From: Terriglobia bacterium
GTDB taxonomy: Bacteria; Acidobacteriota; Terriglobia; 20CM-2-55-15
Reading direction: 5' to 3'
NCBI GenBank assembly: GCA_036496425.1
Contig: DASXLG010000367.1
Span: forward strand, 1-64,000
DNA length: 64,000 nucleotides
The notes under the pieces: generated by a model
What the model saw: only the letters and a program-made list of their open reading frames with translations
What the model was told of the DNA's origin: nothing
The model's database searches: none
Program-made: the position numbers and the translations under genes
Shown: piece after piece, positions 1-64,000 of the stretch
How positions within the stretch are numbered: the stretch's first letter is position 1
Layout: each line of letters begins with the position of its first letter

Positions 1-1545
1 ATTGGCGGGATCGAGATTGTCCCAGGCAAAAACAGTGTAGTCGCCGGGCGCGATGCCCTGCACAGTGAAGCGGCCTGCGGCGTCTGTCGAAACCTTCTTA
101 TAAAGGTCGTCGCGATTGCGGCGGCTCTCGTCGGGTATAAGCGTTACTGAAAGGTTCGCCGCAGGCTGCCGGCCGGCATCCGTGACGGTGCCGGTGACTG
201 TCCCGCCATTCGCCGCAAGCACGATGTCCAGCGTGCCGCCGGCCCGTGGATCTACGTGCAGACCGTCTGAGAGAACATCGGTGGAGCCGAACCGGACGGA
301 TTTCAGATATTGATTCTGGGGGATCTCTTCGACCAGGACCGAATAGTCGCCTTCGATCAGATCGACGAAATCGAACGCGTCGTTCCCCTGGAAATCCGCG
401 AAATCGCCAAAACCCTGAGAGGTGGAGCGGGCGCCCTGACCCAGTACGCTCACGATCGGATGAGAATCCACGCGAGTGCCGTTGGGCAGGCCCTCGATCG
501 TCAGCCGTCCCGCGAGATTGACGCTGGGTTCCAGGTTCACCGTCACGTCAACGTCCTGATCGCCGACGTCGACTGGAATGCTGGCGCCGGTCCGTCTGGT
601 GACGTCGTTTGGGCCTCTCTGCGGGGAGCCGCCGGTTGCGATGAGAGTGTACGAGCCGGGAGGGACCGCGGTGAACTGTCCGTCGCCGTTGGCATTTGCC
701 GCCGCGCGTTTCACATCCATCGCCGCAGCGGCATTCCTGGGAACGAGCGTCAAAGCCGCCACGCGTTGCGGTCCGGACTGTCCAGAATTTCCATCAACAA
801 CGGTGACATGGACACGCCGCCCGATGGATGGATTAAGCGTGAAATCGACGCCACCGTAATCCGCGCCCGGCGGCAAGTCCATCGACGACGCACGCTGCGG
901 ATCCGGCGTGCCCGGGAAATATGTCGGCACGACATTTTGACGCACTCCGGAATTGTCCGGAAGCGCGAGATGAACGGCCACGGCTCCTTCGACTGTATTG
1001 ATGAATATGTCATTCGAGCCGCCACATCGTATGTAGTACCGGCCAGGTGGCAGCCAGAAGAGCCGGTACTCCCCACGATCGTTGGTGCTGATCGTCTTCA
1101 CCTGGGTTAAGGTGCTTCGCCCACCGGAATAGGAATATCGAAGAGCTTCCACGCTTACGGCCCCTGCCGGCTCGCCATCCGCATCTGTGACTCGTCCGGA
1201 TATCGCACCGTAGGCAGTCATGGTGAGGTTCAGATCCTTCAGGTTTGCGGCGGGTGCAACCGTGATCGCGCTGCCGGCGCCGTCGCGGCTGTGTTTCCCG
1301 TATGCGGCATCCATGTAGCCCGTACGCTTGGCCTCCAGCCGGTAGCGGCCGGCCGGTATCGATGGAAATAGAAAACTGCCATCGGAGCCGGTCAACACCG
1401 AGGCTGCCGCTTGCTGCCCGTCCTGTTTCAGCGTGATCGTGGCTTTTGACACAGGATCGCCGGCCGTCGTCTTCACAATTCCGGCGATAGAGCCCGGTTG
1501 AAACTGGAGCAGAGCAGTAATGATGGCGATCGGAAGCATGTTCAT
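1..1545 (-). CDS. Secreted carboxypeptidase-regulatory-like domain protein (3' end off window)
   Basis: The reading frame starts with ATG at 1545 and stays open to the left edge (515 residues seen). It begins MNMLPIAIITALLQFQ, a short hydrophobic leader that may be an export signal. At least three beta-sandwich repeats of the carboxypeptidase regulatory-like type follow: about residues 17-85 (GSIAGIV...GSFLFPSIPAGRY), 110-170 (GAISGRVTDADGEPAG...GEYRLFWLPPGRY) and 445-515 (TVTGTVTDAGRQPA...GRFTVQGIAPGDYT). The G-x-V-x-D/T-x-x-G-x-P and G-x-F/Y-x-x-x-x-x-P-P/A-G-x-Y patterns are those of this fold. In Acidobacteriota such domains occur in large secreted proteins and at the N-terminus of TonB-dependent receptors. 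The C-terminus is outside the window, so the two cannot be separated here. No catalytic domain is visible. It is transcribed away from a 187-bp intergenic repeat. Confidence 0.75.
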   Translation of the reverse strand, partial: MNMLPIAIITALLQFQPGSIAGIVKTTAGDPVSKATITLKQDGQQAAASVLTGSDGSFLFPSIPAGRYRLEAKRTGYMDAAYGKHSRDGAGSAITVAPAANLKDLNLTMTAYGAISGRVTDADGEPAGAVSVEALRYSYSGGRSTLTQVKTISTNDRGEYRLFWLPPGRYYIRCGGSNDIFINTVEGAVAVHLALPDNSGVRQNVVPTYFPGTPDPQRASSMDLPPGADYGGVDFTLNPSIGRRVHVTVVDGNSGQSGPQRVAALTLVPRNAAAAMDVKRAAANANGDGQFTAVPPGSYTLIATGGSPQRGPNDVTRRTGASIPVDVGDQDVDVTVNLEPSVNLAGRLTIEGLPNGTRVDSHPIVSVLGQGARSTSQGFGDFADFQGNDAFDFVDLIEGDYSVLVEEIPQNQYLKSVRFGSTDVLSDGLHVDPRAGGTLDIVLAANGGTVTGTVTDAGRQPAANLSVTLIPDESRRNRDDLYKKVSTDAAGRFTVQGIAPGDYTVFAWDNLDPAN

Positions 1546-1579
1546 CGCGTTGGAATAATCCTAACTCCAATTTGGCCTC

Positions 1580-1766
1580 CATTCCCCGCCTTTTCAAGGC
1601 CGGGTGCGCGAGCGATCAAACGTTAGAACGCTCGGGCGGGGCGGTTACCAACGAACCGCGAAGCGCACCTTTTTTGTTGGAGTTACTAACCGCCCCGTCT
1701 GCGCCGCTAAGAACGGGACCATTTTGTTAGGGGCGCAGCCACCCCGCCTTTGAAAGGCGGGGAATG
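1580..1766 (+). repeat. Dispersed intergenic element, copy A (about 187 bp)
   Basis: This block matches the reverse complement of 20034-20222 over its whole length with only scattered substitutions and 1-nt indels. Its ends are complementary: ATTCCCCGCCTTTTCAAGG at the left and CCTTTGAAAGGCGGGGAAT at the right, so the whole unit has terminal inverted repeats. It sits between the start of the carboxypeptidase-regulatory protein and the end of the hydrolase gene, and no ORF in it looks like a real gene. Size, terminal repeats and lack of coding capacity resemble a MITE or a structured intergenic repeat. Confidence 0.85.
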
Positions 1767-1826
1767 TCCCTCTCATCGACTTTTGTGCAAAACCTTCCTC
1801 AGGTCGATGCCAGGTTCCTGGCGCGA

Positions 1827-2558
1827 CTATCGCACGAGCTTCTTGACCGCATCTCGCACCCGCCCAAATTCTCCGGTCTTCGGATCGACGAGTTCGAAAT
1901 GTCCCGCCCCCTCGAGCCTCACCAACTCCGCATCGTCGCCGCGAAGTTGCGCGGCCTGAGCGTATCGCTCGCTGATTTCAAACGGGACGCTGCTGTCGGC
2001 GGTGCCGTGAAATAACTTCTGCGGTCTACCCAGCGGCAGCCGCTCGATCGGCGAGGCAATGCTGTAGCGAGCCGGAACTTCATCCGGACTTCCGCCGAGA
2101 AACTCCGCCACCACATTCTTGCTCAATTTCAATTCCCAGGCGCGGCGAAGGTCCACAACCCCGGCAAGCGAAACCGCTCCAGCAATCCAGCCCTTTTCCG
2201 CCGCCAGCCAGAGCGCCAGATGTCCGCCGGCCGAATGACCGATCGTGATAACGCGTTTCAGATCGAGCGCGAATTCGGCTGCGAGCGACGTCAGATGATC
2301 CTCCGCCGCGACGACATCTTCAAATGTTCCGGGCCAGCCGCCTCCCGGATCGCCGATCCGGCGGTACTCGATGTTCCATGTCGCGATCCCATCCGCGGTC
2401 AGCGCCTCGCAAATCGGCTCGATGTAATCGAGGCCGTAGCGGTTGCGCCAGAATCCTCCGTGAATCACCACCGCAACCGGCGGCTTCGCCTCATCCGGCA
2501 CACGCAGGTCCCCGAATTGAAGCGGTTCCTTGCCATAGAACGCACGGCGTTTTTGCAT
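1827..2558 (-). CDS. Alpha/beta hydrolase (esterase/peptidase-like)
   Basis: A 243-residue protein of the alpha/beta-hydrolase fold related to BD-FAE and carboxylesterase-like enzymes. It has the oxyanion-hole motif VVIHGGFWRN near the N-terminus and the nucleophile elbow TIGHSAGGHLALW. A late GHFELVDP supplies the likely catalytic histidine, and an Asp in HGTADSSVPFE the likely acid. Start chosen at MQKRRAFYG (2558), six bases after the tadA stop; an upstream in-frame Met at 2609 lies inside tadA and is unlikely. It is probably co-transcribed with tadA. There is no export signal, so it is likely cytoplasmic. Substrate cannot be told from the sequence. Confidence 0.8.
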   Translation of the reverse strand: MQKRRAFYGKEPLQFGDLRVPDEAKPPVAVVIHGGFWRNRYGLDYIEPICEALTADGIATWNIEYRRIGDPGGGWPGTFEDVVAAEDHLTSLAAEFALDLKRVITIGHSAGGHLALWLAAEKGWIAGAVSLAGVVDLRRAWELKLSKNVVAEFLGGSPDEVPARYSIASPIERLPLGRPQKLFHGTADSSVPFEISERYAQAAQLRGDDAELVRLEGAGHFELVDPKTGEFGRVRDAVKKLVR

Positions 2559-2563
2559 TGGCT

Positions 2564-3022
2564 TCAGGCTCGCCGCCGGGCAAAAAACTCCCGCAGGATT
2601 GCGGCGCATTCGTCTTCGCGAATTCCCGTCACCACATCCACGCGGTGATTCAATCGCGGGTCCGTCAATACGTTATAAATGGAGCCCGCCGAACCGGCTT
2701 TCGGATCGACGGTCCCGAAAACCAGGCGCGCGATGCGGGCGTGAATCATGGCGCCGGCGCACATCATGCAGGGTTCCATGGTGCAGTACATGGTAGCGCC
2801 CGAGAGCCGGTAGTTCTTCAGCGTCCGGCTGGCTTCACGCATGGCCATGATTTCGGCATGAGCGGTGGCGTCGTGCGCCGAGATCGGCTGATTGAATCCG
2901 CGGCCGATGATTTTGTTATCGAAGACAACGATCGCGCCCACCGGCACCTCGTTCAGGGACTCGGCCTTCGCGGCTTCCGCCAGGGCCAGATGCATGTACT
3001 CCGAGTCGGATTCCATGTACAT
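2564..3022 (-). CDS. tadA: tRNA-specific adenosine deaminase
   Basis: A 152-residue cytidine/deoxycytidylate-deaminase-fold protein matching TadA, which converts A34 to inosine in the tRNA-Arg(ACG) anticodon. The zinc and catalytic motif H55-A-E57 is present, with the second zinc motif T-M-E-P-C85-M-M-C88-A-G. The context after it, ARIARLVFGTVDPKAGSAGS, is characteristic of TadA rather than of cytidine deaminases. Length is normal for the family. An alternative start is the Met three codons downstream. The hydrolase gene follows in the same direction, and a divergent secreted-protein gene begins 30 bases upstream. Confidence 0.92.
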   Translation of the reverse strand: MYMESDSEYMHLALAEAAKAESLNEVPVGAIVVFDNKIIGRGFNQPISAHDATAHAEIMAMREASRTLKNYRLSGATMYCTMEPCMMCAGAMIHARIARLVFGTVDPKAGSAGSIYNVLTDPRLNHRVDVVTGIREDECAAILREFFARRRA

Positions 3023-3052
3023 GGCCGCATGCTACACTGTGGAGCATCGGCC

Positions 3053-4096
3053 ATGAAATCGGTTTCCAAGCTGGCTTTGCTATTTCTGCTTTTGCCGGCA
3101 ACCTTATTCGCTCAGCCCGGCGTCCGGATGTCTGCGGATTTCCTGCCGCTGGAAGTAGGGAACCGGTGGGAGTACGACGTCTTCAATGAGGCCGGGACGA
3201 AAGTCGATCACCTGGATTTCAGTGTCCAGGAATACCGGATCGTGAGCGGCCGCAGTTTCTATGTCCTCAATCAATTTCCGTTCGCCAGCGAGGGCGACAA
3301 AATCCGGCTCGTCCGTTATGACCGGCAGGAGCACACATATCTTCGCCTGCTGGACAACGACGAAGGCCCCTTGTTCCTCGCGGACGGCGCGCGTGTCGAA
3401 GTGTTGAAAGCGGACGATTCCGGCCTGCCGTCGAAGTTTGTAATGTATGGCGATCTGGTCGACCTGACGTTTCAGCGGGGTATCGGCATTGTCGAAGCCC
3501 GAATGCATTCCGGAGCAGTCGAGATCGCCAAGCTGACCGCACTCCATACCAGTGAACAACAGCTGGCCGATGCCAAGGCCGAGGGCGCCCAGATCTCTAC
3601 GCAGCCGAAGCCGCCTCAACAGACAGCGCAGATTCCGCCGGGACAGCCGCAGACGCAGCCGGGCCAGCGGCCGCAACAGGCTCCACAACCACAGCGGCCG
3701 CGGACCGAGATCGAAAACGTGGCCAAGGCCACCGAAGAGACCGTTGCATTGGATGTGCAGGCCAGCGACATTGCCGGCGGCACGAAATTCCTGCTGACCG
3801 TGATCAATACCACGGACAAGCTCATACCGTTCAATTTCACCACGGGACAAACGTACGATTTCGTCATCACCGACGCAAACGGCCAGGAGATCTGGCGCTG
3901 GTCGCGCCGGATGTTCTTCACCCAGGTCATCCGGCAGGAAGCGATGCGTCCGAACAAGAACTGGACTTTCGAAGTCACGTGGAACCACCGGGACAACGAG
4001 CTCAACATCGCCCATCCCGGCAAGTACACGGTCGTTGGCAGTATCGCCAGTCATCCGCCGATGGAATCCCCGCCGGTCGTGTTCGAAGTTCACTAG
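3053..4096 (+). CDS. Secreted protein with C-terminal BsuPI (proteinase-inhibitor-like) domain
   Basis: A 347-residue protein starting MKSVSKLALLFLLLPATLFAQ, a clear Sec signal peptide. The mature N-terminal half (PLEVGNRWEYDVF onward) is a lipoprotein/outer-surface-like beta domain not recognised further. Residues about 180-220 are a Gln/Pro-rich linker. The last ~115 residues match the BsuPI-related inhibitor domain: NFTTGQTYDFVITDANGQEI, then WRWSRRMFFTQ, then an N/W-rich strand. The start at 3053 is chosen because it begins the signal peptide; the frame is open much further upstream over tadA. The stop overlaps the GTG of the M20 peptidase (TAGTG), so the two genes are translationally coupled. 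A link between an inhibitor-like domain and the adjacent peptidase is only inference. Confidence 0.75.
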   Translation: MKSVSKLALLFLLLPATLFAQPGVRMSADFLPLEVGNRWEYDVFNEAGTKVDHLDFSVQEYRIVSGRSFYVLNQFPFASEGDKIRLVRYDRQEHTYLRLLDNDEGPLFLADGARVEVLKADDSGLPSKFVMYGDLVDLTFQRGIGIVEARMHSGAVEIAKLTALHTSEQQLADAKAEGAQISTQPKPPQQTAQIPPGQPQTQPGQRPQQAPQPQRPRTEIENVAKATEETVALDVQASDIAGGTKFLLTVINTTDKLIPFNFTTGQTYDFVITDANGQEIWRWSRRMFFTQVIRQEAMRPNKNWTFEVTWNHRDNELNIAHPGKYTVVGSIASHPPMESPPVVFEVH

Positions 4097-5262
4097 TGGA
4101 GAGCAGCGTCGATAACGTTTTCAGTGACAAGCGGGTCCAGCGGGCATTCCGCTTCATCGCAGAAAATGAGCCCGCCATCGAAGCAGAACAGATCCGCCTG
4201 ACTCAGATACCGGCGCCGCCTTTTGGCGAGAGCGAGCGGGCCCGCGCCTTCGCTGATGAATTGTCGCGGGCCGGCTTGCGGCCCGAAGCGGATGGGATTG
4301 GCAATGTCGTCGCGGCATACGACGGTCCCGGCAGGAATCCGGTTGTGGTCGGCGCACATCTGGATACGGTTTTTCCGGCGTCGACGCCCCTGGAATTGCG
4401 CCGGAAGGGCCGCGCGGTTCTTGTTCCCGGAATTTCGGACAACGGTTGCGGCATTGCTGCGTTGCTCTGGATGGTGCGGGCGGCAAAGGAAGCCGGCATT
4501 GGATTCCGGCGTCCAGTGATTCTGGTCGGCAATGTCGGCGAAGAAGGAGAAGGGAATCTTCGCGGCATCCGTTACCTGTTCGAGAATCCGCGCTGGGACG
4601 GCCGCGGCTGCGAGTTTATTGCGATCGACGGCGCCGGATTTCAGCGGATCACGCATCAGGCGCTCGGCAGCCGCCGGTTCCGCGTGCACCTGGCGGGTCC
4701 GGGCGGCCACAGCTGGGCGGATTTCGGGCGGCCGAATCCGGTGCAGGCCATGGCGTCGGCAATTCACCTGTTCTCGACGGCAAGCGGCGTGCGCCGCAGC
4801 GGCGAATCGTTCAACTTTGGATTGGTGCGCGGCGGCATTTCGGTAAATGCCATTCCGCGGGACGCGGTCATGGAAGTCGATCTCCGCTCGATCGTGGCGC
4901 CGAATCTCGCTGAACTGGAGAAGCGCTTGCGCCGCTGCGTTAATGAGGCCACACGCGCGTCCGGCGTCGAGTGCCGGATTGAGCTGATGGGCGAGCGGCC
5001 TTCCGGGATGACGCCCACCGGGGCGCCGCTGGTTCAGGCTGCAATGGACGTCACACGGCGGCTGGGGTTCGAACCGCTTCCCGACGTCGGATCGACCGAC
5101 GCAAACCTGCCGATCTCGCTGGGCATTCCGGCGATTGCCCTGGGGGGCGGGGGGAGCTCCGGAAATGTGCACACTCCGGAAGAATGGTTTGATCCGGCGA
5201 GGCGCGAGATCGGTATTCAGCGGTTGCTGGCACTTGTCGGCGTGGTCGCCGGATTGGACTAA
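4096..5262 (+). CDS. M20-family metallopeptidase
   Basis: A 388-residue zinc peptidase of the M20 (PepT/ArgE/DapE-like) clan. Metal-binding and catalytic residues are in the usual order: VVVGAHLDT (H88, D90), the bridging Asp in GISDNGCG (D115), the Glu pair in GNVGEEGEG (E149, E150), an Asp in FIAIDGAG, and a late His in GNVHTPEEW. The dimerisation (lid) domain lies at about 190-300, with AGPGGHSW at its start. GTG start at 4096 overlaps the previous stop. There is no signal peptide. The arrangement is closest to PepT-like aminotripeptidases or M20/M25/M40 peptidases; exact substrate unknown. Its stop overlaps the convergent coiled-coil gene by four bases. Confidence 0.87.
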   Translation: MESSVDNVFSDKRVQRAFRFIAENEPAIEAEQIRLTQIPAPPFGESERARAFADELSRAGLRPEADGIGNVVAAYDGPGRNPVVVGAHLDTVFPASTPLELRRKGRAVLVPGISDNGCGIAALLWMVRAAKEAGIGFRRPVILVGNVGEEGEGNLRGIRYLFENPRWDGRGCEFIAIDGAGFQRITHQALGSRRFRVHLAGPGGHSWADFGRPNPVQAMASAIHLFSTASGVRRSGESFNFGLVRGGISVNAIPRDAVMEVDLRSIVAPNLAELEKRLRRCVNEATRASGVECRIELMGERPSGMTPTGAPLVQAAMDVTRRLGFEPLPDVGSTDANLPISLGIPAIALGGGGSSGNVHTPEEWFDPARREIGIQRLLALVGVVAGLD

Positions 5263-6530
5263 TCGTCTTTCTTCCCAGTGAGCGAGAAAAGTATTCCCCG
5301 GAGATATGAATCGAGCTCGGCCTTTTCCACGTTTTTTCGAATGACGGTGGCGAGTTCGGTATCCGGGCTGTCGATGATCGCTATGATTTCGCTGATCGAC
5401 GTTTCGACCCGCGAAATTTCGGCTTTGATAGCTTCGGTATCGAGTCCGCTGCTGCTGCCGGCCTGAGCGGCGCTCAGCCGCGAACGTTCGGATTCGAGAA
5501 GCGAGCTTGCGCTCTGGAGTTCCCGGGTGAGCTGGGTTTTCTGGAGGATGGCTTCCTGGAGCCGTTGTTCATACTGCATGCGGAGCTGATCCACGACCTC
5601 GGTGCTGACACGCTCGCTGGTTTCCGACATTCGCTGGAGCTGCTGTTCCAGCCGCCGCCTCTCGGCGTCCCAGGAAGTTTGGGCGTCCTGCATCTGGCGC
5701 TGCAACGCGTCTTTCTCACTCTTGAGATCCTGAAGCTTTTCCTGGGAGGGGTTCGGTGCCCGCGCCGCAGCTTCATAGCCTTGGATTTTCGCTTCGGCCT
5801 GAATGAAGGCCTGCTGGAGCTGTGCCGCATGATCGTTGAGCTGCCGGCGTTCGGTGTCCCACTGGCGGGCGGATTCTTCCAGTTTGTGGATCTGACCGAC
5901 GAGCTGTTCCCGCTCCGCCGTCCACTTCGCCAGCGTTTCCTGGAGCTGGTTTTCAAGGTCGCGAACCTTGGGATTGACTTCGGGAGCTTCCCCTTTGGGT
6001 ATCGGGCGGCCCATGATCTGTGCCGCCCGCCGGAGCTTCACCATCTCGCCCGCCAGCTTCAGCCGCTCCTGTTCCCACTCGGCCTTTCCGCGCAGAAAGG
6101 CCTGTTCGAGCTCTATTTTTTCCTTTGCGATGCGGCTGACTTCGACTTCGAACTGCTCCTTGACGGACTGGGTCGCGCGCATCGGATTCGACGCCCGGGC
6201 AATCGCTTCGGCGACCGCGCCTTCGAGCCGATTCACCTGGGATTTGAGCTGAGCGCGCTCGGTCTCCCATTCGGCGGCGGCCTTCTTCACTCGTTCCTCG
6301 GCGGCTTCCTGGACCTTGAGGATCGAAGCGGCATCCGCCCCCTTGGACTCCGCCGGGGCTGCGGTGCGCTTTCGAGCCAGCGCCGCTTTCGCATCGGCGA
6401 GTTCGGATTCGAGCTTATCGATTTCCGCATTCAGTTTGCGGCGCTCGGTACGCCATCGTTCCGCCGCCTCTTCCATCTCTTCCAACTGCCTGCGCAGGCC
6501 GTCTTTCTCCATGCGCGGATTATAATTCAT
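5259..6530 (-). CDS. Long coiled-coil protein with repeated W-x-x-E-R motif
   Basis: A 423-residue, almost entirely alpha-helical, heptad-rich charged protein without signal peptide or membrane segment. A W-x-x-E-R-x-x-L motif recurs with Trp at residues about 26, 88, 152, 203, 224 and 287, several at ~63-residue spacing, each followed by a hydrophobic heptad (INKLE/VNRLE/IHKLE-like). This points to internal duplication of a coiled-coil unit. The last ~70 residues (ISRVETSISEIIAIIDSPDTEL) form a separate helical tail. No known family assigned. A start at Met7 (6512) is also possible. Its ATG at 6530 overlaps the divergent aldehyde-dehydrogenase ATG (CATG), and its stop overlaps the stop of the M20 gene. 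Confidence 0.7.
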   Translation of the reverse strand: MNYNPRMEKDGLRRQLEEMEEAAERWRTERRKLNAEIDKLESELADAKAALARKRTAAPAESKGADAASILKVQEAAEERVKKAAAEWETERAQLKSQVNRLEGAVAEAIARASNPMRATQSVKEQFEVEVSRIAKEKIELEQAFLRGKAEWEQERLKLAGEMVKLRRAAQIMGRPIPKGEAPEVNPKVRDLENQLQETLAKWTAEREQLVGQIHKLEESARQWDTERRQLNDHAAQLQQAFIQAEAKIQGYEAAARAPNPSQEKLQDLKSEKDALQRQMQDAQTSWDAERRRLEQQLQRMSETSERVSTEVVDQLRMQYEQRLQEAILQKTQLTRELQSASSLLESERSRLSAAQAGSSSGLDTEAIKAEISRVETSISEIIAIIDSPDTELATVIRKNVEKAELDSYLRGILFSLTGKKDD

Positions 6531-8016
6531 GGACCCGAGAGGAGTTCTTATCGAAGTACGAAATCCGGTTACCGGGGAAGTTGTCGGGCAGGTCGCCGAG
6601 ACAACCGCCGGTGATCTGGCCGAAACCGTGGAACGGGCACGCCAGGCGCAGGCCAGGTGGAGAGCCCTGCCTTTTGCCGGGCGGGCCCGGATTGTCCGCC
6701 GCTTTCACGATTTGCTGCTGTCCCGGCGTGAAATGGTTCTGGACACGATTCAGTCGGAGACCGGAAAGGCCCGCCGGGATGCGCTGGGCGAGATCGTGAC
6801 GGTTGCCGGAACCGCTCGATATTATCTGGCGAATGGCGCCGGGCATCTGCAAGTCCGCCGGCGCCGTCCGGCGGTTCCCGTGGTGACCTCCGCCGAGATT
6901 ATCTACAAGCCGCACGGCGTCGTGGGCCTCATCACGCCGTGGAATTATCCCTTCCTGCTGGGTGTCGGAGATGCGATTCCGGCGTTGCTGGCCGGAAATG
7001 CCGTCGTCGTCAAGCCGTCCGCATTGACTCCGCTCTCGGCTGTGCTGGCGCGCGAACTGCTCGTTGAATCCGGCCTTGATCCGGATCTGTTCGCCCTGGC
7101 CCACGGGGCGGGAGAGGTGGGCAGCGAGCTGATCGGCCGGGTGGACTACATCGGATTCACAGGAGGAACGGCCACCGGGCGCAAGGTGGCTGTCGCCGCT
7201 TCGGAGCGCTTGATTCCGTATTCGCTCGAGCTGGGAGGCAAAAATCCGATGATCGTTCTCGAAGGAGCGCCGCTCGATGCGGCGGCGACGGGGCTGATTG
7301 CCGGAGCCTTCGCGAACAGCGGGCAGACATGCATTTCGGTGGAGCGGGCTTACGTTCAGGAATCGATTTATGCGGAGTTCGCCAGGCGTGTCGCCGGGAA
7401 GACGGCGGCGCTGAAGCTGGGCTGGTCGAAGTCGTGGAATCTGGATATGGGCAGCATGATCAGCAGGGAACATGCGGAAAAGGTCCTGGAACGCATCGAG
7501 AAGGCTGTCGCGGGGGGAGCCCAGGCGATTGCCGGAGGCCGTGCGCGATCCGAACTCGGTCCCGCATTTGTCGAGCCGACGGTTTTGACGAATGCGCGCG
7601 ACGACATGCCGATCTCGAAGGAAGAAACCTTCGGCCCGGTTATTGCGCTGTATCCCGTCCGCACGGCCGAGGAGGCAGTCGCCCGGGCGAACAATTCCGA
7701 GTTCGGATTGAATGCGTCCATCTGGGCCAAGGGCGGCCAGGCGCAGGAAATCGCGCGCCAGATCGAAACTGGCTCGGCAGTGATCAATTCGACGCTTCTG
7801 ATCTACAACAGCTTCGATGTTCCGATGGGCGGCGTGAAGCTCAGCGGGATCGGACGCAGGCACGGGGAGCAGGGTATCCTTCGTTATACGCAGGCGCAGA
7901 GCATCGTCAGCAGCGTGGCTGCGGGCGGGGGGTACGATTCGATGCTGATGCGGGTGCGCAGTCAGTGGATGGCGGATGCCTTGGCGGGGATATTAAAAGT
8001 GTGGCGGAGGTTATGA
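6529..8016 (+). CDS. NAD(P)-dependent aldehyde dehydrogenase
   Basis: A 495-residue member of the aldehyde dehydrogenase superfamily, oxidising an aldehyde to its acid. The N-terminal NPVTGEVVG strand, TPWNYPF and VVKPSALTP of the coenzyme site, GFTGGTATGR, the general base E234 in LELGGKNPM and the nucleophile C268 in NSGQTCISVER are all present. GPVIALYPV and the final FGLNASIW region complete the fold. Overall it resembles succinate-semialdehyde or broad-range aldehyde dehydrogenases; the substrate cannot be fixed. The start ATG lies inside the ATG of the divergent coiled-coil gene, leaving no intergenic space, so any promoter must lie within that gene. It ends just before a palindromic repeat. 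Confidence 0.87.
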   Translation: MDPRGVLIEVRNPVTGEVVGQVAETTAGDLAETVERARQAQARWRALPFAGRARIVRRFHDLLLSRREMVLDTIQSETGKARRDALGEIVTVAGTARYYLANGAGHLQVRRRRPAVPVVTSAEIIYKPHGVVGLITPWNYPFLLGVGDAIPALLAGNAVVVKPSALTPLSAVLARELLVESGLDPDLFALAHGAGEVGSELIGRVDYIGFTGGTATGRKVAVAASERLIPYSLELGGKNPMIVLEGAPLDAAATGLIAGAFANSGQTCISVERAYVQESIYAEFARRVAGKTAALKLGWSKSWNLDMGSMISREHAEKVLERIEKAVAGGAQAIAGGRARSELGPAFVEPTVLTNARDDMPISKEETFGPVIALYPVRTAEEAVARANNSEFGLNASIWAKGGQAQEIARQIETGSAVINSTLLIYNSFDVPMGGVKLSGIGRRHGEQGILRYTQAQSIVSSVAAGGGYDSMLMRVRSQWMADALAGILKVWRRL

Positions 8017-8025
8017 CGGGGAATT

Positions 8026-8104
8026 ATTGCACCATCGCATCACTGGAGGTTGCTGCAGTTCTAAATTTGAAATGCAGCAACTTCCAATGATGCGACGGTG
8101 CAAT
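8026..8104. repeat. ATTGCA-type intergenic palindrome, copy 1
   Basis: A long imperfect inverted repeat running ATTGCACCATCGCATCA ... TGATGCGACGGTGCAAT, with an inner arm pair GGTTGCTGCA / TGCAGCAACTTC and centre TAAATTTGA. It lies between the convergent aldehyde dehydrogenase and M48 protease genes, where it could act as a bidirectional terminator. Related copies are at 11753-11819 and 17219-17293. Confidence 0.8.
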
Positions 8105-8114
8105 ATGCTTATAG

Positions 8115-9869
8115 CTAATTTTCCTGTTTCACCGTGGCCGGTTGCCCCGTGGGCGTGGCCGGCGTGGCTTGTGCCGTCTTTGCAGGCGTGTCACCGGTCT
8201 GCCGTGTAAGGTAGATGTAGAACGGTGTCACTTCGAACGGCATCTTTTCCCGCGCTGAAAGCAGGGCCACAGGTTTGGTCTTCGGCATTTCGATCCTGGC
8301 AGTCCAGGGATCGACGCGTACGCGTCCACCCAGCGGCAAGGCCGCAATCTGATCGACCTTCGTCATCTCGAGTTTGGGCGCGCCGGTTTCCAGACTCGTC
8401 ATGCGCTGTACGCGATTGCCTTTGACCATGGTGTTGCCGATATGAGCGCGAAGCAGATTCGGCAATTGTGAAGCGCGGGCATTCACCGCTTCCAGGAACA
8501 GGCCGGCGTTTCCGAGCTTGTCTTTGTACGGAGAGTTCTTCAGGAGCTCGGCGGCCTTCGCATCGGCGTCGATTTCTTCTTTGGGATCGCGTTTCAGGTA
8601 GAGCTTCTGGAAAGCCTGCGGATCTTGAAAGAGCATGCGATCGCTGAAGGCATACATGGTGTCCAGGCGATGGCCCAGCGCGATGTGAGCGAGTTCGTGA
8701 GCCAGTATTGTCGCAAGGCTGGCCTCATCGGGCAGTACATCGATCAATCCGCGGCTGAGGACGATCGTGTGGCCGATGGTGAACGACTCGAGCGGCGTCG
8801 TCAGGAGAACGCGGACGCGAACCTCCGGTTCGATGTCGAGATTGTTGGTCACCTCGAGGTTGTTGACGACGGTTTCGAGCGTTTTGTTGACCTCGCCATC
8901 GGGTGCGATCAGCGCGGCTTTCTCCAGGCGTTGAATGACATTATCTTCAGCCTGTCGCTCCCATTGGCGAAGCGCATAGACAGGAGATGTTCCTTCGGCG
9001 TCTTCGATCTTGTCTTTGACGTCGTCGGATTCGACGATCAATGCCGTCAGCTCATTCTGGCCGCTGGCTTTACCGACGTTATATCCCCAGAGGCGCGTCT
9101 GGCCCTTGAAGCGCAGATGCCGCAGGCCGACGAGATAGCCCATGTTCGATTCTTCGGTGTACACATAGGCTGGCAGCCAGATTCCGGGGCCCATGTATTC
9201 ACGCCAGCTGTCGAAGTGGAAGTACATCTTCGTGGAGGACGACGGCCCGTATGTGCCGTTGAAGCGGACGATGTTGTATTCCTGATCCTCAGCCCAGATG
9301 CGTCCGCGAAACGAACCGGAGGAACCCTTTTTGGGAAGCACATCGAAAACAAGGGTGCGCACCGAACCGAGAAATTCGCGGCGGACATACTCGAATTGAT
9401 AGTGATTTTTGTCGAAGTGGCCGTCGACCACAAGCATCTGCGCAAATCCGCCGGGAAGATATTTGACGGAGTAAAGCTGCGTTATTTTGCCGGTGATCTT
9501 GTCCGGCGCAGGTTCGCCGCCGAGCAGCGTGTGTTCCTTTTCCTCGGCGTTGAAATCAAGTTTGCCGAGGAAGTACTGATCGTCCACGGGACGGAACGCA
9601 AGCGCGTCATCCTTGTCGAGGCTCTGCAGGTAGGTCTCGACGAGCGGATGCAAGGTACGCATCTTCGACGCGAGAATCGCTTCACGTCCGACGACCCGGT
9701 CCAGGATCTGGCTGACCGTAGACGGAGCTGTCGGGTCCACCGGCGCTGCCGAGGTCGTGTTCGACGGCGGGGCTTGCTGAGGCTTCTGCGCAGCAATGGC
9801 GAATCCGCCGCCAATAGAAAAGAATAGAATAAAGACCCAAATCGATATTTTGAAGTTTAGATTACGCAT
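8115..9869 (-). CDS. Secreted M48-family metalloprotease
   Basis: A 584-residue protein with an N-terminal signal peptide (KISIWVFILFFSIGGGFAIAA). A large N-terminal domain without recognised homology follows, then a peptidase M48 domain with the zinc motif HELAHIALGH and the third-ligand helix EIDADAKAAELL. Start chosen at 9869, where ATG is preceded by GGAAGGAAT and the signal peptide begins; the frame is open further upstream. It ends in a Thr/Ala/Pro-rich tail. It lies 28 bases after the TonB-family gene in the same direction and probably forms an operon with it. M48 enzymes of this type act in periplasmic protein quality control, but the fused N-terminal region suggests a specialised job. 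Confidence 0.82.
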   Translation of the reverse strand: MRNLNFKISIWVFILFFSIGGGFAIAAQKPQQAPPSNTTSAAPVDPTAPSTVSQILDRVVGREAILASKMRTLHPLVETYLQSLDKDDALAFRPVDDQYFLGKLDFNAEEKEHTLLGGEPAPDKITGKITQLYSVKYLPGGFAQMLVVDGHFDKNHYQFEYVRREFLGSVRTLVFDVLPKKGSSGSFRGRIWAEDQEYNIVRFNGTYGPSSSTKMYFHFDSWREYMGPGIWLPAYVYTEESNMGYLVGLRHLRFKGQTRLWGYNVGKASGQNELTALIVESDDVKDKIEDAEGTSPVYALRQWERQAEDNVIQRLEKAALIAPDGEVNKTLETVVNNLEVTNNLDIEPEVRVRVLLTTPLESFTIGHTIVLSRGLIDVLPDEASLATILAHELAHIALGHRLDTMYAFSDRMLFQDPQAFQKLYLKRDPKEEIDADAKAAELLKNSPYKDKLGNAGLFLEAVNARASQLPNLLRAHIGNTMVKGNRVQRMTSLETGAPKLEMTKVDQIAALPLGGRVRVDPWTARIEMPKTKPVALLSAREKMPFEVTPFYIYLTRQTGDTPAKTAQATPATPTGQPATVKQEN

Positions 9870-9897
9870 ATTCCTTCCATGCTTTCTGTTGCCCTGG

Positions 9898-11139
9898 CTA
9901 GTACGCCAATTCAAAAACAATGTGGACCGTGGCCGTTGAATCCACCGGCTGTCCGTCTCGTTGTGCAGGTTTGAACTTAATCTGTTGAGCGGCGCGTAAA
10001 GCGTTCTGGTCAAGTCCGTGTCCGAGCCCCTTCACCACCTCAAGCACGCGCACTTCCCCGGCGGCCGTGAACATGACACGCACCAGGACTTCACCTTCGA
10101 CCTTTTGTGTCCGCGCTTCTGCGGTGTAGTCGGGTTTCGGTTTGGATAGAATTTCTACAGGCACCTGTGCCGAACCGGTTTCCAGGTGTCTCTTCGGCGC
10201 TTCAGCCTTGGCTGCGCCATCCAGATCACCAAAACCGCCCTGCTGAACGGCGCGGCCCGATCCGCCACCGCCACCGCCATTGCCTCCGCCGCCTACAGGC
10301 GCGACGCCGTTGCCGAATCCCGAACTGTGCACGACTCCCCTGGCGCCGTGCGCTCCGCCGGTTCCATTCCCCGCTCCCGCACCCGTGGGCAGATCGAACG
10401 AGCCAAGCTCGGCGATATTGCCGACTTTTCCCGGCTTGCCGACGGCCTTGACTCCGTTTGGATCGCCAAATCCGCCGGTCTGGACTTTTTGCGCTGGCAG
10501 ATTGGTGGTCGGCGTTGCAGAGCTTCCGGTGGAGAACATCCCGGTCTTCACTTCAGGCGCCTTCGGAGCAGCGATCGCCGGTTCGTTCGAATCCAGATGC
10601 GGAGTGTTGCGCACGACGGGAATTGGTTTTTCCCGCTCGATCACATCCGGCAGCTTGATTGCGGCGATTTTCGGCGGTTCCGGTTTTTTCTCAACCGGCG
10701 GCTGAACCACCACAGGCTTCGGCGGAGGCGGCGCCACGATCGGCTTCGGTTCAATTACCGGCTTCGGCCGCGGCGGTTCCTTGTAATGGGTGACTTCGAG
10801 CGGCTGCGCCTTCGGTATCGGAGGAGCAAGCTGCACTGTGGTATATCTCGCCTTCATCGTCTCCGTGAAGATGAGAGGAATCAGCAGCAGAACGGATAGC
10901 AACACACCGTGAACCGCTACACTCATCACCAGGGAACGCTTGCGAGATCCTTTGAATTCGAGTGATTGAAAGAGTACGGCGCGAGAATCGTCCTGATCGC
11001 GACCCCGCGGCGTGAAGTTATTCGAATACGCCATAACACCCTGGAAGTTGCAAGAGTCCTTCCAGCTTGATTCCGTCGGCTGCAAGTGCCGTAAATCGTT
11101 GAGGTTAACTACGCCGTTTGTTTGATTGAGCAAGGGCAT
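9898..11139 (-). CDS. TonB-family energy transducer
   Basis: A 413-residue protein with a ~95-residue cytoplasmic N-terminal segment, a single membrane anchor (MSVAVHGVLLSVLLLIPLIF), a long Pro/Lys-rich periplasmic spacer (PPRPKPVIEPKPIVAPPPPK), a Gly-rich region and a C-terminal TonB domain. The TonB domain includes KPDYTAEARTQKVEGEVLVR, with the typical ending AAQQIKFKPAQRDGQPV and ATVHIVFEL. Start chosen at 11139 because GAGAGGAACCAAG precedes that ATG at good spacing; an internal Met at 11034 is the alternative. Such proteins couple proton-motive force to outer-membrane transporters. The M48 protease follows directly; the response-regulator gene diverges upstream. Confidence 0.85.
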   Translation of the reverse strand: MPLLNQTNGVVNLNDLRHLQPTESSWKDSCNFQGVMAYSNNFTPRGRDQDDSRAVLFQSLEFKGSRKRSLVMSVAVHGVLLSVLLLIPLIFTETMKARYTTVQLAPPIPKAQPLEVTHYKEPPRPKPVIEPKPIVAPPPPKPVVVQPPVEKKPEPPKIAAIKLPDVIEREKPIPVVRNTPHLDSNEPAIAAPKAPEVKTGMFSTGSSATPTTNLPAQKVQTGGFGDPNGVKAVGKPGKVGNIAELGSFDLPTGAGAGNGTGGAHGARGVVHSSGFGNGVAPVGGGGNGGGGGGSGRAVQQGGFGDLDGAAKAEAPKRHLETGSAQVPVEILSKPKPDYTAEARTQKVEGEVLVRVMFTAAGEVRVLEVVKGLGHGLDQNALRAAQQIKFKPAQRDGQPVDSTATVHIVFELAY

Positions 11140-11326
11140 CTTGGTTCCTCTCATTCCAAATCGAGTTTCAGGAGATGCACCCGTGGTTAGTCGCGTCCCC
11201 GCCCGCCAAATTGCACCTCCGGCTCCAACCAGCTCCGCCTTAGAAACACAGGTGGTTGCGTGATTCCACCGGCAGGGAATCCATAAACTTGCTTGGACTT
11301 GCGCATTTCTGATAGTTATTTGAGAA

Positions 11327-11740
11327 ATGAAAGTGCTCATCGCTGAAGACGACCGCGATTCCCGTGAATTGCTGGCGTGGATGCTGGAAAAGCTCGGTTA
11401 TCAAACCGTCGCGACGACTAACGGGAAAGAAGCGTGGGATGCGTTTCGCAAGAGTCGTTTCCGTCTTGTGATTTCAGATGTGTTGATGCCCGAGATCGAC
11501 GGCCTCGAACTCTGCAGGCGCATACGCAAGCACAAGCAATCGAAATACACCTACATCATCATGATCACGGCTCTGATCGGTAAGAAAGACTACCTCGAGG
11601 GTATGGAAGCAGGCGCGGATGACTTCGTGACGAAGCCGTTCGACCCCGATGAGCTGAAGGCCAGGCTCCGCGTAGCGGAACGCATTATTTCATTCCAGGA
11701 ACAAGCCGCATTGGCGGAAGAAACCAAATCCCGGGATTAA
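11327..11740 (+). CDS. Single-domain response regulator
   Basis: A 137-residue CheY-like receiver: acidic pair D8/D9 (AEDDRD), phospho-acceptor D51 in VISDVLMPEIDG, T81 in IMITALIG and K103 in VTKPFDPDEL. About 20 residues follow the receiver (ISFQEQAALAEETKSRD), with no output domain. It may act by protein-protein contact or as part of a phosphorelay. No histidine kinase gene is adjacent. It is transcribed divergently from the TonB gene and ends 13 bases before a palindromic repeat. Confidence 0.9.
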   Translation: MKVLIAEDDRDSRELLAWMLEKLGYQTVATTNGKEAWDAFRKSRFRLVISDVLMPEIDGLELCRRIRKHKQSKYTYIIMITALIGKKDYLEGMEAGADDFVTKPFDPDELKARLRVAERIISFQEQAALAEETKSRD

Positions 11741-11752
11741 GACCTAATGTAA

Positions 11753-11819
11753 ATTGCATCATTGCAAGTTGCTTCATTTCTTCAATTGAAGAAATGAAGC
11801 AATGTCGAATTGATGCAAT
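11753..11819. repeat. ATTGCA-type intergenic palindrome, copy 2
   Basis: ATTGCATCATTGCAAGTTGC ... GCAATGTCGAATTGATGCAAT surrounds a perfect inner palindrome, CTTCATTTCTTCAATTGAAGAAATGAAG. It lies between the convergent response-regulator and acyl-CoA dehydrogenase genes, the same type of site as copy 1, and could terminate both. Confidence 0.8.
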
Positions 11820-11839
11820 GATCCAATGCTCCCGCCCTC

Positions 11840-13006
11840 CTATTTATAGGCAGCCAGCCCCGTGATGTGCTCCCCCAGGATCAGCGCATGGATATGATCT
11901 GTTCCCTCGTACGTATACACCGACTCCAGATTGCACATATGACGGAAGACCGGGTACTCCAGCGTGATCCCGCTCGCTCCCATCAGGTCCCGAGCCAGGC
12001 GGGCGGTTTCTAATCCCACCCAGACATTATTTCGTTTGGCCATGGAGGTTTGAGCGAAGTGGAGCTTGCCTTCGTCCTTCAGCCGGCCGAGCCGCCACGC
12101 GAGCAGCTGGCCTTTGGTGATCTCGGTTACCATGCGCACGAGCTTTTCCTGGACCAGTTGGAATTGCGCGAGCGGTTTTTCGAATTGAGTCCGGCCCTTG
12201 GTGTACTCCAGAACGCATTCGTAGCATGCCATCGCGGCGCCGATGCCGCCCCAGGCGATTCCGTAGCGGGCCTGATTGAGGCACATCAACGGGCCCTTGA
12301 GTCCTTCCGCTTTCGGAAGAACATTCGCTTCGGGCACCAGCACATCGTCCAGGATCAGATCGGAGGTGACGGAGGCGCGCAACGAGAGCTTGTTTTTGAT
12401 TTCCGGCGCCTGAAATCCGGGAGTTTTCGTTTCGACAATGAATCCTTTGATTTCTTCGCCGGCTTTTGCCCAGACGATCGCGATGTCCGCAATGGTTCCG
12501 TTGGTGATCCAGCGCTTTGTCCCGTTCAGCACCCAGCCTTTGTCTGTGCGCCGCGCGCGAGTCTCCATGCCGCCGGGATCGGAGCCGTGATCGGGTTCGG
12601 TGAGTCCGAAACAACCGATCTGTTCTCCCCTGGCCAGCAGCGGCAGCCATTTCCTCTTTTGCTCCTCCGTGCCGAACGTGAAGATCGGATACATCACCAG
12701 CGCGCCCTGAACGCTGACGAAACTGCGAAGCCCGCTGTCGCCCCGCTCGAGTTCCTGCATGACGAGGCCGTATGCGACGTTATTCATGTTGGCGCAGCCG
12801 TACTCTTCAGGAAGGTTTCCGCCGAACAACCCCATTTCTGCCATTTCAGGAATCAGTTGATTGGGGAATGACGCTTCCTCGAAATGTTTATCGATGACCG
12901 GAATGACGCGGTCATCGACGAAGCGGCGCACCGTATCACGCACCATCCGTTCCTCGTCCGACAGGAGATCGTCGATCCGGTAAAAGTCGACACCTTTAAA
13001 TGACAT
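11840..13006 (-). CDS. Acyl-CoA dehydrogenase, glutaryl-CoA dehydrogenase-like
   Basis: A 388-residue FAD flavoenzyme. The N-terminal helical domain, the flavin-binding strand CFGLTEPDHGSDPGGMET and KRWITNG, and the C-terminal helical domain with catalytic Glu at about 367 (YTYEGTDHIH) are all present. The sequence around VRRFVDDRVIP and the GSDPGGMETRA motif resemble glutaryl-CoA dehydrogenases more than short-chain enzymes. The reaction would be alpha,beta-dehydrogenation of an acyl-CoA, with decarboxylation if it is a true GcdH. No lysine-degradation partners are adjacent, so the substrate is uncertain. It is divergent from the CCA/poly(A) polymerase gene. Confidence 0.85.
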   Translation of the reverse strand: MSFKGVDFYRIDDLLSDEERMVRDTVRRFVDDRVIPVIDKHFEEASFPNQLIPEMAEMGLFGGNLPEEYGCANMNNVAYGLVMQELERGDSGLRSFVSVQGALVMYPIFTFGTEEQKRKWLPLLARGEQIGCFGLTEPDHGSDPGGMETRARRTDKGWVLNGTKRWITNGTIADIAIVWAKAGEEIKGFIVETKTPGFQAPEIKNKLSLRASVTSDLILDDVLVPEANVLPKAEGLKGPLMCLNQARYGIAWGGIGAAMACYECVLEYTKGRTQFEKPLAQFQLVQEKLVRMVTEITKGQLLAWRLGRLKDEGKLHFAQTSMAKRNNVWVGLETARLARDLMGASGITLEYPVFRHMCNLESVYTYEGTDHIHALILGEHITGLAAYK

Positions 13007-13045
13007 CCGCGTCCTCCATACAAAAAGCTATCATAACGGACTCAT

Positions 13046-14245
13046 ATGAGACCGGATTCGGCTATCCAGATTATTCGCGAGCTGCGCAGGCATGGACATG
13101 AGGCGTACCTTGTCGGCGGCTGCGTTCGCGACATGGTGATGCGGGTGGAACCGGCGGATTACGACATTGCGACGGATGCGCTGCCCGGGGAGGTGATGCG
13201 CATCTTTCCGCGCACGGAAGCCATTGGCGCGCAGTTCGGAGTTGTTCTCGTTATCCATCGCGGGCATCCGTTCGAGGTGGCGACTTTCCGTTCGGATGAG
13301 GCCTATGTCGACGGCCGGCGGCCGACGGGTGTGGTCTTTACGAATGCGGAGCAGGATGTGCTCCGCCGGGATTTCACGATCAACGGGCTGCTTTACGATC
13401 CCGCCGAAGACCGGATCATCGACTATGTCCACGGCCAGGAGGATATCGCCGCCAGGATCGTCCGCGCCATCGGCGATCCGCATGCCCGATTTGAGGAAGA
13501 TAAGCTGCGAATTCTTCGGGCCGTCCGTTTCGGTGCGCGCTTCGGTTATTCGATCGAACCGGCCACCTGGGATGCGGTCCGCGCGATGGCTCCGAAAATT
13601 CACCAGGTCAGCAAGGAGCGCATCAGGGAAGAGATCACGCGCATTTTGACGGAAGGCCAGGCGGCGCACGGGTTCCGGATGCTCGATGAGGCCGGTCTGC
13701 TGGCGCAGGTGCTGCCGGAATTGGAGTGGACGGATCACATCCGGAAAGCGCTCGAGCTGGTGCCGTCGAAAGCGGAGCCGGATTTTGCTATGGCTGTCCT
13801 GCTGCACGAAACCGCGCTGCCGCATGTCGCTCAGATCGTCGAACGCTTGAAGTTCTCTCGCGCGGAGATGCATCATATTATCGCCTTGGTCGAGAATCTC
13901 CCCCGCTTCTCGCAAATCCGGCAGATGACCGTCAGCGCCCTCAAACGGTTTTTCCGCCTGGATCGATTCCAGGATCATCTGGAGCTCGCTCAGATTCATC
14001 GCGTCGCCGGCAATGAAAACCTCGACGACTACGAGTTTGCGCTGCGCAAGCGAAAGGATTGGGGGGAGCCGGAAATCTGGCCGGAGCCGCTGATCACCGG
14101 AGACGACCTGATCGCGATGGGCTTCGCCCCCGGACCGTCGTTCAAACAGATTCTGACGCGTGTGGAGGATGAGCAGTTGGAAGGGAGATTGGGGATCCGC
14201 GAGGAAGCTGTCAACTTCGTGAAGCGGGAGTTTGTGCGCGCATGA
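13046..14245 (+). CDS. CCA-adding enzyme / poly(A) polymerase family nucleotidyltransferase
   Basis: A 399-residue class II tRNA nucleotidyltransferase/poly(A) polymerase. N-terminal motifs AYLVGGCVRDMV and DYDIATDALP carry the catalytic DxD pair. RRDFTINGLLYD, RFEEDKLRILRAVRFGARFGY and the neck-domain ERIREEITRIL complete the head and neck. The C-terminal half is helical. It adds nucleotides to RNA 3' ends (CCA on tRNA, or poly(A) tails). Organisms in this group can have one or two paralogues, so the specificity is left open. Its 3' end overlaps the next gene by four bases (ATGA), implying coupling. Confidence 0.88.
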   Translation: MRPDSAIQIIRELRRHGHEAYLVGGCVRDMVMRVEPADYDIATDALPGEVMRIFPRTEAIGAQFGVVLVIHRGHPFEVATFRSDEAYVDGRRPTGVVFTNAEQDVLRRDFTINGLLYDPAEDRIIDYVHGQEDIAARIVRAIGDPHARFEEDKLRILRAVRFGARFGYSIEPATWDAVRAMAPKIHQVSKERIREEITRILTEGQAAHGFRMLDEAGLLAQVLPELEWTDHIRKALELVPSKAEPDFAMAVLLHETALPHVAQIVERLKFSRAEMHHIIALVENLPRFSQIRQMTVSALKRFFRLDRFQDHLELAQIHRVAGNENLDDYEFALRKRKDWGEPEIWPEPLITGDDLIAMGFAPGPSFKQILTRVEDEQLEGRLGIREEAVNFVKREFVRA

Positions 14246-14460
14246 GACTGGCAATAATGTTTCTTCTCCTGATCAATCTGAACACCGCGACGCAGGCGGA
14301 GCTGCGCACGCTACCCGGCATCGGCCCCGCGCTGGCCAGGCGGATTGTCGAGTTCCGGGAGAAGCAGCACGGATTCAAACGGGTCGAGGAACTGCTGGCA
14401 ATTCCCGGTATGAGCGAGAAGAAGTGGAAGGCGATCAAAGATAAGATCGAAGTGAAATAA
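14242..14460 (+). CDS. Small ComEA-like helix-hairpin-helix protein
   Basis: A 72-residue protein with a short hydrophobic N-terminus (MRLAIMFLLLINLN) and then a tandem HhH unit: NTATQAELRTLPGIGPALAR and VEELLAIPGMSEKKWKAIK. This is the double-stranded DNA-binding module of ComEA, the periplasmic competence receptor. The hydrophobic stretch may be a signal or anchor, but it runs straight into the HhH fold, so it could also be part of it. It is coupled to the upstream polymerase gene by a 4-base overlap. A role in DNA uptake is inference from the fold. Confidence 0.75.
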   Translation: MRLAIMFLLLINLNTATQAELRTLPGIGPALARRIVEFREKQHGFKRVEELLAIPGMSEKKWKAIKDKIEVK

Positions 14461-14534
14461 GAGGGGAAGAACACAAGAAGCAAGAGGCACATAAAGGAGC
14501 CAATGGATCCCTTATGTGCCTTTTGTGGCTAATT
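14461..14534. repeat. Nonamer-built intergenic hairpin (CACAAGAAG family)
   Basis: ACACAAGAAGCAAGAGGCAC, then an inverted-repeat core GGCACATAA (14486-14494) / TTATGTGCC (14512-14520), then TTTTGTGGC. It lies between the convergent HhH and PBP genes and could serve as a terminator. It shares the CACAAGAAG word with hairpins at 25173, 48649, 58169, 61190 and the single arm at 38767. Confidence 0.7.
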
Positions 14535-14537
14535 TTC

Positions 14538-17156
14538 TTATTTCTTGTCGTCGCCGCCGCCGCCGCCGAACAGTCCGCCAATCGCTTTTCCGAGCCCTTG
14601 AAAAACTTTTCCGACGCCTTTGCCGGCATCCTTTGCGGCGTCTTTGGCAGGTTCAGCAATCGTTCTGTCGAGCGTCTCGGAGATATGAAGACCGTGCAGT
14701 GTGCAGTACGTGGTAGGCGCCGTTCCCGAGATGAAGGCCTCTTCGAAGGTATGTTCGCAGGAGGGGTTCGCCAGCATCAGCGTATCCGCATCGAGGCGGG
14801 CGAAGTCGATGCCGGAAGGCGCATCAAAGTTCATATGCTCCGGATCTTTCGGCGGATACAGAGCCGTTGACTTCATCATGAATTCGGTCCAGATCGGCAG
14901 CGCCGAGCGCGCGCCCTCGAGGTTCAAGTCGCGGTTATCGTCATAACCGACCCAGGCGATGACCAGCAGATCCTTCGTGTAGCCGGCGAACCAGCCGTCG
15001 CGTGAAGTGCCGGTCTTGCCCGCCGCCGGAAGCATGAATCCGCGCCCGCGCACACCGGTGGGACCGGCCGCGGTGCCCTCGTTGATGACGCCTTCCATGA
15101 GATAGGTCATGAGATATGCGAGTTCCGGCCGCATGACCTCCTGCGGCTGGTATTTGTAGGACTTGTTCGTGGAGCCGTCCCCACTGGTGACCCGGAGAAG
15201 CGCATGAGGCTGCATACGCTGCCCTTCATTTGCAAAAGCGGTGTAGGCGCCGGCCATTTCGATCGGCGTGACCTCAAATGCTCCCAGCGCAACCGATGGA
15301 TAGCCTTTGATTTTTGCGTTGAGTCCCAGCCGTTTGGCCATTGCCGCAACGCGGCCGTAACCGATGTGTTCGGCAACTTTGATGGTCGGGACGTTCAGCG
15401 AATGCTCCAGAGCTGTCCGGACGGTGACGATGCCACGGTACTCCTGGTGATAGTTGTTCGGCTGATAGGTACTGCGGCCGTTCTCGTAAACGAAAGTGGT
15501 CGGCTCATCCACGATCGTCGTTATCGGCGTGACGACGGTATCGTGCGTCAGGGATTCTGGCTGTGAGGCGGTCGATCCATCTGATAAATCGTTCGGCGCC
15601 GGATCGGCGGTGGGCGTCAGGTTCGGCTCCGGCTTCGGCGTGTCCGCTCCCGGGTCGGCATCATCCGATTTTCCCTGATCGAATGCCGTCTCCAGAGCCG
15701 TCGCGTAAACGATCGGCTTAAAAATGGATCCGGGTTGCCGCGATGCCTGAACGATCCGGTTCAACTGCGTCATGCCATAGTCGCTGCCGCCGACCATCGC
15801 TTTGATTTCGCCGGTATGGGGATCGAGCGCAATCAGCGCGGCCTGCGGCCCCGGCAGGTTGTCCGGGCCTTTCTGGCGCTTCTTCTGCTGCGCGATTTCA
15901 TCGTTGACGAACTTCAAACCGTTTTGAACGGCATCGACGGCAATCTTCTGGAGCGCCGGGTCCAGCGACGTGTAGACGCGGAAGCCCCCATTCGTGATCT
16001 CTTCCTCGCTGAAGGTCTTCAGCAGCTCATCGCGGATATAGTCGACCAGATACGGCGCGTCGCTCGCATCCACTTTTGGCGGAATGACTTTCAGATCGGA
16101 ATTCTTTGCCGCGTCGTATTCCTTGTCGTTGATGGTTCCGATGGTATGCATCGCCGCAAGCACCGTATTGCGCCGGCGCTTCACTTCATCCGGGTGTTTG
16201 ACGGGCGAAAACCGTCCGTTCGGGGCCGGGATGATGCCTGCCAGTGTTGCCGCTTCCGGCAACGTGAGATTGGAGATATCCTTGCCGAAATAGGCTTCAG
16301 CCGCCTCGCCAAACCCGTTGATACTGAAAGAGCCGCGCTGACCCATGTAGGTCTGGTTGACGTACAGCGTCAAAATCTGCTGTTTGGTCAGGCGTTGCTC
16401 CAGCATCAGCGTGATGAAGATTTCGGCGACTTTGCGCCTCACGGTCCGGTCGGTCGTCAGGAAGAAGTTCCGTGCAAATTGCTGCGTGATCGTGCTGGTG
16501 CCGCTGATTCGATCGGACGAACGGACGCTGTGAATCACGGCTCCCGCCAGCCGGACGGGATCGATGCCCCAATGGGTAAAGAAATGCTGATCTTCAGCGG
16601 CTGTGAGAGCGTCGATGAACACCTTCGGCAGATCGTTGAACTCGATCACGCGCCGCTTTTCCCGCGACTGGTCGTAAAGATTCGTGACCAGCTCGGCCGG
16701 CAGCCAGGCTTCGGAAACCTCGCCAATACCGGGTTTGACGATTTTCGTCAGGGATGTCTTGGTGAAGTCGAGACGCATGGCATCGCCGATCTTCGGTTTG
16801 ATCGTGACCCGGCTTCCCGAGACCTCGTATTCGCCGTCCTCGGAGCCACCCTTGTCGGAACTGTCAAAACCCGCCCGCTGAAGGCGCAAAACCGCATCAT
16901 TCGGCGAGAGGTTTTGTCCGGGATAAATCCGGTACGGAGCGGCATAGATTTGCGCCGTGTTCTTGAAGATTTCGCCGCTCAGCCGCCGGTCGATGACCTT
17001 CGAGTAGTAGTTGTAGTAATAGAGGACGAGCGCCGAGGCACCGATGAAAAAGAACAGGAAAAGCGAGAGAAGAACTTTAAACAGCGGGGATCTAAAAAAG
17101 CTGGAAAATTTAGCCTTCTTCGTCGGCCGAGCTCGTACCGGCTTGCGTTCAGCCAT
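14538..17156 (-). CDS. Class A penicillin-binding protein (bifunctional transglycosylase/transpeptidase)
   Basis: An 872-residue membrane-anchored peptidoglycan synthase. Cytoplasmic basic N-terminus, one membrane segment (about 27-50), a UB2H-like region (about 60-150), and a GT51 transglycosylase domain with catalytic E188 in TAAEDQHFFTHWGID and GTSTITQQFARN. The transpeptidase domain has S477-x-x-K480 (SRQPGSIFKP), S586-L-N and K714-T-G. The layout resembles PBP1B. A ~60-residue acidic/Pro-rich insertion (about 495-550) interrupts the transpeptidase domain. The tail is Gly-rich (GGLFGGGGGDDKK) and of unknown role. It polymerises and cross-links glycan strands at the cytoplasmic membrane. 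Confidence 0.93.
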   Translation of the reverse strand: MAERKPVRARPTKKAKFSSFFRSPLFKVLLSLFLFFFIGASALVLYYYNYYSKVIDRRLSGEIFKNTAQIYAAPYRIYPGQNLSPNDAVLRLQRAGFDSSDKGGSEDGEYEVSGSRVTIKPKIGDAMRLDFTKTSLTKIVKPGIGEVSEAWLPAELVTNLYDQSREKRRVIEFNDLPKVFIDALTAAEDQHFFTHWGIDPVRLAGAVIHSVRSSDRISGTSTITQQFARNFFLTTDRTVRRKVAEIFITLMLEQRLTKQQILTLYVNQTYMGQRGSFSINGFGEAAEAYFGKDISNLTLPEAATLAGIIPAPNGRFSPVKHPDEVKRRRNTVLAAMHTIGTINDKEYDAAKNSDLKVIPPKVDASDAPYLVDYIRDELLKTFSEEEITNGGFRVYTSLDPALQKIAVDAVQNGLKFVNDEIAQQKKRQKGPDNLPGPQAALIALDPHTGEIKAMVGGSDYGMTQLNRIVQASRQPGSIFKPIVYATALETAFDQGKSDDADPGADTPKPEPNLTPTADPAPNDLSDGSTASQPESLTHDTVVTPITTIVDEPTTFVYENGRSTYQPNNYHQEYRGIVTVRTALEHSLNVPTIKVAEHIGYGRVAAMAKRLGLNAKIKGYPSVALGAFEVTPIEMAGAYTAFANEGQRMQPHALLRVTSGDGSTNKSYKYQPQEVMRPELAYLMTYLMEGVINEGTAAGPTGVRGRGFMLPAAGKTGTSRDGWFAGYTKDLLVIAWVGYDDNRDLNLEGARSALPIWTEFMMKSTALYPPKDPEHMNFDAPSGIDFARLDADTLMLANPSCEHTFEEAFISGTAPTTYCTLHGLHISETLDRTIAEPAKDAAKDAGKGVGKVFQGLGKAIGGLFGGGGGDDKK

Positions 17157-17218
17157 TTGCGAATTATAACAGAGGACCTTGGTGGTTTACTGAAGGTTTG
17201 GAAGGGGGGAGGGGACTC

Positions 17219-17293
17219 ATTGCAAGTTGCATCATTCGAGGTTTTTTCATTTTAAATTTGAATTGCAGCAACTTCCAATGATGCAATCTGCAA
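17219..17293. repeat. ATTGCA-type intergenic palindrome, copy 3
   Basis: ATTGCAAGTTGCATCATT ... AATGATGCAATCTGCAAT around a TTTTAAATTTGAATTGCAGC centre. The inner part (TAAATTTGAA, TGCAGCAACTTCCAATGATG) is nearly identical to copy 1 at 8026-8104. It lies between the start of the PBP gene and the 3' end of ftcD, both on the minus strand, so it follows the hut operon as a possible terminator. Confidence 0.8.
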
Positions 17294-17299
17294 TAAGTT

Positions 17300-18805
17300 C
17301 TAATTCCCCCGCAGGGTCTGCTCCCAGCCCGCGATCATATCTTCATAGCGCATCCGGAGTTCCGTATCTTTGATTTCCGTGAGGTTGGTCCGCATGGCGG
17401 CGATGGCGCTCCTCAGTGAGGAACGGAGCATTTGAAGTCCGACCTGCAGATCGGACGCAACTTTGAGGTAAATGATCGAGCGCAGATCCTCCATGACCTT
17501 CAAGGCTTCGGCCGCGCAGCTGGCAACCCGCGACGGGATCTCCGTGGCGCGAATGAGGCCATCCTGAACACCTTTTTCCCGTTCCGCGGAACCTTTGGGT
17601 AGTTTGTAGGCGGCCAGCACAAGCCCATATGCGGCAGCGTCCGCATCGACCAGTTCCAGCAGGGTTGAGGCGTAGGGCGCCAGCCGGTCGAGGGCGTCGT
17701 TGTAGCGTTCGGCGTGCTGGGTGTGGTTCTTTTTATCTTTCGTGATCCGGATCACCATTTGTCCGAGCGATGCGCCGAGCGCGCCTGCCAGGGCGGCGAC
17801 GCTGCCGCCGGCCGGAGCCGGTGTTCCCGCCGCGACCTGGTCGATGAACGGCCGCAAGCTGTCGGCCATGGACGGATGCTGCGCCTGCTGCCCGGCGCTT
17901 TCAATCACCGCGTCGAGACGATTCTCGAGAATCATGTCGGGCCGGAAGTTCTCGACCCGCAGGTAATACTCGGCTGCTTGATTCAGCGCCTTCTGGGGGA
18001 TCAGGCCGATGATTTCACTGCCCGCAATGCCGACGCCGTATCGTTCGGCCTCGCGCCGCACGGCTTCGAAGACGATGCCCATCGGCGTCTGTTCGTAGTC
18101 GGTGAGGTTCATGGAGACCTGCGCCAGATTTCTTTCCGCCAACAGGACGCCCATCGCTTTGACATTACGAAAACCCCCGCTGGAGTGACGGACCCGTTTC
18201 GCGATGAACTTTGCGATTCCGACATTGTTGGTGTTCAGGTTGATGTTATAGGCGATCAGCGGCTTGCGGACTCCGACCACGGTGGCGCCTGCCGTGGGAT
18301 GAATCTGGGAGGGGCCGAAATCCGGCTTACGCTCGGGATTACTGGAGATTTCGTCGCGCAGCCCTTCGAACTGGCCGCGCCGGATATTTTCCAGATTGAC
18401 GCGATCGGGCCGTGCCGCAGCGGATTCGTAGAGATACACCGGGATGTGAAGCCGCTCGGCGATCTCGCGCGCCGTGTGTGTCGCAAGCGCGATGCATTGT
18501 TCGATGGTGATGCCGCGGATCGGGATGAACGGAACCACATCCGTCGCGCCGATGCGCGGATGTTCGCCCTGGTGTTTTGTCAGATCGATCGACTTTGCGG
18601 CTTCTTCAACGCCGCGGAAGACCGCTTCACCGATCACTTCCGGTGAGCCGACGATCGTCACGACAGCGCGGTTGTGGTCGCCGTCCATCTCATGGCCGAG
18701 AAGATAGACGCCGCTGACCGATGTGATCGCTTTCACTATCGCTTCGACGACTTCGGGCCGCCGGCCTTCACTGAAGTTGGGGACGCATTCAACCAGTCGA
18801 TTCAT
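17300..18805 (-). CDS. ftcD: Bifunctional glutamate formimidoyltransferase / formimidoyl-THF cyclodeaminase
   Basis: A 501-residue fusion of a formiminotransferase (about 1-300; MNRLVECVPNFSEGRR, HQGEHPRIGATDVVPFIP) with a cyclodeaminase domain (about 320-495; VAAGTPAPAGGSVAALAGALG). It transfers the formimino group of formiminoglutamate to tetrahydrofolate and then releases ammonia, giving methenyl-THF: the last steps of folate-dependent histidine degradation. Start at 18805 has GGAGCAGAG just upstream; a 14-residue longer form is open but lacks this support. The start lies inside the 3' end of hutI, so translation is probably coupled. Last gene of the hut operon. It uses the folate route rather than hutG/hutF. 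Confidence 0.92.
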   Translation of the reverse strand: MNRLVECVPNFSEGRRPEVVEAIVKAITSVSGVYLLGHEMDGDHNRAVVTIVGSPEVIGEAVFRGVEEAAKSIDLTKHQGEHPRIGATDVVPFIPIRGITIEQCIALATHTAREIAERLHIPVYLYESAAARPDRVNLENIRRGQFEGLRDEISSNPERKPDFGPSQIHPTAGATVVGVRKPLIAYNINLNTNNVGIAKFIAKRVRHSSGGFRNVKAMGVLLAERNLAQVSMNLTDYEQTPMGIVFEAVRREAERYGVGIAGSEIIGLIPQKALNQAAEYYLRVENFRPDMILENRLDAVIESAGQQAQHPSMADSLRPFIDQVAAGTPAPAGGSVAALAGALGASLGQMVIRITKDKKNHTQHAERYNDALDRLAPYASTLLELVDADAAAYGLVLAAYKLPKGSAEREKGVQDGLIRATEIPSRVASCAAEALKVMEDLRSIIYLKVASDLQVGLQMLRSSLRSAIAAMRTNLTEIKDTELRMRYEDMIAGWEQTLRGN

Positions 18806-20012
18806 CTCTGCTCCATGCGAGTTCTCCGCGCTTGAACGTTGCGACACAGAAGTTTACCGCGGTGAAATAGGGAATTTCGCGGTAATCCGCAACGTCATAG
18901 ACCGCGAAGTCTGCCTGCTTGCCCGGTTCGATCGATCCGAGACGATCCTGACGCCGCAGCGCGCACGCGCCATTGATCGTGGCGGCGGCAATCGCCTCTG
19001 CGGGAGTCATCTTCATCTGGGTGCATGCCAGCGACAGGACGAACTGCATATTCAGCGTCGGCGATGTACCCGGATTAAAATCGGTCGCGAGCGCGACGGC
19101 TGCGCCGCTATCGATGAGTTGGCGCGCCGGTGCGTAGTGTGTGGCGCCGGTGTTGAACAGCGTCGCCGGAAGCAGGGTGGCGATCACGTTCGAGGCGGCC
19201 AGCCTCTCGATATTTTCGGCAGTGATGGCGCCGAGATGGTCGGCCGACGTCGCGCCGATTTCAACGGCGAGTGCGGCGCCGCCCGAAGACTGAAATTCGT
19301 CGGCATGAATCTTGATCTGCATGCCGAGAGATTTCGCTTTCGCAAATATGCGCCGGGCTTCCTCCGGCGTGAAAACGCCGGGTTCGACGAAGACATCGCA
19401 GAACTCCGCCAGGCGCTTCGCCTGAATCGTTTCCAGATCGTGGAGAACCTCGCCGACGAAAGCCTGCCGGTCTGTAATGAACTCCTGAGGAATGGCGTGG
19501 GCTCCAAGGTAGGTCGGCACGACTTCGAGCTGCCCGGCCGACCGCATCGCTTCAAGCATTCGAACCTCGGTGTCCAGATTCAGCCCGTATCCGCTCTTGG
19601 CTTCGATTGTGGTGGTGCCGTACTCCAGGAAGCGATCGGCAAACTGCACGCGCAGATCCGGCATGGCGCGCACCGCTTTCACGCTGGATAAAATGCCGCC
19701 GCCGCGCGCGAGGATATCCATGTAAGGCGTGCCTTCGATTCGCCATTCGAATTCGTCAGCGCGCGTCCCGGCAAAAACCGCGTGGGTGTGGGAATCGACG
19801 AAGCCGGGCAGAACGATTTTGCCGGACGCATCGAAGGCGGGCGCCTTCGTGTCCGGCAACTGGTCGGTTGGACCGGTCCAGTCGATGAATCCGTCGCGAA
19901 CGGAGATTGCGCCGTCTGCAATGATGGAGAGGTCGCGCAATGCGCGGCCCCGCCGGGGCGCAGGTCCTTTCAGGGTTAGAAGCTGTTTCGCGTGGACGAT
20001 GTTGAAAGTCAT
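18789..20012 (-). CDS. hutI: Imidazolonepropionase
   Basis: A 407-residue amidohydrolase that opens the imidazolone ring to N-formimino-L-glutamate. The metal motif VDSHTHAVFAGTRADEF, the substrate loop RGGGILSSVKA, TIEAKSGYGL, the metal His in KIHADEF and the final Asp in ALATDFNPGT match the HutI family. Start chosen at MTFNIVHAKQLL (20012). An in-frame ATG at 20036 is part of the dispersed 187-bp element (it is conserved at the same place in copy A), although the GGAGGGGA of that element could drive it. Operon order is hutH-hutU-element-hutI-ftcD. Confidence 0.92.
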   Translation of the reverse strand: MTFNIVHAKQLLTLKGPAPRRGRALRDLSIIADGAISVRDGFIDWTGPTDQLPDTKAPAFDASGKIVLPGFVDSHTHAVFAGTRADEFEWRIEGTPYMDILARGGGILSSVKAVRAMPDLRVQFADRFLEYGTTTIEAKSGYGLNLDTEVRMLEAMRSAGQLEVVPTYLGAHAIPQEFITDRQAFVGEVLHDLETIQAKRLAEFCDVFVEPGVFTPEEARRIFAKAKSLGMQIKIHADEFQSSGGAALAVEIGATSADHLGAITAENIERLAASNVIATLLPATLFNTGATHYAPARQLIDSGAAVALATDFNPGTSPTLNMQFVLSLACTQMKMTPAEAIAAATINGACALRRQDRLGSIEPGKQADFAVYDVADYREIPYFTAVNFCVATFKRGELAWSRDESTG

Positions 20013-20033
20013 GGCCTGAAGTCCGGAGGTGGA

Positions 20034-20222
20034 CATTCCCCTCCTTTCAAAGGAGGGGTGTCTGCGCCACCAAGAAGAAGATCCCGTTCCTTAGCGGCGC
20101 AGACGGGGTGGTTAGTAACTACAAACAAATAAGGTGCGCTGCGCGGTTCCTTGATAACCGCCCCGCCCGCGCGTTCTAACGTTTTGACTGCTCGGGCACC
20201 CCGCCTTGAAAAGGCGGGGAAT
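20034..20222 (-). repeat. Dispersed intergenic element, copy B (about 189 bp)
   Basis: Inverted copy of the element at 1580-1766. The conserved core includes GTTAGAACGC, GGGCGGGGCGGTTA, GAACCGCG, AGCGCACCTT, AGTTACTAACC, CCCCGTCTGCGCCGCTAAG and GGCGCAG. Terminal arms are CCCCGCCTTTTCAAGGCGGGG at one end and CTCCTTTCAAAGGAGG at the other. It interrupts the hut operon between hutU and hutI, where it contributes a GGAGGGGA-ATG directly upstream of hutI. Confidence 0.85.
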
Positions 20223-20266
20223 CGGCCACCACCCAAACATCTCTCCGACCGTCACCCCCTCACGGC

Positions 20267-21907
20267 CTAAATCTTGATCCCCTTGCGCTGCGCAAATTCC
20301 TTCGCCTCTTCGTATCCCGCATCCGCATGCCGCGCGACGCCGATACCCGGATCGTTTGTCAACACGCGGTTGAGCCGCTCTGTCATCTCGTCCGTACCAT
20401 CCGCAACGATCACCTGGCCCGCATGCAGCGAATATCCGATTCCCACCCCGCCGCCATGATGAAACGAAACCCAACTCGCCCCGGATGCGGTATTCAAGAG
20501 GGCATTGAGGATCGGCCAGTCGGCGATGGCGTCACTGCCGTCTTTCATGGCTTCAGTCTCCCGATACGGCGATGCGACGGATCCGCAATCGAGATGATCG
20601 CGTCCGATAACGATCGGCGCCTCAACCGTGCCCTTCTTCACGAGATCATTGATACGCTCGCCGAATTGCGCACGCTCGCCATAGCCCAACCAGCAGATTC
20701 TCGCGGGCAGTCCCTGAAAGTGGACTCTTTCACGGGCGAGGTGAATCCATCGATTCAGGACCTCGTCCTCTGGAAAGAGTTCCAGGACGAGTTCATCAGT
20801 GATGGCGATGTCCTTCGGATTGCCTGAAAGCGCGGCCCAGCGGAACGGCCCGCGTCCCTCCGCAAACATCGGCCGGATATAGGCGGGGATGAATCCCGGG
20901 AAGTCGTACGCGTTCTTCACACCGCCCTCGAAAGCCATCGTCCGGATGTTGTTTCCGTAGTCGAAGGTGACGGCTCCTTGCTTCTGCATGTCGAGCATCG
21001 CCTGGACGTGAATCGCCATCGACTCGATCGCCCGCGCGGTGTAGGCCTTGGGATCGGATTCACGAAGCTTGCCGGCGTCATCAAGTGTCAGTCCTCGCGG
21101 GATGTATCCGTTGAGCGGATCGTGCGCGCTCGTCTGATCGGTCAGCACGTCCGGTATGCCGCCCCGCCGCACCATTTCCGGAAGGACGTCGGCGCAGTTG
21201 CCCACGAGTCCGACCGAGAGTGCTTTTTTCGCGTCGCGCGCGGCCGTCACGAGCTTCCATGCTTCGTTGAGGGAATCGGTCCAGGTGTCGAGGTATCCGG
21301 TATCGATGCGCCGCTGCACGCGCGCGGGATCCACCTCGACCGCCAGAACGGCCGCGCCATTCATCGTTCCTGCAAGCGGCTGCGCTCCGCCCATTCCGCC
21401 AAGGCCGCCGGTCAGGAGGATCTTTCCCTCCAGGGAACCGTTGAAGTGTTGGCGCGCCGCCGCCGCAAATGTTTCATACGTTCCTTGAACGATTCCCTGA
21501 GTGCCGATATAGATCCAGCTGCCCGCCGTCATCTGTCCGTACATCGTGAGTTGCAACGCTTCCAGGCGATTGAATTCATCGCGAGTCGCCCAGTGCGGCA
21601 CGAGATTGGCGTTTGCGATCAACACCCGTGGCGAATGCGGAAAGGTGCGAAACACCCCGACCGGTTTTCCGGATTGAATGAGAAGGGTTTCGTCGTTTTC
21701 CAGAGCGCGGAGCGCGCGCACAATCGCGTGATAGGCATCCCAGCTGCGCGCCGCCCGGCCGGATCCGCCGTAGACGATGAGTTTCCTCGGATTTTCAGCG
21801 ACGTCCTCATCGAGGTTGTTCATCAGCATGCGCATTGCGGCTTCCTGATGCCAGCCCTTGCAGCAGATGGCCGTACCGCGGGGGGCCCGTACCGGCGTGT
21901 AGTTCAT
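20267..21907 (-). CDS. hutU: Urocanate hydratase
   Basis: A 546-residue NAD+-dependent enzyme that hydrates urocanate to imidazolonepropionate. Diagnostic stretches are [66 protein letters not shown] and the late [18 protein letters not shown]. Length is normal for the family. Its ATG overlaps the hutH stop by four bases (ATGA). The N-terminal ~20 residues vary in the family and the start is supported only by the overlap. Confidence 0.94.
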
Positions 21908-23421
21908 GATGGATCCTCGGCGAGCCGGATGAAGTCCGGTTCATTCATGATGCGAATCATGCGTTCAATATCGGTAGAGAGAACACGATCGAGGGCAACG
22001 TGCGGAATGTTTTTGCGGATGTGCGAGTGTGTTGCCTCGATCGAGGCGCTGGATTTCAAGGGCCGCAGATAGTCGATGCCTTGAGCGGCGCACAGAAACT
22101 CGATTGCCAGAATCCGCTCCACATTCGTAACAACCTGTTTCAGCTTGAGCGCCGCGCCCATGGCCATCGGCACGTGGTCTTCTTTGTTGCCGGAAGTGGG
22201 AATCGAATCCACGGACGCCGGATGCGACAGCACTTTGTTCTCACTGGCAAGCGCGGCGGCGGCGACCTGGGCGATCATGAATCCGGAATTCAATCCCGGC
22301 TGATCGGCCAGAAACGGCGGCAGGTCTCCGTATTCTGGATTCAGCAGACGTTCGATGCGCCGCTCCGAGATGTTGGCGAGAACAGACAGCGATATCGCCA
22401 GGAAGTCGAACGCCAGCCCCAGGTACTGGCCATGAAAATTGCCGCCGGAAAGAACCTCGCTGGTATCGGCAAAGACCAGGGGATTGTCCGTTGCGCTGTT
22501 GATTTCGATGGCCGCCGTCTTCCGCACGTTTTCCAGACACTCGCGCACGGGTCCGTGAACCTGGGGCATGCACCGGAGGCTGTAGGCATCCTGAACACGG
22601 CCGCAATCGAGGTGCGACTCGCGGATCTCGCTGCCCCGGAGAAAGCGTGACAGCCTCTCCGCCACCTGAAGCTGCCCGGGATGCGGCCGCGCCTGATGGA
22701 TTCTCGCGTCGAAAGCGACTGGAGAGCCTTTCAATGCTTCGAGCGACATCGCTCCGGCCAGATCGGCCAGATCCGCAAGTTGCGTGGCTTTCATCGAACT
22801 GATGATGCCGGTTGCCAGAGTAACTTGCGTCCCATTTAGCAGAGCCAGGCCTTCCTTCGCCTCCAGGTCCAGAGGCGCGATTCCTATGCCTTCGAACGCT
22901 TCGCGTCCGGTGATCCTCGTCGAGGCGCTGAAGACCTCACCCTCGCCGATCAGGACGAGCGCGAGGTGAGCCAGCGGCGCAAGATCGCCGCTGGCGCCGA
23001 CGCTGCCGCGGCAGGGAATCACCGGGTACACGTGATGGTTCAACAGATCGCAGAGCCGCTCGGCCACCACCGGCCGCGCTCCGGAGAGACCCTTGGCCAG
23101 GACATTTGCGCGCAGCAGCATCAATGCGCGGACTTCGATTTCGCTGAAAGGCTCGCCCACTCCGCAGGCGTGGCTGCGGACCAGATTGTGCTGCAGTGGA
23201 GTGATCTGGTCGCGGCCGATATGAACGTCCGAAAGCTTGCCGAAGCCGGTCGAAACGCCGTAAACCACGCGGTCGTCGCGGACGATCGTTTCGATGACGG
23301 CGAGGGAGCGCGACATCTTTCCGGCGGCGTCCGGATGCAGCGCCACGCGGCGCCGCTCCATCGCGACCTCCAAAACGTTTTCGATTGTCAGAATCTCGCC
23401 GTCAATCAACAGCGGAACCAT
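21904..23421 (-). CDS. hutH: Histidine ammonia-lyase
   Basis: A 505-residue MIO-dependent lyase converting L-histidine to urocanate and ammonia. The self-cyclising A143-S144-G145 triad lies in [42 protein letters not shown] and the C-terminal [21 protein letters not shown] with [15 protein letters not shown] are typical of HutH rather than phenylalanine ammonia-lyase. First gene of the hut operon. The upstream gap to the divergent amidohydrolase (about 64 bases) must hold the operon promoter. No HutC-like regulator is seen in the window. Confidence 0.95.
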
Positions 23422-23485
23422 ATAAAAGAATCATAGCCGCGATGACCCCGATTGTGTTTAGCTACGCTACCGAAAAGGAGAAGAC

Positions 23486-25114
23486 GTGGGTAAAAGACTC
23501 TCTCGCAGAACATTCCTGGGCAGCGCGGCTGCCGCCGCGATCGGTTTCGGAACACCGCTGGGTTCCCTGAGTGGTTACGCGCAAGCCGCGCAGGTTGCGG
23601 ATGATGGCCGCGATCTCGCGCTCATCAACGGTAAAATTCATACGATGGACGGGAGCAACCGCGTCGTGTCTCAGTTGCTGATCCGGAACGGCCGCTTCGC
23701 CGCCGTCGGCAACAATGTTTCCCGTACAGGCAATGTCCGAACCGTCAACCTGATGGGAAAAACCGTCATTCCCGGCATCATCGATGCGCATAACCATATC
23801 GTTCTTGTCGGCAACAGACCCGGATGGCACACGCCGCTGGAGCACGTCTTCACGATCCCCGACGCAGTGACGGCTCTCAAAGCGCGCAGCATGGAAGTTC
23901 CAGCCGGCGAATTCATCACCACCGTGGGTCCGATCGCCGCAATGCAGTTCGAAGAAAAACGCCTGCCGAACTTGACGGAACTCGACGCGGTGAACCGGCC
24001 GGTCTTCATCATCGCGGCCCAAGGCGGCACACGCACGAATACACAGGGGAAGATCTGGTTCGAGGCGAAAGGAATCACCGTTGGAGCGGATGGCGTTCTT
24101 GCGGGCAATCAGTCGGGCCTCGCGCTTCAAACCTTGCGGAAAGAGTTGCTGACTCCGGAGACCCGAAAACGAAGTGCTTTCGGAGCACTTCAGTATTACG
24201 CGTCGCTCGGCATTACGACCATTCGCGATGCGGGCGCGTTCCATAAAGACGAACCGTCGACCGGCGTTGCCGACGAAAACACCTACACGATGCACAACCC
24301 GTTTCTGGCGCTCCACAGTGAAGGGAGGATGCCAACCCGGCTGCGAATTGATTTTCTCCACCAGGACCCGCCGAACGCCAATCCGCCATTGCCAACGTTG
24401 TCCCAACGGCTGAAGAACTCATTTCCATTCTTCGGCGATGAGTGGCTCAAGACCGGCGGCATCGGAGAGTTCACCGGAGGCGGCGTCGACGGATTACGCG
24501 CGATCGCGAAGGCGGGATGGCGCGCCGAAGACCACGCCCTGAATCTCGCGATGGTTACGAACGAGATTAAAGACCGCGAGACCGTGAACGCGGAGATCCC
24601 GATTACCAACCTTCGATGGATCGTTTCCCACATTCCCGAGTTTCCCATCGATCTGGCAAATCGAGCCAACGCCATGGGAATGGGCGTTCTGGTCGGATGG
24701 GGACCGCTGCGCACTCTTCCCCGGAATGCCGCGGCCGGCATCAGCCTCGGGCCGCCGTACCGGATGCTGATGAATCACCCGATTCACAAGGGCTATCACT
24801 CGGATGGAGGCGATATCACCATCATCAACCCCTGGGTGAATTTCTATACGATCACAACCGGCAAGAACCTCGCAGGAGACCAGATTCTCGGCGACCAGAA
24901 GCTGACCCGGCAGGAAACCATGTGGCTCGCCACCACCGCCAACAAATGGTTCATCCGGGAAGACGATATCGGTTCGATCGAGGCGGGAAATCGCGCGGAT
25001 CTGGCGGTCCTGGACCGGGATTATTTCACCGTGCCGGATGAAGATCTCAAGCGCACGAAGTCGCTGCTGACTGTCGTTGGCGGCAAAGTCGTCCACAATG
25101 TGGGAGTTGTGTGA
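23486..25114 (+). CDS. Tat-exported amidohydrolase (YtcJ-like)
   Basis: A 542-residue metal-dependent hydrolase. Twin-arginine signal SRRTFLGSAAAAAIGFG at the N-terminus implies folded export. The amidohydrolase signature is present at both ends: an N-terminal beta-sandwich (DLALINGKIHTMDG), metal motif GIIDAHNHIVLVG and C-terminal SIEAGNRADLAVLDRDYF. The overall pattern (long loops, HSDGGDITIINPW) resembles the YtcJ/AtzF-like amidohydrolase_3 group. Substrate unknown. It is divergent from hutH; any relation to histidine metabolism is unproven. Confidence 0.82.
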   Translation: MGKRLSRRTFLGSAAAAAIGFGTPLGSLSGYAQAAQVADDGRDLALINGKIHTMDGSNRVVSQLLIRNGRFAAVGNNVSRTGNVRTVNLMGKTVIPGIIDAHNHIVLVGNRPGWHTPLEHVFTIPDAVTALKARSMEVPAGEFITTVGPIAAMQFEEKRLPNLTELDAVNRPVFIIAAQGGTRTNTQGKIWFEAKGITVGADGVLAGNQSGLALQTLRKELLTPETRKRSAFGALQYYASLGITTIRDAGAFHKDEPSTGVADENTYTMHNPFLALHSEGRMPTRLRIDFLHQDPPNANPPLPTLSQRLKNSFPFFGDEWLKTGGIGEFTGGGVDGLRAIAKAGWRAEDHALNLAMVTNEIKDRETVNAEIPITNLRWIVSHIPEFPIDLANRANAMGMGVLVGWGPLRTLPRNAAAGISLGPPYRMLMNHPIHKGYHSDGGDITIINPWVNFYTITTGKNLAGDQILGDQKLTRQETMWLATTANKWFIREDDIGSIEAGNRADLAVLDRDYFTVPDEDLKRTKSLLTVVGGKVVHNVGVV

Positions 25115-25172
25115 TCTTCGTGGCGTGAAAATCCATTATCGGCGATGGTCCTGCAGCAAGTGACCCATCTTC

Positions 25173-25244
25173 GGAACCACAAGAAGCACAAAATGCGAAG
25201 GAACGTCGCGTCTCTCTTGTGCATTTTGTGCTTCTTGTGGTTCC
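25173..25244. repeat. Nonamer-built hairpin with 24-bp perfect stem
   Basis: The left arm 25173-25196 (GGAACCACAAGAAGCACAAA...) is perfectly complementary to 25221-25244, with a 24-nt loop. It lies 58 bases after the amidohydrolase stop and before the TIGR03435 gene. There is no T-run after it, so a role as intrinsic terminator is only possible. Same CACAAGAAG family as the hairpin at 48649. Confidence 0.85.
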
Positions 25245-25336
25245 TTCCTCTTATTTTGTGCAAAGGCTAACCCACCACCAATCCGTTAGGATCGGCGCGA
25301 AATCCGCCGTACCATTCATTATCAGGATCTTGCCGC

Positions 25337-26242
25337 ATGACTCTAAAGCTGAGCTTCGAAAAAGAGACGGCGTTGGCGATCGCCCGAATCCTGGCTGTCG
25401 CGATTCCGGTTATCCTTGGCGTTACGGCCGCGCCCGTGCTTCGTGCTCAGTCTGCCGAAAAATTCGAAGTCGCTTCGGTCAGGCGTGTGGAGATCCCGGC
25501 TACCGACAGGGGTGTCCCAGTGTTTCTCCCCACGGGTGGCATAGGCACCTCGGACCCGGGCCGCATTACCTACCACGCTACCTGGCTTATTCCATTGATC
25601 GCAGAAGCCTTTGGCGTTCGATCGGACCAGGTTACCGGACCAGCGTGGCTCACCAGAGAACGCTACGACATTGTCGCCAATATTCCCATGGCCGCCACAA
25701 AAGACCAGTTCAACCTCATGCTGGGGAATTTGCTCATCGATCGCTTCCGTCTCCGTTTCCATATGGACTCGACGATTCGCCCGATCTATATGTTGCGCGT
25801 AGGAAAGAACGGGCCGAAAGTCAAACAGATCAAGCACAGCGCTGACGACCCAACGGCAGCACCCGGTCGAATCGGAGCGCTCGACCCGCAGGGCTGTCCG
25901 GTCCTGCCGCCGGCCCGTCAGGGCATCGTCGGCCTGGGAACCGGTCCCGGCGAAATGTGTTGGACGGGGCAAGCCGTCCCAATGGCAGACATTGTGAGAT
26001 TTATCGAGGGCGAGGGCGCCGGCAGGCCCATCGTGGATGAAACCGGCCTCACGGGCCGCTACGATTTCAAGATTCACCTCCAGACGGTCAACCGCGCCCC
26101 TACCCCCGGAGCCGCGCCGGATCCCGCTCCAACCGTCTTCAACTCTGTTGAGGAACAGCTCGGCTTGAAACTGGAGTCCGCTACCCATTCCTTCCCTCAA
26201 CTCATCATTGATTCCATAGAACGCGAGCCGACAGAAAACTGA
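25337..26242 (+). CDS. TIGR03435-family secreted protein
   Basis: A 301-residue protein matching the TIGR03435 family, which is strongly expanded in Solibacter and relatives. Signal peptide at about 12-38 ending VLRAQS. The family hallmarks follow: EKFEVASVRR, then GRITYHATWLIPLIAEAFGV, LTRERYDIVANIP, LLIDRFRLRFHMDS, PIYMLRVGKNGPK and GRPIVDETGLTGRYDFKIHL. It ends with QLGLKLESATHSFPQLIIDS-IEREPTEN. Function is not established; it is usually found with M56-type sensors and secreted proteins, and an M56 gene lies downstream here. Confidence 0.9.
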   Translation: MTLKLSFEKETALAIARILAVAIPVILGVTAAPVLRAQSAEKFEVASVRRVEIPATDRGVPVFLPTGGIGTSDPGRITYHATWLIPLIAEAFGVRSDQVTGPAWLTRERYDIVANIPMAATKDQFNLMLGNLLIDRFRLRFHMDSTIRPIYMLRVGKNGPKVKQIKHSADDPTAAPGRIGALDPQGCPVLPPARQGIVGLGTGPGEMCWTGQAVPMADIVRFIEGEGAGRPIVDETGLTGRYDFKIHLQTVNRAPTPGAAPDPAPTVFNSVEEQLGLKLESATHSFPQLIIDSIEREPTEN

Positions 26243-26342
26243 TATGCGAGCAGGTAGTAAAGATTTTTTGATTTTTTTCAAAATCCGTAAGTGATTGTTA
26301 AATATATCTGACGAGGCGACTTTGGAAGTTAGAGGGGGGACA

Positions 26343-26737
26343 ATTGTCGTGCCGCGACAATCTCCTGGGACGGGTCCAAGCACATTGTCGTGCCGCGACA
26401 ATCTCCTGGGACGGGTCCAAGCACACTGTCGTGCCGCGACAATCTCCTGGGACGGGTCCAAGCACATTGTCGTGCCGCGACAATCTCCTGGGACGGGTCC
26501 AAGCACATTGTCGTGCCGCGACAATCTCCTGGGACGGGTCCAAGCACACTGTCGTCTCACGACAATCTCCTGGGACAGGTCCAAGCACATTGTCGTGCCG
26601 CGACAATCTCCTGGGACGGGTCCAAGCACACTGTCGTGCCGCGACAATCTCCTGGGACGGGTCCAAGCACACTGTCGTCTCACGACAATCTCCTGAGACA
26701 GGTCCAAGCACATTGTCGTCTCGCGACAATCTCCTGA
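26343..26737. repeat. 41-bp tandem repeat array (10 copies)
   Basis: Ten head-to-tail units begin at 26343, 26384, 26425, 26466, 26507, 26548, 26589, 26630, 26671 and 26712 (the last partial). Each unit starts with the hairpin ATTGTCG-TGCCG-CGACAAT, followed by CTCCTGGGACGGGTCCAAGC. Variants are ACTGTCG in the left arm (copies 3, 6, 8, 9) and loops TCTCA (6, 9) or TCTCG (10). There are no unique spacers, so it is not CRISPR. As 41 is not a multiple of 3, the ORFs across it change frame with each unit and are spurious. Confidence 0.95.
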
Positions 26738-26746
26738 ATCTTCTAA

Positions 26747-26797
26747 AAACGGGGACAGAGAGCAATTTCAGAGGGAAATTACTCACTGTCCCCGTTT
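26747..26797. repeat. CTGTCCCC palindrome (REP-like), copy 1
   Basis: AAACGGGGACAG (26747-26758) pairs with CTGTCCCCGTTT (26786-26797); inside, AGCAATTTC faces GAAATTACT. This GGGGACAG...CTGTCCCC form is typical of palindromes mobilised by REP-associated tyrosine transposases (RAYT), though no such gene is in the window. It abuts the tandem array and overlaps the degenerate 3' end of the M56-POTRA gene. Confidence 0.75.
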
Positions 26798-27033
26798 CCC
26801 GGTTCTCTCGGTGGTTTTCTCGTCCTCTTGAATGTTGATCGTCAGGTTGACGGCTTTCTTCTTCTCGTCCAAATCCTGAATGGGGACCGCCACAAAGTTG
26901 AAGAACCCGCGGCTACCGTACATCTTGATTAGTTTGTCGAAATTGTTCCTCAACATCGTCTCGTTGTAGACCTGGCCGGGAACCAGGCCGAGTACACGTC
27001 GGACTTCGTCGGCTGTGAACTGTTTGTTTCCCG
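26783..27033 (-). pseudogene. Out-of-frame POTRA tail of the M56-POTRA gene
   Basis: Immediately after the frameshift at 27026-27041 the other frame reads KQFTADEVRRVLGLVPGQVY, then NETMLRNNFDKLIKMYGSRG, FFNFVAVPIQDLDEKKKAVN and LTINIQEDEK. This is a clear continuation of a BamA-type POTRA domain. It runs into a TGA inside the CTGTCCCC palindrome (26783-26785), so the original 3' end was probably also lost there. It is not reachable from the M56 start without a frame change. Confidence 0.8.
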
Positions 27034-28350
27034 GTTTCCCGTTACTTTGACATCGCCGATCCGATACTGATCGTTCTCTTCGATCTTGATCGTGATGAAA
27101 TATTGATTCTCCAACCTCCGGCCGACCTGGACTCTTTTTACTTCGACAACCGGATCGGGGAGGTTGACGCGGATGTAACCGTGGTCGGCGTAGAGTATCT
27201 TTATCCTGGTCACATCATCCTGCAGCTTCAAATCAGGGGTATCTTTTCCCACCAGCACACTGGAATTGCTCCCTTCCTTGATCAGTTTCATCGCGCCTTT
27301 GATCTGGGCAGCAGTGAAGACATGATTCCCCTGGATATTGATCTTTTGGATTTTGACCTTGGGGGTAACCGTTACCGGTGTCTGTGAGACGTTCTGTGGA
27401 TATGCAGCCGCTGCCACGTATACGAGAGGCGTTCCCAATGCCAGAATCGCTATGATGCTGAAGAGAGTGACTCCGCGCGAACATTTCGTTCCATCCAGAA
27501 TGCGTTGGATGCGATCCTTCTGCCGGCCGTATCGCGCCATCGGAACGCCCTGTAAGCCGGCTCTGCGCACTCCCCGCTGCATGAAGTCCAGCAACATTTC
27601 AGCGTACGCGGCGCGCTCAGGCATTGCAGCGATGGCCGCATCGTCGCTCGCTTCTTCTGCCACCTGTACGATACGCCGGTGAAGGAGCCAGCTCAGGGGG
27701 TCGTGCCACAGCAGAGCCCGATGAATCGCCGAGACGAACTGTACTGCCGGATCGCGGCGACGGACGTGGGAGCACTCATGCGCCAGTACGGCATTGACCT
27801 TTGCGGCGTCCCATTGACGCCAATCGCAAGGAAGCACGACTGCGGGCCGCGAGATCCCGAGTGTCACTGGAGCAGTAATGTCTTCTGATTCACGAACCTC
27901 AATTCCTTCCAGCGCACGATCGGTTGCGCGGCTGTTGCGCAGCAAGTGGATACTGATCGCTATACCTACGCCCAGCCGCAGCATGAGCACCAAAACGCCA
28001 ACGACGTATATCAACAGAGCCGCGCGACCCCAGTTAAGGCGCCCGAATATGCCCCAATTGCGCTGATCCATCCCCATGTCCGCCTGAGGACCTGCAAGCG
28101 ATGCCACTGCCGGACCATCCTGAAGGGCGACCGGTTTTTCAAAACGAGTTGTCATCGACGTCGCGAAGGGAATGCCCGGCAGCACTGCGCCGAGCAGCGG
28201 AATTGCCAGCGATGCGCTCAGTATTACTGTCCAGGCGGCCCAGCGGATCGCGGGGTCCTTTACTCGCGCCGCCAGAAGCAACAGTGCCCCACTCAGGATC
28301 AGAATCGAGGAACGTAACGGCCATTCCACTAAAAAGCTCATGGCTGTCAT
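26950..28350 (-). CDS. M56 (BlaR1-like) membrane peptidase fused to POTRA domain, frameshifted
   Basis: 466 residues as read. The N-terminal ~320 residues form a BlaR1/MecR1-type M56 metallopeptidase with several membrane helices (about 10-25, 38-60, 108-135, 295-318) and the zinc motif NAVLAHECSHVRRRDP. After the last helix comes a BamA-like POTRA domain (VKIQKINIQGNHVFTAAQIK ... YADHGYIRVNLPDP) and the start of a second. The final ~20 residues (RETNSSQPTKSDVYS...) are out-of-frame sequence. An 8-bp tandem duplication (27026-27041) causes this, and removing one copy restores the POTRA reading frame. Its ATG overlaps the stop of a BlaI-like tail, so it was the sensor of a BlaI/BlaR-type pair. 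Confidence 0.75.
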   Translation of the reverse strand: MTAMSFLVEWPLRSSILILSGALLLLAARVKDPAIRWAAWTVILSASLAIPLLGAVLPGIPFATSMTTRFEKPVALQDGPAVASLAGPQADMGMDQRNWGIFGRLNWGRAALLIYVVGVLVLMLRLGVGIAISIHLLRNSRATDRALEGIEVRESEDITAPVTLGISRPAVVLPCDWRQWDAAKVNAVLAHECSHVRRRDPAVQFVSAIHRALLWHDPLSWLLHRRIVQVAEEASDDAAIAAMPERAAYAEMLLDFMQRGVRRAGLQGVPMARYGRQKDRIQRILDGTKCSRGVTLFSIIAILALGTPLVYVAAAAYPQNVSQTPVTVTPKVKIQKINIQGNHVFTAAQIKGAMKLIKEGSNSSVLVGKDTPDLKLQDDVTRIKILYADHGYIRVNLPDPVVEVKRVQVGRRLENQYFITIKIEENDQYRIGDVKVTGNRETNSSQPTKSDVYSAWFPARSTTRRC

Positions 28351-28499
28351 ATTTTCTTTTCCTTTCGCGAGGCAATCTTCGCCGCCAGTCGTTGCAACTG
28401 TTTCGGCTCCAGCAGTTGGTTATCCACCAATCCGACCAGCAACTCTTCCACGGATCCGGCCGACCGCCTGATCGCCGCCGCGGCCGACCGCCACAACAT
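28347..28499 (-). pseudogene. C-terminal remnant of a BlaI/MecI-family repressor
   Basis: The frame ending TGA at 28347 reads GSVEELLVGLVDNQLLEPKQ then LQRLAAKIASRKEKK. This matches the C-terminal dimerisation helix of BlaI/CopY-type winged-helix repressors, which normally sit immediately upstream of M56 sensor genes. It overlaps the M56 start by ATGA, as expected for the pair. The DNA-binding winged helix is missing; upstream sequence is unrelated or degraded. Only 49 codons remain from the nearest ATG. Confidence 0.65.
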
Positions 28500-28697
28500 T
28501 GAGCTTTGGCAAAGCTGAAAGGTTTTCCGTAACGGTACTTTCGGGCGCTGCCGCTTTGACCGGCGCCTGAACGATCTATCGCCCGGTGCGGGTACAGGGC
28601 CGGCTCCTGCGAAGCGCCGGGAAAGGCTCGGTCAGATGCAGGCCGTAACCGAGGCACGCGAATGTCATGATGAACATACTGTGTGATATCGAGGTAA
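28500..28697. other. Degraded non-coding stretch
   Basis: I see no convincing gene here. On the minus strand, the frame running from about 28571 through the repressor remnant reads KAAAPESTVTENLSALPKLN, which could be the remains of another protein, but it has stops on both sides. No repeat of the other families was found. It looks like the scar of a deletion between the repressor and the HEPN gene. Confidence 0.4.
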
Positions 28698-29081
28698 CTA
28701 CGGCCGTTGAAGTCGAGCCAGAAGGGATTGCAATGCCGACAGGTGGCTATCACGCACGCGAACAGAAATCTCGTTGGCTTCGGACTCGTCGTAGACGTGT
28801 GTCGAGGTGTTCCGGTCCTCCAGCATCTTGAGAAACCCGGATTCGCTGACGGTCTCGATCAGTCCCTGCTTGAACGCAGCCTTCAGAACGCCCTTGGGTG
28901 ACGAGACAACAATCCCCTCGTTTTCTGCGAGGTACACCCGCAGCGCTTTCCATGCCAGCTCAAAGGTGAATTCAAAGCGTTGAAGGATGGCGTCCGACCG
29001 GATTGGCGACTCGGGCGCGTTGATGGCTTCGCCGAGACGCCCGGCCGCTTTGGAGAACTTCGATATTGCGAGATCAGACTT
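28698..29081 (-). CDS. HI0074-type HEPN/nucleotidyltransferase-partner protein, no canonical start codon
   Basis: The open frame (about 125 codons) reads DLAISKFSKAAGRLGEAI, RSDAILQRFEFTFELAWKAL, RVYLAENEGIVVSSPKGVLK, then MLEDRNTSTHVYDE. This is the HI0074/HepT-like fold. RNTSTH fits the HEPN R-x4-H motif, the ribonuclease centre of HEPN toxins. It follows the MNT gene with overlapping reading frames, as in MNT/HEPN (HepT-MntA) toxin-antitoxin pairs. No ATG, GTG or TTG occurs in this frame before the GTG at 28937, which would remove the N-terminal helices. It is therefore inactivated, read from a rare start, or made by coupled translation from the MNT gene. Confidence 0.72.
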   Translation of the reverse strand, partial: KSDLAISKFSKAAGRLGEAINAPESPIRSDAILQRFEFTFELAWKALRVYLAENEGIVVSSPKGVLKAAFKQGLIETVSESGFLKMLEDRNTSTHVYDESEANEISVRVRDSHLSALQSLLARLQRP

Positions 29082-29388
29082 TTCGCTCGTAAACGACCTT
29101 TCCCGTATTCAGGATGAGATTCCGTAAGCCGGGTTCGACGTCCGGCAAGTAAACGATATCGACGCTGTAAAGACCCACAGAATCATTGACCGCTTCGCGG
29201 ATACGGTATGCCTTGTCGGGCGGCTTGGGCGCGTCGACAGCAAGATCGAAATCCGAGCCCGGCCTATGCGTGCCCTCAGCCCGCGATCCGAACAGGAGGA
29301 TCCGCCGCGGATCGATTTCGTGTTTCAGTATCGATACAGCAATCTGCAGCACTTCGTCTTCTCTCTCGGACATCTCAACGGCAGGCAT
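29074..29388 (-). CDS. Minimal nucleotidyltransferase (MNT), antitoxin-type
   Basis: A 104-residue MNT-family protein with the signature LLFGSRAEGTHRPGSDFDLA (GSx-x10-DxD) and a third acidic strand in YSVDIVYLPD. Such proteins pair with HEPN proteins; in the HepT/MntA type the MNT AMPylates the toxin next to its active site. Start chosen at MPAVEMSERED (29388) with GGAG upstream; Met at 29373 is the alternative. The stop overlaps the following HEPN-like reading frame. A toxin-antitoxin role is inference from family and pairing. Confidence 0.82.
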   Translation of the reverse strand: MPAVEMSEREDEVLQIAVSILKHEIDPRRILLFGSRAEGTHRPGSDFDLAVDAPKPPDKAYRIREAVNDSVGLYSVDIVYLPDVEPGLRNLILNTGKVVYERKV

Positions 29389-29535
29389 GACGGGTCTTCT
29401 CCGCAATCCATCTACAGTCTGGCTCAGCCCTGAACCTCAGGCAAGCGGACTTTCGGGAAATACAACGCAATCCCTGATATTTTTGACTACGGGAAAGGGC
29501 GGTGGCAATTACTACGCTACCCATGGAAAAGCGAA

Positions 29536-29758
29536 ATGCCGATTGATTTGGACGCTGACCTTCTTCGCAGGGTCCAAAAGATTCTCAAGGAATATGCGCC
29601 GGCCTGTGAATATGGGCTTTCGTTCGCGAGTTCGAAAAAGCTCGAAACCATTCGCGGACCTCGATCTTGCAATCATTTCTCCGGAGGGAATGCCGCCCCG
29701 GCAACTTGCCGTACTGAGCATGGCGAGGCGGTTTTTTCGGGAAATGGGGGGACAGTGA
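29536..29758 (+). pseudogene. Second nucleotidyltransferase gene, frameshifted and truncated
   Basis: The first frame gives MPIDLDADLLRRVQKILKEY-APACE. The continuation is in another frame: RSRVRKSSKPFADLDLAIIS PEGMPPRQLAVLSMA. Together they form the start of an MNT protein (expected ...VWAFGSRVR..S.PFADLDLAI). Adding one G after GAA and one G in TTTCG restores the GSR motif, so two 1-nt losses are needed. The gene stops at a TGA inside a CTGTCCCC-type palindrome and lacks its C-terminal half and any HEPN partner. Confidence 0.7.
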
Positions 29759-29778
29759 GCAATTCTGGAAATTGCTCA
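29747..29778. repeat. CTGTCCCC palindrome (REP-like), copy 2, partial
   Basis: GGGGACAGTGAGCAATTCTG followed by GAAATTGCTCA: the left end and inner hairpin (TGAGCAATT / AATTGCTCA) of the same palindrome as 26747-26797, without the right CTGTCCCC arm. It truncates the nucleotidyltransferase pseudogene. Confidence 0.65.
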
Positions 29779-29822
29779 TTTGCAGTTAAACTGTTCGAGG
29801 CCAATTCGATGGGGGCAATTGC

Positions 29823-30870
29823 GTGGAGTTTTTCGTTAGAAGATATTTCTTCCTGGTTATCGGCCTATCCGTCGTAGGTCTCATATCTTGTACTGCGCGT
29901 AGCGAGACTCGGACACCACCATCGAAGCCGGGTATTTCGTTCTGGTATTGGCATGACGTCGATTTAACACCGGAATCCGGCAGCCTGTCGCTCGATGTCC
30001 CTCTCGACGCCGACTACTTTTATGCGGGGCGCATTGAGCAAGACACCCCCGTCGAGATGGTATGTCGGCCGCAACATTCCCGCGCAGCAACCCGGCAGCG
30101 TTGTCAATCTGTCTGCGAGTCAGCCGGACGATATTCGGCCCATTGCTGCAAGGATTGATAGTAATGTCTGGCGTGGGCGGTTCAATAAGTACGCGAAGCG
30201 GTATCGTATCGGAATCTCCACATTTGGCCGCTCCGCCGTCGTTTCTCAGGGCAGCCTCATGGTTTATGGCGACCTGGTTCCGCTGACCGTGGCAAACAAC
30301 TCTGCCTTTTCGCTGCAGCCCTCCCGGACGCCCGCTGGTGAGCTTCTTCTCAAGTACCGCGCAAACCGCAGCGTGAGTATCTCCTATACAACGTTTCAGG
30401 AGGGTGATCTCATCGAATTTGTGATCCCGACAGCGGAATCCGTACGGGATGCCTACAGCAGTGCGAAATCCCTGGGCGGCAACTTCGCTGGAGTCATTTT
30501 CTTCCGCTGGCCGATACCGGACCGTGAGATTTCTTTGAGTCCGAAAGAGGTGCTCGAAGCGATTGGAGCGTCTCAAGTGAAGGCAGGTCCACCACGGGTG
30601 GCGGCAAGGGATGGCGGCTGTGTCGCTGTACAGTGCGCGGATGTGTCGGTGGTGAACATCGATCGGCAGTCCAACACCCGTCATCGGTACAAAATAACGA
30701 GTTCGATTCCGCTGGAGTACTTCTTGCCGGAAGCGGGAGCCGGTGCTCGCCCGTCGGGTTCCGACGCGCTGGAACTTGTTCTCCCACCTTTTCCAGGTAC
30801 GGATCATGTTGACCTTGGCCGCGTCGTCACTGCTGGACCGTCCGTCTTTTCTGTTGAGAAGGAGAACTGA
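29823..30870 (+). pseudogene. DUF3142-like lipoprotein, frameshifted
   Basis: From GTG at 29823 the frame encodes a lipoprotein signal (VIGLSVVGLISC, lipobox LISC) and ISFWYWHDVDLTP ... DADYFYAGRIEQDT. The protein continues in the +1 frame as SRWYVGRNIPAQQPGSVVNL ... YRIGISTFGRSAVVSQGS ... NFAGVIFFRWPIPDREISLS. Removing one C from the CCCCC run at 30046-30050 joins the frames into about 348 residues. The C-terminal half resembles DUF3142 proteins. The central (beta/alpha)-barrel part of that family appears shortened. The change could be real or a sequencing error in a homopolymer. The next gene follows at once and is intact. Confidence 0.6.
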
Positions 30871-30872
30871 GG

Positions 30873-32780
30873 GTGAGACGAATACCCTTTGCCCTGTTGC
30901 TGCTGCTGAGCGCGGTGGTCGTTCTGGAAAGCTGCGCCTTCGACGATACTCTTCGCGAATATCTCAATCGTCACTTCTGGTTGCAGTTCAGCAGGCACTC
31001 CGTTCCCTTCGAACGAAAAAATGTGCGGCGCGCCTCCACACCTTATGCGGGAATGGATGCCGATCATCCCGGTAATGACAGGCTGGTTGCGCTGCGCAGG
31101 GCATACGAGGATATTTCGGATATCGATGGCGGGGAGTATTACGGAGGGTTCGGCAGTCCTTCGCGAGTGGAACGGCTAACAGCAATCAGTGGGGCGAGGA
31201 AGGCATTGGAAGCGGCTTCCGCGGATACCCGACTGACGGCTCCACAAAAAGAGGAAGTCGCTCTGGTTGCCGCGAAGATCGATATGCGGCAGGCGGAACT
31301 TAATGCAAATGACCCGCAAGGTCTCCGCGGCTCGCGCCAGAAGTTTCAGTCGTTTGTCCGCTCCGCACGGAGCCGCGCGTTTGCCAGTGAAGCCCGCGGG
31401 TGGATTGGTCATGTCGATTGGCTGCTTGGGGATCGGACTGCGGCGGGAAAGATCTATCTTGATGAACTGAACCGTGACGGCTCGAATCTAAGCCGGGAAA
31501 CGATCTTGAATTCACTACAGCTCGTTTACGGTTACGACGGCGGAGCGGACCTGAGATCCCATATCGCCGATTATTTTGACACGGCGGCCCACGCGGCATT
31601 TGCGATACAACTCGTATCAAATCCTCATACAAAGAACAGGACGCCCGATGAGTTGAAGGCGGATACCGAGGCTTACAATGCCATTATGGAACTGGCGGAC
31701 AAGCATAGAAACCTGTTCGATTCCCCATCCAGACCGGAGGCCTTAACGCTGCTTTTGATGCGAACCGCATTGCGGATGGGCGACCCGCAAAGCGCCCGGA
31801 ACGTCGCCGGAATGCTGCCGGCGGATTCCAGCCTTTTCGAAGATGTCGATCTGAATTGGATGGAGGCATCCGCGTATTTCATTTTGCATGACTATCAGGA
31901 GGCAGAAAAACCCCTGCAAAAGATGTTTATGTCCCGACGAGCGTCGGCCGACGATAAAGCTGCCGCCGCGTACGGATTGGTCGGAGTGTACGAAAAGGTG
32001 AATAACCCGGTTGAGCAACTTCACTTTGCTCTGTGGTTGCAGGCACAACGGGACGGACCTCCAAGCGCACGATCTGTATCAATCCCGACCCGCGTTGAGG
32101 ATCGCACACTTTACCTGGCATTTTCTGGGTGGGATCTGGCAGCGCTTCTGGACTATCAACTTCCTGTCGATGTTTTGGTTGAGTTTATAAATCGGTACCG
32201 GGACCTGCCGCGGTTGGAACTCGTTCGATATGCCGTCGCCGTCCGGAAGGCTCGCGAAGATCGGTATGAGGAAGCTGCTGCGGCTTATGCCGCCATTGGT
32301 GCATCCGGCCGTGCCGCCCGCATGCGCCAGGTGGCTGCTTTATTCGATCAGACTAAAGATGCCGGATTCACTAACCAGCAACGTATGGAGGCCGAGTATC
32401 GATTCGCCGAGTTTCTGGATAACAATTCCGAACGCGTTTATTTCAACAACAGGCTCTGGGACCACTTTCAGAATGATGCATTGATTGCAGACTCAGACAG
32501 CCGGCTTACGCGCGAAGAGCGTGATGCATTTACGTCAGGCGAGCGGGAGTTGCGCGATCTGCAAGAGGAACGCTGGCGCGCTTATCTCGTACTGAATCGG
32601 ATCGTGGAAGAGAGCGGCCGGAATCCCCTTGGGCGCAAAGCCGCTCAATTAGCTATCCGTTGCCTCAGGGGAATCGCCACTCGACGTTTCGGCCGCGAGC
32701 AGGAAATCGCCCAGGCGGATATTCGCCTCTCCAATTGGTTGAAACAGTTGAGCCGTCCCCCTCAACGAGGGCGAATCTAG
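30873..32780 (+). CDS. Large helical-repeat (TPR/SEL1-like) lipoprotein
   Basis: 635 residues beginning (GTG) MRRIPFALLLLLSAVVVLESC, a lipoprotein signal with lipobox LESC. The rest is alpha-helical with repeated pairs of helices rich in Ala, Leu, Tyr and Arg (for example EAYNAIMELADKHRNLF, AEKPLQKMFMSRRASADDKA, ARMRQVAALFDQ), as in TPR-like solenoids. No catalytic motif seen. GGAG lies nine bases upstream of the GTG. It directly follows the DUF3142-like lipoprotein with two bases between, so they are probably one operon, and both are predicted to sit in the periplasm. Function unknown. Its stop codon shares the CTAG with the convergent methyltransferase gene. Confidence 0.72.
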   Translation: MRRIPFALLLLLSAVVVLESCAFDDTLREYLNRHFWLQFSRHSVPFERKNVRRASTPYAGMDADHPGNDRLVALRRAYEDISDIDGGEYYGGFGSPSRVERLTAISGARKALEAASADTRLTAPQKEEVALVAAKIDMRQAELNANDPQGLRGSRQKFQSFVRSARSRAFASEARGWIGHVDWLLGDRTAAGKIYLDELNRDGSNLSRETILNSLQLVYGYDGGADLRSHIADYFDTAAHAAFAIQLVSNPHTKNRTPDELKADTEAYNAIMELADKHRNLFDSPSRPEALTLLLMRTALRMGDPQSARNVAGMLPADSSLFEDVDLNWMEASAYFILHDYQEAEKPLQKMFMSRRASADDKAAAAYGLVGVYEKVNNPVEQLHFALWLQAQRDGPPSARSVSIPTRVEDRTLYLAFSGWDLAALLDYQLPVDVLVEFINRYRDLPRLELVRYAVAVRKAREDRYEEAAAAYAAIGASGRAARMRQVAALFDQTKDAGFTNQQRMEAEYRFAEFLDNNSERVYFNNRLWDHFQNDALIADSDSRLTREERDAFTSGERELRDLQEERWRAYLVLNRIVEESGRNPLGRKAAQLAIRCLRGIATRRFGREQEIAQADIRLSNWLKQLSRPPQRGRI

Positions 32781-33625
32781 CCACAACGAACGATCACGTC
32801 GTGATCGTTCGTACATATCATCTGTTCGAGAGTGAAACCACAGGAACGAAGAATGGCGGCCGCTCCATCGATGTTCGGAACGAACCAGCAACTTCCGTCG
32901 CCGTTCAATGCGCCTTCCACGAAATGCAGGGACGGGACTTGACCGTCGGACATCATAGGTGAATTGAGTTCAAGATTCCTTGCTGCGCGTCGTCTTTCTG
33001 TTAGTTTTCGTTGATGATGTCCGGTTGTGATCGTCTGGAAGATCATCGTTTTCGAACAGACAGCACGGGCAGCTTCCAGCGCAACCAGCGGGTGTCGAAG
33101 GTGATAGAACAAGCCCATGAATAACACGATGTCAAACTTCCTTCCGAGAGTGGCGACATCGTAAGCAGACAAGCTGCGGAAATCGACATCCAATCCCAAT
33201 GTATCCGCGGCGAACCGAGCCTGCTCGATTGCTTGCGGTTGTTCTCCCATATCCAGGCCAAGGACGTACCCTGCGCCGAGTTCCTTCAATTTCAGCGAGA
33301 AGAAGCCGGAGCTGCAGGCAATATCCAAACAGGATTTTCCCTTAACGTCCGGCAACAGGGTCTCGACAAGTCTCCATCGTGCGAGCGGATACTCAATGCC
33401 TGGTTGTGCACCTGAAGGATTGGTCCACACTCCGGAAGCAATTTCGTAGTTGTGAAACCAGGGTTTGAGTTCTTCTATTTTCTGGATGATTCTGCGGAGA
33501 TCACCCTCTGAGACTCTCTGTGCTGAGTTCAAATGGCAGCCATGGACAGGCTCGATTTTCTTCGGCAGAGTCTCCGAGATCAGAGACTTAAACCAATGTT
33601 TAAGCTTCACCGCCGCAATTTGCAT
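32777..33625 (-). CDS. SAM-dependent methyltransferase, CmoB/DUF1698-like
   Basis: A 282-residue class I methyltransferase: motif I is LDIACSSGFFSLKLKELGA with the acidic GLDMGEQPQA; motif IV/post-motif is DIVLFMGLFYHLRHPLVALE, which is characteristic of the CmoB/DUF1698 group. It lacks the full N-terminal region of true CmoB. It most resembles stand-alone DUF1698-type methyltransferases (TIGR04290-like) often found near glycan biosynthesis genes. Substrate unknown. The C-terminus NDHDVIVRCG is complete. Convergent with the lipoprotein gene; the stops overlap in one CTAG. Confidence 0.75.
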   Translation of the reverse strand: MQIAAVKLKHWFKSLISETLPKKIEPVHGCHLNSAQRVSEGDLRRIIQKIEELKPWFHNYEIASGVWTNPSGAQPGIEYPLARWRLVETLLPDVKGKSCLDIACSSGFFSLKLKELGAGYVLGLDMGEQPQAIEQARFAADTLGLDVDFRSLSAYDVATLGRKFDIVLFMGLFYHLRHPLVALEAARAVCSKTMIFQTITTGHHQRKLTERRRAARNLELNSPMMSDGQVPSLHFVEGALNGDGSCWFVPNIDGAAAILRSCGFTLEQMICTNDHDVIVRCG

Positions 33626-33800
33626 AGTAGAGTTCGATTATTCCATTAAAATACGCAAGAAGCTCTATTGATTGTAAAGGAATCAGCAAGCGTCGCTGTT
33701 CGGATTCCAAGAGCTTAAAGGCACGAGATAGCCCGGATTATCGACGATGCGTACCGGTCGGCCATGGTCCGCGCCTGCACTGTGTTACCTTGACTCCGAT

Positions 33801-34706
33801 ATGAGGCCGGCCAGTAAGGCGCTCCTGCAGATTCATTTCTGTGTTTTCCTCTGGGGTTTCACCGCAATTCTGGGTAAAGCCATCACGTTGTCGGCGTTGC
33901 CGCTGGTCTGGTGGCGGATGCTGATTGTTACAGCGGCTTTGGTGATCGTACCGGGATTCTGGCGGGGACTGGCGAAGCTCTCTGGACATTCGGTGGCGGT
34001 ATATCTGGGAATCGGTCTGGTTGTGGCGATGCACTGGCTGACGTTCTACGGTTCGATCAAGCTGTCGAATGCCTCCGTCGCGGCGACCTGCATGGCATTC
34101 ACGTCCGTGTTCATTGCATTCTTCGAGCCTTTCATGATCCGGCGGCCATTCGATGTGAGGGAGATATTCTTCGGTCTCGCCATCATTCCCGGCGTCGCGT
34201 TACTGGTGGGCGGCACACCGGCACATATGAGGACCGGCCTGGCTGTGGGCGTGCTTTCGGCTTTCCTCGCCGCCATGTTCGGTATCCTGAACAAGCTCTT
34301 CATTCATCGCGGGGCGGCGCTGACTATTACCGGGTTGGAAATGGCTGCCGGCGCCATTTGCTTTGCGATCATCGCGCCGATTCTCCCTGCAGCGTCGGTT
34401 TTCGTTGTGCCGACCCGTCACGACGCAGTGCTGCTCTTGACGCTTGCTCTGGCTTGCACGCTCGCGCCATTCGCGTTATCGCTGGTTGCTCTCCGTCATA
34501 TCTCGGCCTTCACGACCGCACTCGCTCTCAACATGGAGCCGGTGTACGCGATCGTGCTGGCGATCCTGATATTCCGGGAGGAACAACAATTGACGCCGGG
34601 ATTTTATTTAGGCGTCGTCGTTGTTCTCGCCGTTGTTTTCGCTCACTCGGTCGTGAGTTCCCGCGGCGAAAGATCCCCTGTGGGCATCACCCCGAACCTC
34701 CAGTAA
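33801..34706 (+). CDS. DMT-superfamily (EamA) transporter
   Basis: A 301-residue membrane protein with about ten hydrophobic segments in two EamA halves (about 8-140 and 155-285). Typical features are the first-helix FLWGFTAILGK, WWRMLIV, NASVAATCMAFTSVFIAFFE and the second-half ALALNMEPVYAIVLAILIFREE. Members export or import small metabolites such as amino acids; substrate cannot be told. Start taken at MRPASKALLQ (33801); an upstream Met 18 codons earlier is also open. It stands alone between two unrelated genes; 175 bases upstream carry no recognised signal. Confidence 0.85.
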   Translation: MRPASKALLQIHFCVFLWGFTAILGKAITLSALPLVWWRMLIVTAALVIVPGFWRGLAKLSGHSVAVYLGIGLVVAMHWLTFYGSIKLSNASVAATCMAFTSVFIAFFEPFMIRRPFDVREIFFGLAIIPGVALLVGGTPAHMRTGLAVGVLSAFLAAMFGILNKLFIHRGAALTITGLEMAAGAICFAIIAPILPAASVFVVPTRHDAVLLLTLALACTLAPFALSLVALRHISAFTTALALNMEPVYAIVLAILIFREEQQLTPGFYLGVVVVLAVVFAHSVVSSRGERSPVGITPNLQ

Positions 34707-34794
34707 GTTGATAGATCCGGACATCGGGCGCGTTGTGTCTTCAACAAGTTAAAGATGGCATTGGTATTGCCCCAGCCCTGGACTGGAGGTCCCG

Positions 34795-35700
34795 ATGAAA
34801 GACAAGCAGGGTCCGGTTCTCGGAGCCATGACGGCCATGAATCTGATACTCGTTATAGCGTTCGGTTATTCCTTTTTTTCCACGAACAACACGCTTACGG
34901 ATCGCGTTGCCAGGCTCGAATCCGCGGCGGACAGCCAGGAAGAACGGCAGCACGAATCTTCTAAACAGCAATCTTCCAGAGCGGAATCCGCGAAAGATGA
35001 AAAGCAGATGGCCGACATCCTCTCGGATCTCGGCGTCATCAAAGAGAAAATCGGCGTCACTTCCACAGAATTGAAACGCGCGCGCGAAACGGCCCAGTCG
35101 CTGAAACGGAAGCAGGAGGAAACGGAAGAACAGCTGGCCAGCCAGCTGGCTTCCAAAGCGGACTCCACGGATATCGACGGCCTGAAGGAAACGACGACGA
35201 AATTAGCCGAGGTACAGCAGGATTCGAGCGGCAAGATCGGAAGCGTTTCGGGCGAACTTGCGGGTTTGAAACAGGATCTCGCCGCCACCCGCGAAGACTG
35301 GGGACGCCAGCTGACGGACGTCAAGACCGTTCTCAGCGAAGGGATCGCACGGAATTCCGGCGAACTCGCACAGCTGAAGAAGAAAGGTGAGCGGGATTAT
35401 TTCGAGTTCGATATTCGAAAGAACTCCAAACCGCCGTTTTACCGCGTCGCCGACATTCAGCTTTCGTTGCTGAAAACGGATCCGGGGAAACACAAATACA
35501 ATGTTGCGATTCAGGTCGATGACAACCGTCTCGAGAAAAAAGACCGGACCGCGAACGAACCGGTCCAGTTCCTGGTCGGCCGCGATCAGCTTCGATATGA
35601 AGTCGTGGTCAACTCCGTCGAGAAGGACCACATCCGCGGCTATGTCAGCGCGCCGAAGGACAAAACTCTATCTGCAGAGATTCCGCAGTTCCGGCAGTAG
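34795..35700 (+). CDS. Membrane-anchored coiled-coil protein
   Basis: 301 residues. One N-terminal membrane segment (about 9-28, AMTAMNLILVIAFGYSFF), then a long charged coiled coil (about 35-200, KEKIGVTSTELKRARETAQS-type heptads), then a compact beta-rich C-terminal domain (about 205-301; FEFDIRKNSKPPFYRVADIQ, LVGRDQLRYEVVVNSVEKDH). No family recognised; similar architecture occurs in acidobacterial hypothetical proteins. The topology suggests a periplasmic C-terminus. Starts with ATG after GGAGGTCCCG, a good ribosome-binding site. A GC-rich hairpin follows the stop. Confidence 0.68.
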   Translation: MKDKQGPVLGAMTAMNLILVIAFGYSFFSTNNTLTDRVARLESAADSQEERQHESSKQQSSRAESAKDEKQMADILSDLGVIKEKIGVTSTELKRARETAQSLKRKQEETEEQLASQLASKADSTDIDGLKETTTKLAEVQQDSSGKIGSVSGELAGLKQDLAATREDWGRQLTDVKTVLSEGIARNSGELAQLKKKGERDYFEFDIRKNSKPPFYRVADIQLSLLKTDPGKHKYNVAIQVDDNRLEKKDRTANEPVQFLVGRDQLRYEVVVNSVEKDHIRGYVSAPKDKTLSAEIPQFRQ

Positions 35701-35703
35701 GCG

Positions 35704-35728
35704 GGAGCCGCCGGATGGTGGCGGCTCC
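35704..35728 (+). terminator. GC-rich hairpin after the coiled-coil gene
   Basis: GGAGCCGCC (35704-35712) pairs perfectly with GGCGGCTCC (35720-35728) around a 7-nt loop, three bases after the stop codon. No T-run follows, so intrinsic termination is only likely. Confidence 0.55.
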
Positions 35729-35827
35729 TAACTATCATGACCGACTACAGACAGTTGTCAGTGAAAGTGCTAGGCTGAATCGCCCGTCCAGCGTGAAGCT
35801 GCATGGGTCGAAGAGGTTTAGCGTTGT

Positions 35828-37349
35828 ATGTCGACACGCTGGTTTCTGGTGATCGCCTTATCTTTATTATTCGCGGAGCGGTTGTCCGCTCAAACTACAC
35901 CGACCCCGACGTCCGTGACGCCATCTGCGGTCCTTGCAGGCTCGAGCGATACTCAAATCACGGTTAAAGGCAATGGTTTCATTTCGAGCGCGGTCGTTTC
36001 AGTGATGGTGAATAATCCGACGATCTGGAATCCGGCCAGCCAGAACCTTTTGACCACCTTCATCGATTCTTCAACCGTTCAGGCGGTTGTACCTGCCGCC
36101 TTCCTTGCCAGTCCGCAGTCCTTGCTGGTGAGGGTTTCAAATGGGGGACTTCCAAACTCCTTCGGTCCCAGCCTGGCCGTCGAGAGCACGTCACCCCCCG
36201 CGATCACTTCGATGTATCCAGCGGGTGCCGCCCCCGGCACGATGGTTTCCCTCAATGCCCACGGCGAGAACCTGATTGGAGCATCAGTTTCAATTGAAGG
36301 TAGCGGCATAACTGGAGGCAGCCCCCCAAGCTTTTCGGCATCCCTGGCGGCTGCGTTTGTTGTCATTGCACCGGATGCGCCGCTTGGTGCACGAACCGTA
36401 ACGATTTCGAGGTTGGCCGGATCGACCACAACATGCGGTGCAAATCCGTGCACTTTTAACATTGTAATCGCGGGCACATGGACAGATGTCACGCCCTCCG
36501 CTTTGCCTTCGTTTTCACCTGGCCCTGTCGTAAAGCTGCTCGACGGACGCTTGCTGATGATCGGCGCCTTTACCTGCCGGCTATACCGCGACTGTTCCTC
36601 TTCCCATAACGGACGTCGAGACCGGCTCTATACACACCGGCTATGTCGTTGTGACGGGAGATGGAAGCGCATTGCCGGTGGCCACTCTCACGTACGGTAG
36701 CGTCAGCGGTGGAATCGTTCAGTCCCAGGCGGCTGTATTGCCGGCGCCGCTGACTGCCGCTACTTCGATTGGTGTGGATATCGTTCCGGGAATCGGCCGA
36801 AACCTCGGGCTGGCGATCGCAAATCCGGGAGCGAGCGCCGCCGTGATCACCTTGACGCTGAGCGGGCTCGACGGCACAACGGTGGGATCGCCGGTAACAC
36901 TCTCGATTCCAGCAGCGGCGCAAATCGCGCGATTCCTGTCCGAGTTGTTTCCCACAACGACGGTCGGTGCTGCATTTCGAGGCAGCATCAGCGTTCAGAG
37001 TTCAACGCATGTTTCGATTATCGGCTTGCGATTCTCGGGAGCGGAGTTCAGCACGGTGCCGGTTCCGGTTTCGAATCCGGCAGCGGTTCCCGCTAATGGA
37101 CTTGTCGGAGGCCCGAATGCCACGATGTTTCCGCAGTTCGCCATGTCCGGCGGCTGGGCAACCGAACTGGACCTCCTGAACAACACATCCTACCCGATGT
37201 CCGGGCGCGTCGATATCTTCGACTCAAACGGAAACCCGTTCGCGATCTTATGGAATGGCAGCCGCCAAAGCGCTTTTAGCTATTCCATCCCACCGAATGG
37301 CGCACTGAGCTTGTCGCCCAGGGATGCGAATGGACAGTCGCCGTTTTAG
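35828..37349 (+). pseudogene. Secreted IPT/TIG-domain protein with internal deletion and frameshift
   Basis: Part 1 (35828 to about 36575): signal peptide (LVIALSLLFAERLSAQ), two IPT/TIG domains (PTPTSVTPSAVLAGSSDTQI; AITSMYPAGAAPGTMVSLNA) and the first strand of a kelch-like repeat (PGPVVKLLDGRLLMIG). Part 2, in another frame (open from 36561 to 37349): a domain common in acidobacterial secreted proteins (GRNLGLAIANPGASAAVITL, QIARFLSELFPTTTVGAAFR). The kelch-like section between the two is missing and the frame changes at about 36565-36580. A protein read from the start ends in nonsense at 36700. An out-of-frame internal deletion is the simplest reading. Confidence 0.7.
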
Positions 37350-37393
37350 AATATGGTGGTGTGTGAGCGACCCCCTGCCGACCGCTTCGCGGC

Positions 37394-37424
37394 CAGCTCT
37401 CCCCCTGTGTCAGGGGGAGAGCTG
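37394..37424. repeat. 14-bp perfect hairpin (CAGCTCTCCCCCTG)
   Basis: CAGCTCTCCCCCTG (37394-37407), loop TGT, CAGGGGGAGAGCTG (37411-37424). It lies between the TIG pseudogene and the convergent thioesterase. The outer sequences GGTGTGTG and CACACACC (about 37358-37440) extend the symmetry. Possible bidirectional terminator. Confidence 0.75.
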
Positions 37425-37449
37425 CACCATCCCCACACACCATGTTGAG

Positions 37450-37866
37450 TCACTCGCTCGGTTTTGAGTTCTCGCGCAGAAGATTCAAATATCGCCCCGG
37501 CATTGCCTTCGGGCGGCCATCTGGCCCGATCACAACGTGGATCGTTTTGCCTTCGGCCAGGAGCGTCTCGTCGCGCTTGATCCGATACGTGAATTCCACC
37601 ACGCGGCTCCGCACTCGCGCGAGTTCTGTTTCGATGAGGATTTCGTCTTCATAACGAGCAGGAGCGATGTACCTGCAGGTGGCTTCCGCGACGGTCAGAA
37701 ACGCCTTCTCCTCCCGCTCGAGATCACGATAGCTGAAGCCGCAGTGGCGGCAGAAATCGCTCCGGCCGACCTCCATCCAGATGAGATAGTTTGCGTAATA
37801 CGCCATTCCCATCTGATCGGTTTCGGCGTAGCGCACACGGATTCGGCTCGTAGAAACCTGTCCCAT
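37450..37866 (-). CDS. YbgC/FadM-type acyl-CoA thioesterase
   Basis: A 138-residue hot-dog-fold 4HBT protein: RVRYAETDQMGMAYYANYLI carries the catalytic Asp and the helix of the family, followed by FLTVAEATCRYIAPARYEDE. It hydrolyses acyl-CoA thioesters in the cytoplasm. Start MGQVSTSRIR at 37866 overlaps the stop of the HMG-CoA lyase gene (TGATG), indicating coupling. The cluster context suggests a housekeeping role in relieving acyl-CoA build-up during leucine breakdown; this is inference. Confidence 0.85.
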   Translation of the reverse strand: MGQVSTSRIRVRYAETDQMGMAYYANYLIWMEVGRSDFCRHCGFSYRDLEREEKAFLTVAEATCRYIAPARYEDEILIETELARVRSRVVEFTYRIKRDETLLAEGKTIHVVIGPDGRPKAMPGRYLNLLRENSKPSE

Positions 37867-38759
37867 CAGGAAACTTTCAGCACCCTGGACGGCAGATCGC
37901 GCGCGAGTTCCTGTCCGATGAAGTGGGACGCCCGGCGGAGAAGCTTCAGGTTTGCGCCGGTTTCGATTCCGAGACGATCGAGAAGATAGAGCAAATCCTC
38001 GGTCGCGACGTTCCCGGACGCTCCGGGAGCGTAAGGACAACCTCCGAGGCCGCCGGCCGAGCTGTCGAAGGTGGTGATTCCCATCTGGAGCGATTGATAG
38101 ACATTCGCGACAGCCATCCCGTAGGTGTCGTGAAAATGCATCGCCAGCTTCGAAGCAGGGAAGCGGTCAAGAAGGAGTCCGACCGTGCTCTCGACGTCGC
38201 GCGGAGTGGCGGCGCCGATCGTGTCTCCAATCGAGACTTCATCAACTCCTAAATCGAACAGCGCGCCCGCGACGTCGGCCACTTTCTCTTTCGCGATCGC
38301 GCCTTCGTAGGGGCAGACGAAACAGGTTGAGACATAGCCGCGGACTGACATCCCTTCTTTCAAGGCTCGTGCCATAACCGGTTTGAATCCATCGATGGAT
38401 TCCTGGATACCCATGTTGATGTTCTTGCGATTGAACGTCTCGGAAGCGGCCGTGAATACTGCAATCCGGCGGATGCCGCTTTCCAGGGCGCGTTCGAGAC
38501 CCTTCATGTTGGGAACCAGTGCGGAATATCGAATGCCGGGCAGCGGTTCGAGTTGCTGGATGAGGTCCTGGGCGTCGGCAAGCTGGGGGACCCACTTCGG
38601 GTGAACGAATGAAGCGACCTCGATGTCCTTCATTCCTGCGGCAACAAGCAGGCGGATGAATTCCGCTTTCTTTGCAGTCGGGACAATCGCCGATTCATTC
38701 TGCAGACCGTCGCGCGGGCCCACTTCGACAATCCGGACTTGCTTGGGTAAAGGATTCAC
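37866..38759 (-). CDS. Hydroxymethylglutaryl-CoA lyase
   Basis: A 297-residue TIM-barrel lyase cleaving HMG-CoA to acetyl-CoA and acetoacetate. VRIVEVGPRDGLQNE at the N-terminus, AMHFHDTYGMAVAN (metal-binding His pair) and the catalytic Cys loop GGLGGCPYAPGASGNVATED are diagnostic. The most likely start is GTG at 38759 (VNPLPKQVRI): the longer open frame upstream is translated from a CACAAGAAG-type repeat arm and is not credible as protein. Last step of the leucine pathway, whose other enzymes lie at 40.9-45.2 kb on the same strand. Confidence 0.92.
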   Translation of the reverse strand: MNPLPKQVRIVEVGPRDGLQNESAIVPTAKKAEFIRLLVAAGMKDIEVASFVHPKWVPQLADAQDLIQQLEPLPGIRYSALVPNMKGLERALESGIRRIAVFTAASETFNRKNINMGIQESIDGFKPVMARALKEGMSVRGYVSTCFVCPYEGAIAKEKVADVAGALFDLGVDEVSIGDTIGAATPRDVESTVGLLLDRFPASKLAMHFHDTYGMAVANVYQSLQMGITTFDSSAGGLGGCPYAPGASGNVATEDLLYLLDRLGIETGANLKLLRRASHFIGQELARDLPSRVLKVS

Positions 38760-38766
38760 CGGTCTT

Positions 38767-38796
38767 TCTTGTGCCTTTTGTGCTTCTTGTGGTTCC
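38767..38796 (-). repeat. Single arm of a CACAAGAAG-family repeat
   Basis: On the minus strand this reads GGAACCACAAGAAGCACAAA followed by AGGCACAAGA, the same nonamer words as the arms at 25173 and 48649, but no opposite arm is present nearby. It lies in the short gap between the cupin stop and the HMG-CoA lyase start. Confidence 0.75.
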
Positions 38797-38808
38797 TTCC
38801 CCTGCCTG

Positions 38809-39252
38809 TTATTTCTCTTCGGCAGGAGTGGAAGTTGCCGGTCCCATACCGACAATTTCGAGGACGCATTCTGCGTCTTTTGCGCCGTCATAATGGATCT
38901 GCTTTCCGTAGTGCACGACGAAGCTCCCCGCAGGAACGGGCTTCATTCCCGCGAGATCGTATTTCGGGCCCGTGTTGACCCACCACGTTCCGGACAGAAC
39001 CGTGATGTAGCGATCGTTTGGATGAAAGTGCGGACGGCTGTTGTTATGTGGAAGCCACTTTTGCAGGACGATGTAGAGTCCTTCTTTCGAAGGATCGCCG
39101 ACCAGTGTTGCGACTTCAGCGCCCTGGCCCTGCTTCACCCATTTAATGTCCTTCGGAAGCTGAATATTGATGGCCTTCGGGTTGAGTTCGGCTGCGCTCA
39201 GAGAGGCGAATCCGATAAAAAGGGCTGTGACGATGCCGGCGAGACGAATCAT
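38809..39252 (-). CDS. Secreted cupin-domain protein
   Basis: 147 residues with a signal peptide (MIRLAGIVTALFIGFASLSA) and a small beta-barrel cupin: HNNSRPHFHPNDRYITVLSG holds the His/Asp metal-type residues, and SFVVHYGKQIHYDGAKD the second motif. Start at 39252 is preceded by AGGAGGACGC. Likely periplasmic; ligand unknown. It lies between the radical-SAM and HMG-CoA lyase genes on the same strand, but wider gaps suggest it may be separately transcribed. Confidence 0.82.
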   Translation of the reverse strand: MIRLAGIVTALFIGFASLSAAELNPKAINIQLPKDIKWVKQGQGAEVATLVGDPSKEGLYIVLQKWLPHNNSRPHFHPNDRYITVLSGTWWVNTGPKYDLAGMKPVPAGSFVVHYGKQIHYDGAKDAECVLEIVGMGPATSTPAEEK

Positions 39253-39301
39253 GCGTCCTCCTGATAGGTTTTCCAGGCGATTGTATAACGAACGGCTCGT
39301 C

Positions 39302-40861
39302 CTAGGAACTGGACGTCTGAATCTGCGGGTTTCCGGGTTGCGCGTTGTTCTTTCGCAATGAGACGAACGCTTCATAGCAGAGCGAGAACAGCGGCGAACG
39401 ATTCTTCCATATCAGCGCGACCCAGTGCCGGCGTTTCATTTGCGGGAAATAGATACCGCGGAAGGCCAGCCTGGCAAAAAACATAATGGAGCGTTCAGGG
39501 AAAGGGCGCTTGCGGATCCGCTGCAGACCTTCGGCGATCGCTCTGGCGCTATAGGCGCGGGTCCATGCTTCCCGGACCTCGGCTTCAGCTGCCTCGATGC
39601 TGATTTTGTCGGGCGTGTATGCCATCTGAAATGGACGAAAGTCGAGCCAATGTTTAGGCCGCGTGAGCCGGCCGGCTTCGAGCAACCGGTCATATAGAGG
39701 AGTGGCGGGATACGGCGTCATCAGGCCGTAGACCGGAAGGCCCGGAGGCCACGAGTCCATCACGTCATGTGTCCGTTGCGCCACGCCAGGAGTGTCACCG
39801 TCCATCCCAAAGATGAAGGAAGTGATCGCGTAAATGCCACGATCGGCCAGACGGTCTAATGCCAGCTTGTAGTCACCCGGTTTGTTGAAGGCTTTGTTGA
39901 CGGCAGCGAGATTCGCGCTGTCGACGGATTCCAGCCCGATGAAGATCCACTTTCCTCCGCTCGCCTTGATCAGATCGAGCAGTTCTTCATCCTTCAATAA
40001 ATTGATGCTGACCTGCGCGACCCAAGGCATCGCCGCGCCCTGAGCGATGATGTCGCGCAGCAGCGACTTCGTTCGTTTGACGTTGATGGCAAAGTTGTCA
40101 TCAATGAAAAAGACTCCCATCTGACCACGTTCGGCGGCGGCCCGGCGCTTCAAGCTCAAGAGTTCGTCGACCACGCTCTGATTCGAGCGGAATCGAATCG
40201 CATCACCAAAGAATCCCGTTACGGTGCAGAAATCGCAGCCGTACGGGCACCCTCGTCCGGATTCGATCGGGACGACGTACAGACTCTCCCAGTTGTTTGT
40301 GAATCGGCGGACCAGGGAGAGTATCGGTTTGGGAACCTTTTGCATGAGATTGAACTGCTGGAGATCCAGCGTCTCCCATGGGATTGGCGGATAGTCCGCC
40401 AGCGACGGTTTCACCTCGACGCCGCCTTCATTGACCGGCTTGTATATCTCCTGGAGGTTACCTGCGGCCGCATCGGCGATAATCCTGGGCCATGTGTGGT
40501 CGGCTTCCCCAAGAGCGATCGCGTCGGCGTGCCGCGGTTCGCCGCTTCTGCCGAGAGGCTCGTCCGGCACTTCGGTAACATGAGGTCCGCCAAACACGAC
40601 TTTGGCGCCGGCGCCTCGAATCGCGTCCGCCATGCGGTAGGCGCGAGCCGCCATTCGCGTCATCGCGCTGATTCCTGCAAGTTGGATGTTCTTGTCGCGG
40701 ACAAATTGCGCGATCTCCGCTTCTGTCATCGGATGCGCATTGCCGTCAATGAGATACACTTCGTGCTCAGGCGGCGTGAGCGCTTTCAGCAGGAACATCC
40801 AAAGATGGGGCATGAAGTTCCGCGTCACGCCATTGTCGGGACTGTATAAGAGAATATTCAT
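39302..40861 (-). CDS. B12-binding-domain radical SAM protein
   Basis: 519 residues. N-terminal cobalamin-binding-like Rossmann domain (about 1-140; MNILLYSPDN, VVFGGPHVTEVPDEPL), radical SAM core with ESGRGCPYGCDFCTV supplying the three cluster cysteines, and IFIGLESVDSANLAAVNK and FIFGMDGDTPGVAQ as later core motifs. The C-terminus has a ~110-residue helical tail. The family includes methyltransferases and hopanoid/lipid-modifying enzymes of the DUF4070/HpnP-like type. The exact reaction is unknown. It is adjacent to but separated by 74 bases from the carboxylase genes. Confidence 0.85.
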   Translation of the reverse strand: MNILLYSPDNGVTRNFMPHLWMFLLKALTPPEHEVYLIDGNAHPMTEAEIAQFVRDKNIQLAGISAMTRMAARAYRMADAIRGAGAKVVFGGPHVTEVPDEPLGRSGEPRHADAIALGEADHTWPRIIADAAAGNLQEIYKPVNEGGVEVKPSLADYPPIPWETLDLQQFNLMQKVPKPILSLVRRFTNNWESLYVVPIESGRGCPYGCDFCTVTGFFGDAIRFRSNQSVVDELLSLKRRAAAERGQMGVFFIDDNFAINVKRTKSLLRDIIAQGAAMPWVAQVSINLLKDEELLDLIKASGGKWIFIGLESVDSANLAAVNKAFNKPGDYKLALDRLADRGIYAITSFIFGMDGDTPGVAQRTHDVMDSWPPGLPVYGLMTPYPATPLYDRLLEAGRLTRPKHWLDFRPFQMAYTPDKISIEAAEAEVREAWTRAYSARAIAEGLQRIRKRPFPERSIMFFARLAFRGIYFPQMKRRHWVALIWKNRSPLFSLCYEAFVSLRKNNAQPGNPQIQTSSS

Positions 40862-40935
40862 CAGTTCGGGCGTACTGTATCAGTCCCGCGCCGCGGATGC
40901 CAAAGAAAACCGTTCGTGTTCTTGCCGCTGTCCGA

Positions 40936-41298
40936 TTATTCGATGACAACAACAACCTGGCCCATCTCCAAACTCTCTCCCGGCTGGCAGCGGATTTCCG
41001 ATATTCGTCCCGCTTTGGCGGCGTAGAGAGTGGTTTCCATTTTCATGGACTCCATGATGGCAACCGGTTGCTTTGGAGCGACGGCATCGCCGATCGCGAC
41101 TTCGAGACGCAGCAGCTTGCCAGGCATCAATGCCGTGACTTCGTTCGAGCCGGAGTCCGTGCTCTGGTGAGCTGAATCGGATTGGGTCGGTCGAGGAAGA
41201 TAGTAGGTTCTGCCGTCCAGCCAGACCGCAATTGCGCCGCGCCCGTGGAGAACGCGATAACGGTGACGTTTCCCGCCGATTTCAATGTACTCGATCAT
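40936..41298 (-). CDS. Biotin carboxyl carrier domain protein of acyl-CoA carboxylase
   Basis: A 120-residue protein whose last ~75 residues are a biotinyl domain with the biotinylation site K86 in AIMESMKMETTLYA; the N-terminal ~45 residues are a linker/BT-like strand region. It carries CO2 between the biotin carboxylase (41295-42710) and the carboxyltransferase (43582-45174). It overlaps the carboxylase gene by four bases (ATGA). In most methylcrotonyl-CoA carboxylases this domain is fused to the carboxylase; here it is a separate polypeptide. Confidence 0.88.
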   Translation of the reverse strand: MIEYIEIGGKRHRYRVLHGRGAIAVWLDGRTYYLPRPTQSDSAHQSTDSGSNEVTALMPGKLLRLEVAIGDAVAPKQPVAIMESMKMETTLYAAKAGRISEIRCQPGESLEMGQVVVVIE

Positions 41299-42710
41299 GA
41301 ATTCCGCCAGGCGCCCGATGTCCAGACGTCTTGAAAGGCATCTTGTTTCGCCGCCGCGGCGCGGGGTTTGACGGATGCCACGGCCCTTACTTCCGGAGGA
41401 ATTTCCGAAGGCGGCGCAAGCAACTGCTCATGCGCCGTGATGAATCCGGTATCGAGTTTCCCGGCGGCAAAGTCCTCGCTCGAGATGACGCGGTTCAGGA
41501 AGTCGATATTGTTGCGGACGCCTAACAGAACGAAGTCGTCCAGTGCGCGCTTCATGCGAGCGATCGAGGCCTCGCGGCTCGGCGCCCACACGATCAGCTT
41601 CGCCAGGATCGGATCGAAGTGGTGCGTTACGACGGATCCTCGCGCGATGCCGGAATCGAGCCGGACTCCGGGACCCAGTGGCGGCTCGAAAATCTCGACC
41701 GTACCGGTTGCCGGCCTGAAGTTTTCTTCCGGAACTTCCGCGTAAATCCGGCATTCCAGCGCGTGACCGGTCTGGCGAAGGTCGGATTGCGCGTAGCCCA
41801 GCTTCTGGCCGGAGGCGATCAGCACCTGCTCTCGAACGAGGTCGAGTCCGGTCGTCATTTCTGTTATGGGATGTTCAACCTGAAGCCGGGTGTTCATCTC
41901 GAGAAAATAAAACTTCCCGGACGGATCGAGGATGAATTCGACCGTTCCGGCGCTGCGGTATCCGGCGGCCTGCGCCGCCGCGACCGCTGCCGCGCCCATT
42001 TGCGCGCGCAGATCGCGTGTCATCACCGGCGAAGGCGTCTCTTCGATGATTTTCTGATGGCGCCGCTGGATCGAGCATTCGCGTTCGAAAATGTGGACGG
42101 CATGGCCATTGGCGTCTCCCAGAATCTGAAATTCGATATGCCGGGGCTGCCGGATGTACTTTTCGACGAAGACCCTTTCATTCCCGAACGCTGCGGAAGC
42201 CTCCCGCGAGGCGGAGGCCATCGCTTCCTTCAATCCGGCAGGAGATTCCACGAGGCGCATTCCTTTTCCGCCGCCACCTCCGACAGCTTTCACGAGAACC
42301 GGGAATTCGTTGGCCGGCGGATCTCCGCTCCACGTCGGGACGACCGGAACCCCGGCCTCTTGCATCACCCGTTTTGATTCGAGCTTGTCGCCCATCGTCC
42401 GGATTGTTTCCGCTTGCGGACCAATAAAGAGGATGCCGGCCCGATCGCATTCTTCGGCGAGTGAGGGATTTTCGGAGAGAAAACCGTATCCGGGATGAAT
42501 CGCCTCGGCGCCGGTCTCCGTGGCAGCACGAACGATCTCCGCGGCGTCGAGATAGCTCGAGATCTCCCGTATTTCGCGGGTTGTCCGGACGTGGAGGGAT
42601 TCCTTGTCCGGGTCTGTGAAAACGGCGACCGGTTCGATCCCCATCTCGCGCAAGGTGAAAGCGATCCGGATGGCAATCTCGCCGCGATTGGCAATGAGAA
42701 CTTTCCGCAT
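41295..42710 (-). CDS. Biotin carboxylase subunit of acyl-CoA (methylcrotonyl-CoA) carboxylase
   Basis: A 471-residue ATP-grasp biotin carboxylase: KVLIANRGEIAIRIAFTLRE, GYGFLSENPSLAEECDRAGI, the Gly-rich AVGGGGGKGMRLV loop, FERECSIQRRHQKIIEETPS and LEMNTRLQVEHPITEMTTGL with catalytic Arg. It ends shortly after the BC domain, so the BCCP is separate. Context (hydratase, carboxyltransferase, HMG-CoA lyase) supports methylcrotonyl-CoA carboxylase in leucine breakdown; propionyl-CoA carboxylase is the alternative, given the neighbouring methylmalonyl-CoA mutase. Confidence 0.9.
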   Translation of the reverse strand: MRKVLIANRGEIAIRIAFTLREMGIEPVAVFTDPDKESLHVRTTREIREISSYLDAAEIVRAATETGAEAIHPGYGFLSENPSLAEECDRAGILFIGPQAETIRTMGDKLESKRVMQEAGVPVVPTWSGDPPANEFPVLVKAVGGGGGKGMRLVESPAGLKEAMASASREASAAFGNERVFVEKYIRQPRHIEFQILGDANGHAVHIFERECSIQRRHQKIIEETPSPVMTRDLRAQMGAAAVAAAQAAGYRSAGTVEFILDPSGKFYFLEMNTRLQVEHPITEMTTGLDLVREQVLIASGQKLGYAQSDLRQTGHALECRIYAEVPEENFRPATGTVEIFEPPLGPGVRLDSGIARGSVVTHHFDPILAKLIVWAPSREASIARMKRALDDFVLLGVRNNIDFLNRVISSEDFAAGKLDTGFITAHEQLLAPPSEIPPEVRAVASVKPRAAAAKQDAFQDVWTSGAWRNS

Positions 42711-43486
42711 TATTTGTCGATCCAGGGTGGCTTCTGATGATCCAGAAAGGCCTGCATGCCGCGCTGCCCTTCGGTGCCCGTGCGGGCCTGCGCGATCGCC
42801 TCGGCGGCAAACTCCAGCGAGCTTTCGAGCGTGCGGGCGGCGACGCCGAAGATCAGATCTTTCGCCGCGCCGATCGCTCCGGGCGCCGATGTCAGGATCT
42901 GGGAAACTTTCGACTCGACCAGCGCGTCGAGGGCGGCTTCGTGCGAAACAACATGCTGAATCAGGCCGATGCTCATCGCCACGGGGGCGAGAAAACGCTC
43001 GCCGGTGATGAAGAACTCCCTGGCGCGCCCCGGCCCTACACGCGCGATGACGAATGGAGAAATGATCGCCGGAATGATGCCGAGTTTTACTTCGGTAAAC
43101 CCGAATTGCGCGGACTCGAGAGCCACGCCGATATCACATGCAGCAACCAGCCCGGCGCCTCCGCCAAGCGCAGCGCCGTGGACGCGGGCGATTACCGGCT
43201 TCGGACACTTCGCGATCGCCAGATACATGCGGCCGAGAGCGCGCGCATCCGCCAGGTTCTCTTCGTAGGTGTATTGAACCATCCCCTTCATCCAGTTCAG
43301 ATCCGCGCCGGCACAGAACGACTTGCCGTTTCCGGCCAGAACGATCACGCGAACATCGTCGCGGCGGCCGAGCTCGATGAACTCATCGGTGACCTGTTTG
43401 ATCAGTTCGTCGTTGAATGCATTGTGGACGTCGGGACGGTCGAGGAAGACAAAAGCGACCTTCTTGTGGATATCAATCTTCAACAT
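42710..43486 (-). CDS. Enoyl-CoA hydratase, methylglutaconyl-CoA hydratase-like
   Basis: A 258-residue crotonase-fold enzyme. NGKSFCAGADLNWMKGM (oxyanion loop), VHGAALGGGAGLVAACDIGV with the FGFTEVKLGIIPAIISPFV strand match the LiuC/AUH group that hydrates 3-methylglutaconyl-CoA to HMG-CoA. Start taken at MLKIDIHKK (43486); the 15-codon longer form would be encoded by a tandem 45-bp repeat and is rejected. Its stop overlaps the carboxylase ATG (TAATG). Confidence 0.85.
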   Translation of the reverse strand: MLKIDIHKKVAFVFLDRPDVHNAFNDELIKQVTDEFIELGRRDDVRVIVLAGNGKSFCAGADLNWMKGMVQYTYEENLADARALGRMYLAIAKCPKPVIARVHGAALGGGAGLVAACDIGVALESAQFGFTEVKLGIIPAIISPFVIARVGPGRAREFFITGERFLAPVAMSIGLIQHVVSHEAALDALVESKVSQILTSAPGAIGAAKDLIFGVAARTLESSLEFAAEAIAQARTGTEGQRGMQAFLDHQKPPWIDK

Positions 43487-43576
43487 CTGGTACACGCTGC
43501 GCCCTGGCGGGCTTGCATTCGCTCCGCTCATCTAGTACACGCTGCGCCCTGGCGGGCTTGCATTCGCTCCGCTCAT
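43487..43576. repeat. 45-bp tandem duplicate (ATTCGCTCCGCTCAT family), locus 1
   Basis: Two adjacent 45-bp units (43487-43531 and 43532-43576) differ at one base. Each runs CTGGTACACGCTGCGCCCTG ... GCATTCGCTCCGCTCAT. They lie exactly between the hydratase start and the carboxyltransferase stop. Units with the same period and the same terminal ATTCGCTCCGCTCA occur at 56716-56805. Confidence 0.92.
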
Positions 43577-43581
43577 GTAGG

Positions 43582-45174
43582 TTACATCCGGAACACGCCA
43601 AAGCGGGTTTCCTCCTGTGGCGCATTCATTGCGGCCGATATACCAAGGGCAAGAACCATTCGGGTATCTAAAGGATCGATAACGCCATCGTCCCACAGCC
43701 GTGCCGTGCTGTAAAACGCGTTACCTTCTTCGGCGTACTTGTCGAGCGTCGGCTTCATGAATTCCTGCTGCTGCTCCGCGGTCATGGTTTTTCCGTGTGC
43801 CTTAAGCTGATCGAGCTTTACTTGAAGCAGCACATTCGCGGCCTGCTCGCCGCCCATGACGGAGATTCGCGCGTTCGGCCACATCCAAAGCTGACGAGGC
43901 CCGTAGGCCCTGCCGCACATCCCGTAATTACCGGCGCCATACGATCCGCCGATGATCACTGTAAATTTCGGCACGGCCACGCTGGCCACGGCATTGACCA
44001 TTTTGGCGCCGTCCTTCGCGATGCCGCCTTCTTCAAATTTTTTGCCGACCATGAAGCCGGTAATGTTCTGCAGGAATACGAGAGGAATGTTGCGTTGTGC
44101 GCAAAGTTCGATGAAATGGGTTGCCTTCAATGCGCTTTCGGAGAACAGGACGCCGTTGTTTCCGATGATCCCAACGGAATAACCCCAGATTCGCGCGAAT
44201 CCGCAAACGACGGTCGGCCCGTATAACGCCTTGAACTCATGAAACCAGCTTGCGTCGACGATCCGCGAAATCACCTCGCGGACGTCGTACGACTTTCTGA
44301 GATCGCTGGGAATGATGCCGTAAAGCTCCCGGGGATCCTGCTGCGGTTCTTCAGTCTCGGCGGCCTGCGGCGCCTGCTTCGTGGATTGAGGAATCGAACG
44401 GAAAATATCGCGGACGATGCGCAGAGCATCGGCGTCATTCCGGGCGCAATGGTCGGCAACGCCGGAAATCCGGCAATGAACGTCCGCTCCGCCCAATTCC
44501 TCCGCCGTGACTTCTTCGCCCGTGGCTGCTTTCACCAGCGGCGGTCCTCCGAGGAAAATGGTTCCCTGATTTCGAACAATGACAGCTTCATCGCTCATGG
44601 CAGGAACATATGCGCCGCCTGCCGTACATGACCCGAGCACCGCAGCGACCTGATAGATCCCCGTGCCGGACATTCGCGCCTGGTTATAGAAGATGCGTCC
44701 GAAATGATCGCGGTCCGGAAAAACCTCGGCTTGAAGCGGAAGAAAGGCGCCGCCGGAATCGACGAGATAGAGGCAGGGCAAGTGATTCTGCATCGCGATT
44801 TCCTGTGCCCGCAGATGCTTTTTGACCGTGATCGGGAAGTATGTTCCGCCTTTGACTGTGGCGTCGTTGGCGACGATGATGGTCTGATGACCTTGAATGA
44901 CTCCTATGCCCGTGACGAGGCCGGCGCAGGGAGCTTCGTCGTCATACATGCCGGTGGCGGCCAGAGCGCTGAATTCGAGGAAAGGCGTCCCGGGATCGAC
45001 CACCGCATCGATGCGTTCCCGGACGAACATCTTTCCGCGTTCCTTGTGGCGCTTGACCGAAGCTTCCCCGCCGCCCTTTTTAACTGTGTCGAGTTTTGTC
45101 CGGAGATTCGCGACCAGCGCTGTCATGGCCGCGTGATTGGATTGGAAAATGGCGTCGCTATTTTTTGCGTACAT
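43582..45174 (-). CDS. Acyl-CoA carboxylase carboxyltransferase (methylcrotonyl-CoA carboxylase beta-like)
   Basis: A 530-residue carboxyltransferase with two crotonase-like halves: [68 protein letters not shown] and the second-half [40 protein letters not shown] and [27 protein letters not shown] and the FMVG motif point to methylcrotonyl-CoA rather than propionyl-CoA specificity. Start at [10 protein letters not shown] (45174), overlapping the 3' end of the mutase small subunit. A ~30-residue acidic insertion ([18 protein letters not shown]) lies mid-protein. Confidence 0.9.
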
Positions 45175-45561
45175 GCGAACGAACATAACGGACGATATCT
45201 TCGGTCGAGGCGCCAGGCTGAAAAATTTCAGCGACGCCCAACTCCTTGAGCTTGGTGACGTCCTGGTCCGGAATGATACCGCCGACAATCACCAGAACGT
45301 CATCGAGCCGCTCTTTTTTCATCAACTCCATGATCCGCGGGCATAACGTCATGTGCGCGCCGGAGAGCACGGACAATCCGACGACGTCGGCATCCTCCTG
45401 CAGGGCCGCGTTGACCACCTGCTCCGGCGTCTGCCGCAAGCCGGTATAGATCACCTCGAATCCGGCGTCGCGGAACGCGCGGGCAATCACCTTGGCGCCG
45501 CGGTCATGACCGTCGAGGCCCGGCTTCGCGACAACCACACGAATCTTTTCGGTCGTACTCA

Positions 45562-45562
<1 letters not shown>
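45158..45562 (-). CDS. Methylmalonyl-CoA mutase, cobalamin-binding subunit
   Basis: A 134-residue B12-binding Rossmann domain with the base-off motif D17-x-H19-x-x-G22 in [15 protein letters not shown], and [12 protein letters not shown] and [11 protein letters not shown] typical of the mutase C-terminal subunit. It works with the 532-residue catalytic subunit encoded directly upstream (1-base overlap), as in the two-subunit mutases of archaea and many bacteria. The product feeds propionyl-CoA carbon to succinyl-CoA. Confidence 0.92.
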
Positions 45563-48646
<3,084 letters not shown>

Positions 48647-48648
48647 AA

Positions 48649-48723
48649 GAACGGAACACAAGAAGCACAAGAGGCACAAGAATCGGTCTTTCTTGTGCCT
48701 CTTGTGCTTCTTGTGTTCCGTTC
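48649..48723. repeat. Nonamer-built hairpin with 33-bp perfect stem
   Basis: 48649-48681 and 48691-48723 are exact reverse complements around a 9-nt loop. The arm is made of 9-base words: CACAAGAAG CACAAGAGG CACAAGA, preceded by GAACGGAA. It begins two bases after the proS stop and ends 14 bases before the next gene. Likely a strong RNA hairpin at the proS 3' end. Confidence 0.92.
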
Positions 48724-48737
48724 CCTAGACTCTCATC

Positions 48738-49328
48738 ATGTCTGACGATCGCGGGACCTGGATCCGGCATTTCCTGTATCTCGCCCTGTTTGCGGCGGCA
48801 TTTCACAGTCTTCAGTTCCTCGCCTCGCTCTTACTGTGGGTCAATACCAGTTCCCCCGTTCTCATGGCGTACGGCGTCGATGCTGCAGTCAGCGCGTTTG
48901 CCGCTCTCGTTCTCGCGGCGCGCCTCGAGCGCGACTGGCGGAATAAATTCATTGCATACGGTTATATGCTCGCCGCCGCGCTGTCCTTCTATCTTGGCGC
49001 GTCCATGTTGTGGATCGGCCGGCGTCCGCGGACCAGCATCCTCGGGATCGTCCTGGCGGCTGTCTCGATGCTCGTTATTCCCATCGTTGGCTCTTACATG
49101 AAAGTTTTAGCGGTGGAACTTCGCAGTCAGGCGTTAAAATCGGCAGCGATATTCACATTCGGCAACTCGTACCTTTCGATGGTCCTTCTGACTGCTTTGC
49201 TGGTGAGCTACGGGATGAACTTGCGGTGGGGCGATCCGCTGGGTGCGCTGGTGATGTTTCCATTCATGGCGCAAAAAGGGATTCAGATTCTGCTCGAGGA
49301 AGGGAAGCATGAATACGTGGAAGATTAA
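48738..49328 (+). CDS. Multi-pass membrane protein resembling a CDF transmembrane domain
   Basis: 196 residues with about six hydrophobic segments (LYLALFAAAFHSLQFLASLL, AFAALVLAARL, YMLAAALSFYLGA, ILGIVLAAVSMLVIPIVG, YLSMVLLTALLVSYG, ALVMFPFMAQ). The pattern ELRSQALKSAAIFTFGNSYL with RWGDPLGALVM resembles helices 4-6 of cation diffusion facilitators, but the metal-binding HxxxD/DxxxD pairs and the cytoplasmic domain are absent. It may be a degenerate transporter-like protein with another role. It overlaps the amidohydrolase start by 20 bases, so the two are co-translated. Confidence 0.68.
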   Translation: MSDDRGTWIRHFLYLALFAAAFHSLQFLASLLLWVNTSSPVLMAYGVDAAVSAFAALVLAARLERDWRNKFIAYGYMLAAALSFYLGASMLWIGRRPRTSILGIVLAAVSMLVIPIVGSYMKVLAVELRSQALKSAAIFTFGNSYLSMVLLTALLVSYGMNLRWGDPLGALVMFPFMAQKGIQILLEEGKHEYVED

Positions 49329-50706
49329 GGCTGCTCTGGTCTGCCTGGTTTGCCTGCTTCTTGGGCCCGTGTCCGGCGCGCAACCGCAGCAGCGCCCGAA
49401 TGGCGTGATCGTGATTCAGGGCGCGACGATCATCACCGGAACCGGCAGTCCATCCATCCGGAACGGTACGATCCTGATCGACGGCGGCCGCATTCGAGGC
49501 GTTGGCGCGAAAGGTGAGGTCCAGGTGCCGAAAGATGCCCAGGTCATCGATGCGCGCGGCAAATGGATCATTCCCGGTCTGATCGATGCGCACGTTCATT
49601 TCTCACAGTCGGCCGGTCTCTATACGCGGCCGGACGTCATCGACCTCCGCAAGTGGCGTCCGTACGAAAAGGAAATGGATTGGATCAAGCAGCGGCTGCC
49701 GTACACCCTTGCGCATTACATCGCTTCGGGCATTACCGGCGTGGTCGACTGCGGCGGGCCAATGTGGAATTTCGAGATGCGCGATATCGCCAATCGTACG
49801 GCAAAGGCGCCCCGCGTCGCCGTCGCAGGGCCGTTGATTGCAACTTATCTTCCCCCGACGACCTGGCCGAACGACCCCGACATCGTCAAGCCGAATACTC
49901 CGGCCGAGGCCCGCGCGCTTGTACGCAAGCAGTTAGAACATAAGCCGGATCTGATCAAGCTGTGGTGGATCCGGACACCCGGGGATAATCTCGATCAACA
50001 GGTCCAGATCATGTCGGCCGCTATCGATGAAAGCAAGTCCCGTGGCGTTCGCGTGGCCGTACACGCCACCGAACTCGAGACCGCGAAAGCCGCCCTTCGC
50101 GCCGGCGCGGACATCCTCGTCCACAGTGTCAGCGATCAACGGGTCGACGCGCAGTTCATCAATCTCGTGAAGAGCCGCGACATTATTTATATGACCACGT
50201 TGTGGGTCGAGGAAGGCTACCGCATGGTTCTCAATCAGCAGGTCTCTTTGAATGACTTCGAAAAGAAGGTCGGCGATCCGGAAGTGATTGCCACCTGGAG
50301 CGATCTCGCCAAGATTCCACCGGAGCAGATTCCCGGCGGTATCCCGGACATCCTTCCGCCGCCGAAGCGGCCGGTCGCCTATGACAACCTGATGATACTG
50401 GAAGCTGCAGGGGTCCGGATTGTCGGCGCCACCGATGCCGGCAATATCGGAACACTTCACGGGGCCTCGCTCCATCGTGAATTCGAACTGATGGCGGATG
50501 CGGGCATGCGGCCGATGGACATCATCGTATCGGCGACAAAGAATGCCGCAGCCGTCATGGGACGCCAGGCCGAGCTCGGGACGCTCGAAAAAGGGAAGTA
50601 CGCCGATCTTGTCATTCTCGACGCGGATCCGCTCGTCGATATCAAGAACACCAGGAAGATTTCCAGAGTGATGAAAGCCGGTGAATTCTATGAAGGGGGA
50701 AATTAG
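49309..50706 (+). CDS. Secreted amidohydrolase
   Basis: 465 residues with a signal peptide (KAALVCLVCLLLGPVSGAQ) and an amidohydrolase fold: beta-sandwich VIQGATIITGTGSPSIRNGT, metal motif WIIPGLIDAHVHFSQSAGL, metal ligand His in RVAVHATELETAK, a second in ILVHSVSDQ, Asp in IVGATDAGNI and closing LEKGKYADLVILDADPL. It resembles imidazolonepropionase-like/prolidase-like periplasmic amidohydrolases; substrate unknown. Its last codons and stop are part of the left arm of the 44-bp palindrome that follows. Confidence 0.83.
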   Translation: MNTWKIKAALVCLVCLLLGPVSGAQPQQRPNGVIVIQGATIITGTGSPSIRNGTILIDGGRIRGVGAKGEVQVPKDAQVIDARGKWIIPGLIDAHVHFSQSAGLYTRPDVIDLRKWRPYEKEMDWIKQRLPYTLAHYIASGITGVVDCGGPMWNFEMRDIANRTAKAPRVAVAGPLIATYLPPTTWPNDPDIVKPNTPAEARALVRKQLEHKPDLIKLWWIRTPGDNLDQQVQIMSAAIDESKSRGVRVAVHATELETAKAALRAGADILVHSVSDQRVDAQFINLVKSRDIIYMTTLWVEEGYRMVLNQQVSLNDFEKKVGDPEVIATWSDLAKIPPEQIPGGIPDILPPPKRPVAYDNLMILEAAGVRIVGATDAGNIGTLHGASLHREFELMADAGMRPMDIIVSATKNAAAVMGRQAELGTLEKGKYADLVILDADPLVDIKNTRKISRVMKAGEFYEGGN

Positions 50707-50800
50707 CCGCAGATGACGCGGATGGCGCAGATGGGCGCGCACGAAAGACCTTTGCTGCGCCCATCTGCGCCATCCGCGTCATCTGCGGCTAATTTCCCCC
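50695..50800. repeat. Palindrome with 44-bp perfect stem (CGCAGATG family)
   Basis: 50695-50738 and 50757-50800 are exact reverse complements, 44 bp each, with an 18-nt loop. The arm contains nonamers CGCAGATGA CGCGGATGG CGCAGATGG and begins GGGGGAAATTAG, which is the 3' end of the amidohydrolase including its TAG. The right arm therefore holds an inverted copy of the gene's last codons. It ends 14 bases before the Fur box of the iron permease. Confidence 0.95.
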
Positions 50801-50814
50801 TCCTATTTTTCCTT

Positions 50815-50833
50815 GAAAATGAGAATCATTTTC
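50815..50833 (+). promoter_or_regulatory. Fur box upstream of the iron permease
   Basis: GAAAATGAGAATCATTTTC matches 16 of 19 positions of the classical Fur box GATAATGATAATCATTATC and is itself nearly palindromic. It ends 16 bases before the FTR1 start codon, a good place for iron-dependent repression. Confidence 0.88.
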
Positions 50834-50849
50834 ACTTAGGCTTGTAACC

Positions 50850-51599
50850 ATGTTGCAGGCATTCATCGTCGTCTTCCGAGAAGGGTTCGAATCATTCCTG
50901 ATCGTCGGCGTCATTCTGGCTTACCTTCGCCGCATCGGCCAGCATCGGCTGGTGCCGGCGATGTACTGGGGAATCGCAGCCTCCGTTCTGGCCAGTACCG
51001 GTCTTGGATACATGTTGTCTCGCGGCGTGAACGAGTCCCTGTGGGAAGGCATACTGGGTCTTGTGACTATCGTTCTGGTCGGGTCGCTGGTCGTCCATAT
51101 GTGGAAGGCCGGCGCGCACATGAAGCGCGATATGGAAAGCAAGCTCAGTGAGATTTCCCAGCGTTCTTCGCGGTGGGCATTTGCCGGCGTGTTCTTTTTC
51201 ACGCTGGTGATGATCACCAAAGAGGGCATGGAGACGGTGTTGATGCTGTTCCAGATCCAGGGTTCCCGAAGCCTGGCGACGGGCGTGTTCCTGGGAGTCG
51301 TGGGTGCGACGGCGCTTGCCTGGAGTTGGGTGAGATTTGGACATCTCATCAACATCAAGAGATTTTTCCAGGTCACCGCGATCTTCCTGATGCTGTTCAT
51401 GGTGCAGATCGGCATCTACTCCTTCCATGAGTTTTCCGAGGCGCGGGTTCTTCCCAACAGCGAGGCCCTGCACGATGCGACCGAGCCGTTTTCGTCCGAT
51501 GGCATCTACGGCCGGTGGTTTTCGGTCGTGGCGATCGGAGCCTGTGCGGTCTGGCTCGCGGGCGCCAAGGTGAACGACAGCATCAAAGTTAAGATTTAG
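50850..51599 (+). CDS. FTR1-family high-affinity iron permease
   Basis: A 249-residue membrane protein with seven hydrophobic segments. The iron-binding R-E-G-x-E motifs are R10-EGFE14 (FREGFESFLIVGVIL) and TKEGMETVLML in the fourth segment, the latter with K in place of R. Length and topology fit the EfeU/Ftr1p family, which imports iron across the cytoplasmic membrane. A Fur box immediately upstream supports this. Two small genes follow in tight succession. No efeO/efeB partner is present. Confidence 0.9.
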   Translation: MLQAFIVVFREGFESFLIVGVILAYLRRIGQHRLVPAMYWGIAASVLASTGLGYMLSRGVNESLWEGILGLVTIVLVGSLVVHMWKAGAHMKRDMESKLSEISQRSSRWAFAGVFFFTLVMITKEGMETVLMLFQIQGSRSLATGVFLGVVGATALAWSWVRFGHLINIKRFFQVTAIFLMLFMVQIGIYSFHEFSEARVLPNSEALHDATEPFSSDGIYGRWFSVVAIGACAVWLAGAKVNDSIKVKI

Positions 51600-51600
51600 C

Positions 51601-51807
51601 GTGATCAAATTCCTTCTCTGGTGCGTCCTACTGGTACTGTGCTGGCCGCTTGCGCTGCTGGCGCTGGTGTTGTATCCCATCGTGTGGCTGATTCTGTTTC
51701 CTTTCCGGCTGGTGGGGATTGTGGTGACCGGTGCCCTCGACCTGATCTGGACTATCGTCACGTTGCCGGCGGCACTGCTGCGTAGACTGACGTTTCAGCA
51801 CCAATGA
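51601..51807 (+). CDS. Small two-helix membrane protein
   Basis: 68 residues, almost all hydrophobic: LLWCVLLVLCWPLALLALVL and PIVWLILFPFRLVGIVVTGA, then LIWTIVTLPAALL. GTG start one base after the FTR1 stop; its own end overlaps the next ATG by four bases. No family recognised. The position in the Fur-controlled unit suggests an accessory role for the permease, which is inference only. Confidence 0.65.
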   Translation: MIKFLLWCVLLVLCWPLALLALVLYPIVWLILFPFRLVGIVVTGALDLIWTIVTLPAALLRRLTFQHQ

Positions 51808-52220
51808 TCAAGAAGACCGTAGAGATCGACGCGCCGCCGGGACGGGTCTGGCCGGTCCTGGCCGACGTGGAGCGATGGCATGAATGGACGCCGTCGATCC
51901 GGAGCATCAGGCGATTGGAAGGCGGTCCGTTTACTGTCGGAAGCAGTGCATGTGTCTCGCAACCCAAACTGCGAGAGGCGATCTGGACAGTCTCGCACTT
52001 GGAGCCAGGCCGGGGTTTCACATGGACGTCCGGCGGCTCGGGCTTGTTTCGGGCGACCGGAAGTCACCTCATCGAGCCGTCCGGCAACGGCAGCCGCGTC
52101 ACCTTGTCGGTGGAGTTCAAGGGCTTATTGGGCGGACTCGCCGGCCTCGCATTCGGCAAGCTGACGGATGAATACCTTGCCATGGAAGCTGCCGGCTTGA
52201 AACGGAAGTGCGAACTGTAG
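51804..52220 (+). CDS. SRPBCC-family (polyketide cyclase/START-like) protein
   Basis: A 138-residue helix-grip protein: KKTVEIDAPPGRVWPVLADV and ERWHEWTPSIRSIRRLEGGP at the N-terminus are the SRPBCC opening, followed by beta strands and the long C-terminal helix LTDEYLAMEAAGLKRKCE. Such proteins bind hydrophobic ligands. No catalytic residue can be assigned. It is the third gene of the FTR1 unit and converges on dnaE2 with a 21-base gap. Confidence 0.78.
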   Translation: MIKKTVEIDAPPGRVWPVLADVERWHEWTPSIRSIRRLEGGPFTVGSSACVSQPKLREAIWTVSHLEPGRGFTWTSGGSGLFRATGSHLIEPSGNGSRVTLSVEFKGLLGGLAGLAFGKLTDEYLAMEAAGLKRKCEL

Positions 52221-52241
52221 GGAGCGGCCGGATCCAGGCGG

Positions 52242-55200
52242 TTAGTGAAAATCGTGCGACGCTACCGGGGCATTGCTGACCGGCAGCAGTTCAAGCCTGG
52301 CCGTCTTTACGGAAACCACGTTGTCGACATTCTGAAGACGGCCGTCGACGAGCAGGAACTTGCCGGACACGATCGTGAACCGGTTCTGCTCGAAGATGTC
52401 GGGTGTGATGATGACATTCGAAATTCCAGTCTCATCCTCGAGGCTCAGAAAAACAAATCCCTTGGCCGTTCCCGGCCGTTGCCGGCAGATTACTGCGCCG
52501 GCAACACGAACGTGCGCGCCATTAGGGATTGTTGTCAGGTCGCTGGCGCAAAGAACTCCCATTTCATTCATTGCATCGCGGTAATACGCCATCGGATGTG
52601 GTCCGACCGTCATGCCGGTTCCATGAAAATCCGCAACGAGGCGTTCTTCGGAAGTCATTTGCGCCAGCGGCGAGTCTCCATCGGCTTCGTCGATCGGCTC
52701 CAGTAACGGACCGGTTTTCCGGTTCGCGCGTTCGACCTGCCACAGCGCGTCGCGCCGGTGGATACGGTGTTCCAGATTCAGGAAATTCATCGCTCCTACT
52801 TCCGCGAGGAGAATCAATTCCCGTTTCTGTAATTCCGGAACGCGGCGCGCCAGATCGTCCACAGACGTGAATGGAGCCCGGTTGCGAGCTTCGACAAGCG
52901 CATGCGCGGCGGATTCGCGCATGCTTCTGACGTAACGCATCCCCACGCGCATGGCGCCATGTTCGAGAGTGCAGAGCCAGTCCGATTTCGTGATGTCGAT
53001 CGGTTTGACCTTCAGGCCGTGACGTTGCGCATCTTTGACCAATGTCGCGGGACTGTAAAAACCCATCGGCTGGTTGTTGAGCATCGCCGCCGTATATGCG
53101 GCGAGGTAATGACATTTCAGGTACGCGCTGGCATAGGCAAGCAATGCGAAACTGGCGGCATGCGACTCCGGAAATCCATAAAGCGCAAACGACGTGATGG
53201 AATGAATGATCTGATCCTGCACCTCGCCGGCAATCCCATTCTGATCCATTCCCTGGCGCAGTTTGACCTCGACCTCCTTCATCCGCCTTTCGGACCGTTT
53301 AAACCCGAACGCGCGGCGCAATTCTTCTGCCTGGCCGCCGCTGAATCCTGCGGTCAGCATGGCCATTCGCAGCAATTGTTCCTGGAAGAGCGGCACACCG
53401 AGCGTTCGTTTCAGTACAGGTTCGAGCGATGGATGCGGATACGCGACAGGCTCCCGCCCCTGCCGCCGCTTTAAATATGGATGCACCATGTTGCCGACGA
53501 TCGGACCGGGCCGGATGATCGCCACCTGCACGACGATATCGTAAAATCGGTCGGGCCGCATCCGAGGCAGGCACGACATCTGCGCGCGGCTTTCAATCTG
53601 GAACATGCCGACCGTGTCCGCTTTTTGCATTGCGGCGTACGAGGCGGGGTCGTTTTCGGGAAGATGGGCGAGATCGACTTCTTCATCATAATGATCCCGG
53701 ATCAGGTGGATGCAATCCTCCATGACCGCCATCATTCCCAGCCCCAAGAGATCGACTTTCACGATGCCCACATCGGCGCAGTCGTCCTTGTCCCATTGCA
53801 CGACGTTGCGGCCCGGCATTGTCGCCGGTTCCAGCGGTACGACCGAATCCAGCTGGCCCTGGCAGATCACCATGCCGCCCGAATGCTGTCCGAGGTGGCG
53901 CGGCAGATCCTGCAATCGCAGGCACAGCTCGAGGAATTTTCGGATGCGTGGCTGCCGCATATCGAAGCCGGCGGTATGGAACTGCGCTTCCAGCGTATCG
54001 GAGGCGTCTTTGTATTCGAAATGTCCCACCAGGCTGGAGAGGCGATCAAGCGTGGACGCATCGAAACCCAGCACTTTCCCGGTTTCACGCGCCGCGGACC
54101 GGCCGCGATAGGTAATGACATTCGCCGTCATTGCGGCCCCGAGCGCGCCATACCGTTCGTACACATATTGAATGGCGCGTTCGCGTTGATTGCCGCTGGG
54201 AAGGTCGAGATCGATGTCCGGCCACTCGCCGCGTTCTTCGGAAAGGAATCGTTCGAAAAGCAGGCCCATTTTCACCGGATCGACCGCGGTAATACCCAAC
54301 GCATAACAGACGGCGCTGTTCGCCGCCGAGCCGCGGCCTTGAATGAGGATATTGTTCTTGCGGCAGAACTGGACAATATCCCAGACGATCAGGAAATAAC
54401 CTTCCAGGTGCAGCTTCTCGATCAACGTCAGTTCACGCTCGATCTGTTGCCGTGATTTTTCATCGTAGGGCTGGAAACGATTCCGCGCGCTTTCAGAGGT
54501 GCGTTTGCGCAGAAAAGAAGCCATCGTCTCGCCGTCGCCTACTGGATATACCGGAAACTCATAACCCAGGTCTTTCAATGTGAATCGCAGGCGTGAGGAT
54601 ACTTCGCAGGTGTTGGCGGCCGCTTGGGGGACGTCTTTAAAGAGCCGTGTCATCTGCTGTGCCGTTTTCAAATGCCGCTCGGAGTTTTTCGAAAGCAGAC
54701 GGCCAGCGGTTTCCAATGTCCGGTGGTTTCGGATGCAGGTGAAGACATCGAGGATCTCCCGTTGAGCGGGCGTTGCATAGCGCACGCCATTGGTGGCAAT
54801 CAGCGGAAGACGGAATGTTTCCGCAAGCGCGATGGCTTGCTGATTGACGGCTTCTTCTTCGCGGTCGTAGTGGCGCTGGAGTTCGACATAAACGTTCCGG
54901 CAACCGAAAATTCCGGTTAGACGGTCGAGCGCACCGCTGCCGTTCCTGTTGCGGATAGCGGTGGTGAGCGGCCCGTGCTCACCGCCGGTCAGGCAGATCA
55001 GCCCGCGCGCATGCGCGGCCATCTCATCTTCTGTGACTGCGCCTTTGCCTTTCGGCGCGCGCAGCTTCATGCGCGTCAGCAGACGGCAAAGGTTCTGGTA
55101 GCCCTCCCGCGTTTCGGCAAGCACTGGATAACGGATGCCGGTTGTGGCGGTCACCTCCGCGCCGATATGGGCTTGAATGCCGGCCTTCTTCGCCGCCAGG

Positions 55201-55358
55201 TGAAATCGCGGTGCGCCGTAGACGCCGTCCCGGTCCATGAGCGCCATGGACGGCATGCCGTATTCCGCGGCGGCTCCGATGAATTCCTCGGGCAGGGCGG
55301 CGCCGTCGAGAAAACTGAATGCGGAGCCGGCATGAAGTTCGATGTACGGCGCGGTCAA
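52242..55358 (-). CDS. dnaE2: Error-prone DNA polymerase III alpha subunit
   Basis: A 1038-residue C-family polymerase of the DnaE2 type. The N-terminal PHP domain starts PYIELHAGSAFSFLDGAALP. Polymerase motifs include QGRGSAANSAVCYALGITAV, PDIDLDLPSGNQRERAIQYV, GLGMMAVMEDCIHLI and the C-terminal OB-fold domain (GAHVRVAGAVICRQRPGTAKGF). The TTG start at 55358 overlaps the imuB stop (TTGA), giving the length normal for the family; the ORF extension upstream is inside imuB. It works with ImuA and ImuB in SOS mutagenesis and lesion bypass. Confidence 0.93.
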   Translation of the reverse strand: MTAPYIELHAGSAFSFLDGAALPEEFIGAAAEYGMPSMALMDRDGVYGAPRFHLAAKKAGIQAHIGAEVTATTGIRYPVLAETREGYQNLCRLLTRMKLRAPKGKGAVTEDEMAAHARGLICLTGGEHGPLTTAIRNRNGSGALDRLTGIFGCRNVYVELQRHYDREEEAVNQQAIALAETFRLPLIATNGVRYATPAQREILDVFTCIRNHRTLETAGRLLSKNSERHLKTAQQMTRLFKDVPQAAANTCEVSSRLRFTLKDLGYEFPVYPVGDGETMASFLRKRTSESARNRFQPYDEKSRQQIERELTLIEKLHLEGYFLIVWDIVQFCRKNNILIQGRGSAANSAVCYALGITAVDPVKMGLLFERFLSEERGEWPDIDLDLPSGNQRERAIQYVYERYGALGAAMTANVITYRGRSAARETGKVLGFDASTLDRLSSLVGHFEYKDASDTLEAQFHTAGFDMRQPRIRKFLELCLRLQDLPRHLGQHSGGMVICQGQLDSVVPLEPATMPGRNVVQWDKDDCADVGIVKVDLLGLGMMAVMEDCIHLIRDHYDEEVDLAHLPENDPASYAAMQKADTVGMFQIESRAQMSCLPRMRPDRFYDIVVQVAIIRPGPIVGNMVHPYLKRRQGREPVAYPHPSLEPVLKRTLGVPLFQEQLLRMAMLTAGFSGGQAEELRRAFGFKRSERRMKEVEVKLRQGMDQNGIAGEVQDQIIHSITSFALYGFPESHAASFALLAYASAYLKCHYLAAYTAAMLNNQPMGFYSPATLVKDAQRHGLKVKPIDITKSDWLCTLEHGAMRVGMRYVRSMRESAAHALVEARNRAPFTSVDDLARRVPELQKRELILLAEVGAMNFLNLEHRIHRRDALWQVERANRKTGPLLEPIDEADGDSPLAQMTSEERLVADFHGTGMTVGPHPMAYYRDAMNEMGVLCASDLTTIPNGAHVRVAGAVICRQRPGTAKGFVFLSLEDETGISNVIITPDIFEQNRFTIVSGKFLLVDGRLQNVDNVVSVKTARLELLPVSNAPVASHDFH

Positions 55359-56716
55359 TCGTAGACTCCGTGGGCGTACCAGCGATCCAGATGGACGTCG
55401 TAATAGATACGGTAAAGCGCATCGAGGACCTCGATATCCCATTCCTCGCGATCCCATGTGTTGGGCCGCCACCAGTCACCCGACGTGCGCCACGGTCCGC
55501 TCGCTGTGGCCACCGGTCCATGCTTGCCATGCCACGCGATCCAGCTGGGGATGCCGCCGCGCAGTTGGACGGTGGCTTCGAGCGGCGGGCGGAAAACACG
55601 ACAGGATAGATTGCTCTCCCCGCTCAAGGGCCGGAGGCCCGACAGAGTGTAGCCCCAGCCGTAAGGCTGGGGTGAACGGTCTGTAACAGCGGGCAGCGCC
55701 GGAGGTGTGTAAGTCGGGCCTCCGGCCCTGTTGGGCAACAGGCCCGTAGCGCCCGCGGCACTCGAGAACCTCTTGACTGCAATCCCATCCGGGCGATGCG
55801 TATCCAGAATCTCCGGCGCACCGACATTCTCCTCACCCACCACCGCCTTCAACCGCGCTAACGTCAGCTCCAGTTTTTCCGGCTCCGGCGAGAGCGGCAC
55901 GAACAACCCGTTCTGCACCACGCGCGGTTTTGCCGGAATTGCTTCCAGCTCCACTCGGCGAATCGCCTCCCGGGCCGGATGCGCTTCCAGATCCAGGGTC
56001 AGGAGCCGCGTCAGCAGCCGCGCATTCCTTACAGGCAGCGGCAGATTCAAAACCCGCAAATACTTTCCCAGCGCCAGCCGCACTTCATGCGTTGCGAGAT
56101 TCCTCGATCGCATCCGCGAGCAGATCTGTTCCAGCATTCGCGACAAAATGAATGTCAGCGGCTCGATCGTCGTGATTTCATAATCCAGTTCCAGGACTTC
56201 CACGAATCGAACCGGATCCACGTGCGGCACCAGCGTGCGGGCGCCAGAGCCGCGCGCCATCTTGTGAAGCTTGGCGCCGTCCTGGCCAAGACGCTCCGCC
56301 ACCTGAATCGGCGGGAGTTGCGCAAATGCGCCGAGCGTGCGGATGCCCCAGCGGTCGAGCGTTTCCAGAATTTCGGAAGAAGGGGACAGAACCTGCAGCG
56401 GGAGATGGTTCAATCGCGCCGCTTCGGTTCCGCGATTCACAACCGTGATGCCGCTGAACCCGCGCGCGGCGCAGATGGCCGCATCCGCATTCGCCGCCAG
56501 CGCGATATTGGCCTGGATGCCGCGTTCGCGCACCCGTTCGGCGACCTGCTCGGCAATCTGCGGATACGATCCGAAAAGCCGCTCCAGTCCTTCCGCATCG
56601 AAAACAACGGTACCGGTCGATGTCTTTTCCACGCGCGGCGAGAACGCGGCCGCGCAGTCGAGCAGGATGGCATCCGTTTCAGCGGATGCATTCGGAATAT
56701 AGATGCACGCGAACAT
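55355..56716 (-). CDS. imuB: Y-family polymerase-like protein ImuB, with in-frame repeat insertion
   Basis: A 453-residue non-catalytic Y-family relative: FACIYIPNASAET replaces the acidic palm start, FDAEGLERLFGSYPQIAEQV is the usual second motif, and the HhH-type GIRTLGAFAQLPPIQVAERL and little-finger region follow. Between FSSAAGATGLLP and LSGESNLSCRVFRPPLEATV a stretch of ~34 residues (NRAGGPTYTPPALPAVTDRS, PQPYGWGYTLSGLRP) is encoded by a 103-bp inverted-repeat element and has no counterpart in the family. ImuB is the hub that binds ImuA, DnaE2 and the beta clamp. Start at 56716 within the 45-bp repeat boundary. Confidence 0.88.
   Translation of the reverse strand: MFACIYIPNASAETDAILLDCAAAFSPRVEKTSTGTVVFDAEGLERLFGSYPQIAEQVAERVRERGIQANIALAANADAAICAARGFSGITVVNRGTEAARLNHLPLQVLSPSSEILETLDRWGIRTLGAFAQLPPIQVAERLGQDGAKLHKMARGSGARTLVPHVDPVRFVEVLELDYEITTIEPLTFILSRMLEQICSRMRSRNLATHEVRLALGKYLRVLNLPLPVRNARLLTRLLTLDLEAHPAREAIRRVELEAIPAKPRVVQNGLFVPLSPEPEKLELTLARLKAVVGEENVGAPEILDTHRPDGIAVKRFSSAAGATGLLPNRAGGPTYTPPALPAVTDRSPQPYGWGYTLSGLRPLSGESNLSCRVFRPPLEATVQLRGGIPSWIAWHGKHGPVATASGPWRTSGDWWRPNTWDREEWDIEVLDALYRIYYDVHLDRWYAHGVYD
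55627..55729. repeat. 103-bp inverted-repeat element inside imuB
   Basis: Perfect 17-bp terminal inverted repeats AGGGCCGGAGGCCCGAC (55627-55643) and GTCGGGCCTCCGGCCCT (55713-55729), with an internal hairpin CCCCAGCC-GTAA-GGCTGGGG. The reading frame of imuB passes through without a stop. It appears to be a palindromic repeat that has inserted into a coding region and been kept in frame, comparable in kind to the protein-embedded palindromic elements of Rickettsia. Confidence 0.85.
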
Positions 56717-57452
56717 GAGTTACTGGTTTCGCCCTGTCGGGCGCATATTCGCTCCGCTCATGAGTTAGTGGTTTCGCCCTGTCGGACTCACATTCGCTCC
56801 GCTCATGGGATTTCAAAGAGCGTGGCCTGCGGGAGCGCACCACTTCGATATTCAAATTCAAGCCGTCCAGAAGGGTCGACCATTCCGCGCCACTGGTTTT
56901 CATTCGGAGCACGAGTGCGGCGGCGGATTTGACGATACTGTCGGAACTGATGACAACGAGCGCAGTCGGCGTCTTCTCGATCGTGCGTTGAAATCGGAAC
57001 CACGATGCCAGGGAGATCGATTGAACGTGCGGCAGCGGAAGATCCGTCAGATCCATCACCACGCGGCCGAAACCGCCGCCCTGCAGCAACAGATCCGTGG
57101 ATTTCAGAACCTGATCGAGTTTGTGGCAGCGCACCCACAACAAACGCTGCAAGTCCAGGCCAGCGGCCGCCGCCGATTTCGGATCGAACGCGTCCGTTCC
57201 ATCCACCAGCGCACAGACTTCATCGCCGGCCGTGGCTTCCACAAGGATGGACACCATGGCCGACGTGCGTCCGGATGTCGGCGGGCCAAAAATTTCGGTG
57301 ATGGCGCCGCGGGGCAGTCCTCCCGTCAGCGTGTCCAAGGGTGCGATTCCTGTCGGAACGCTTTCGAGAACACGTCGGTCGAGGTCGGTAAATGGCAATG
57401 GAACCCGTTCACTCAAGGCGGATTCCAACCGGGAGCGGATCACTGATTGCAT
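56679..57452 (-). CDS. imuA: RecA-like mutasome protein ImuA
   Basis: A 257-residue RecA-fold protein: GIAPLDTLTGGLPRGAITEI, then Walker A GPPTSGRTSAM, later VRCHKLDQVLKSTDLLLQGG and GFGRVVMDLTDLPLPHVQSI. ImuA is required with ImuB and DnaE2 for damage-induced mutagenesis. Start at MQSVIRSRLE (57452). The C-terminal ~45 residues from SHERSECESDRAK onward are encoded by the two 45-bp repeat units and sequence beyond them, and overlap imuB by 38 bases. Stops in the other frames fall at the repeat boundary, so the ancestral C-terminus probably ended near RSRRPRSL. Confidence 0.85.
   Translation of the reverse strand: MQSVIRSRLESALSERVPLPFTDLDRRVLESVPTGIAPLDTLTGGLPRGAITEIFGPPTSGRTSAMVSILVEATAGDEVCALVDGTDAFDPKSAAAAGLDLQRLLWVRCHKLDQVLKSTDLLLQGGGFGRVVMDLTDLPLPHVQSISLASWFRFQRTIEKTPTALVVISSDSIVKSAAALVLRMKTSGAEWSTLLDGLNLNIEVVRSRRPRSLKSHERSECESDRAKPLTHERSEYAPDRAKPVTHVRVHLYSECIR
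56716..56805. repeat. 45-bp tandem duplicate (ATTCGCTCCGCTCAT family), locus 2
   Basis: Units 56716-56760 and 56761-56805, each TGAGTTASTGGTTTCGCCCT ... ATTCGCTCCGCTCA, differing at a few positions. Same period and same last 14 bases as the pair at 43487-43576. It lies at the imuA/imuB junction; it contributes the ImuA C-terminus and reaches the first base of the imuB start codon. Confidence 0.9.
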
Positions 57453-57478
57453 AAAGTTAATCGAGAACAGATTTCTTA

Positions 57479-57498
57479 TACCGTACATTTGTATGGTA
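57479..57498. promoter_or_regulatory. Inverted-repeat operator between imuA and udgX (candidate LexA site)
   Basis: TACCGTACA-TT-TGTATGGTA: 8 of 9 arm positions pair. It lies 26 bases upstream of the imuA start codon and covers the first udgX start codon. imuA-imuB-dnaE2 operons are usually under LexA; the acidobacterial LexA motif is not something I can confirm here, so the assignment is inference. Confidence 0.6.
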
Positions 57499-58155
57499 GT
57501 CAATCCGATGCCGAAACGAATTGAAACGACAGCACTTCCTTTGATTCCACCCGATCCGACGATTCCCAGACTGCGTCTTGCGGCCTCGAATTGCCGCGCC
57601 TGTGAACTGTGGAAACGGGGTACCCAGACCGTTTTTGGAGAAGGCGGCCCGAAAGCCCGGGTCATGCTGATTGGAGAACAGCCGGGGGATCAGGAAGACA
57701 TCCAGGGCCGCCCATTTGTCGGACCTGCGGGAAAAGTTCTCGATAAAGCTCTACAGGAAGCAGGCATTGATCGGGACGACATCTATGTCACGAATGCGGT
57801 GAAACACTTCAAATGGGAGCCACGAGGGAAGCGGCGTATCCACAAAAAGCCGAACTCGATGGAAATCACCGCCTGCAAACCGTGGATCGAAGCGGAAATC
57901 GACGTTGTGAACCCCGACGTTATCGTCTGCCTCGGAGCGACCGCCGCACAGGCGCTGCTCGGCCGCCAGTTCCGGGTTAGTATCCAGCGCGGTACATGGG
58001 TTTCATCGCCCTATGCGCCTTTCGTGATGGCCACCGTCCACCCCTCATCGCTGTTGCGTGCGCCGGATGAAGAAACCCGCCACCGCGAAACGGAACGTTT
58101 CATCGAGGATCTCCGGCTCGTGCACGAAGCACTGAAGAAACATAAGGTTGCATGA
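57493..58155 (+). CDS. udgX: UdgX-type uracil-DNA glycosylase
   Basis: A 220-residue 4Fe-4S uracil-DNA glycosylase superfamily protein. Motif A GEQPGDQEDIQGRPFVGPAG, the UdgX-specific loop KWEPRGKRRIHKKPN with H117, and motif B ATVHPSSLLRAPDE are present; Cys 34, 37, 128 and 146 fit the iron-sulfur ligands. In UdgX the His of KRRIH attacks the sugar and leaves the protein covalently linked to the DNA after uracil removal. Met1 (57493) lies within the inverted-repeat operator; Met6 (57508) is an equally likely start. It is divergent from the imuA mutasome operon, suggesting shared control. Confidence 0.9.
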   Translation: MVVNPMPKRIETTALPLIPPDPTIPRLRLAASNCRACELWKRGTQTVFGEGGPKARVMLIGEQPGDQEDIQGRPFVGPAGKVLDKALQEAGIDRDDIYVTNAVKHFKWEPRGKRRIHKKPNSMEITACKPWIEAEIDVVNPDVIVCLGATAAQALLGRQFRVSIQRGTWVSSPYAPFVMATVHPSSLLRAPDEETRHRETERFIEDLRLVHEALKKHKVA

Positions 58156-58168
58156 CAAGGTCGGGAAC

Positions 58169-58260
58169 GGGGAATAGCCACAAAAGGCACATAAGGGACC
58201 ACAGAAAGCACAAAAACGTAAGGTCATTCTAATGTTTTGTGCCTTTTGTGGTTATTCCCC
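58169..58260. repeat. Nonamer-type hairpin after udgX
   Basis: 58169-58191 (GGGGAATAGCCACAAAAGGCACA) and 58238-58260 are complementary over 22 of 23 positions. The loop holds further GCACAAAA / TTTTGTGC symmetry. It lies between udgX and the TPR gene. Confidence 0.82.
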
Positions 58261-58315
58261 CTCTGGAATTCTCCAGCCTCGTACTACGATATCAGGGGGG
58301 ACCGCGCTGTCATCG

Positions 58316-59464
58316 ATGATCCGACTTCCGAAGAACCTGAGGCTCCGTGAGCCTTTACTCATCATTATTTTGATCATACTTGCGTCGATATTGTTCGCCG
58401 TGACGCATGCTTACACGCAGGCTTATGATCGCCGCCGTACCGAGTTGGGGCAGCAGTGGTTCGATTCGGCTTTGGCGGAGCTGCGCAGCGGGAGTGCGAA
58501 CTCCGCGGTGGAGGGATTTCAGACCGCGCTCAGCTATGCTCCGGCAAACTGGGACTACCGGCTTGAACTTGCAAGAGCTCTCACTGCCGCGAATCGCACA
58601 GCCGAGGCGCGCGCCTATTACCAGACGCTCTGGCAGACGAACCCCGACGACGGTTCCGTCAACTTGCAGCTTGCCCGTCTCGCCGTGCAGAACGGAACCA
58701 GGGAAGAAGCCGAACGCTATTTCAACGGCGCGATTTTCGGTATCTGGGAAAGCGATGCTGCTGAAAACCGGCGTGCAGCGCTCTTCGAGATGATCGACTT
58801 CTATCTGCGGCAGAATAATTACGGCGCGGCGGACTCCGAGCTTACGGTCCTGTCCGCAAATATTCCCGAGGATCCGAATACGCATGCGCGCGTCGCCGGA
58901 CTGTTTCTGCGCGTCAACGACAACGCGCGCGCTCTCACCGAGTTTCGCTCCGCGCTGTTGCGGGATCCGAAGAATCCTGCCACGCTCCGGGGAGCCGGCG
59001 AAGCCGCGTTCCGGCTGGGCCGGTATCGGGATGCAAAATCCTTTCTCGACAGCTCGCTGCGCTTCGGTCCGGAAAATCAGTTCGCGCGCGATCTTCTGGC
59101 CACGATTAATGCCATTCTGTCGCTGAATCCGCTCGAGAGCCGCATCCCTTCGTGGGAAAAAGCGCAGCGTATCGTTCGCGGTTTTCAGATCGCAGGGGAT
59201 CGTCTCAATGCCTGCATGATGCAGCTTCAAGCTGCTCCGGCGAATCCGTCGTCGATAGGGCTTGGTGAGTTCTCGGAAAAATGGATGATGCTGGCCCCGA
59301 TGGTGCAGGAGCTGAAGTTGCGGAACGACGCGGACCTCTCCCAGGAAGCCATGGAACTCACATTTTCGATCGAACAGCAGACAAGTACCCTCTGCGGTCC
59401 GCCGCCTGCGGGCCCCGACATGGCATTGCTCACCATCGCCCAGGCGCGGCCTAAAGATCAATGA
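58316..59464 (+). CDS. Membrane-anchored TPR protein
   Basis: 382 residues: a membrane segment near the N-terminus (LLIIILIILASILFAVTHAY), then tetratricopeptide-like helix pairs: SALAELRSGSANSAVEGFQTALSYAP, YRLELARALTAANRTAEARAYYQTLWQTNP, VNLQLARLAVQNGTREEAERYF and later NARALTEFRSALLRDPKNPA and YRDAKSFLDSSLRFGPEN. Likely a periplasmic scaffold. Start at MIRLPKNLRL (58316). Its end overlaps the CLC channel start by four bases, so it may assist that channel or simply be co-expressed. Confidence 0.78.
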   Translation: MIRLPKNLRLREPLLIIILIILASILFAVTHAYTQAYDRRRTELGQQWFDSALAELRSGSANSAVEGFQTALSYAPANWDYRLELARALTAANRTAEARAYYQTLWQTNPDDGSVNLQLARLAVQNGTREEAERYFNGAIFGIWESDAAENRRAALFEMIDFYLRQNNYGAADSELTVLSANIPEDPNTHARVAGLFLRVNDNARALTEFRSALLRDPKNPATLRGAGEAAFRLGRYRDAKSFLDSSLRFGPENQFARDLLATINAILSLNPLESRIPSWEKAQRIVRGFQIAGDRLNACMMQLQAAPANPSSIGLGEFSEKWMMLAPMVQELKLRNDADLSQEAMELTFSIEQQTSTLCGPPPAGPDMALLTIAQARPKDQ

Positions 59465-61239
59465 GCACATCCGAAGATCTGCTTCGGCGCCTGGGCGCAC
59501 AGCTTTCCTATAACGAAGAACGCTTTTTTCTCGTCCTCGCGATTTTCATCGGAATCATTGCGGGCATGGCGGTCGTCTGCTTTCGTGTCACGATGGAGTG
59601 GACCCACCTCTTTTTGCTCGGCTCGTCGATTACGCCGACGCTGACGCGCGCGTTTCTTGCGCCTTCGCTGACCGGGTTGGTGATCGCCGGTCTCGTTTTC
59701 ACTGTGTTCGGCGGCGCGCGCGGCAGCGGATTGAACCAGACGAAGGCCGCTCTTTACGTTTCGGATGGGTATATCCCGTTTCGAACGGTCATCGGTAAAT
59801 TCATCACCGCGACGCTGGCGATCGGTTCCGGTCATTCGCTCGGGCCGGAAGATCCGTCATTGCAGATCGGCGCCGGGCTGGCCTCCGCTTTCGGACAAAA
59901 TCTGAAGCTTTCCCGCAAGAAGCTTCGCCTGCTGGCTCCGGTCGGCGCCGCTGCGGGTCTGGCAGCGGCGTTCAACGCTCCGATTTCCGCCGTGCTGTTT
60001 GTTATCGAAGAAGTCATCGGCCACTGGAGCGCGGGAATCCTCGGAGCCGTGGTGTTGTCAGCCGTGTCCAGCGTTGTGGTCATGCGCGCGTTCCTCGGAA
60101 CGGAGCCTCTGTTCCGCATTCCGCCGACAAGTGTTTCGCGCTGGCAGGAGCTGCTGGCATACGCGGTCCTGGGTATCCTCGGAGGCTTGGCATCCGTCGC
60201 GTTCTCGCAGGCTATTGAATGGCTTCGTCCGAGAATGAAAGCGTTTCCGCTGAAAGCGCAGTTTTTTCAACCCGCGATTGCCGGACTTCTGCTCGGCTGC
60301 ATTGCGGCGGCCGGGTTTCCGCAGGTCATGGGCGCCGGCTACGACTTCATGGATCAGGCAATGCACGGCCAATTCACATGGCAGGTGCTGGCGATCCTCG
60401 CCGGACTCAAAATCGTTGCGACCACGGTCTCCTACGTCAGCGGAACGCCAGGCGGCATGTTCGCGCCGACGCTTTTCATCGGCGCAATGCTGGGGGGATC
60501 TGTCGGCACTGTCGAGCGATTGCTTTTCCCGAATTTGACGGGCTCGGTCGGAACTTACGCGCTGGTCGGCATGGGAGTTTTATTTGCGGGTTTCCTGCGG
60601 GCTCCGATCACGTCGGTGTTCATGGCGCTCGAAGTGAGCGGCGATTATTCGATCATTCTCCCGGTGCTGGTCGCCAATATGCTGTCATACCTGATCTCGC
60701 GGCAGTTGCAGAAAGTCCCGGTCCTCGAAGTTCTCACGCGGCAGGACGGCCTCTACCTTCCGGCTCTCGAAGAAGAGCGGGAACACGAGTCGCTGCTTGT
60801 CGAAGACGCCATGCGCGAACCCGCGGTCAGCCCATTCGACGGGAAACAGACCGTGGCGTGGGCCCGCGCGATTGCGGGAACCGAACCCGGCGGTAAATTC
60901 CTCGTTATCCTCGATGAGCGGAAATGGTCCGTCGTGACCTCCGAAGAACTGGAAGAACTCACCAGTGACGGCAAAGCCGGACAGCCGCTCGATGCGGTGC
61001 TGCCGGACCGCGCCGTGCCCTATCTCTATCCCGACCAGGACCTCGACGTCGCGCTTGGTTATACGCAGGAGTGGACCATGATTCCGGTCGTGAGCCGCAC
61101 GAACAATATGCGGATTCAGGGCGTCATCGAACTTGCCGACGTTCTGCGCGCCTACCGGCCCACCCACGCCGAAGAGACCGGGGAGGGGGAAACAACCACA
61201 AGAAGGACATCACGCACAAGAACGGGATCCGTTTTGTAA
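59461..61239 (+). CDS. CLC-family chloride channel/transporter with C-terminal CBS-like region
   Basis: 592 residues with the CLC membrane fold (about 20-430). Selectivity motifs: GSGHSLGPEDPSLQIG (the gating Glu at about 130 is kept, but the usual GxEGP reads GPEDP), GLAAAFNAPISAVLFVIEEV, and GTPGGMFAPTLFIGAMLGG. About 430-570 is a soluble region with one CBS-like unit (VEDAMREPAVSPF ... MIPVVSRTNNMRIQGVIEL). The last ~15 residues (TTTRRTSRTRTGSVL) are translated from a degenerate CACAAGAAG repeat. It moves chloride across the cytoplasmic membrane; channel or exchanger mode cannot be decided. Confidence 0.87.
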   Translation: MSTSEDLLRRLGAQLSYNEERFFLVLAIFIGIIAGMAVVCFRVTMEWTHLFLLGSSITPTLTRAFLAPSLTGLVIAGLVFTVFGGARGSGLNQTKAALYVSDGYIPFRTVIGKFITATLAIGSGHSLGPEDPSLQIGAGLASAFGQNLKLSRKKLRLLAPVGAAAGLAAAFNAPISAVLFVIEEVIGHWSAGILGAVVLSAVSSVVVMRAFLGTEPLFRIPPTSVSRWQELLAYAVLGILGGLASVAFSQAIEWLRPRMKAFPLKAQFFQPAIAGLLLGCIAAAGFPQVMGAGYDFMDQAMHGQFTWQVLAILAGLKIVATTVSYVSGTPGGMFAPTLFIGAMLGGSVGTVERLLFPNLTGSVGTYALVGMGVLFAGFLRAPITSVFMALEVSGDYSIILPVLVANMLSYLISRQLQKVPVLEVLTRQDGLYLPALEEEREHESLLVEDAMREPAVSPFDGKQTVAWARAIAGTEPGGKFLVILDERKWSVVTSEELEELTSDGKAGQPLDAVLPDRAVPYLYPDQDLDVALGYTQEWTMIPVVSRTNNMRIQGVIELADVLRAYRPTHAEETGEGETTTRRTSRTRTGSVL

Positions 61240-61263
61240 CTCTTGTGTCTCTTGTGCTTCTTA
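61190..61263. repeat. Degenerate CACAAGAAG-family hairpin
   Basis: AACCACAAGAAGGACATCAC, GCACAAGAACGG and then CCGTTTTGTAACTCTTGTG, TCTCTTGTGCTTCTT form an imperfect inverted repeat. The left half lies inside the 3' end of the CLC gene. Confidence 0.6.
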
Positions 61264-61300
61264 TATCCACTTTTCGAAGACGATCGGCGAAGATCGAGGT

Positions 61301-62125
61301 ATGGATGGAATCGGATCGTTCTTCCAAGGGAAAGCGGCTCTCGTGACAGGCGCCTCGTCCGGCATAGGCGAGGAACTCGCCTGGCAGCTGGCTCAGGCGG
61401 GCGCCGTGGTGACGCTGTCGGCGCGGCGGACTCCATTGCTGGGGGGACTCGCGCGGCGAATCGAAGAGTCGGGAAAGCGCCGGCCGCTGATAGTCGAATG
61501 TGATGTAACAAGAGACGGGGACCTGGAACGTGCCGTCGCGGAGACTGTTCGCGAGTTCGGGAAGCTGGATGTGGCGGTGGCGAATGCCGGTTTTGGAGTA
61601 TCCGGTCCATTGAAAGAGCTTTCTCTCGGTGATTACCGCCGCCAGTTCGAGACGAACGTGTTCGGGGTTTTGCGAACCATCTATGCCTCCCTTCCGGAGA
61701 TCGAGAAGACGAAGGGCAATCTCGTCATTATCGGCAGCATCGCCGGCTGGATGCCGATGCCGGGCGCCTCAGCCTACGGCATGAGCAAGTTTGCTTTGCG
61801 AAGCCTGGCGAGTTCGATCGCTCCGGAACTGCGGCCGCTCGGCATCAAGGTGACACTGATCAGTCCCGGCTGGGTGGCCAGCAACTTCGGCCGCGTTGAT
61901 AATCAGGGAAAACCTCGCGACAGGAATCCGAACCCGCCGCCACAGTTGTTCGTGATGCCTGCAGCTAAAGCAGCCCGGCAGATTCTGAACGCCGTGGCAC
62001 GCGGCAAGGACGAAGAGATCATCACTGGTCACGGCAAGGTTGCGGTGTTTCTCGAACGATTCGCGCCATCGGCGCTCCACGCGGTAACCCGGAAGATCGC
62101 CGAACTCCGGAAGGCGCGCGCGTAG
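61301..62125 (+). CDS. Short-chain dehydrogenase/reductase
   Basis: A 274-residue classical SDR: cofactor motif TGASSGIG (about 16-23), VANAGFGVSG, catalytic Ser in IIGSIAGWMPM and the Y-x-x-x-K in ASAYGMSKFALRSLA. Arg residues after the second strand (SARRTP) suggest NADP(H). The C-terminal ~45 residues include VTRKIAELRKARA. Substrate unknown. Start at MDGIGSFFQG (61301) after GATCGAGGT. Separated from the CLC gene by a repeat. Confidence 0.85.
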   Translation: MDGIGSFFQGKAALVTGASSGIGEELAWQLAQAGAVVTLSARRTPLLGGLARRIEESGKRRPLIVECDVTRDGDLERAVAETVREFGKLDVAVANAGFGVSGPLKELSLGDYRRQFETNVFGVLRTIYASLPEIEKTKGNLVIIGSIAGWMPMPGASAYGMSKFALRSLASSIAPELRPLGIKVTLISPGWVASNFGRVDNQGKPRDRNPNPPPQLFVMPAAKAARQILNAVARGKDEEIITGHGKVAVFLERFAPSALHAVTRKIAELRKARA

Positions 62126-62241
62126 GACGAGGAAACAACAAGATTACCAGCGCGCAGATGCCGACAGTATTCATCAGAACTCAATTCACCGAAGCTTCGG
62201 TCCCTTCTTCAAATTACAATGCTGGCTGAGATGCTCCTAAA

Positions 62242-63174
62242 CTAACCGGCCGCTGGCCGAACCGTGTACGGCGGATTGAACTCAGGTGCGTGCCCTTGAC
62301 GGCCCGCCATCCACCGCAACAGATAGACGATCTTCGGATCGGTTAGACCAAAGAATCCCGGGATAACTTCCAATACGGTATGGGCGACCATGTCTTTGAA
62401 GTAGTCGATATCCGGTTCAACGAGGACCCAATTCGTTCCAGCCGGCGATGGTTCCTTTTCGTGGAATGTGAGTTGTACATTCGCTTCGCCAAATTGAATC
62501 TGCTTGTAACTTGTGGTCGCGCCGGGATGGAGAAGGCCGGGATTCGGTTCTTCAGCAAAGCTGCCCTGATTGTCCGCGGTGCGGACTTGTGTTACGAGAG
62601 TCGGATCAGCCCATACATAAAACCGGTCCTGCTTCATGGGATATGTCGCGTTATTCCATACAAGCTGGCGAAAATACTGCAGTACTGTTCCTTGCGGCAA
62701 CGGGATGTCGCGACATGCCGTTAGGATATTAAGAAGGCAGGCGAGGTCCTTGCCATCCTCGACCTCCTTTAAATCTTCATACCTTCTTTGAGCGGACGCG
62801 GCATCGTCCGCACCCTGCGACAACAGCTCGTACAGCTGCGGTGCGAGTACAAGCAGATCGTTAAATTGTGAAAAATTAAACTCGGCTTTCTCGGGCAGAA
62901 TCATCAGCGAGACTGTACGCACGAGATTTGCAGATACGTCGACGGGAAAGAAGCCGGTATCGAGCACATTATCTCGCGAGATCAGTACCGTATACTGGTC
63001 TCCAAAGTTGTCGTAGACCGTAACATCAGGAATATTGATCGTGGGGCCTTTGACATTGTTCCGGTAGATCGTCCGTTTATTTCCGTCAGTGAGCGTCAGT
63101 AGTACCTCTGTTCCAGCAGGGACGAGTTGGCGCGTGCTGTCATAGAGGTTGATAAGAATCTTTCCCGTTGCCAT
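62242..63174 (-). CDS. Unrecognised protein, last gene of a three-gene operon
   Basis: 310 residues. Residues 1-100 are beta-rich (KILINLYDSTRQLVPAGTEV, VTVYDNFGDQYTVLISRDNV, LVRTVSLMILPEKAEFNF), resembling a carboxypeptidase-regulatory or pre-albumin-like fold. About 105-170 is helical (QFNDLLVLAPQLYELLSQGA), and the rest is mixed with several Trp/Tyr. No signal peptide, membrane segment or catalytic motif is seen. Start MATGKILINL has GGGAG nine bases upstream. It follows two helical-protein genes on the same strand (68-base gap). I do not recognise the family. Confidence 0.65.
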   Translation of the reverse strand: MATGKILINLYDSTRQLVPAGTEVLLTLTDGNKRTIYRNNVKGPTINIPDVTVYDNFGDQYTVLISRDNVLDTGFFPVDVSANLVRTVSLMILPEKAEFNFSQFNDLLVLAPQLYELLSQGADDAASAQRRYEDLKEVEDGKDLACLLNILTACRDIPLPQGTVLQYFRQLVWNNATYPMKQDRFYVWADPTLVTQVRTADNQGSFAEEPNPGLLHPGATTSYKQIQFGEANVQLTFHEKEPSPAGTNWVLVEPDIDYFKDMVAHTVLEVIPGFFGLTDPKIVYLLRWMAGRQGHAPEFNPPYTVRPAAG

Positions 63175-63242
63175 AGTGTAATCTCCCAAAGTGTTTAGTC
63201 AGGCCAGTAAGGACTGGACAGTGCCTTATCCATCGCTTGTGC

Positions 63243-63572
63243 CTAAACGACGGCGCCGACTGCCGTTGCGAGATTCGTCACGGAGCCGATGAGACGCGTA
63301 ACAGTGTCTATTGTTTGTTGAATTCGGTTTATGTCGGCGATCGTTTGCTTCAGCTCATCATTAGTCCGCTGGATTTGATCGGCTGCTGTTTGAAATGCGG
63401 GTGTATTGTCACTGAATAGCTGACCGGCGAGTTTACGCTGACGATCATCGAGTGCGAACCGCAATTGTTGAAGCTGCCGATGTTTAGGGTCACTGGGAAG
63501 CAAACTGCCGATTTGGACGTCCAGTTCCGTTAGTACATCGCCGATTAAACGCAAGAGTTCAATTTTGGTCAT
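63243..63572 (-). CDS. Small helical protein, unrecognised
   Basis: 109 residues, predicted almost all alpha-helical: LRLIGDVLTELDVQIGSLLP, then a heptad-rich helix (QIQRTNDELKQTIADINRIQ) and a hydrophobic small-residue C-terminus (VTRLIGSVTNLATAVGAVV). No signal peptide. The amphipathic helix followed by an Ala/Gly/Val tail could be a membrane-interacting or oligomerising segment. It starts five bases after the upstream gene's stop, so it is part of the same operon. Function unknown. Confidence 0.65.
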   Translation of the reverse strand: MTKIELLRLIGDVLTELDVQIGSLLPSDPKHRQLQQLRFALDDRQRKLAGQLFSDNTPAFQTAADQIQRTNDELKQTIADINRIQQTIDTVTRLIGSVTNLATAVGAVV

Positions 63573-63577
63573 AGGCT

Positions 63578-64000
63578 CTAGGTGCCTTTCACTTTTTGAA
63601 GAGAATCGGCCGCCCGTTTCGCGGCATTACCGAACGCTTCCATGGCGTCGACAAAACTTGCCAAGTCATGAACCGTCGGCTTCGATTGTCTCGCAAACTT
63701 TTCTAGCGCCTCATTGGCTTTTTTCATGGCATCCAGGCCTTCGCCCGGATCGGCGGTCAGAAATGCTTCGATACGGTCTTCAGTATCACCAATCGCGTTG
63801 GCATAGTCGCGCAGCTTGCCGGGATCTGACTTATCACCCTTTGAAAATTCCTCGTTATATGCGTCAATCGCAGCGGTACGGCGTTCGCTATAATCTTGCC
63901 GCTTCCGCTCGTAAGCGACGGTGATATCCACTTTCAGGGCTTCAATAAGGTCGTTGACGGGTCGTACCCCCTGCTCTGCCGCTGTTTTGATTCCTTCTTC
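63578..64000 (-). CDS. Helical protein, N-terminus beyond window
   Basis: The frame is open to the right edge (140 residues seen): EGIKTAAEQGVRPVNDLIEA, LKVDITVAYERKRQDYSERR, TAAIDAYNEEFSKGDKSDPG, IGDTEDRIEAFLTADPGEGL, then VHDLASFVDAMEAFGNAAKR. Mostly amphipathic helix with charged faces. A GTG at 63931 could be a start, but the helix continues upstream, so a longer gene is likely. No family recognised. First visible gene of the operon with 63243-63572 and 62242-63174. Confidence 0.55.
   Translation of the reverse strand, partial: EEGIKTAAEQGVRPVNDLIEALKVDITVAYERKRQDYSERRTAAIDAYNEEFSKGDKSDPGKLRDYANAIGDTEDRIEAFLTADPGEGLDAMKKANEALEKFARQSKPTVHDLASFVDAMEAFGNAAKRAADSLQKVKGT

Follow-up and report, generated by a model that had tools for sequence, protein, structure and literature searches.

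An M56 peptidase of BlaR1 type fused to POTRA domains of BamA in a Terriglobia genome

Introduction

What would a membrane protease of the BlaR1 type do with the POTRA domains of BamA, and does the protein that joins them still work? The question is raised by an open reading frame in a stretch of 64,000 nucleotides from a Terriglobia bacterium (contig DASXLG010000367.1, positions 1 to 64,000), referred to here as the window. An earlier note, made from the letters of the sequence, had described an M56 sensor protease followed by two POTRA-like modules, the second of them lying across a frameshift. It had suggested that the protein sensed outer-membrane assembly or unfolded beta-barrels and was coupled to a BlaI repressor. 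The source genome, in 407 contigs and with 4.2% contamination, is a fragmented one, consistent with a metagenome-assembled genome; its relatives are soil Acidobacteria gp5 genomes. The features of the locus are collected in Table 1.

Table 1. Features of the M56-POTRA locus, in window coordinates.
Feature	Position	Strand	Basis or remark
REP-like palindromic element, 23-nt arms, AAACGGGGACAG...	26747..26797		Inverted repeat and motif match
POTRA4 of BamA, shifted frame	26822..27034	-	PF07244, BamA HMM, E. coli BamA 280-343
8-bp tandem duplication, CGGGAAAC x2	27026..27041	-	Shifts the frame in the first strand of POTRA4
POTRA3 of BamA, in frame with M56	27031..27357	-	PF07244, BamA HMM, E. coli BamA 175-283
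Linker after TM4	27358..27390	-	About residues 321-331; between the M56 and POTRA matches
M56 membrane metalloprotease domain (BlaR1/MecR1-type)	27391..28350	-	Residues 1-320; Pfam PF05569
blaI C-terminal stub, about 35 codons, GSVEELLVGLVDNQLLEPKQLQRLAAKIASRKEKK	28353..28457	-	tblastn

The M56 peptidase domain

The fusion frame (28350-26950, minus strand) starts with ATG and encodes 466 amino acids. Its N-terminal part is a genuine M56 peptidase with a complete gluzincin set. The Pfam match to Peptidase_M56 covers residues 96-271 (E 1.2e-19; 71 bits against a curated cut-off of 31), and transmembrane helices are predicted at residues 3-27, 33-56, 107-138 and 296-315. The zinc site is made up of H191-E-C-S-H195 and E232-x-x-x-D236, together with D200 and Y249. 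The catalytic columns (H191, E192, H195, E232, D236, D200 and Y249) are invariant in alignment A4. A cryo-EM study of BlaR1 defined its site by the same elements, HExxH and ExxxD supported by an Asp and a Tyr, and placed the protease toward the cytoplasm and the C-terminal domain outside (PMC9834060).

Comparison with solved structures leads to the same protein. A profile search of the PDB aligned the M56 half with the S. aureus BlaR1 structures 8EXP/8EXS at an E-value of about 1e-9. The AlphaFold model, with a pLDDT mostly of 80-92 in the M56 core, matched 8exp in Foldseek (E 3.9e-7, probability 1.00), and all six of its top Foldseek matches were BlaR1. By homology with the BlaR1 topology, the linker and the tail of the window fusion should be periplasmic. 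No match to a transpeptidase or penicillin-binding sensor domain was obtained in the C-terminus, which consists of POTRA sequence.

The BamA POTRA tail

The first POTRA match (PF07244) covers residues 332-425 of the 466-residue frame (E 6.6e-8, 33.6 bits), and the second lies in the next frame at 26825-27031 (E 2.3e-14, 54.3 bits), the Pfam cut-off being 21.3 bits. Together with the M56 match, these establish as real the fusion that had been described from the letters. In phmmer searches of the PDB, residues 332-446 aligned with residues 175-283 of E. coli BamA (E about 3e-8) and the shifted-frame piece with residues 280-343 (E about 5e-4). As these matches are consecutive, the two frames are collinear over one POTRA3-POTRA4 unit of BamA. 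An acidobacterial BamA HMM built from relatives assigned the in-frame stretch to columns 162-301 and the shifted-frame POTRA4 to columns 294-365 (E 2.2e-27). On these alignments, the tail modules are specifically POTRA3 and POTRA4 of BamA and not generic POTRA domains.

AlphaFold modelled the tail at low confidence (pLDDT about 42) from a shallow alignment, and the claim of a POTRA fold thus rests on homology to the solved POTRA structures of BamA. No beta-barrel of the Omp85 kind follows the POTRA units, as the frame stops after POTRA4 and the REP-like element comes next.

The BamA nearest in identity is a copy in the same genome (G000, contig C165), which shares 67% of amino acids with the POTRA3 piece over 109 codons and 63% with the POTRA4 piece. 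A chimera with the genome's own bamA was considered and rejected. The tail shares no more than 67% of its amino acids with any BamA compared, the genome's own copies included, and so is not a stray piece of these. Trees of the short POTRA3 and POTRA4 pieces did not single out a donor BamA. Codon differences from the C165 copy fall mostly at third positions (30/23/54 and 18/13/38 for positions 1/2/3), and the tail retains conserved sites to about the same degree as divergent genuine BamAs do, on the far side of the frameshift as well. The codon pattern fits long coding constraint, whether selection acted before or after capture.

The frameshift, the blaI remnant and their surroundings

The second POTRA module does lie across a frameshift, and the break is where the earlier note had placed it. 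Its cause is an exact direct repeat, CGGGAAAC CGGGAAAC, which is the sole match in the window and was found in 0 of 100 shuffles. The last codons of the shifted frame (KRGQ) and its stop come from the REP-like palindrome, the arms of which are 91% complementary. Because the frameshift swaps most of POTRA4 for unrelated residues, the encoded receptor would be without most of this module. Past the frameshift, the conservation of POTRA4 at codon level is still roughly on a par with that in divergent genuine BamA genes, so the break in the window looks young.

The blaI stub covers residues 109-158 of BlaI only, with E-values of 4e-7 and 3e-4 against the intact BlaI of genomes G002 and G003. With the same two proteins as tblastn queries, no other part of BlaI, the DNA-binding N-terminal part included, was found beside the stub. 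A complete BlaI repressor gene adjoining the fusion is not present within the window. The place of the missing part is occupied by unrelated sequence with a nucleotidyltransferase pair of MNT/HEPN type. This pair (28701-29406, minus strand) consists of a nucleotidyltransferase substrate-binding protein (PF08780, E 3.9e-25) and an NTP_transf_2/Polbeta nucleotidyltransferase (E 3.8e-14). Since POTRA4 is frame-broken and blaI has lost its DNA-binding part, the circuit in the window is dead or damaged. The proposed coupling to BlaI holds for the ancestral arrangement and fails for the window, where only the last ~35 residues remain, without the DNA-binding domain; in G003 a complete blaI still adjoins the fusion.

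Several other elements are seen in the surroundings. A minisatellite at 26343-26736, just 3' of the fusion gene, contains 9.6 copies of a 41-bp unit with a perfect hairpin (TTGTCGTGCCGCGACAA). The same genome has a related array on contig C198, and no match to the minisatellite was found in the four congeners searched. A free-standing DUF3738 (TIGR03435) protein is encoded at 25337-26239 on the plus strand, convergent with the M56 gene; DUF3738 is also a common tail on other M56 proteins of the class. Two different pairs of 45-bp tandem units, at 43484-43580 and 56714-56807, have a common, REP-like end (CATTCGCTCCGCT).

Occurrence of the fusion

The domain-architecture search for M56 plus POTRA that had been advised with the original observation returned one further fusion, in G003. 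A combined profile of M56 and POTRA3-4 was applied to 399 genomes from the class and 376 from the phylum. In each genome, the strict-threshold searches scored the best three or four candidates; a frame-broken fusion could escape where separate hits alone were scored. Among the scored candidates of these 399 and 376 genomes, none was an intact M56-BamA POTRA protein. The expectation of an intact homologue with this architecture was thus not borne out in the genomes searched, as the sole other fusion is broken too. G003 is itself one row of the combined profile, but Pfam, tblastn and the BamA HMM also picked out its POTRA part independently. The BamA HMM, applied to 196 fetched loci in all frames, gave no third fusion. 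With the window protein as query, the relatives were M56-only or BamA-only, except for G003. A widespread M56-POTRA architecture was rejected for the genomes sampled, the combined profile having given just the window and G003.

One intact M56 protein of 463 residues (G053, locus L119:715-2103, minus strand) is sister to the M56 of the G003 fusion and has a tail of ~90 residues with a POTRA-like pattern by eye. As a POTRA-like tail it was rejected, with no Pfam hit and an hhalign probability of only 11.5%, and it is kept as a weak lead. In the open-access literature, no paper was found on M56 with DUF3738, or on M56 domain architecture with BlaI. BlaR1 and POTRA occur together there in just a beta-lactamase review, each word once.

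The second fusion and the diversity of M56 tails

The second fusion, on contig C416 of G003, belongs to the same genus and joins M56 to POTRA1-2 of BamA. It is the only other M56-BamA fusion found. Its frame is broken by an internal deletion of several tens of codons and a frameshift, and the complete blaI that adjoins it matches Penicillinase_R at an E-value of 2.2e-31. The POTRA part covers columns 4-166 of the BamA HMM, and that of the window columns 162-365. The two M56 domains are 30% identical. In a tree of 102 M56 domains, that of the window groups with G167, G151, G136, G358 and G197 (support 100/100) and that of G003 with G053, G145, G084 and others (support 100/98).

Since the M56 domains lie in separate supported clades and the POTRA units differ, BamA POTRA pairs were captured at least twice, by different M56 receptors. 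By this tree and these alignments, M56-BamA fusions arose at least two times independently in the genus. One common origin of both fusions is unsupported, given the separate well-supported clades and the different POTRA units. Both fusions hold exactly two POTRA units, and each of their four ends coincides with a POTRA boundary or is no more than a few residues away from one. In the authors' informal judgement, chance breakpoints would not readily give ends placed in this way.

Other tails are common in the same family. The M56 clades of the window and of G003 include ankyrin and DUF3738 tails (Pfam) and, by eye, coiled-coil repeats and TonB_C-like and TPR-like tails. Inspection by eye of 109 distinct M56 ORFs (L001-L196) gave TonB_C, DUF3738, ankyrin, TPR and coiled coil, as well as GWxTD-like, HlyD-like and SGNH-like tails. 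Judged from sequence, M56 proteins have, after TM4, a slot in which tails are exchanged, and the diversity of acidobacterial tails suggests a large family of envelope sensors.

Origin and state of the window fusion

The locus is probably a damaged remnant of an envelope-sensing pair of BlaR1/BlaI type, in which the sensor module of the M56 protein was replaced by POTRA3-4 of BamA. It is also conceivable, though somewhat unlikely, that a bamA fragment and an M56 gene recombined by accident, without any sensing function, and that the product decayed as a plain pseudogene. Such an accident would agree with the breakage of both copies (by the 8-bp duplication in the window, by deletion and frameshift in G003), with the truncated blaI of the window and with the REP-like element and minisatellite at the 3' end. 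The confinement of the fusions to one genus among the genomes searched would also be expected of it. However, an accident accounts poorly for two independent events that each took exactly two POTRA units with ends at or near POTRA boundaries. The coding positions of the tail are moreover conserved like those of divergent genuine BamA copies, also past the frameshift, and the catalytic residues of M56 are all intact.

These intact residues, the open frame of 466 codons and the complete POTRA3 are what a still working receptor of M56 plus POTRA3 would need, and slippage can make and undo exact 8-bp tandem duplications, so that the repeat might act as a phase-variable switch of the POTRA4 end. 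Either version is quite unlikely. The frameshifted end puts unrelated residues over most of POTRA4 and the BlaI partner is gone, while the repeat has only two units and the break in G003 is a deletion, which would not revert. A fragmented and contaminated genome also brings to mind misjoined metagenomic reads as the source of the M56-BamA junction or of the frameshift. An artefact of this kind is highly improbable, as a like fusion, built from another M56 and other POTRA units, is carried by a second genome, and an exact 8-bp duplication is untypical of read errors.

Proposed mechanism and significance

In the remnant reading, POTRA3-4 would have been copied from BamA in place of the periplasmic sensor that an M56 antirepressor protease carried. 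The intact form would have held its four-helix M56 domain in the inner membrane, with the zinc site cytoplasmic and both POTRA modules periplasmic. The best reading of the swapped-in tail is that it may have kept watch over the BAM machinery or over nascent outer-membrane proteins. It would pair with a BAM component, SurA or an unassembled outer-membrane protein, probably by beta-augmentation. Binding or release of the tail would act through the membrane domain on the zinc site and so switch the protease; cleavage of BlaI and de-repression would follow, as in BlaR1. For the window fusion, the topology is modelled on that of BlaR1, and the ligand, the direction of switching and the target genes are put forward as proposals.

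It has been reported that POTRA3 binds BamB, and beta-augmentation has been proposed as a binding mode of POTRA domains (PMC12772190). BamB and TamB contacts have also been described (PMC11361582). The first three POTRA domains were dispensable for folding in a single-turnover assay (PMC12772190), and for this reason the substrate-binding role of POTRA3 is debated.

A wider proposal is that M56 proteins with BamA-derived POTRA domains form a recurrent class of receptors for surveillance of outer-membrane assembly in Acidobacteria, in which an inner-membrane protease would read BAM occupancy through periplasmic docking modules copied from BAM as a decoy and report it via BlaI. This is considered unlikely. 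A membrane-tethered decoy would compete with BAM, and the class may thus be gained and silenced repeatedly.

Known envelope-stress sensors of misassembled outer-membrane proteins, such as DegS, read C-terminal peptides. If the remnant reading is true, an M56 protease that uses the POTRA docking modules of BamA itself would read the state of the assembly machinery by another route. The M56 proteins of Acidobacteria have the look of a one-component envelope sensor of general use in which the tail can be exchanged, and the sensing of beta-lactams is one instance of it. That both copies found are damaged makes the window locus less valuable.

Comparison with known systems

The BlaR1/MecR1 proteins of S. 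aureus share with the window fusion the four transmembrane helices around a gluzincin zinc site (HExxH and ExxxD, with Asp and Tyr). They also share a C-terminal sensor on the outer face, by homology in the case of the window, and a BlaI-type repressor gene directly upstream, which is a stub in the window and complete in G003. Unlike BlaR1/MecR1, the window protein has POTRA3-4 of BamA as its sensor and not a penicillin-binding domain, is without a beta-lactam site and is present as a damaged copy.

The likeness of the tail to BamA (Omp85) is one of direct homology, in the register of residues 175-343 of E. coli BamA. In contrast to BamA, the fusion is without POTRA1, 2 and 5 and without the beta-barrel, and is by homology tethered to the inner membrane. 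The tail also differs from the POTRA3 of acidobacterial BamA in that it is without the proline-rich loop (around PPFPWGIPIPFWKK).

Acidobacterial M56 proteins with DUF3738 (TIGR03435), TonB_C, ankyrin, TPR or coiled-coil tails belong to the same M56 family as the window protein, the nearest of them with 49-61% identity over the membrane domain. They resemble it in the swap of the tail after TM4 and in a BlaI gene upstream where examined, and differ in their sensor module. The fusion of G003 has in common with that of the window an M56 domain followed by two BamA POTRA units, BlaI upstream and a broken frame. It differs from the window fusion in having POTRA1-2 and not POTRA3-4, an M56 domain of another clade and a complete blaI.

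Follow-up and report, generated by a model that had tools for sequence, protein, structure and literature searches.

LexA control of the imuA-imuB-dnaE2 cassette is already known in Caulobacter, Pseudomonas and mycobacteria (PMC10421592, PMC3765255), and the SRAP protein HMCES/YedK is recorded as a neighbour of UmuDC or of ImuA-ImuB-DnaE2 (PMC3765255). A further described system is the COG1573-COG4277 uracil-DNA glycosylase operon, which is under LexA in Bacteroidetes and is cited for Verrucomicrobia and Alphaproteobacteria, in a paper that does not use the name UdgX (PMC8565304). UdgX is defined by a motif A with its glutamine (GEQPG), a KRRIH R-loop carrying the crosslinking histidine and a motif B of the form HPS(S/A)(L/V)(L/V)R (PMC10359453). 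Its physiological role has been called largely unknown (PMC10359453), and the papers on the Mycobacterium smegmatis enzyme do not mention an SOS context (PMC10359453, PMC10776899). In the literature searched, no paper was found that brings the terms 'UdgX' and 'SOS response' together; subscription literature may already describe some of what follows.

The window analysed here is a stretch of 64,000 nucleotides from a soil-type acidobacterium, a Terriglobia bacterium (contig DASXLG010000367.1), in which a udgX gene diverges from an imuA-imuB-dnaE2 mutasome. The locus is like the known LexA-regulated cassette in its three genes and in the predicted LexA operator at the imuA promoter, and differs from it in having udgX on the divergent side. 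It is also like the COG1573-COG4277 operon in combining a gene of the UDG superfamily with predicted LexA control, whereas the gene in the window is a stand-alone KRRIH-type udgX that shares its operator with a mutasome. The arrangement had been proposed in an initial annotation made from the sequence, and the genes proved real when examined with protein profiles.

The genes imuA, imuB and dnaE2 are co-directional on the minus strand, with the gene order and profile matches of an ImuA-ImuB-DnaE2 mutasome. The error-prone DNA polymerase gene dnaE2 (52242-55472) matches NF004225 (PRK05672 error-prone DNA polymerase) with 1238 bits against a cut-off of 939; its annotated start overlaps imuB, and the true start probably lies near 55355. 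Next to it, imuB (55355-56716) encodes a Y-family-like protein (Pfam IMS) with a shortened N-terminal palm. Over 56500-56716 it is short by about 60-70 N-terminal palm residues relative to the ImuB of another acidobacterial genome, G425, which would fit a protein without catalytic activity. The RecA-like mutasome accessory protein ImuA (257 amino acids, 56679-57452) was recognised by Pfam RecA (60 bits) and by syntenic orthologues in congeners; the profiles NF033429 (ImuA) and Rv3395c (ImuA') both match under their cut-offs. The 3' end of imuA (56717-56815) carries two near-copies of a HERSEYAPDRAKPVTHERSE-like repeat, as if the reading frame had been extended by a dispersed repeat, and in the congeners G398 and G399 different repeat arrays lie near the 5' end of the gene.

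On the plus strand, udgX (57508-58155) encodes a predicted uracil-DNA glycosylase/crosslinker of 215 amino acids that scores 287.7 bits with TIGR03914 (cut-off 189.95) and can be aligned to solved UdgX chains along some 200 residues (E 1.8e-64). As in the M. smegmatis enzyme (PMC10359453, PMC10776899), GEQPG, KRRIH and HPSSLLR are intact, and they align residue for residue with the solved chain 6iod. By these motifs the protein is a member of the KRRIH-type UdgX family with predicted crosslinking activity. The same structural alignment identifies it as a bare catalytic domain with no extension of the kind that recruits partners. The start codon affects two of the figures first given for the locus. 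A gap of 40 bp and a crosslinking histidine at residue 117 hold if translation begins at the in-frame ATG at 57493, which falls within the palindrome described below. The congener G397, which starts at the downstream ATG (MKRELK aligned with MPKRIE), favours instead the ATG at 57508, so that the histidine becomes residue 112 and the intergenic region spans 55 bp (57453-57507).

Within this gap lies a 20-bp inverted repeat with one arm mismatch, TACCGTACATTTGTATGGTA (57479-57498), with the start codon of udgX 9 bp away. The initial annotation had pointed to an inverted repeat here, and it is indeed the sole such match within the window (shuffle expectation 0.00). Read by eye, an imuA promoter on the minus strand (57475-57503) surrounds it, with TTGACT at 57503-57498, a 17-bp spacer inside the operator and TATAAG at 57480-57475. 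The clear promoter elements around the box point toward imuA alone, and no sigma70 promoter serving udgX could be recognised in the 55-bp gap, either by a consensus scan or by eye. With only 55 bp between the start codons, any udgX promoter within the gap would overlap the operator.

Searching the 6.16-Mb genome with the 20-mer at up to 3 mismatches gave two sites, one in the udgX/imuA gap and the other directly upstream of the single canonical lexA gene, where the box is a perfect palindrome, TACCGTACATATGTACGGTA. Looser searches added weaker matches that sit in open reading frames and have no promoter layout; a third near-match (C86:2474) was dropped on these grounds. In the GTDB family of the window, the box is present at 8/8 lexA and 8/8 imuA promoters read, and a ninth lexA with the box occurs in G399. 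The layout TTGAC-[box]-TA(T)A is constant, the box filling the -35/-10 spacer at every one of these promoters. The -35/-10 spacer is the classic operator position for repression. A consensus promoter scan was blank at either promoter, its -10 rule demanding a final T and so excluding TATAAA and TATAAG. Across 13 genomes, a composite promoter-operator pattern matched at lexA and imuA promoters only, and it went unmatched in two genomes without an ImuA match, G402 and G404. There the ImuA search gave RecA matches only, the LexA-like match is weak and no operator was found anywhere; mutasome and LexA site appear to have been lost together. Because the box recurs in the promoter spacer at all lexA and imuA promoters read in the family, the palindrome is almost certainly a LexA operator, as judged by position and conservation. 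To our knowledge, the operator sequence ACCGWACANNTGTWCGGT is not one known from the literature.

A site at both lexA and recA had been anticipated, and the lexA half of this expectation was confirmed. At the recA promoters of eight family genomes (L004, L240-L246) no box was found, the best upstream match having at least 7 mismatches; this half of the expectation fails, yet LexA control is not thereby refuted. In the window's family recA is apparently not part of the LexA regulon, and the detectable inverted-repeat regulon consists of lexA and the mutasome/udgX locus. A separate palindrome, whose ends read CTGTAGCGGCGGTC...GACCGCCGCTACAG, is inserted upstream of recA in G400 (L243) and in the udgX-imuA gap of G397 (L172/L239); it is probably a repeat dispersed within the genus.

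Most other lexA promoters of Acidobacteriota carry, in the same -35/-10 spacer, a direct repeat of the form TTCGC-N6-TTCGC, TTCGCYTTTTATTCGCYTAYA (L142-L170, L201-L229). The LexA recognition helix differs accordingly, reading 'SLATVHKHL' in these direct-repeat lineages and 'YP-ATVQDHI' in the window's family, where it is shorter by one residue. This family has exchanged the direct repeat for an inverted one, and its recognition helix has changed as well. In the direct-repeat genomes, a matrix built from 35 lexA-type direct-repeat sites detects a box at almost all imuA promoters. In G425 (the same genome as L022) udgX again diverges from imuA with a direct-repeat box in the gap (33.1 bits). The orientation of this box toward udgX was considered and dropped as a clue, since the box is oriented in the same way at imuA in every direct-repeat genome and is therefore no pointer to control of udgX.

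The matrix also places a direct-repeat box at the head of 10-11 of the 12 rSAM(TIGR03916)/TIGR03915-UdgX operons, 2.1-3.1 kb upstream of the UdgX domain, the count of 11 including the 3.1-kb case (L106) by matrix match and not by gene-by-gene reading. These operons look like the acidobacterial counterpart of the COG1573-COG4277 operon. The boxed fusion operons are L106, L115, L121-L124, L126, L128, L129, L131 and L132, and the R-loop of the fusions is K[LFI]RLH (KRRMH in L115) as against KRRIH. In total, 19 matches of at least 14 bits occur across 1.46 Mb of UdgX loci. At most other UdgX loci a LexA box was not found directly upstream, and LexA boxes of other groups (CGAAC-N4-GTTCG, TGTTC-N4-GAACA, GTTC-N7-GTTC and others) showed no clear enrichment upstream of UdgX loci at large. 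In family f26 (L120, L113, L117), udgX lies on the same strand as recA and upstream of it, adjacent or a few genes off; the box of that family's lexA type was not found at these loci.

The adjacency of udgX and imuA, for which a survey of Acidobacteriota had been suggested, exists but is uncommon. UdgX itself is sporadic, with 40 of 396 genomes of the phylum above the cut-off, and it adjoins imuA in 2 of these 40; further cases are G425, G397 and two congeners that retain remnants of the gene. In addition, most of the UdgX genes surveyed are not near a mutasome. A divergent udgX/imuA pair was seen in the window genome, in G397 (across two contigs), in G425 and in G025. The insertion in G397, an inverted repeat, separates udgX from the box by about 110 bp. 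In G025, lexA adjoins udgX convergently, and no box is visible in the udgX/imuA gap. Outside the phylum, Rariglobus (Verrucomicrobiota) has lexA-imuA-imuB-dnaE2-udgX all reading the same way, and TGTTCATCTGAACA precedes lexA. By a rough estimate, the three cases of linkage other than the window, among about 117 loci, compare with a chance expectation of about 0.05. Mutasome-linked genes are scattered over the UdgX tree (5 label changes), and an AU test did not reject a single clade (p 0.22), so we do not claim a repeated origin of the linkage.

Within the genus the box outlasts udgX. G398 keeps a frameshifted C-terminal third of the gene and G399 a remnant of 23 residues, both with an intact box; on the evidence of these remnants, we regard the linkage as old in the genus and dispensable. 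In G396, G376 and G401 udgX was not found at the imuA locus, though box and imuA are kept. The box is therefore independent of udgX.

Other genes also occupy the side of the imuA LexA box that faces away from the mutasome: SRAP in G007 and G061, dnaE2 in G187 and G289 (L193, L194), UdgX, and also unrelated genes. The two SRAP genes diverge from imuA across the box in L190 (799-1395) and in L195 (1010-1339), the latter copy looking truncated, and the window genome has its own SRAP gene elsewhere, on C190. SRAP is a suicide crosslinker of abasic sites; it differs from UdgX in fold and in substrate, acting on abasic sites and not on uracil. The likeness lies in the divergent slot, seen for SRAP in these two acidobacteria, and the two proteins have parallel SOS placements in the phylum.

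We consider it probable that LexA, bound at one shared operator, shuts off both imuA-imuB-dnaE2 and udgX, and that damage frees both sides, with UdgX then acting as a cap. In the undamaged cell, LexA on 57479-57498 would turn off imuA-imuB-dnaE2, and the same bound repressor would block any RNA polymerase starting udgX within the 55-bp gap. After DNA damage, RecA-driven self-cleavage of LexA would release both sides; UdgX could then excise uracil and cap the abasic site covalently, presumably shielding exposed single strands, while the mutasome copied past other lesions. Joint control is supported by the operator being common, genome-wide, to the udgX/imuA gap and lexA alone. Further support comes from the G425 gap with its own box, from the boxes heading the rSAM/TIGR03915-UdgX operons and from the loci of G025 and Rariglobus; against it stand the congeners that keep box and imuA with udgX decayed or gone, the lack of a box in the G025 gap, at recA and directly upstream of most other UdgX loci, and the distance between udgX and box in G397. 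Joint damage-induced expression, as originally proposed, gains a predicted LexA operator at lexA and imuA, but lacks a recognisable udgX promoter. Repression and induction of udgX are nonetheless likely, since the gap leaves no room for a udgX promoter free of the operator.

A less probable reading, though one that deserves weight, is that the operator serves imuA alone and that udgX is a passenger that happens to lie next to it, either constitutive or with its promoter elsewhere than in the box. This reading would explain why the -35 and -10 elements around the box are read toward imuA, why sister species retain the box where udgX is decayed or gone, and why the box of G425 has the usual imuA orientation; on the other hand, a udgX promoter placed in the gap would have to overlap the operator, dnaE2 and SRAP occupy the identical slot elsewhere, and other UdgX operons of the phylum bear a box of their own. 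That UdgX-DNA adducts are a substrate passed to the DnaE2 mutasome, in a dedicated pathway from uracil to mutation, had also been raised and appears unlikely. The recurrent proximity of udgX to a mutasome with a shared operator would fit such a pathway, but the UdgX of the window has no extension that could recruit partners, most UdgX genes do not lie near a mutasome, and the literature proposes RecA-dependent or proteolytic resolution of the adducts (PMC10359453). The parallel with SRAP suggests a common type of job in which abasic or uracil sites are capped covalently, and not a role in delivering adducts to DnaE2. Binding of the palindrome by a regulator other than LexA is very improbable, given that the sole canonical lexA, like lexA in all relatives, carries it as an autoregulatory site, that the LexA recognition helix changes where the direct repeat gives way to the inverted one, and that the box is missing where no ImuA was found (G402, G404).

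Beyond joint control by LexA, we offer tentatively, as a possible but rather doubtful generalisation, that the mutasome LexA operator offers, on its divergent side, a place for suicide DNA crosslinkers, UdgX here and SRAP in relatives. The natural job of UdgX would then be that of an SOS-induced cap in single-stranded gaps, covering abasic sites derived from uracil until they are repaired by recombination or error-prone synthesis.

New here are the recognition of a KRRIH-type UdgX as the probable SOS partner, the operator it shares with the mutasome and the two forms of acidobacterial LexA operator. UdgX is widely used as a uracil-tagging tool. Its own role is now open to direct test, through damage induction and through its effect, together with DnaE2, on survival or mutation spectrum. 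The operator shared with an error-prone mutasome and the LexA boxes at other acidobacterial UdgX operons would place UdgX in the SOS response.
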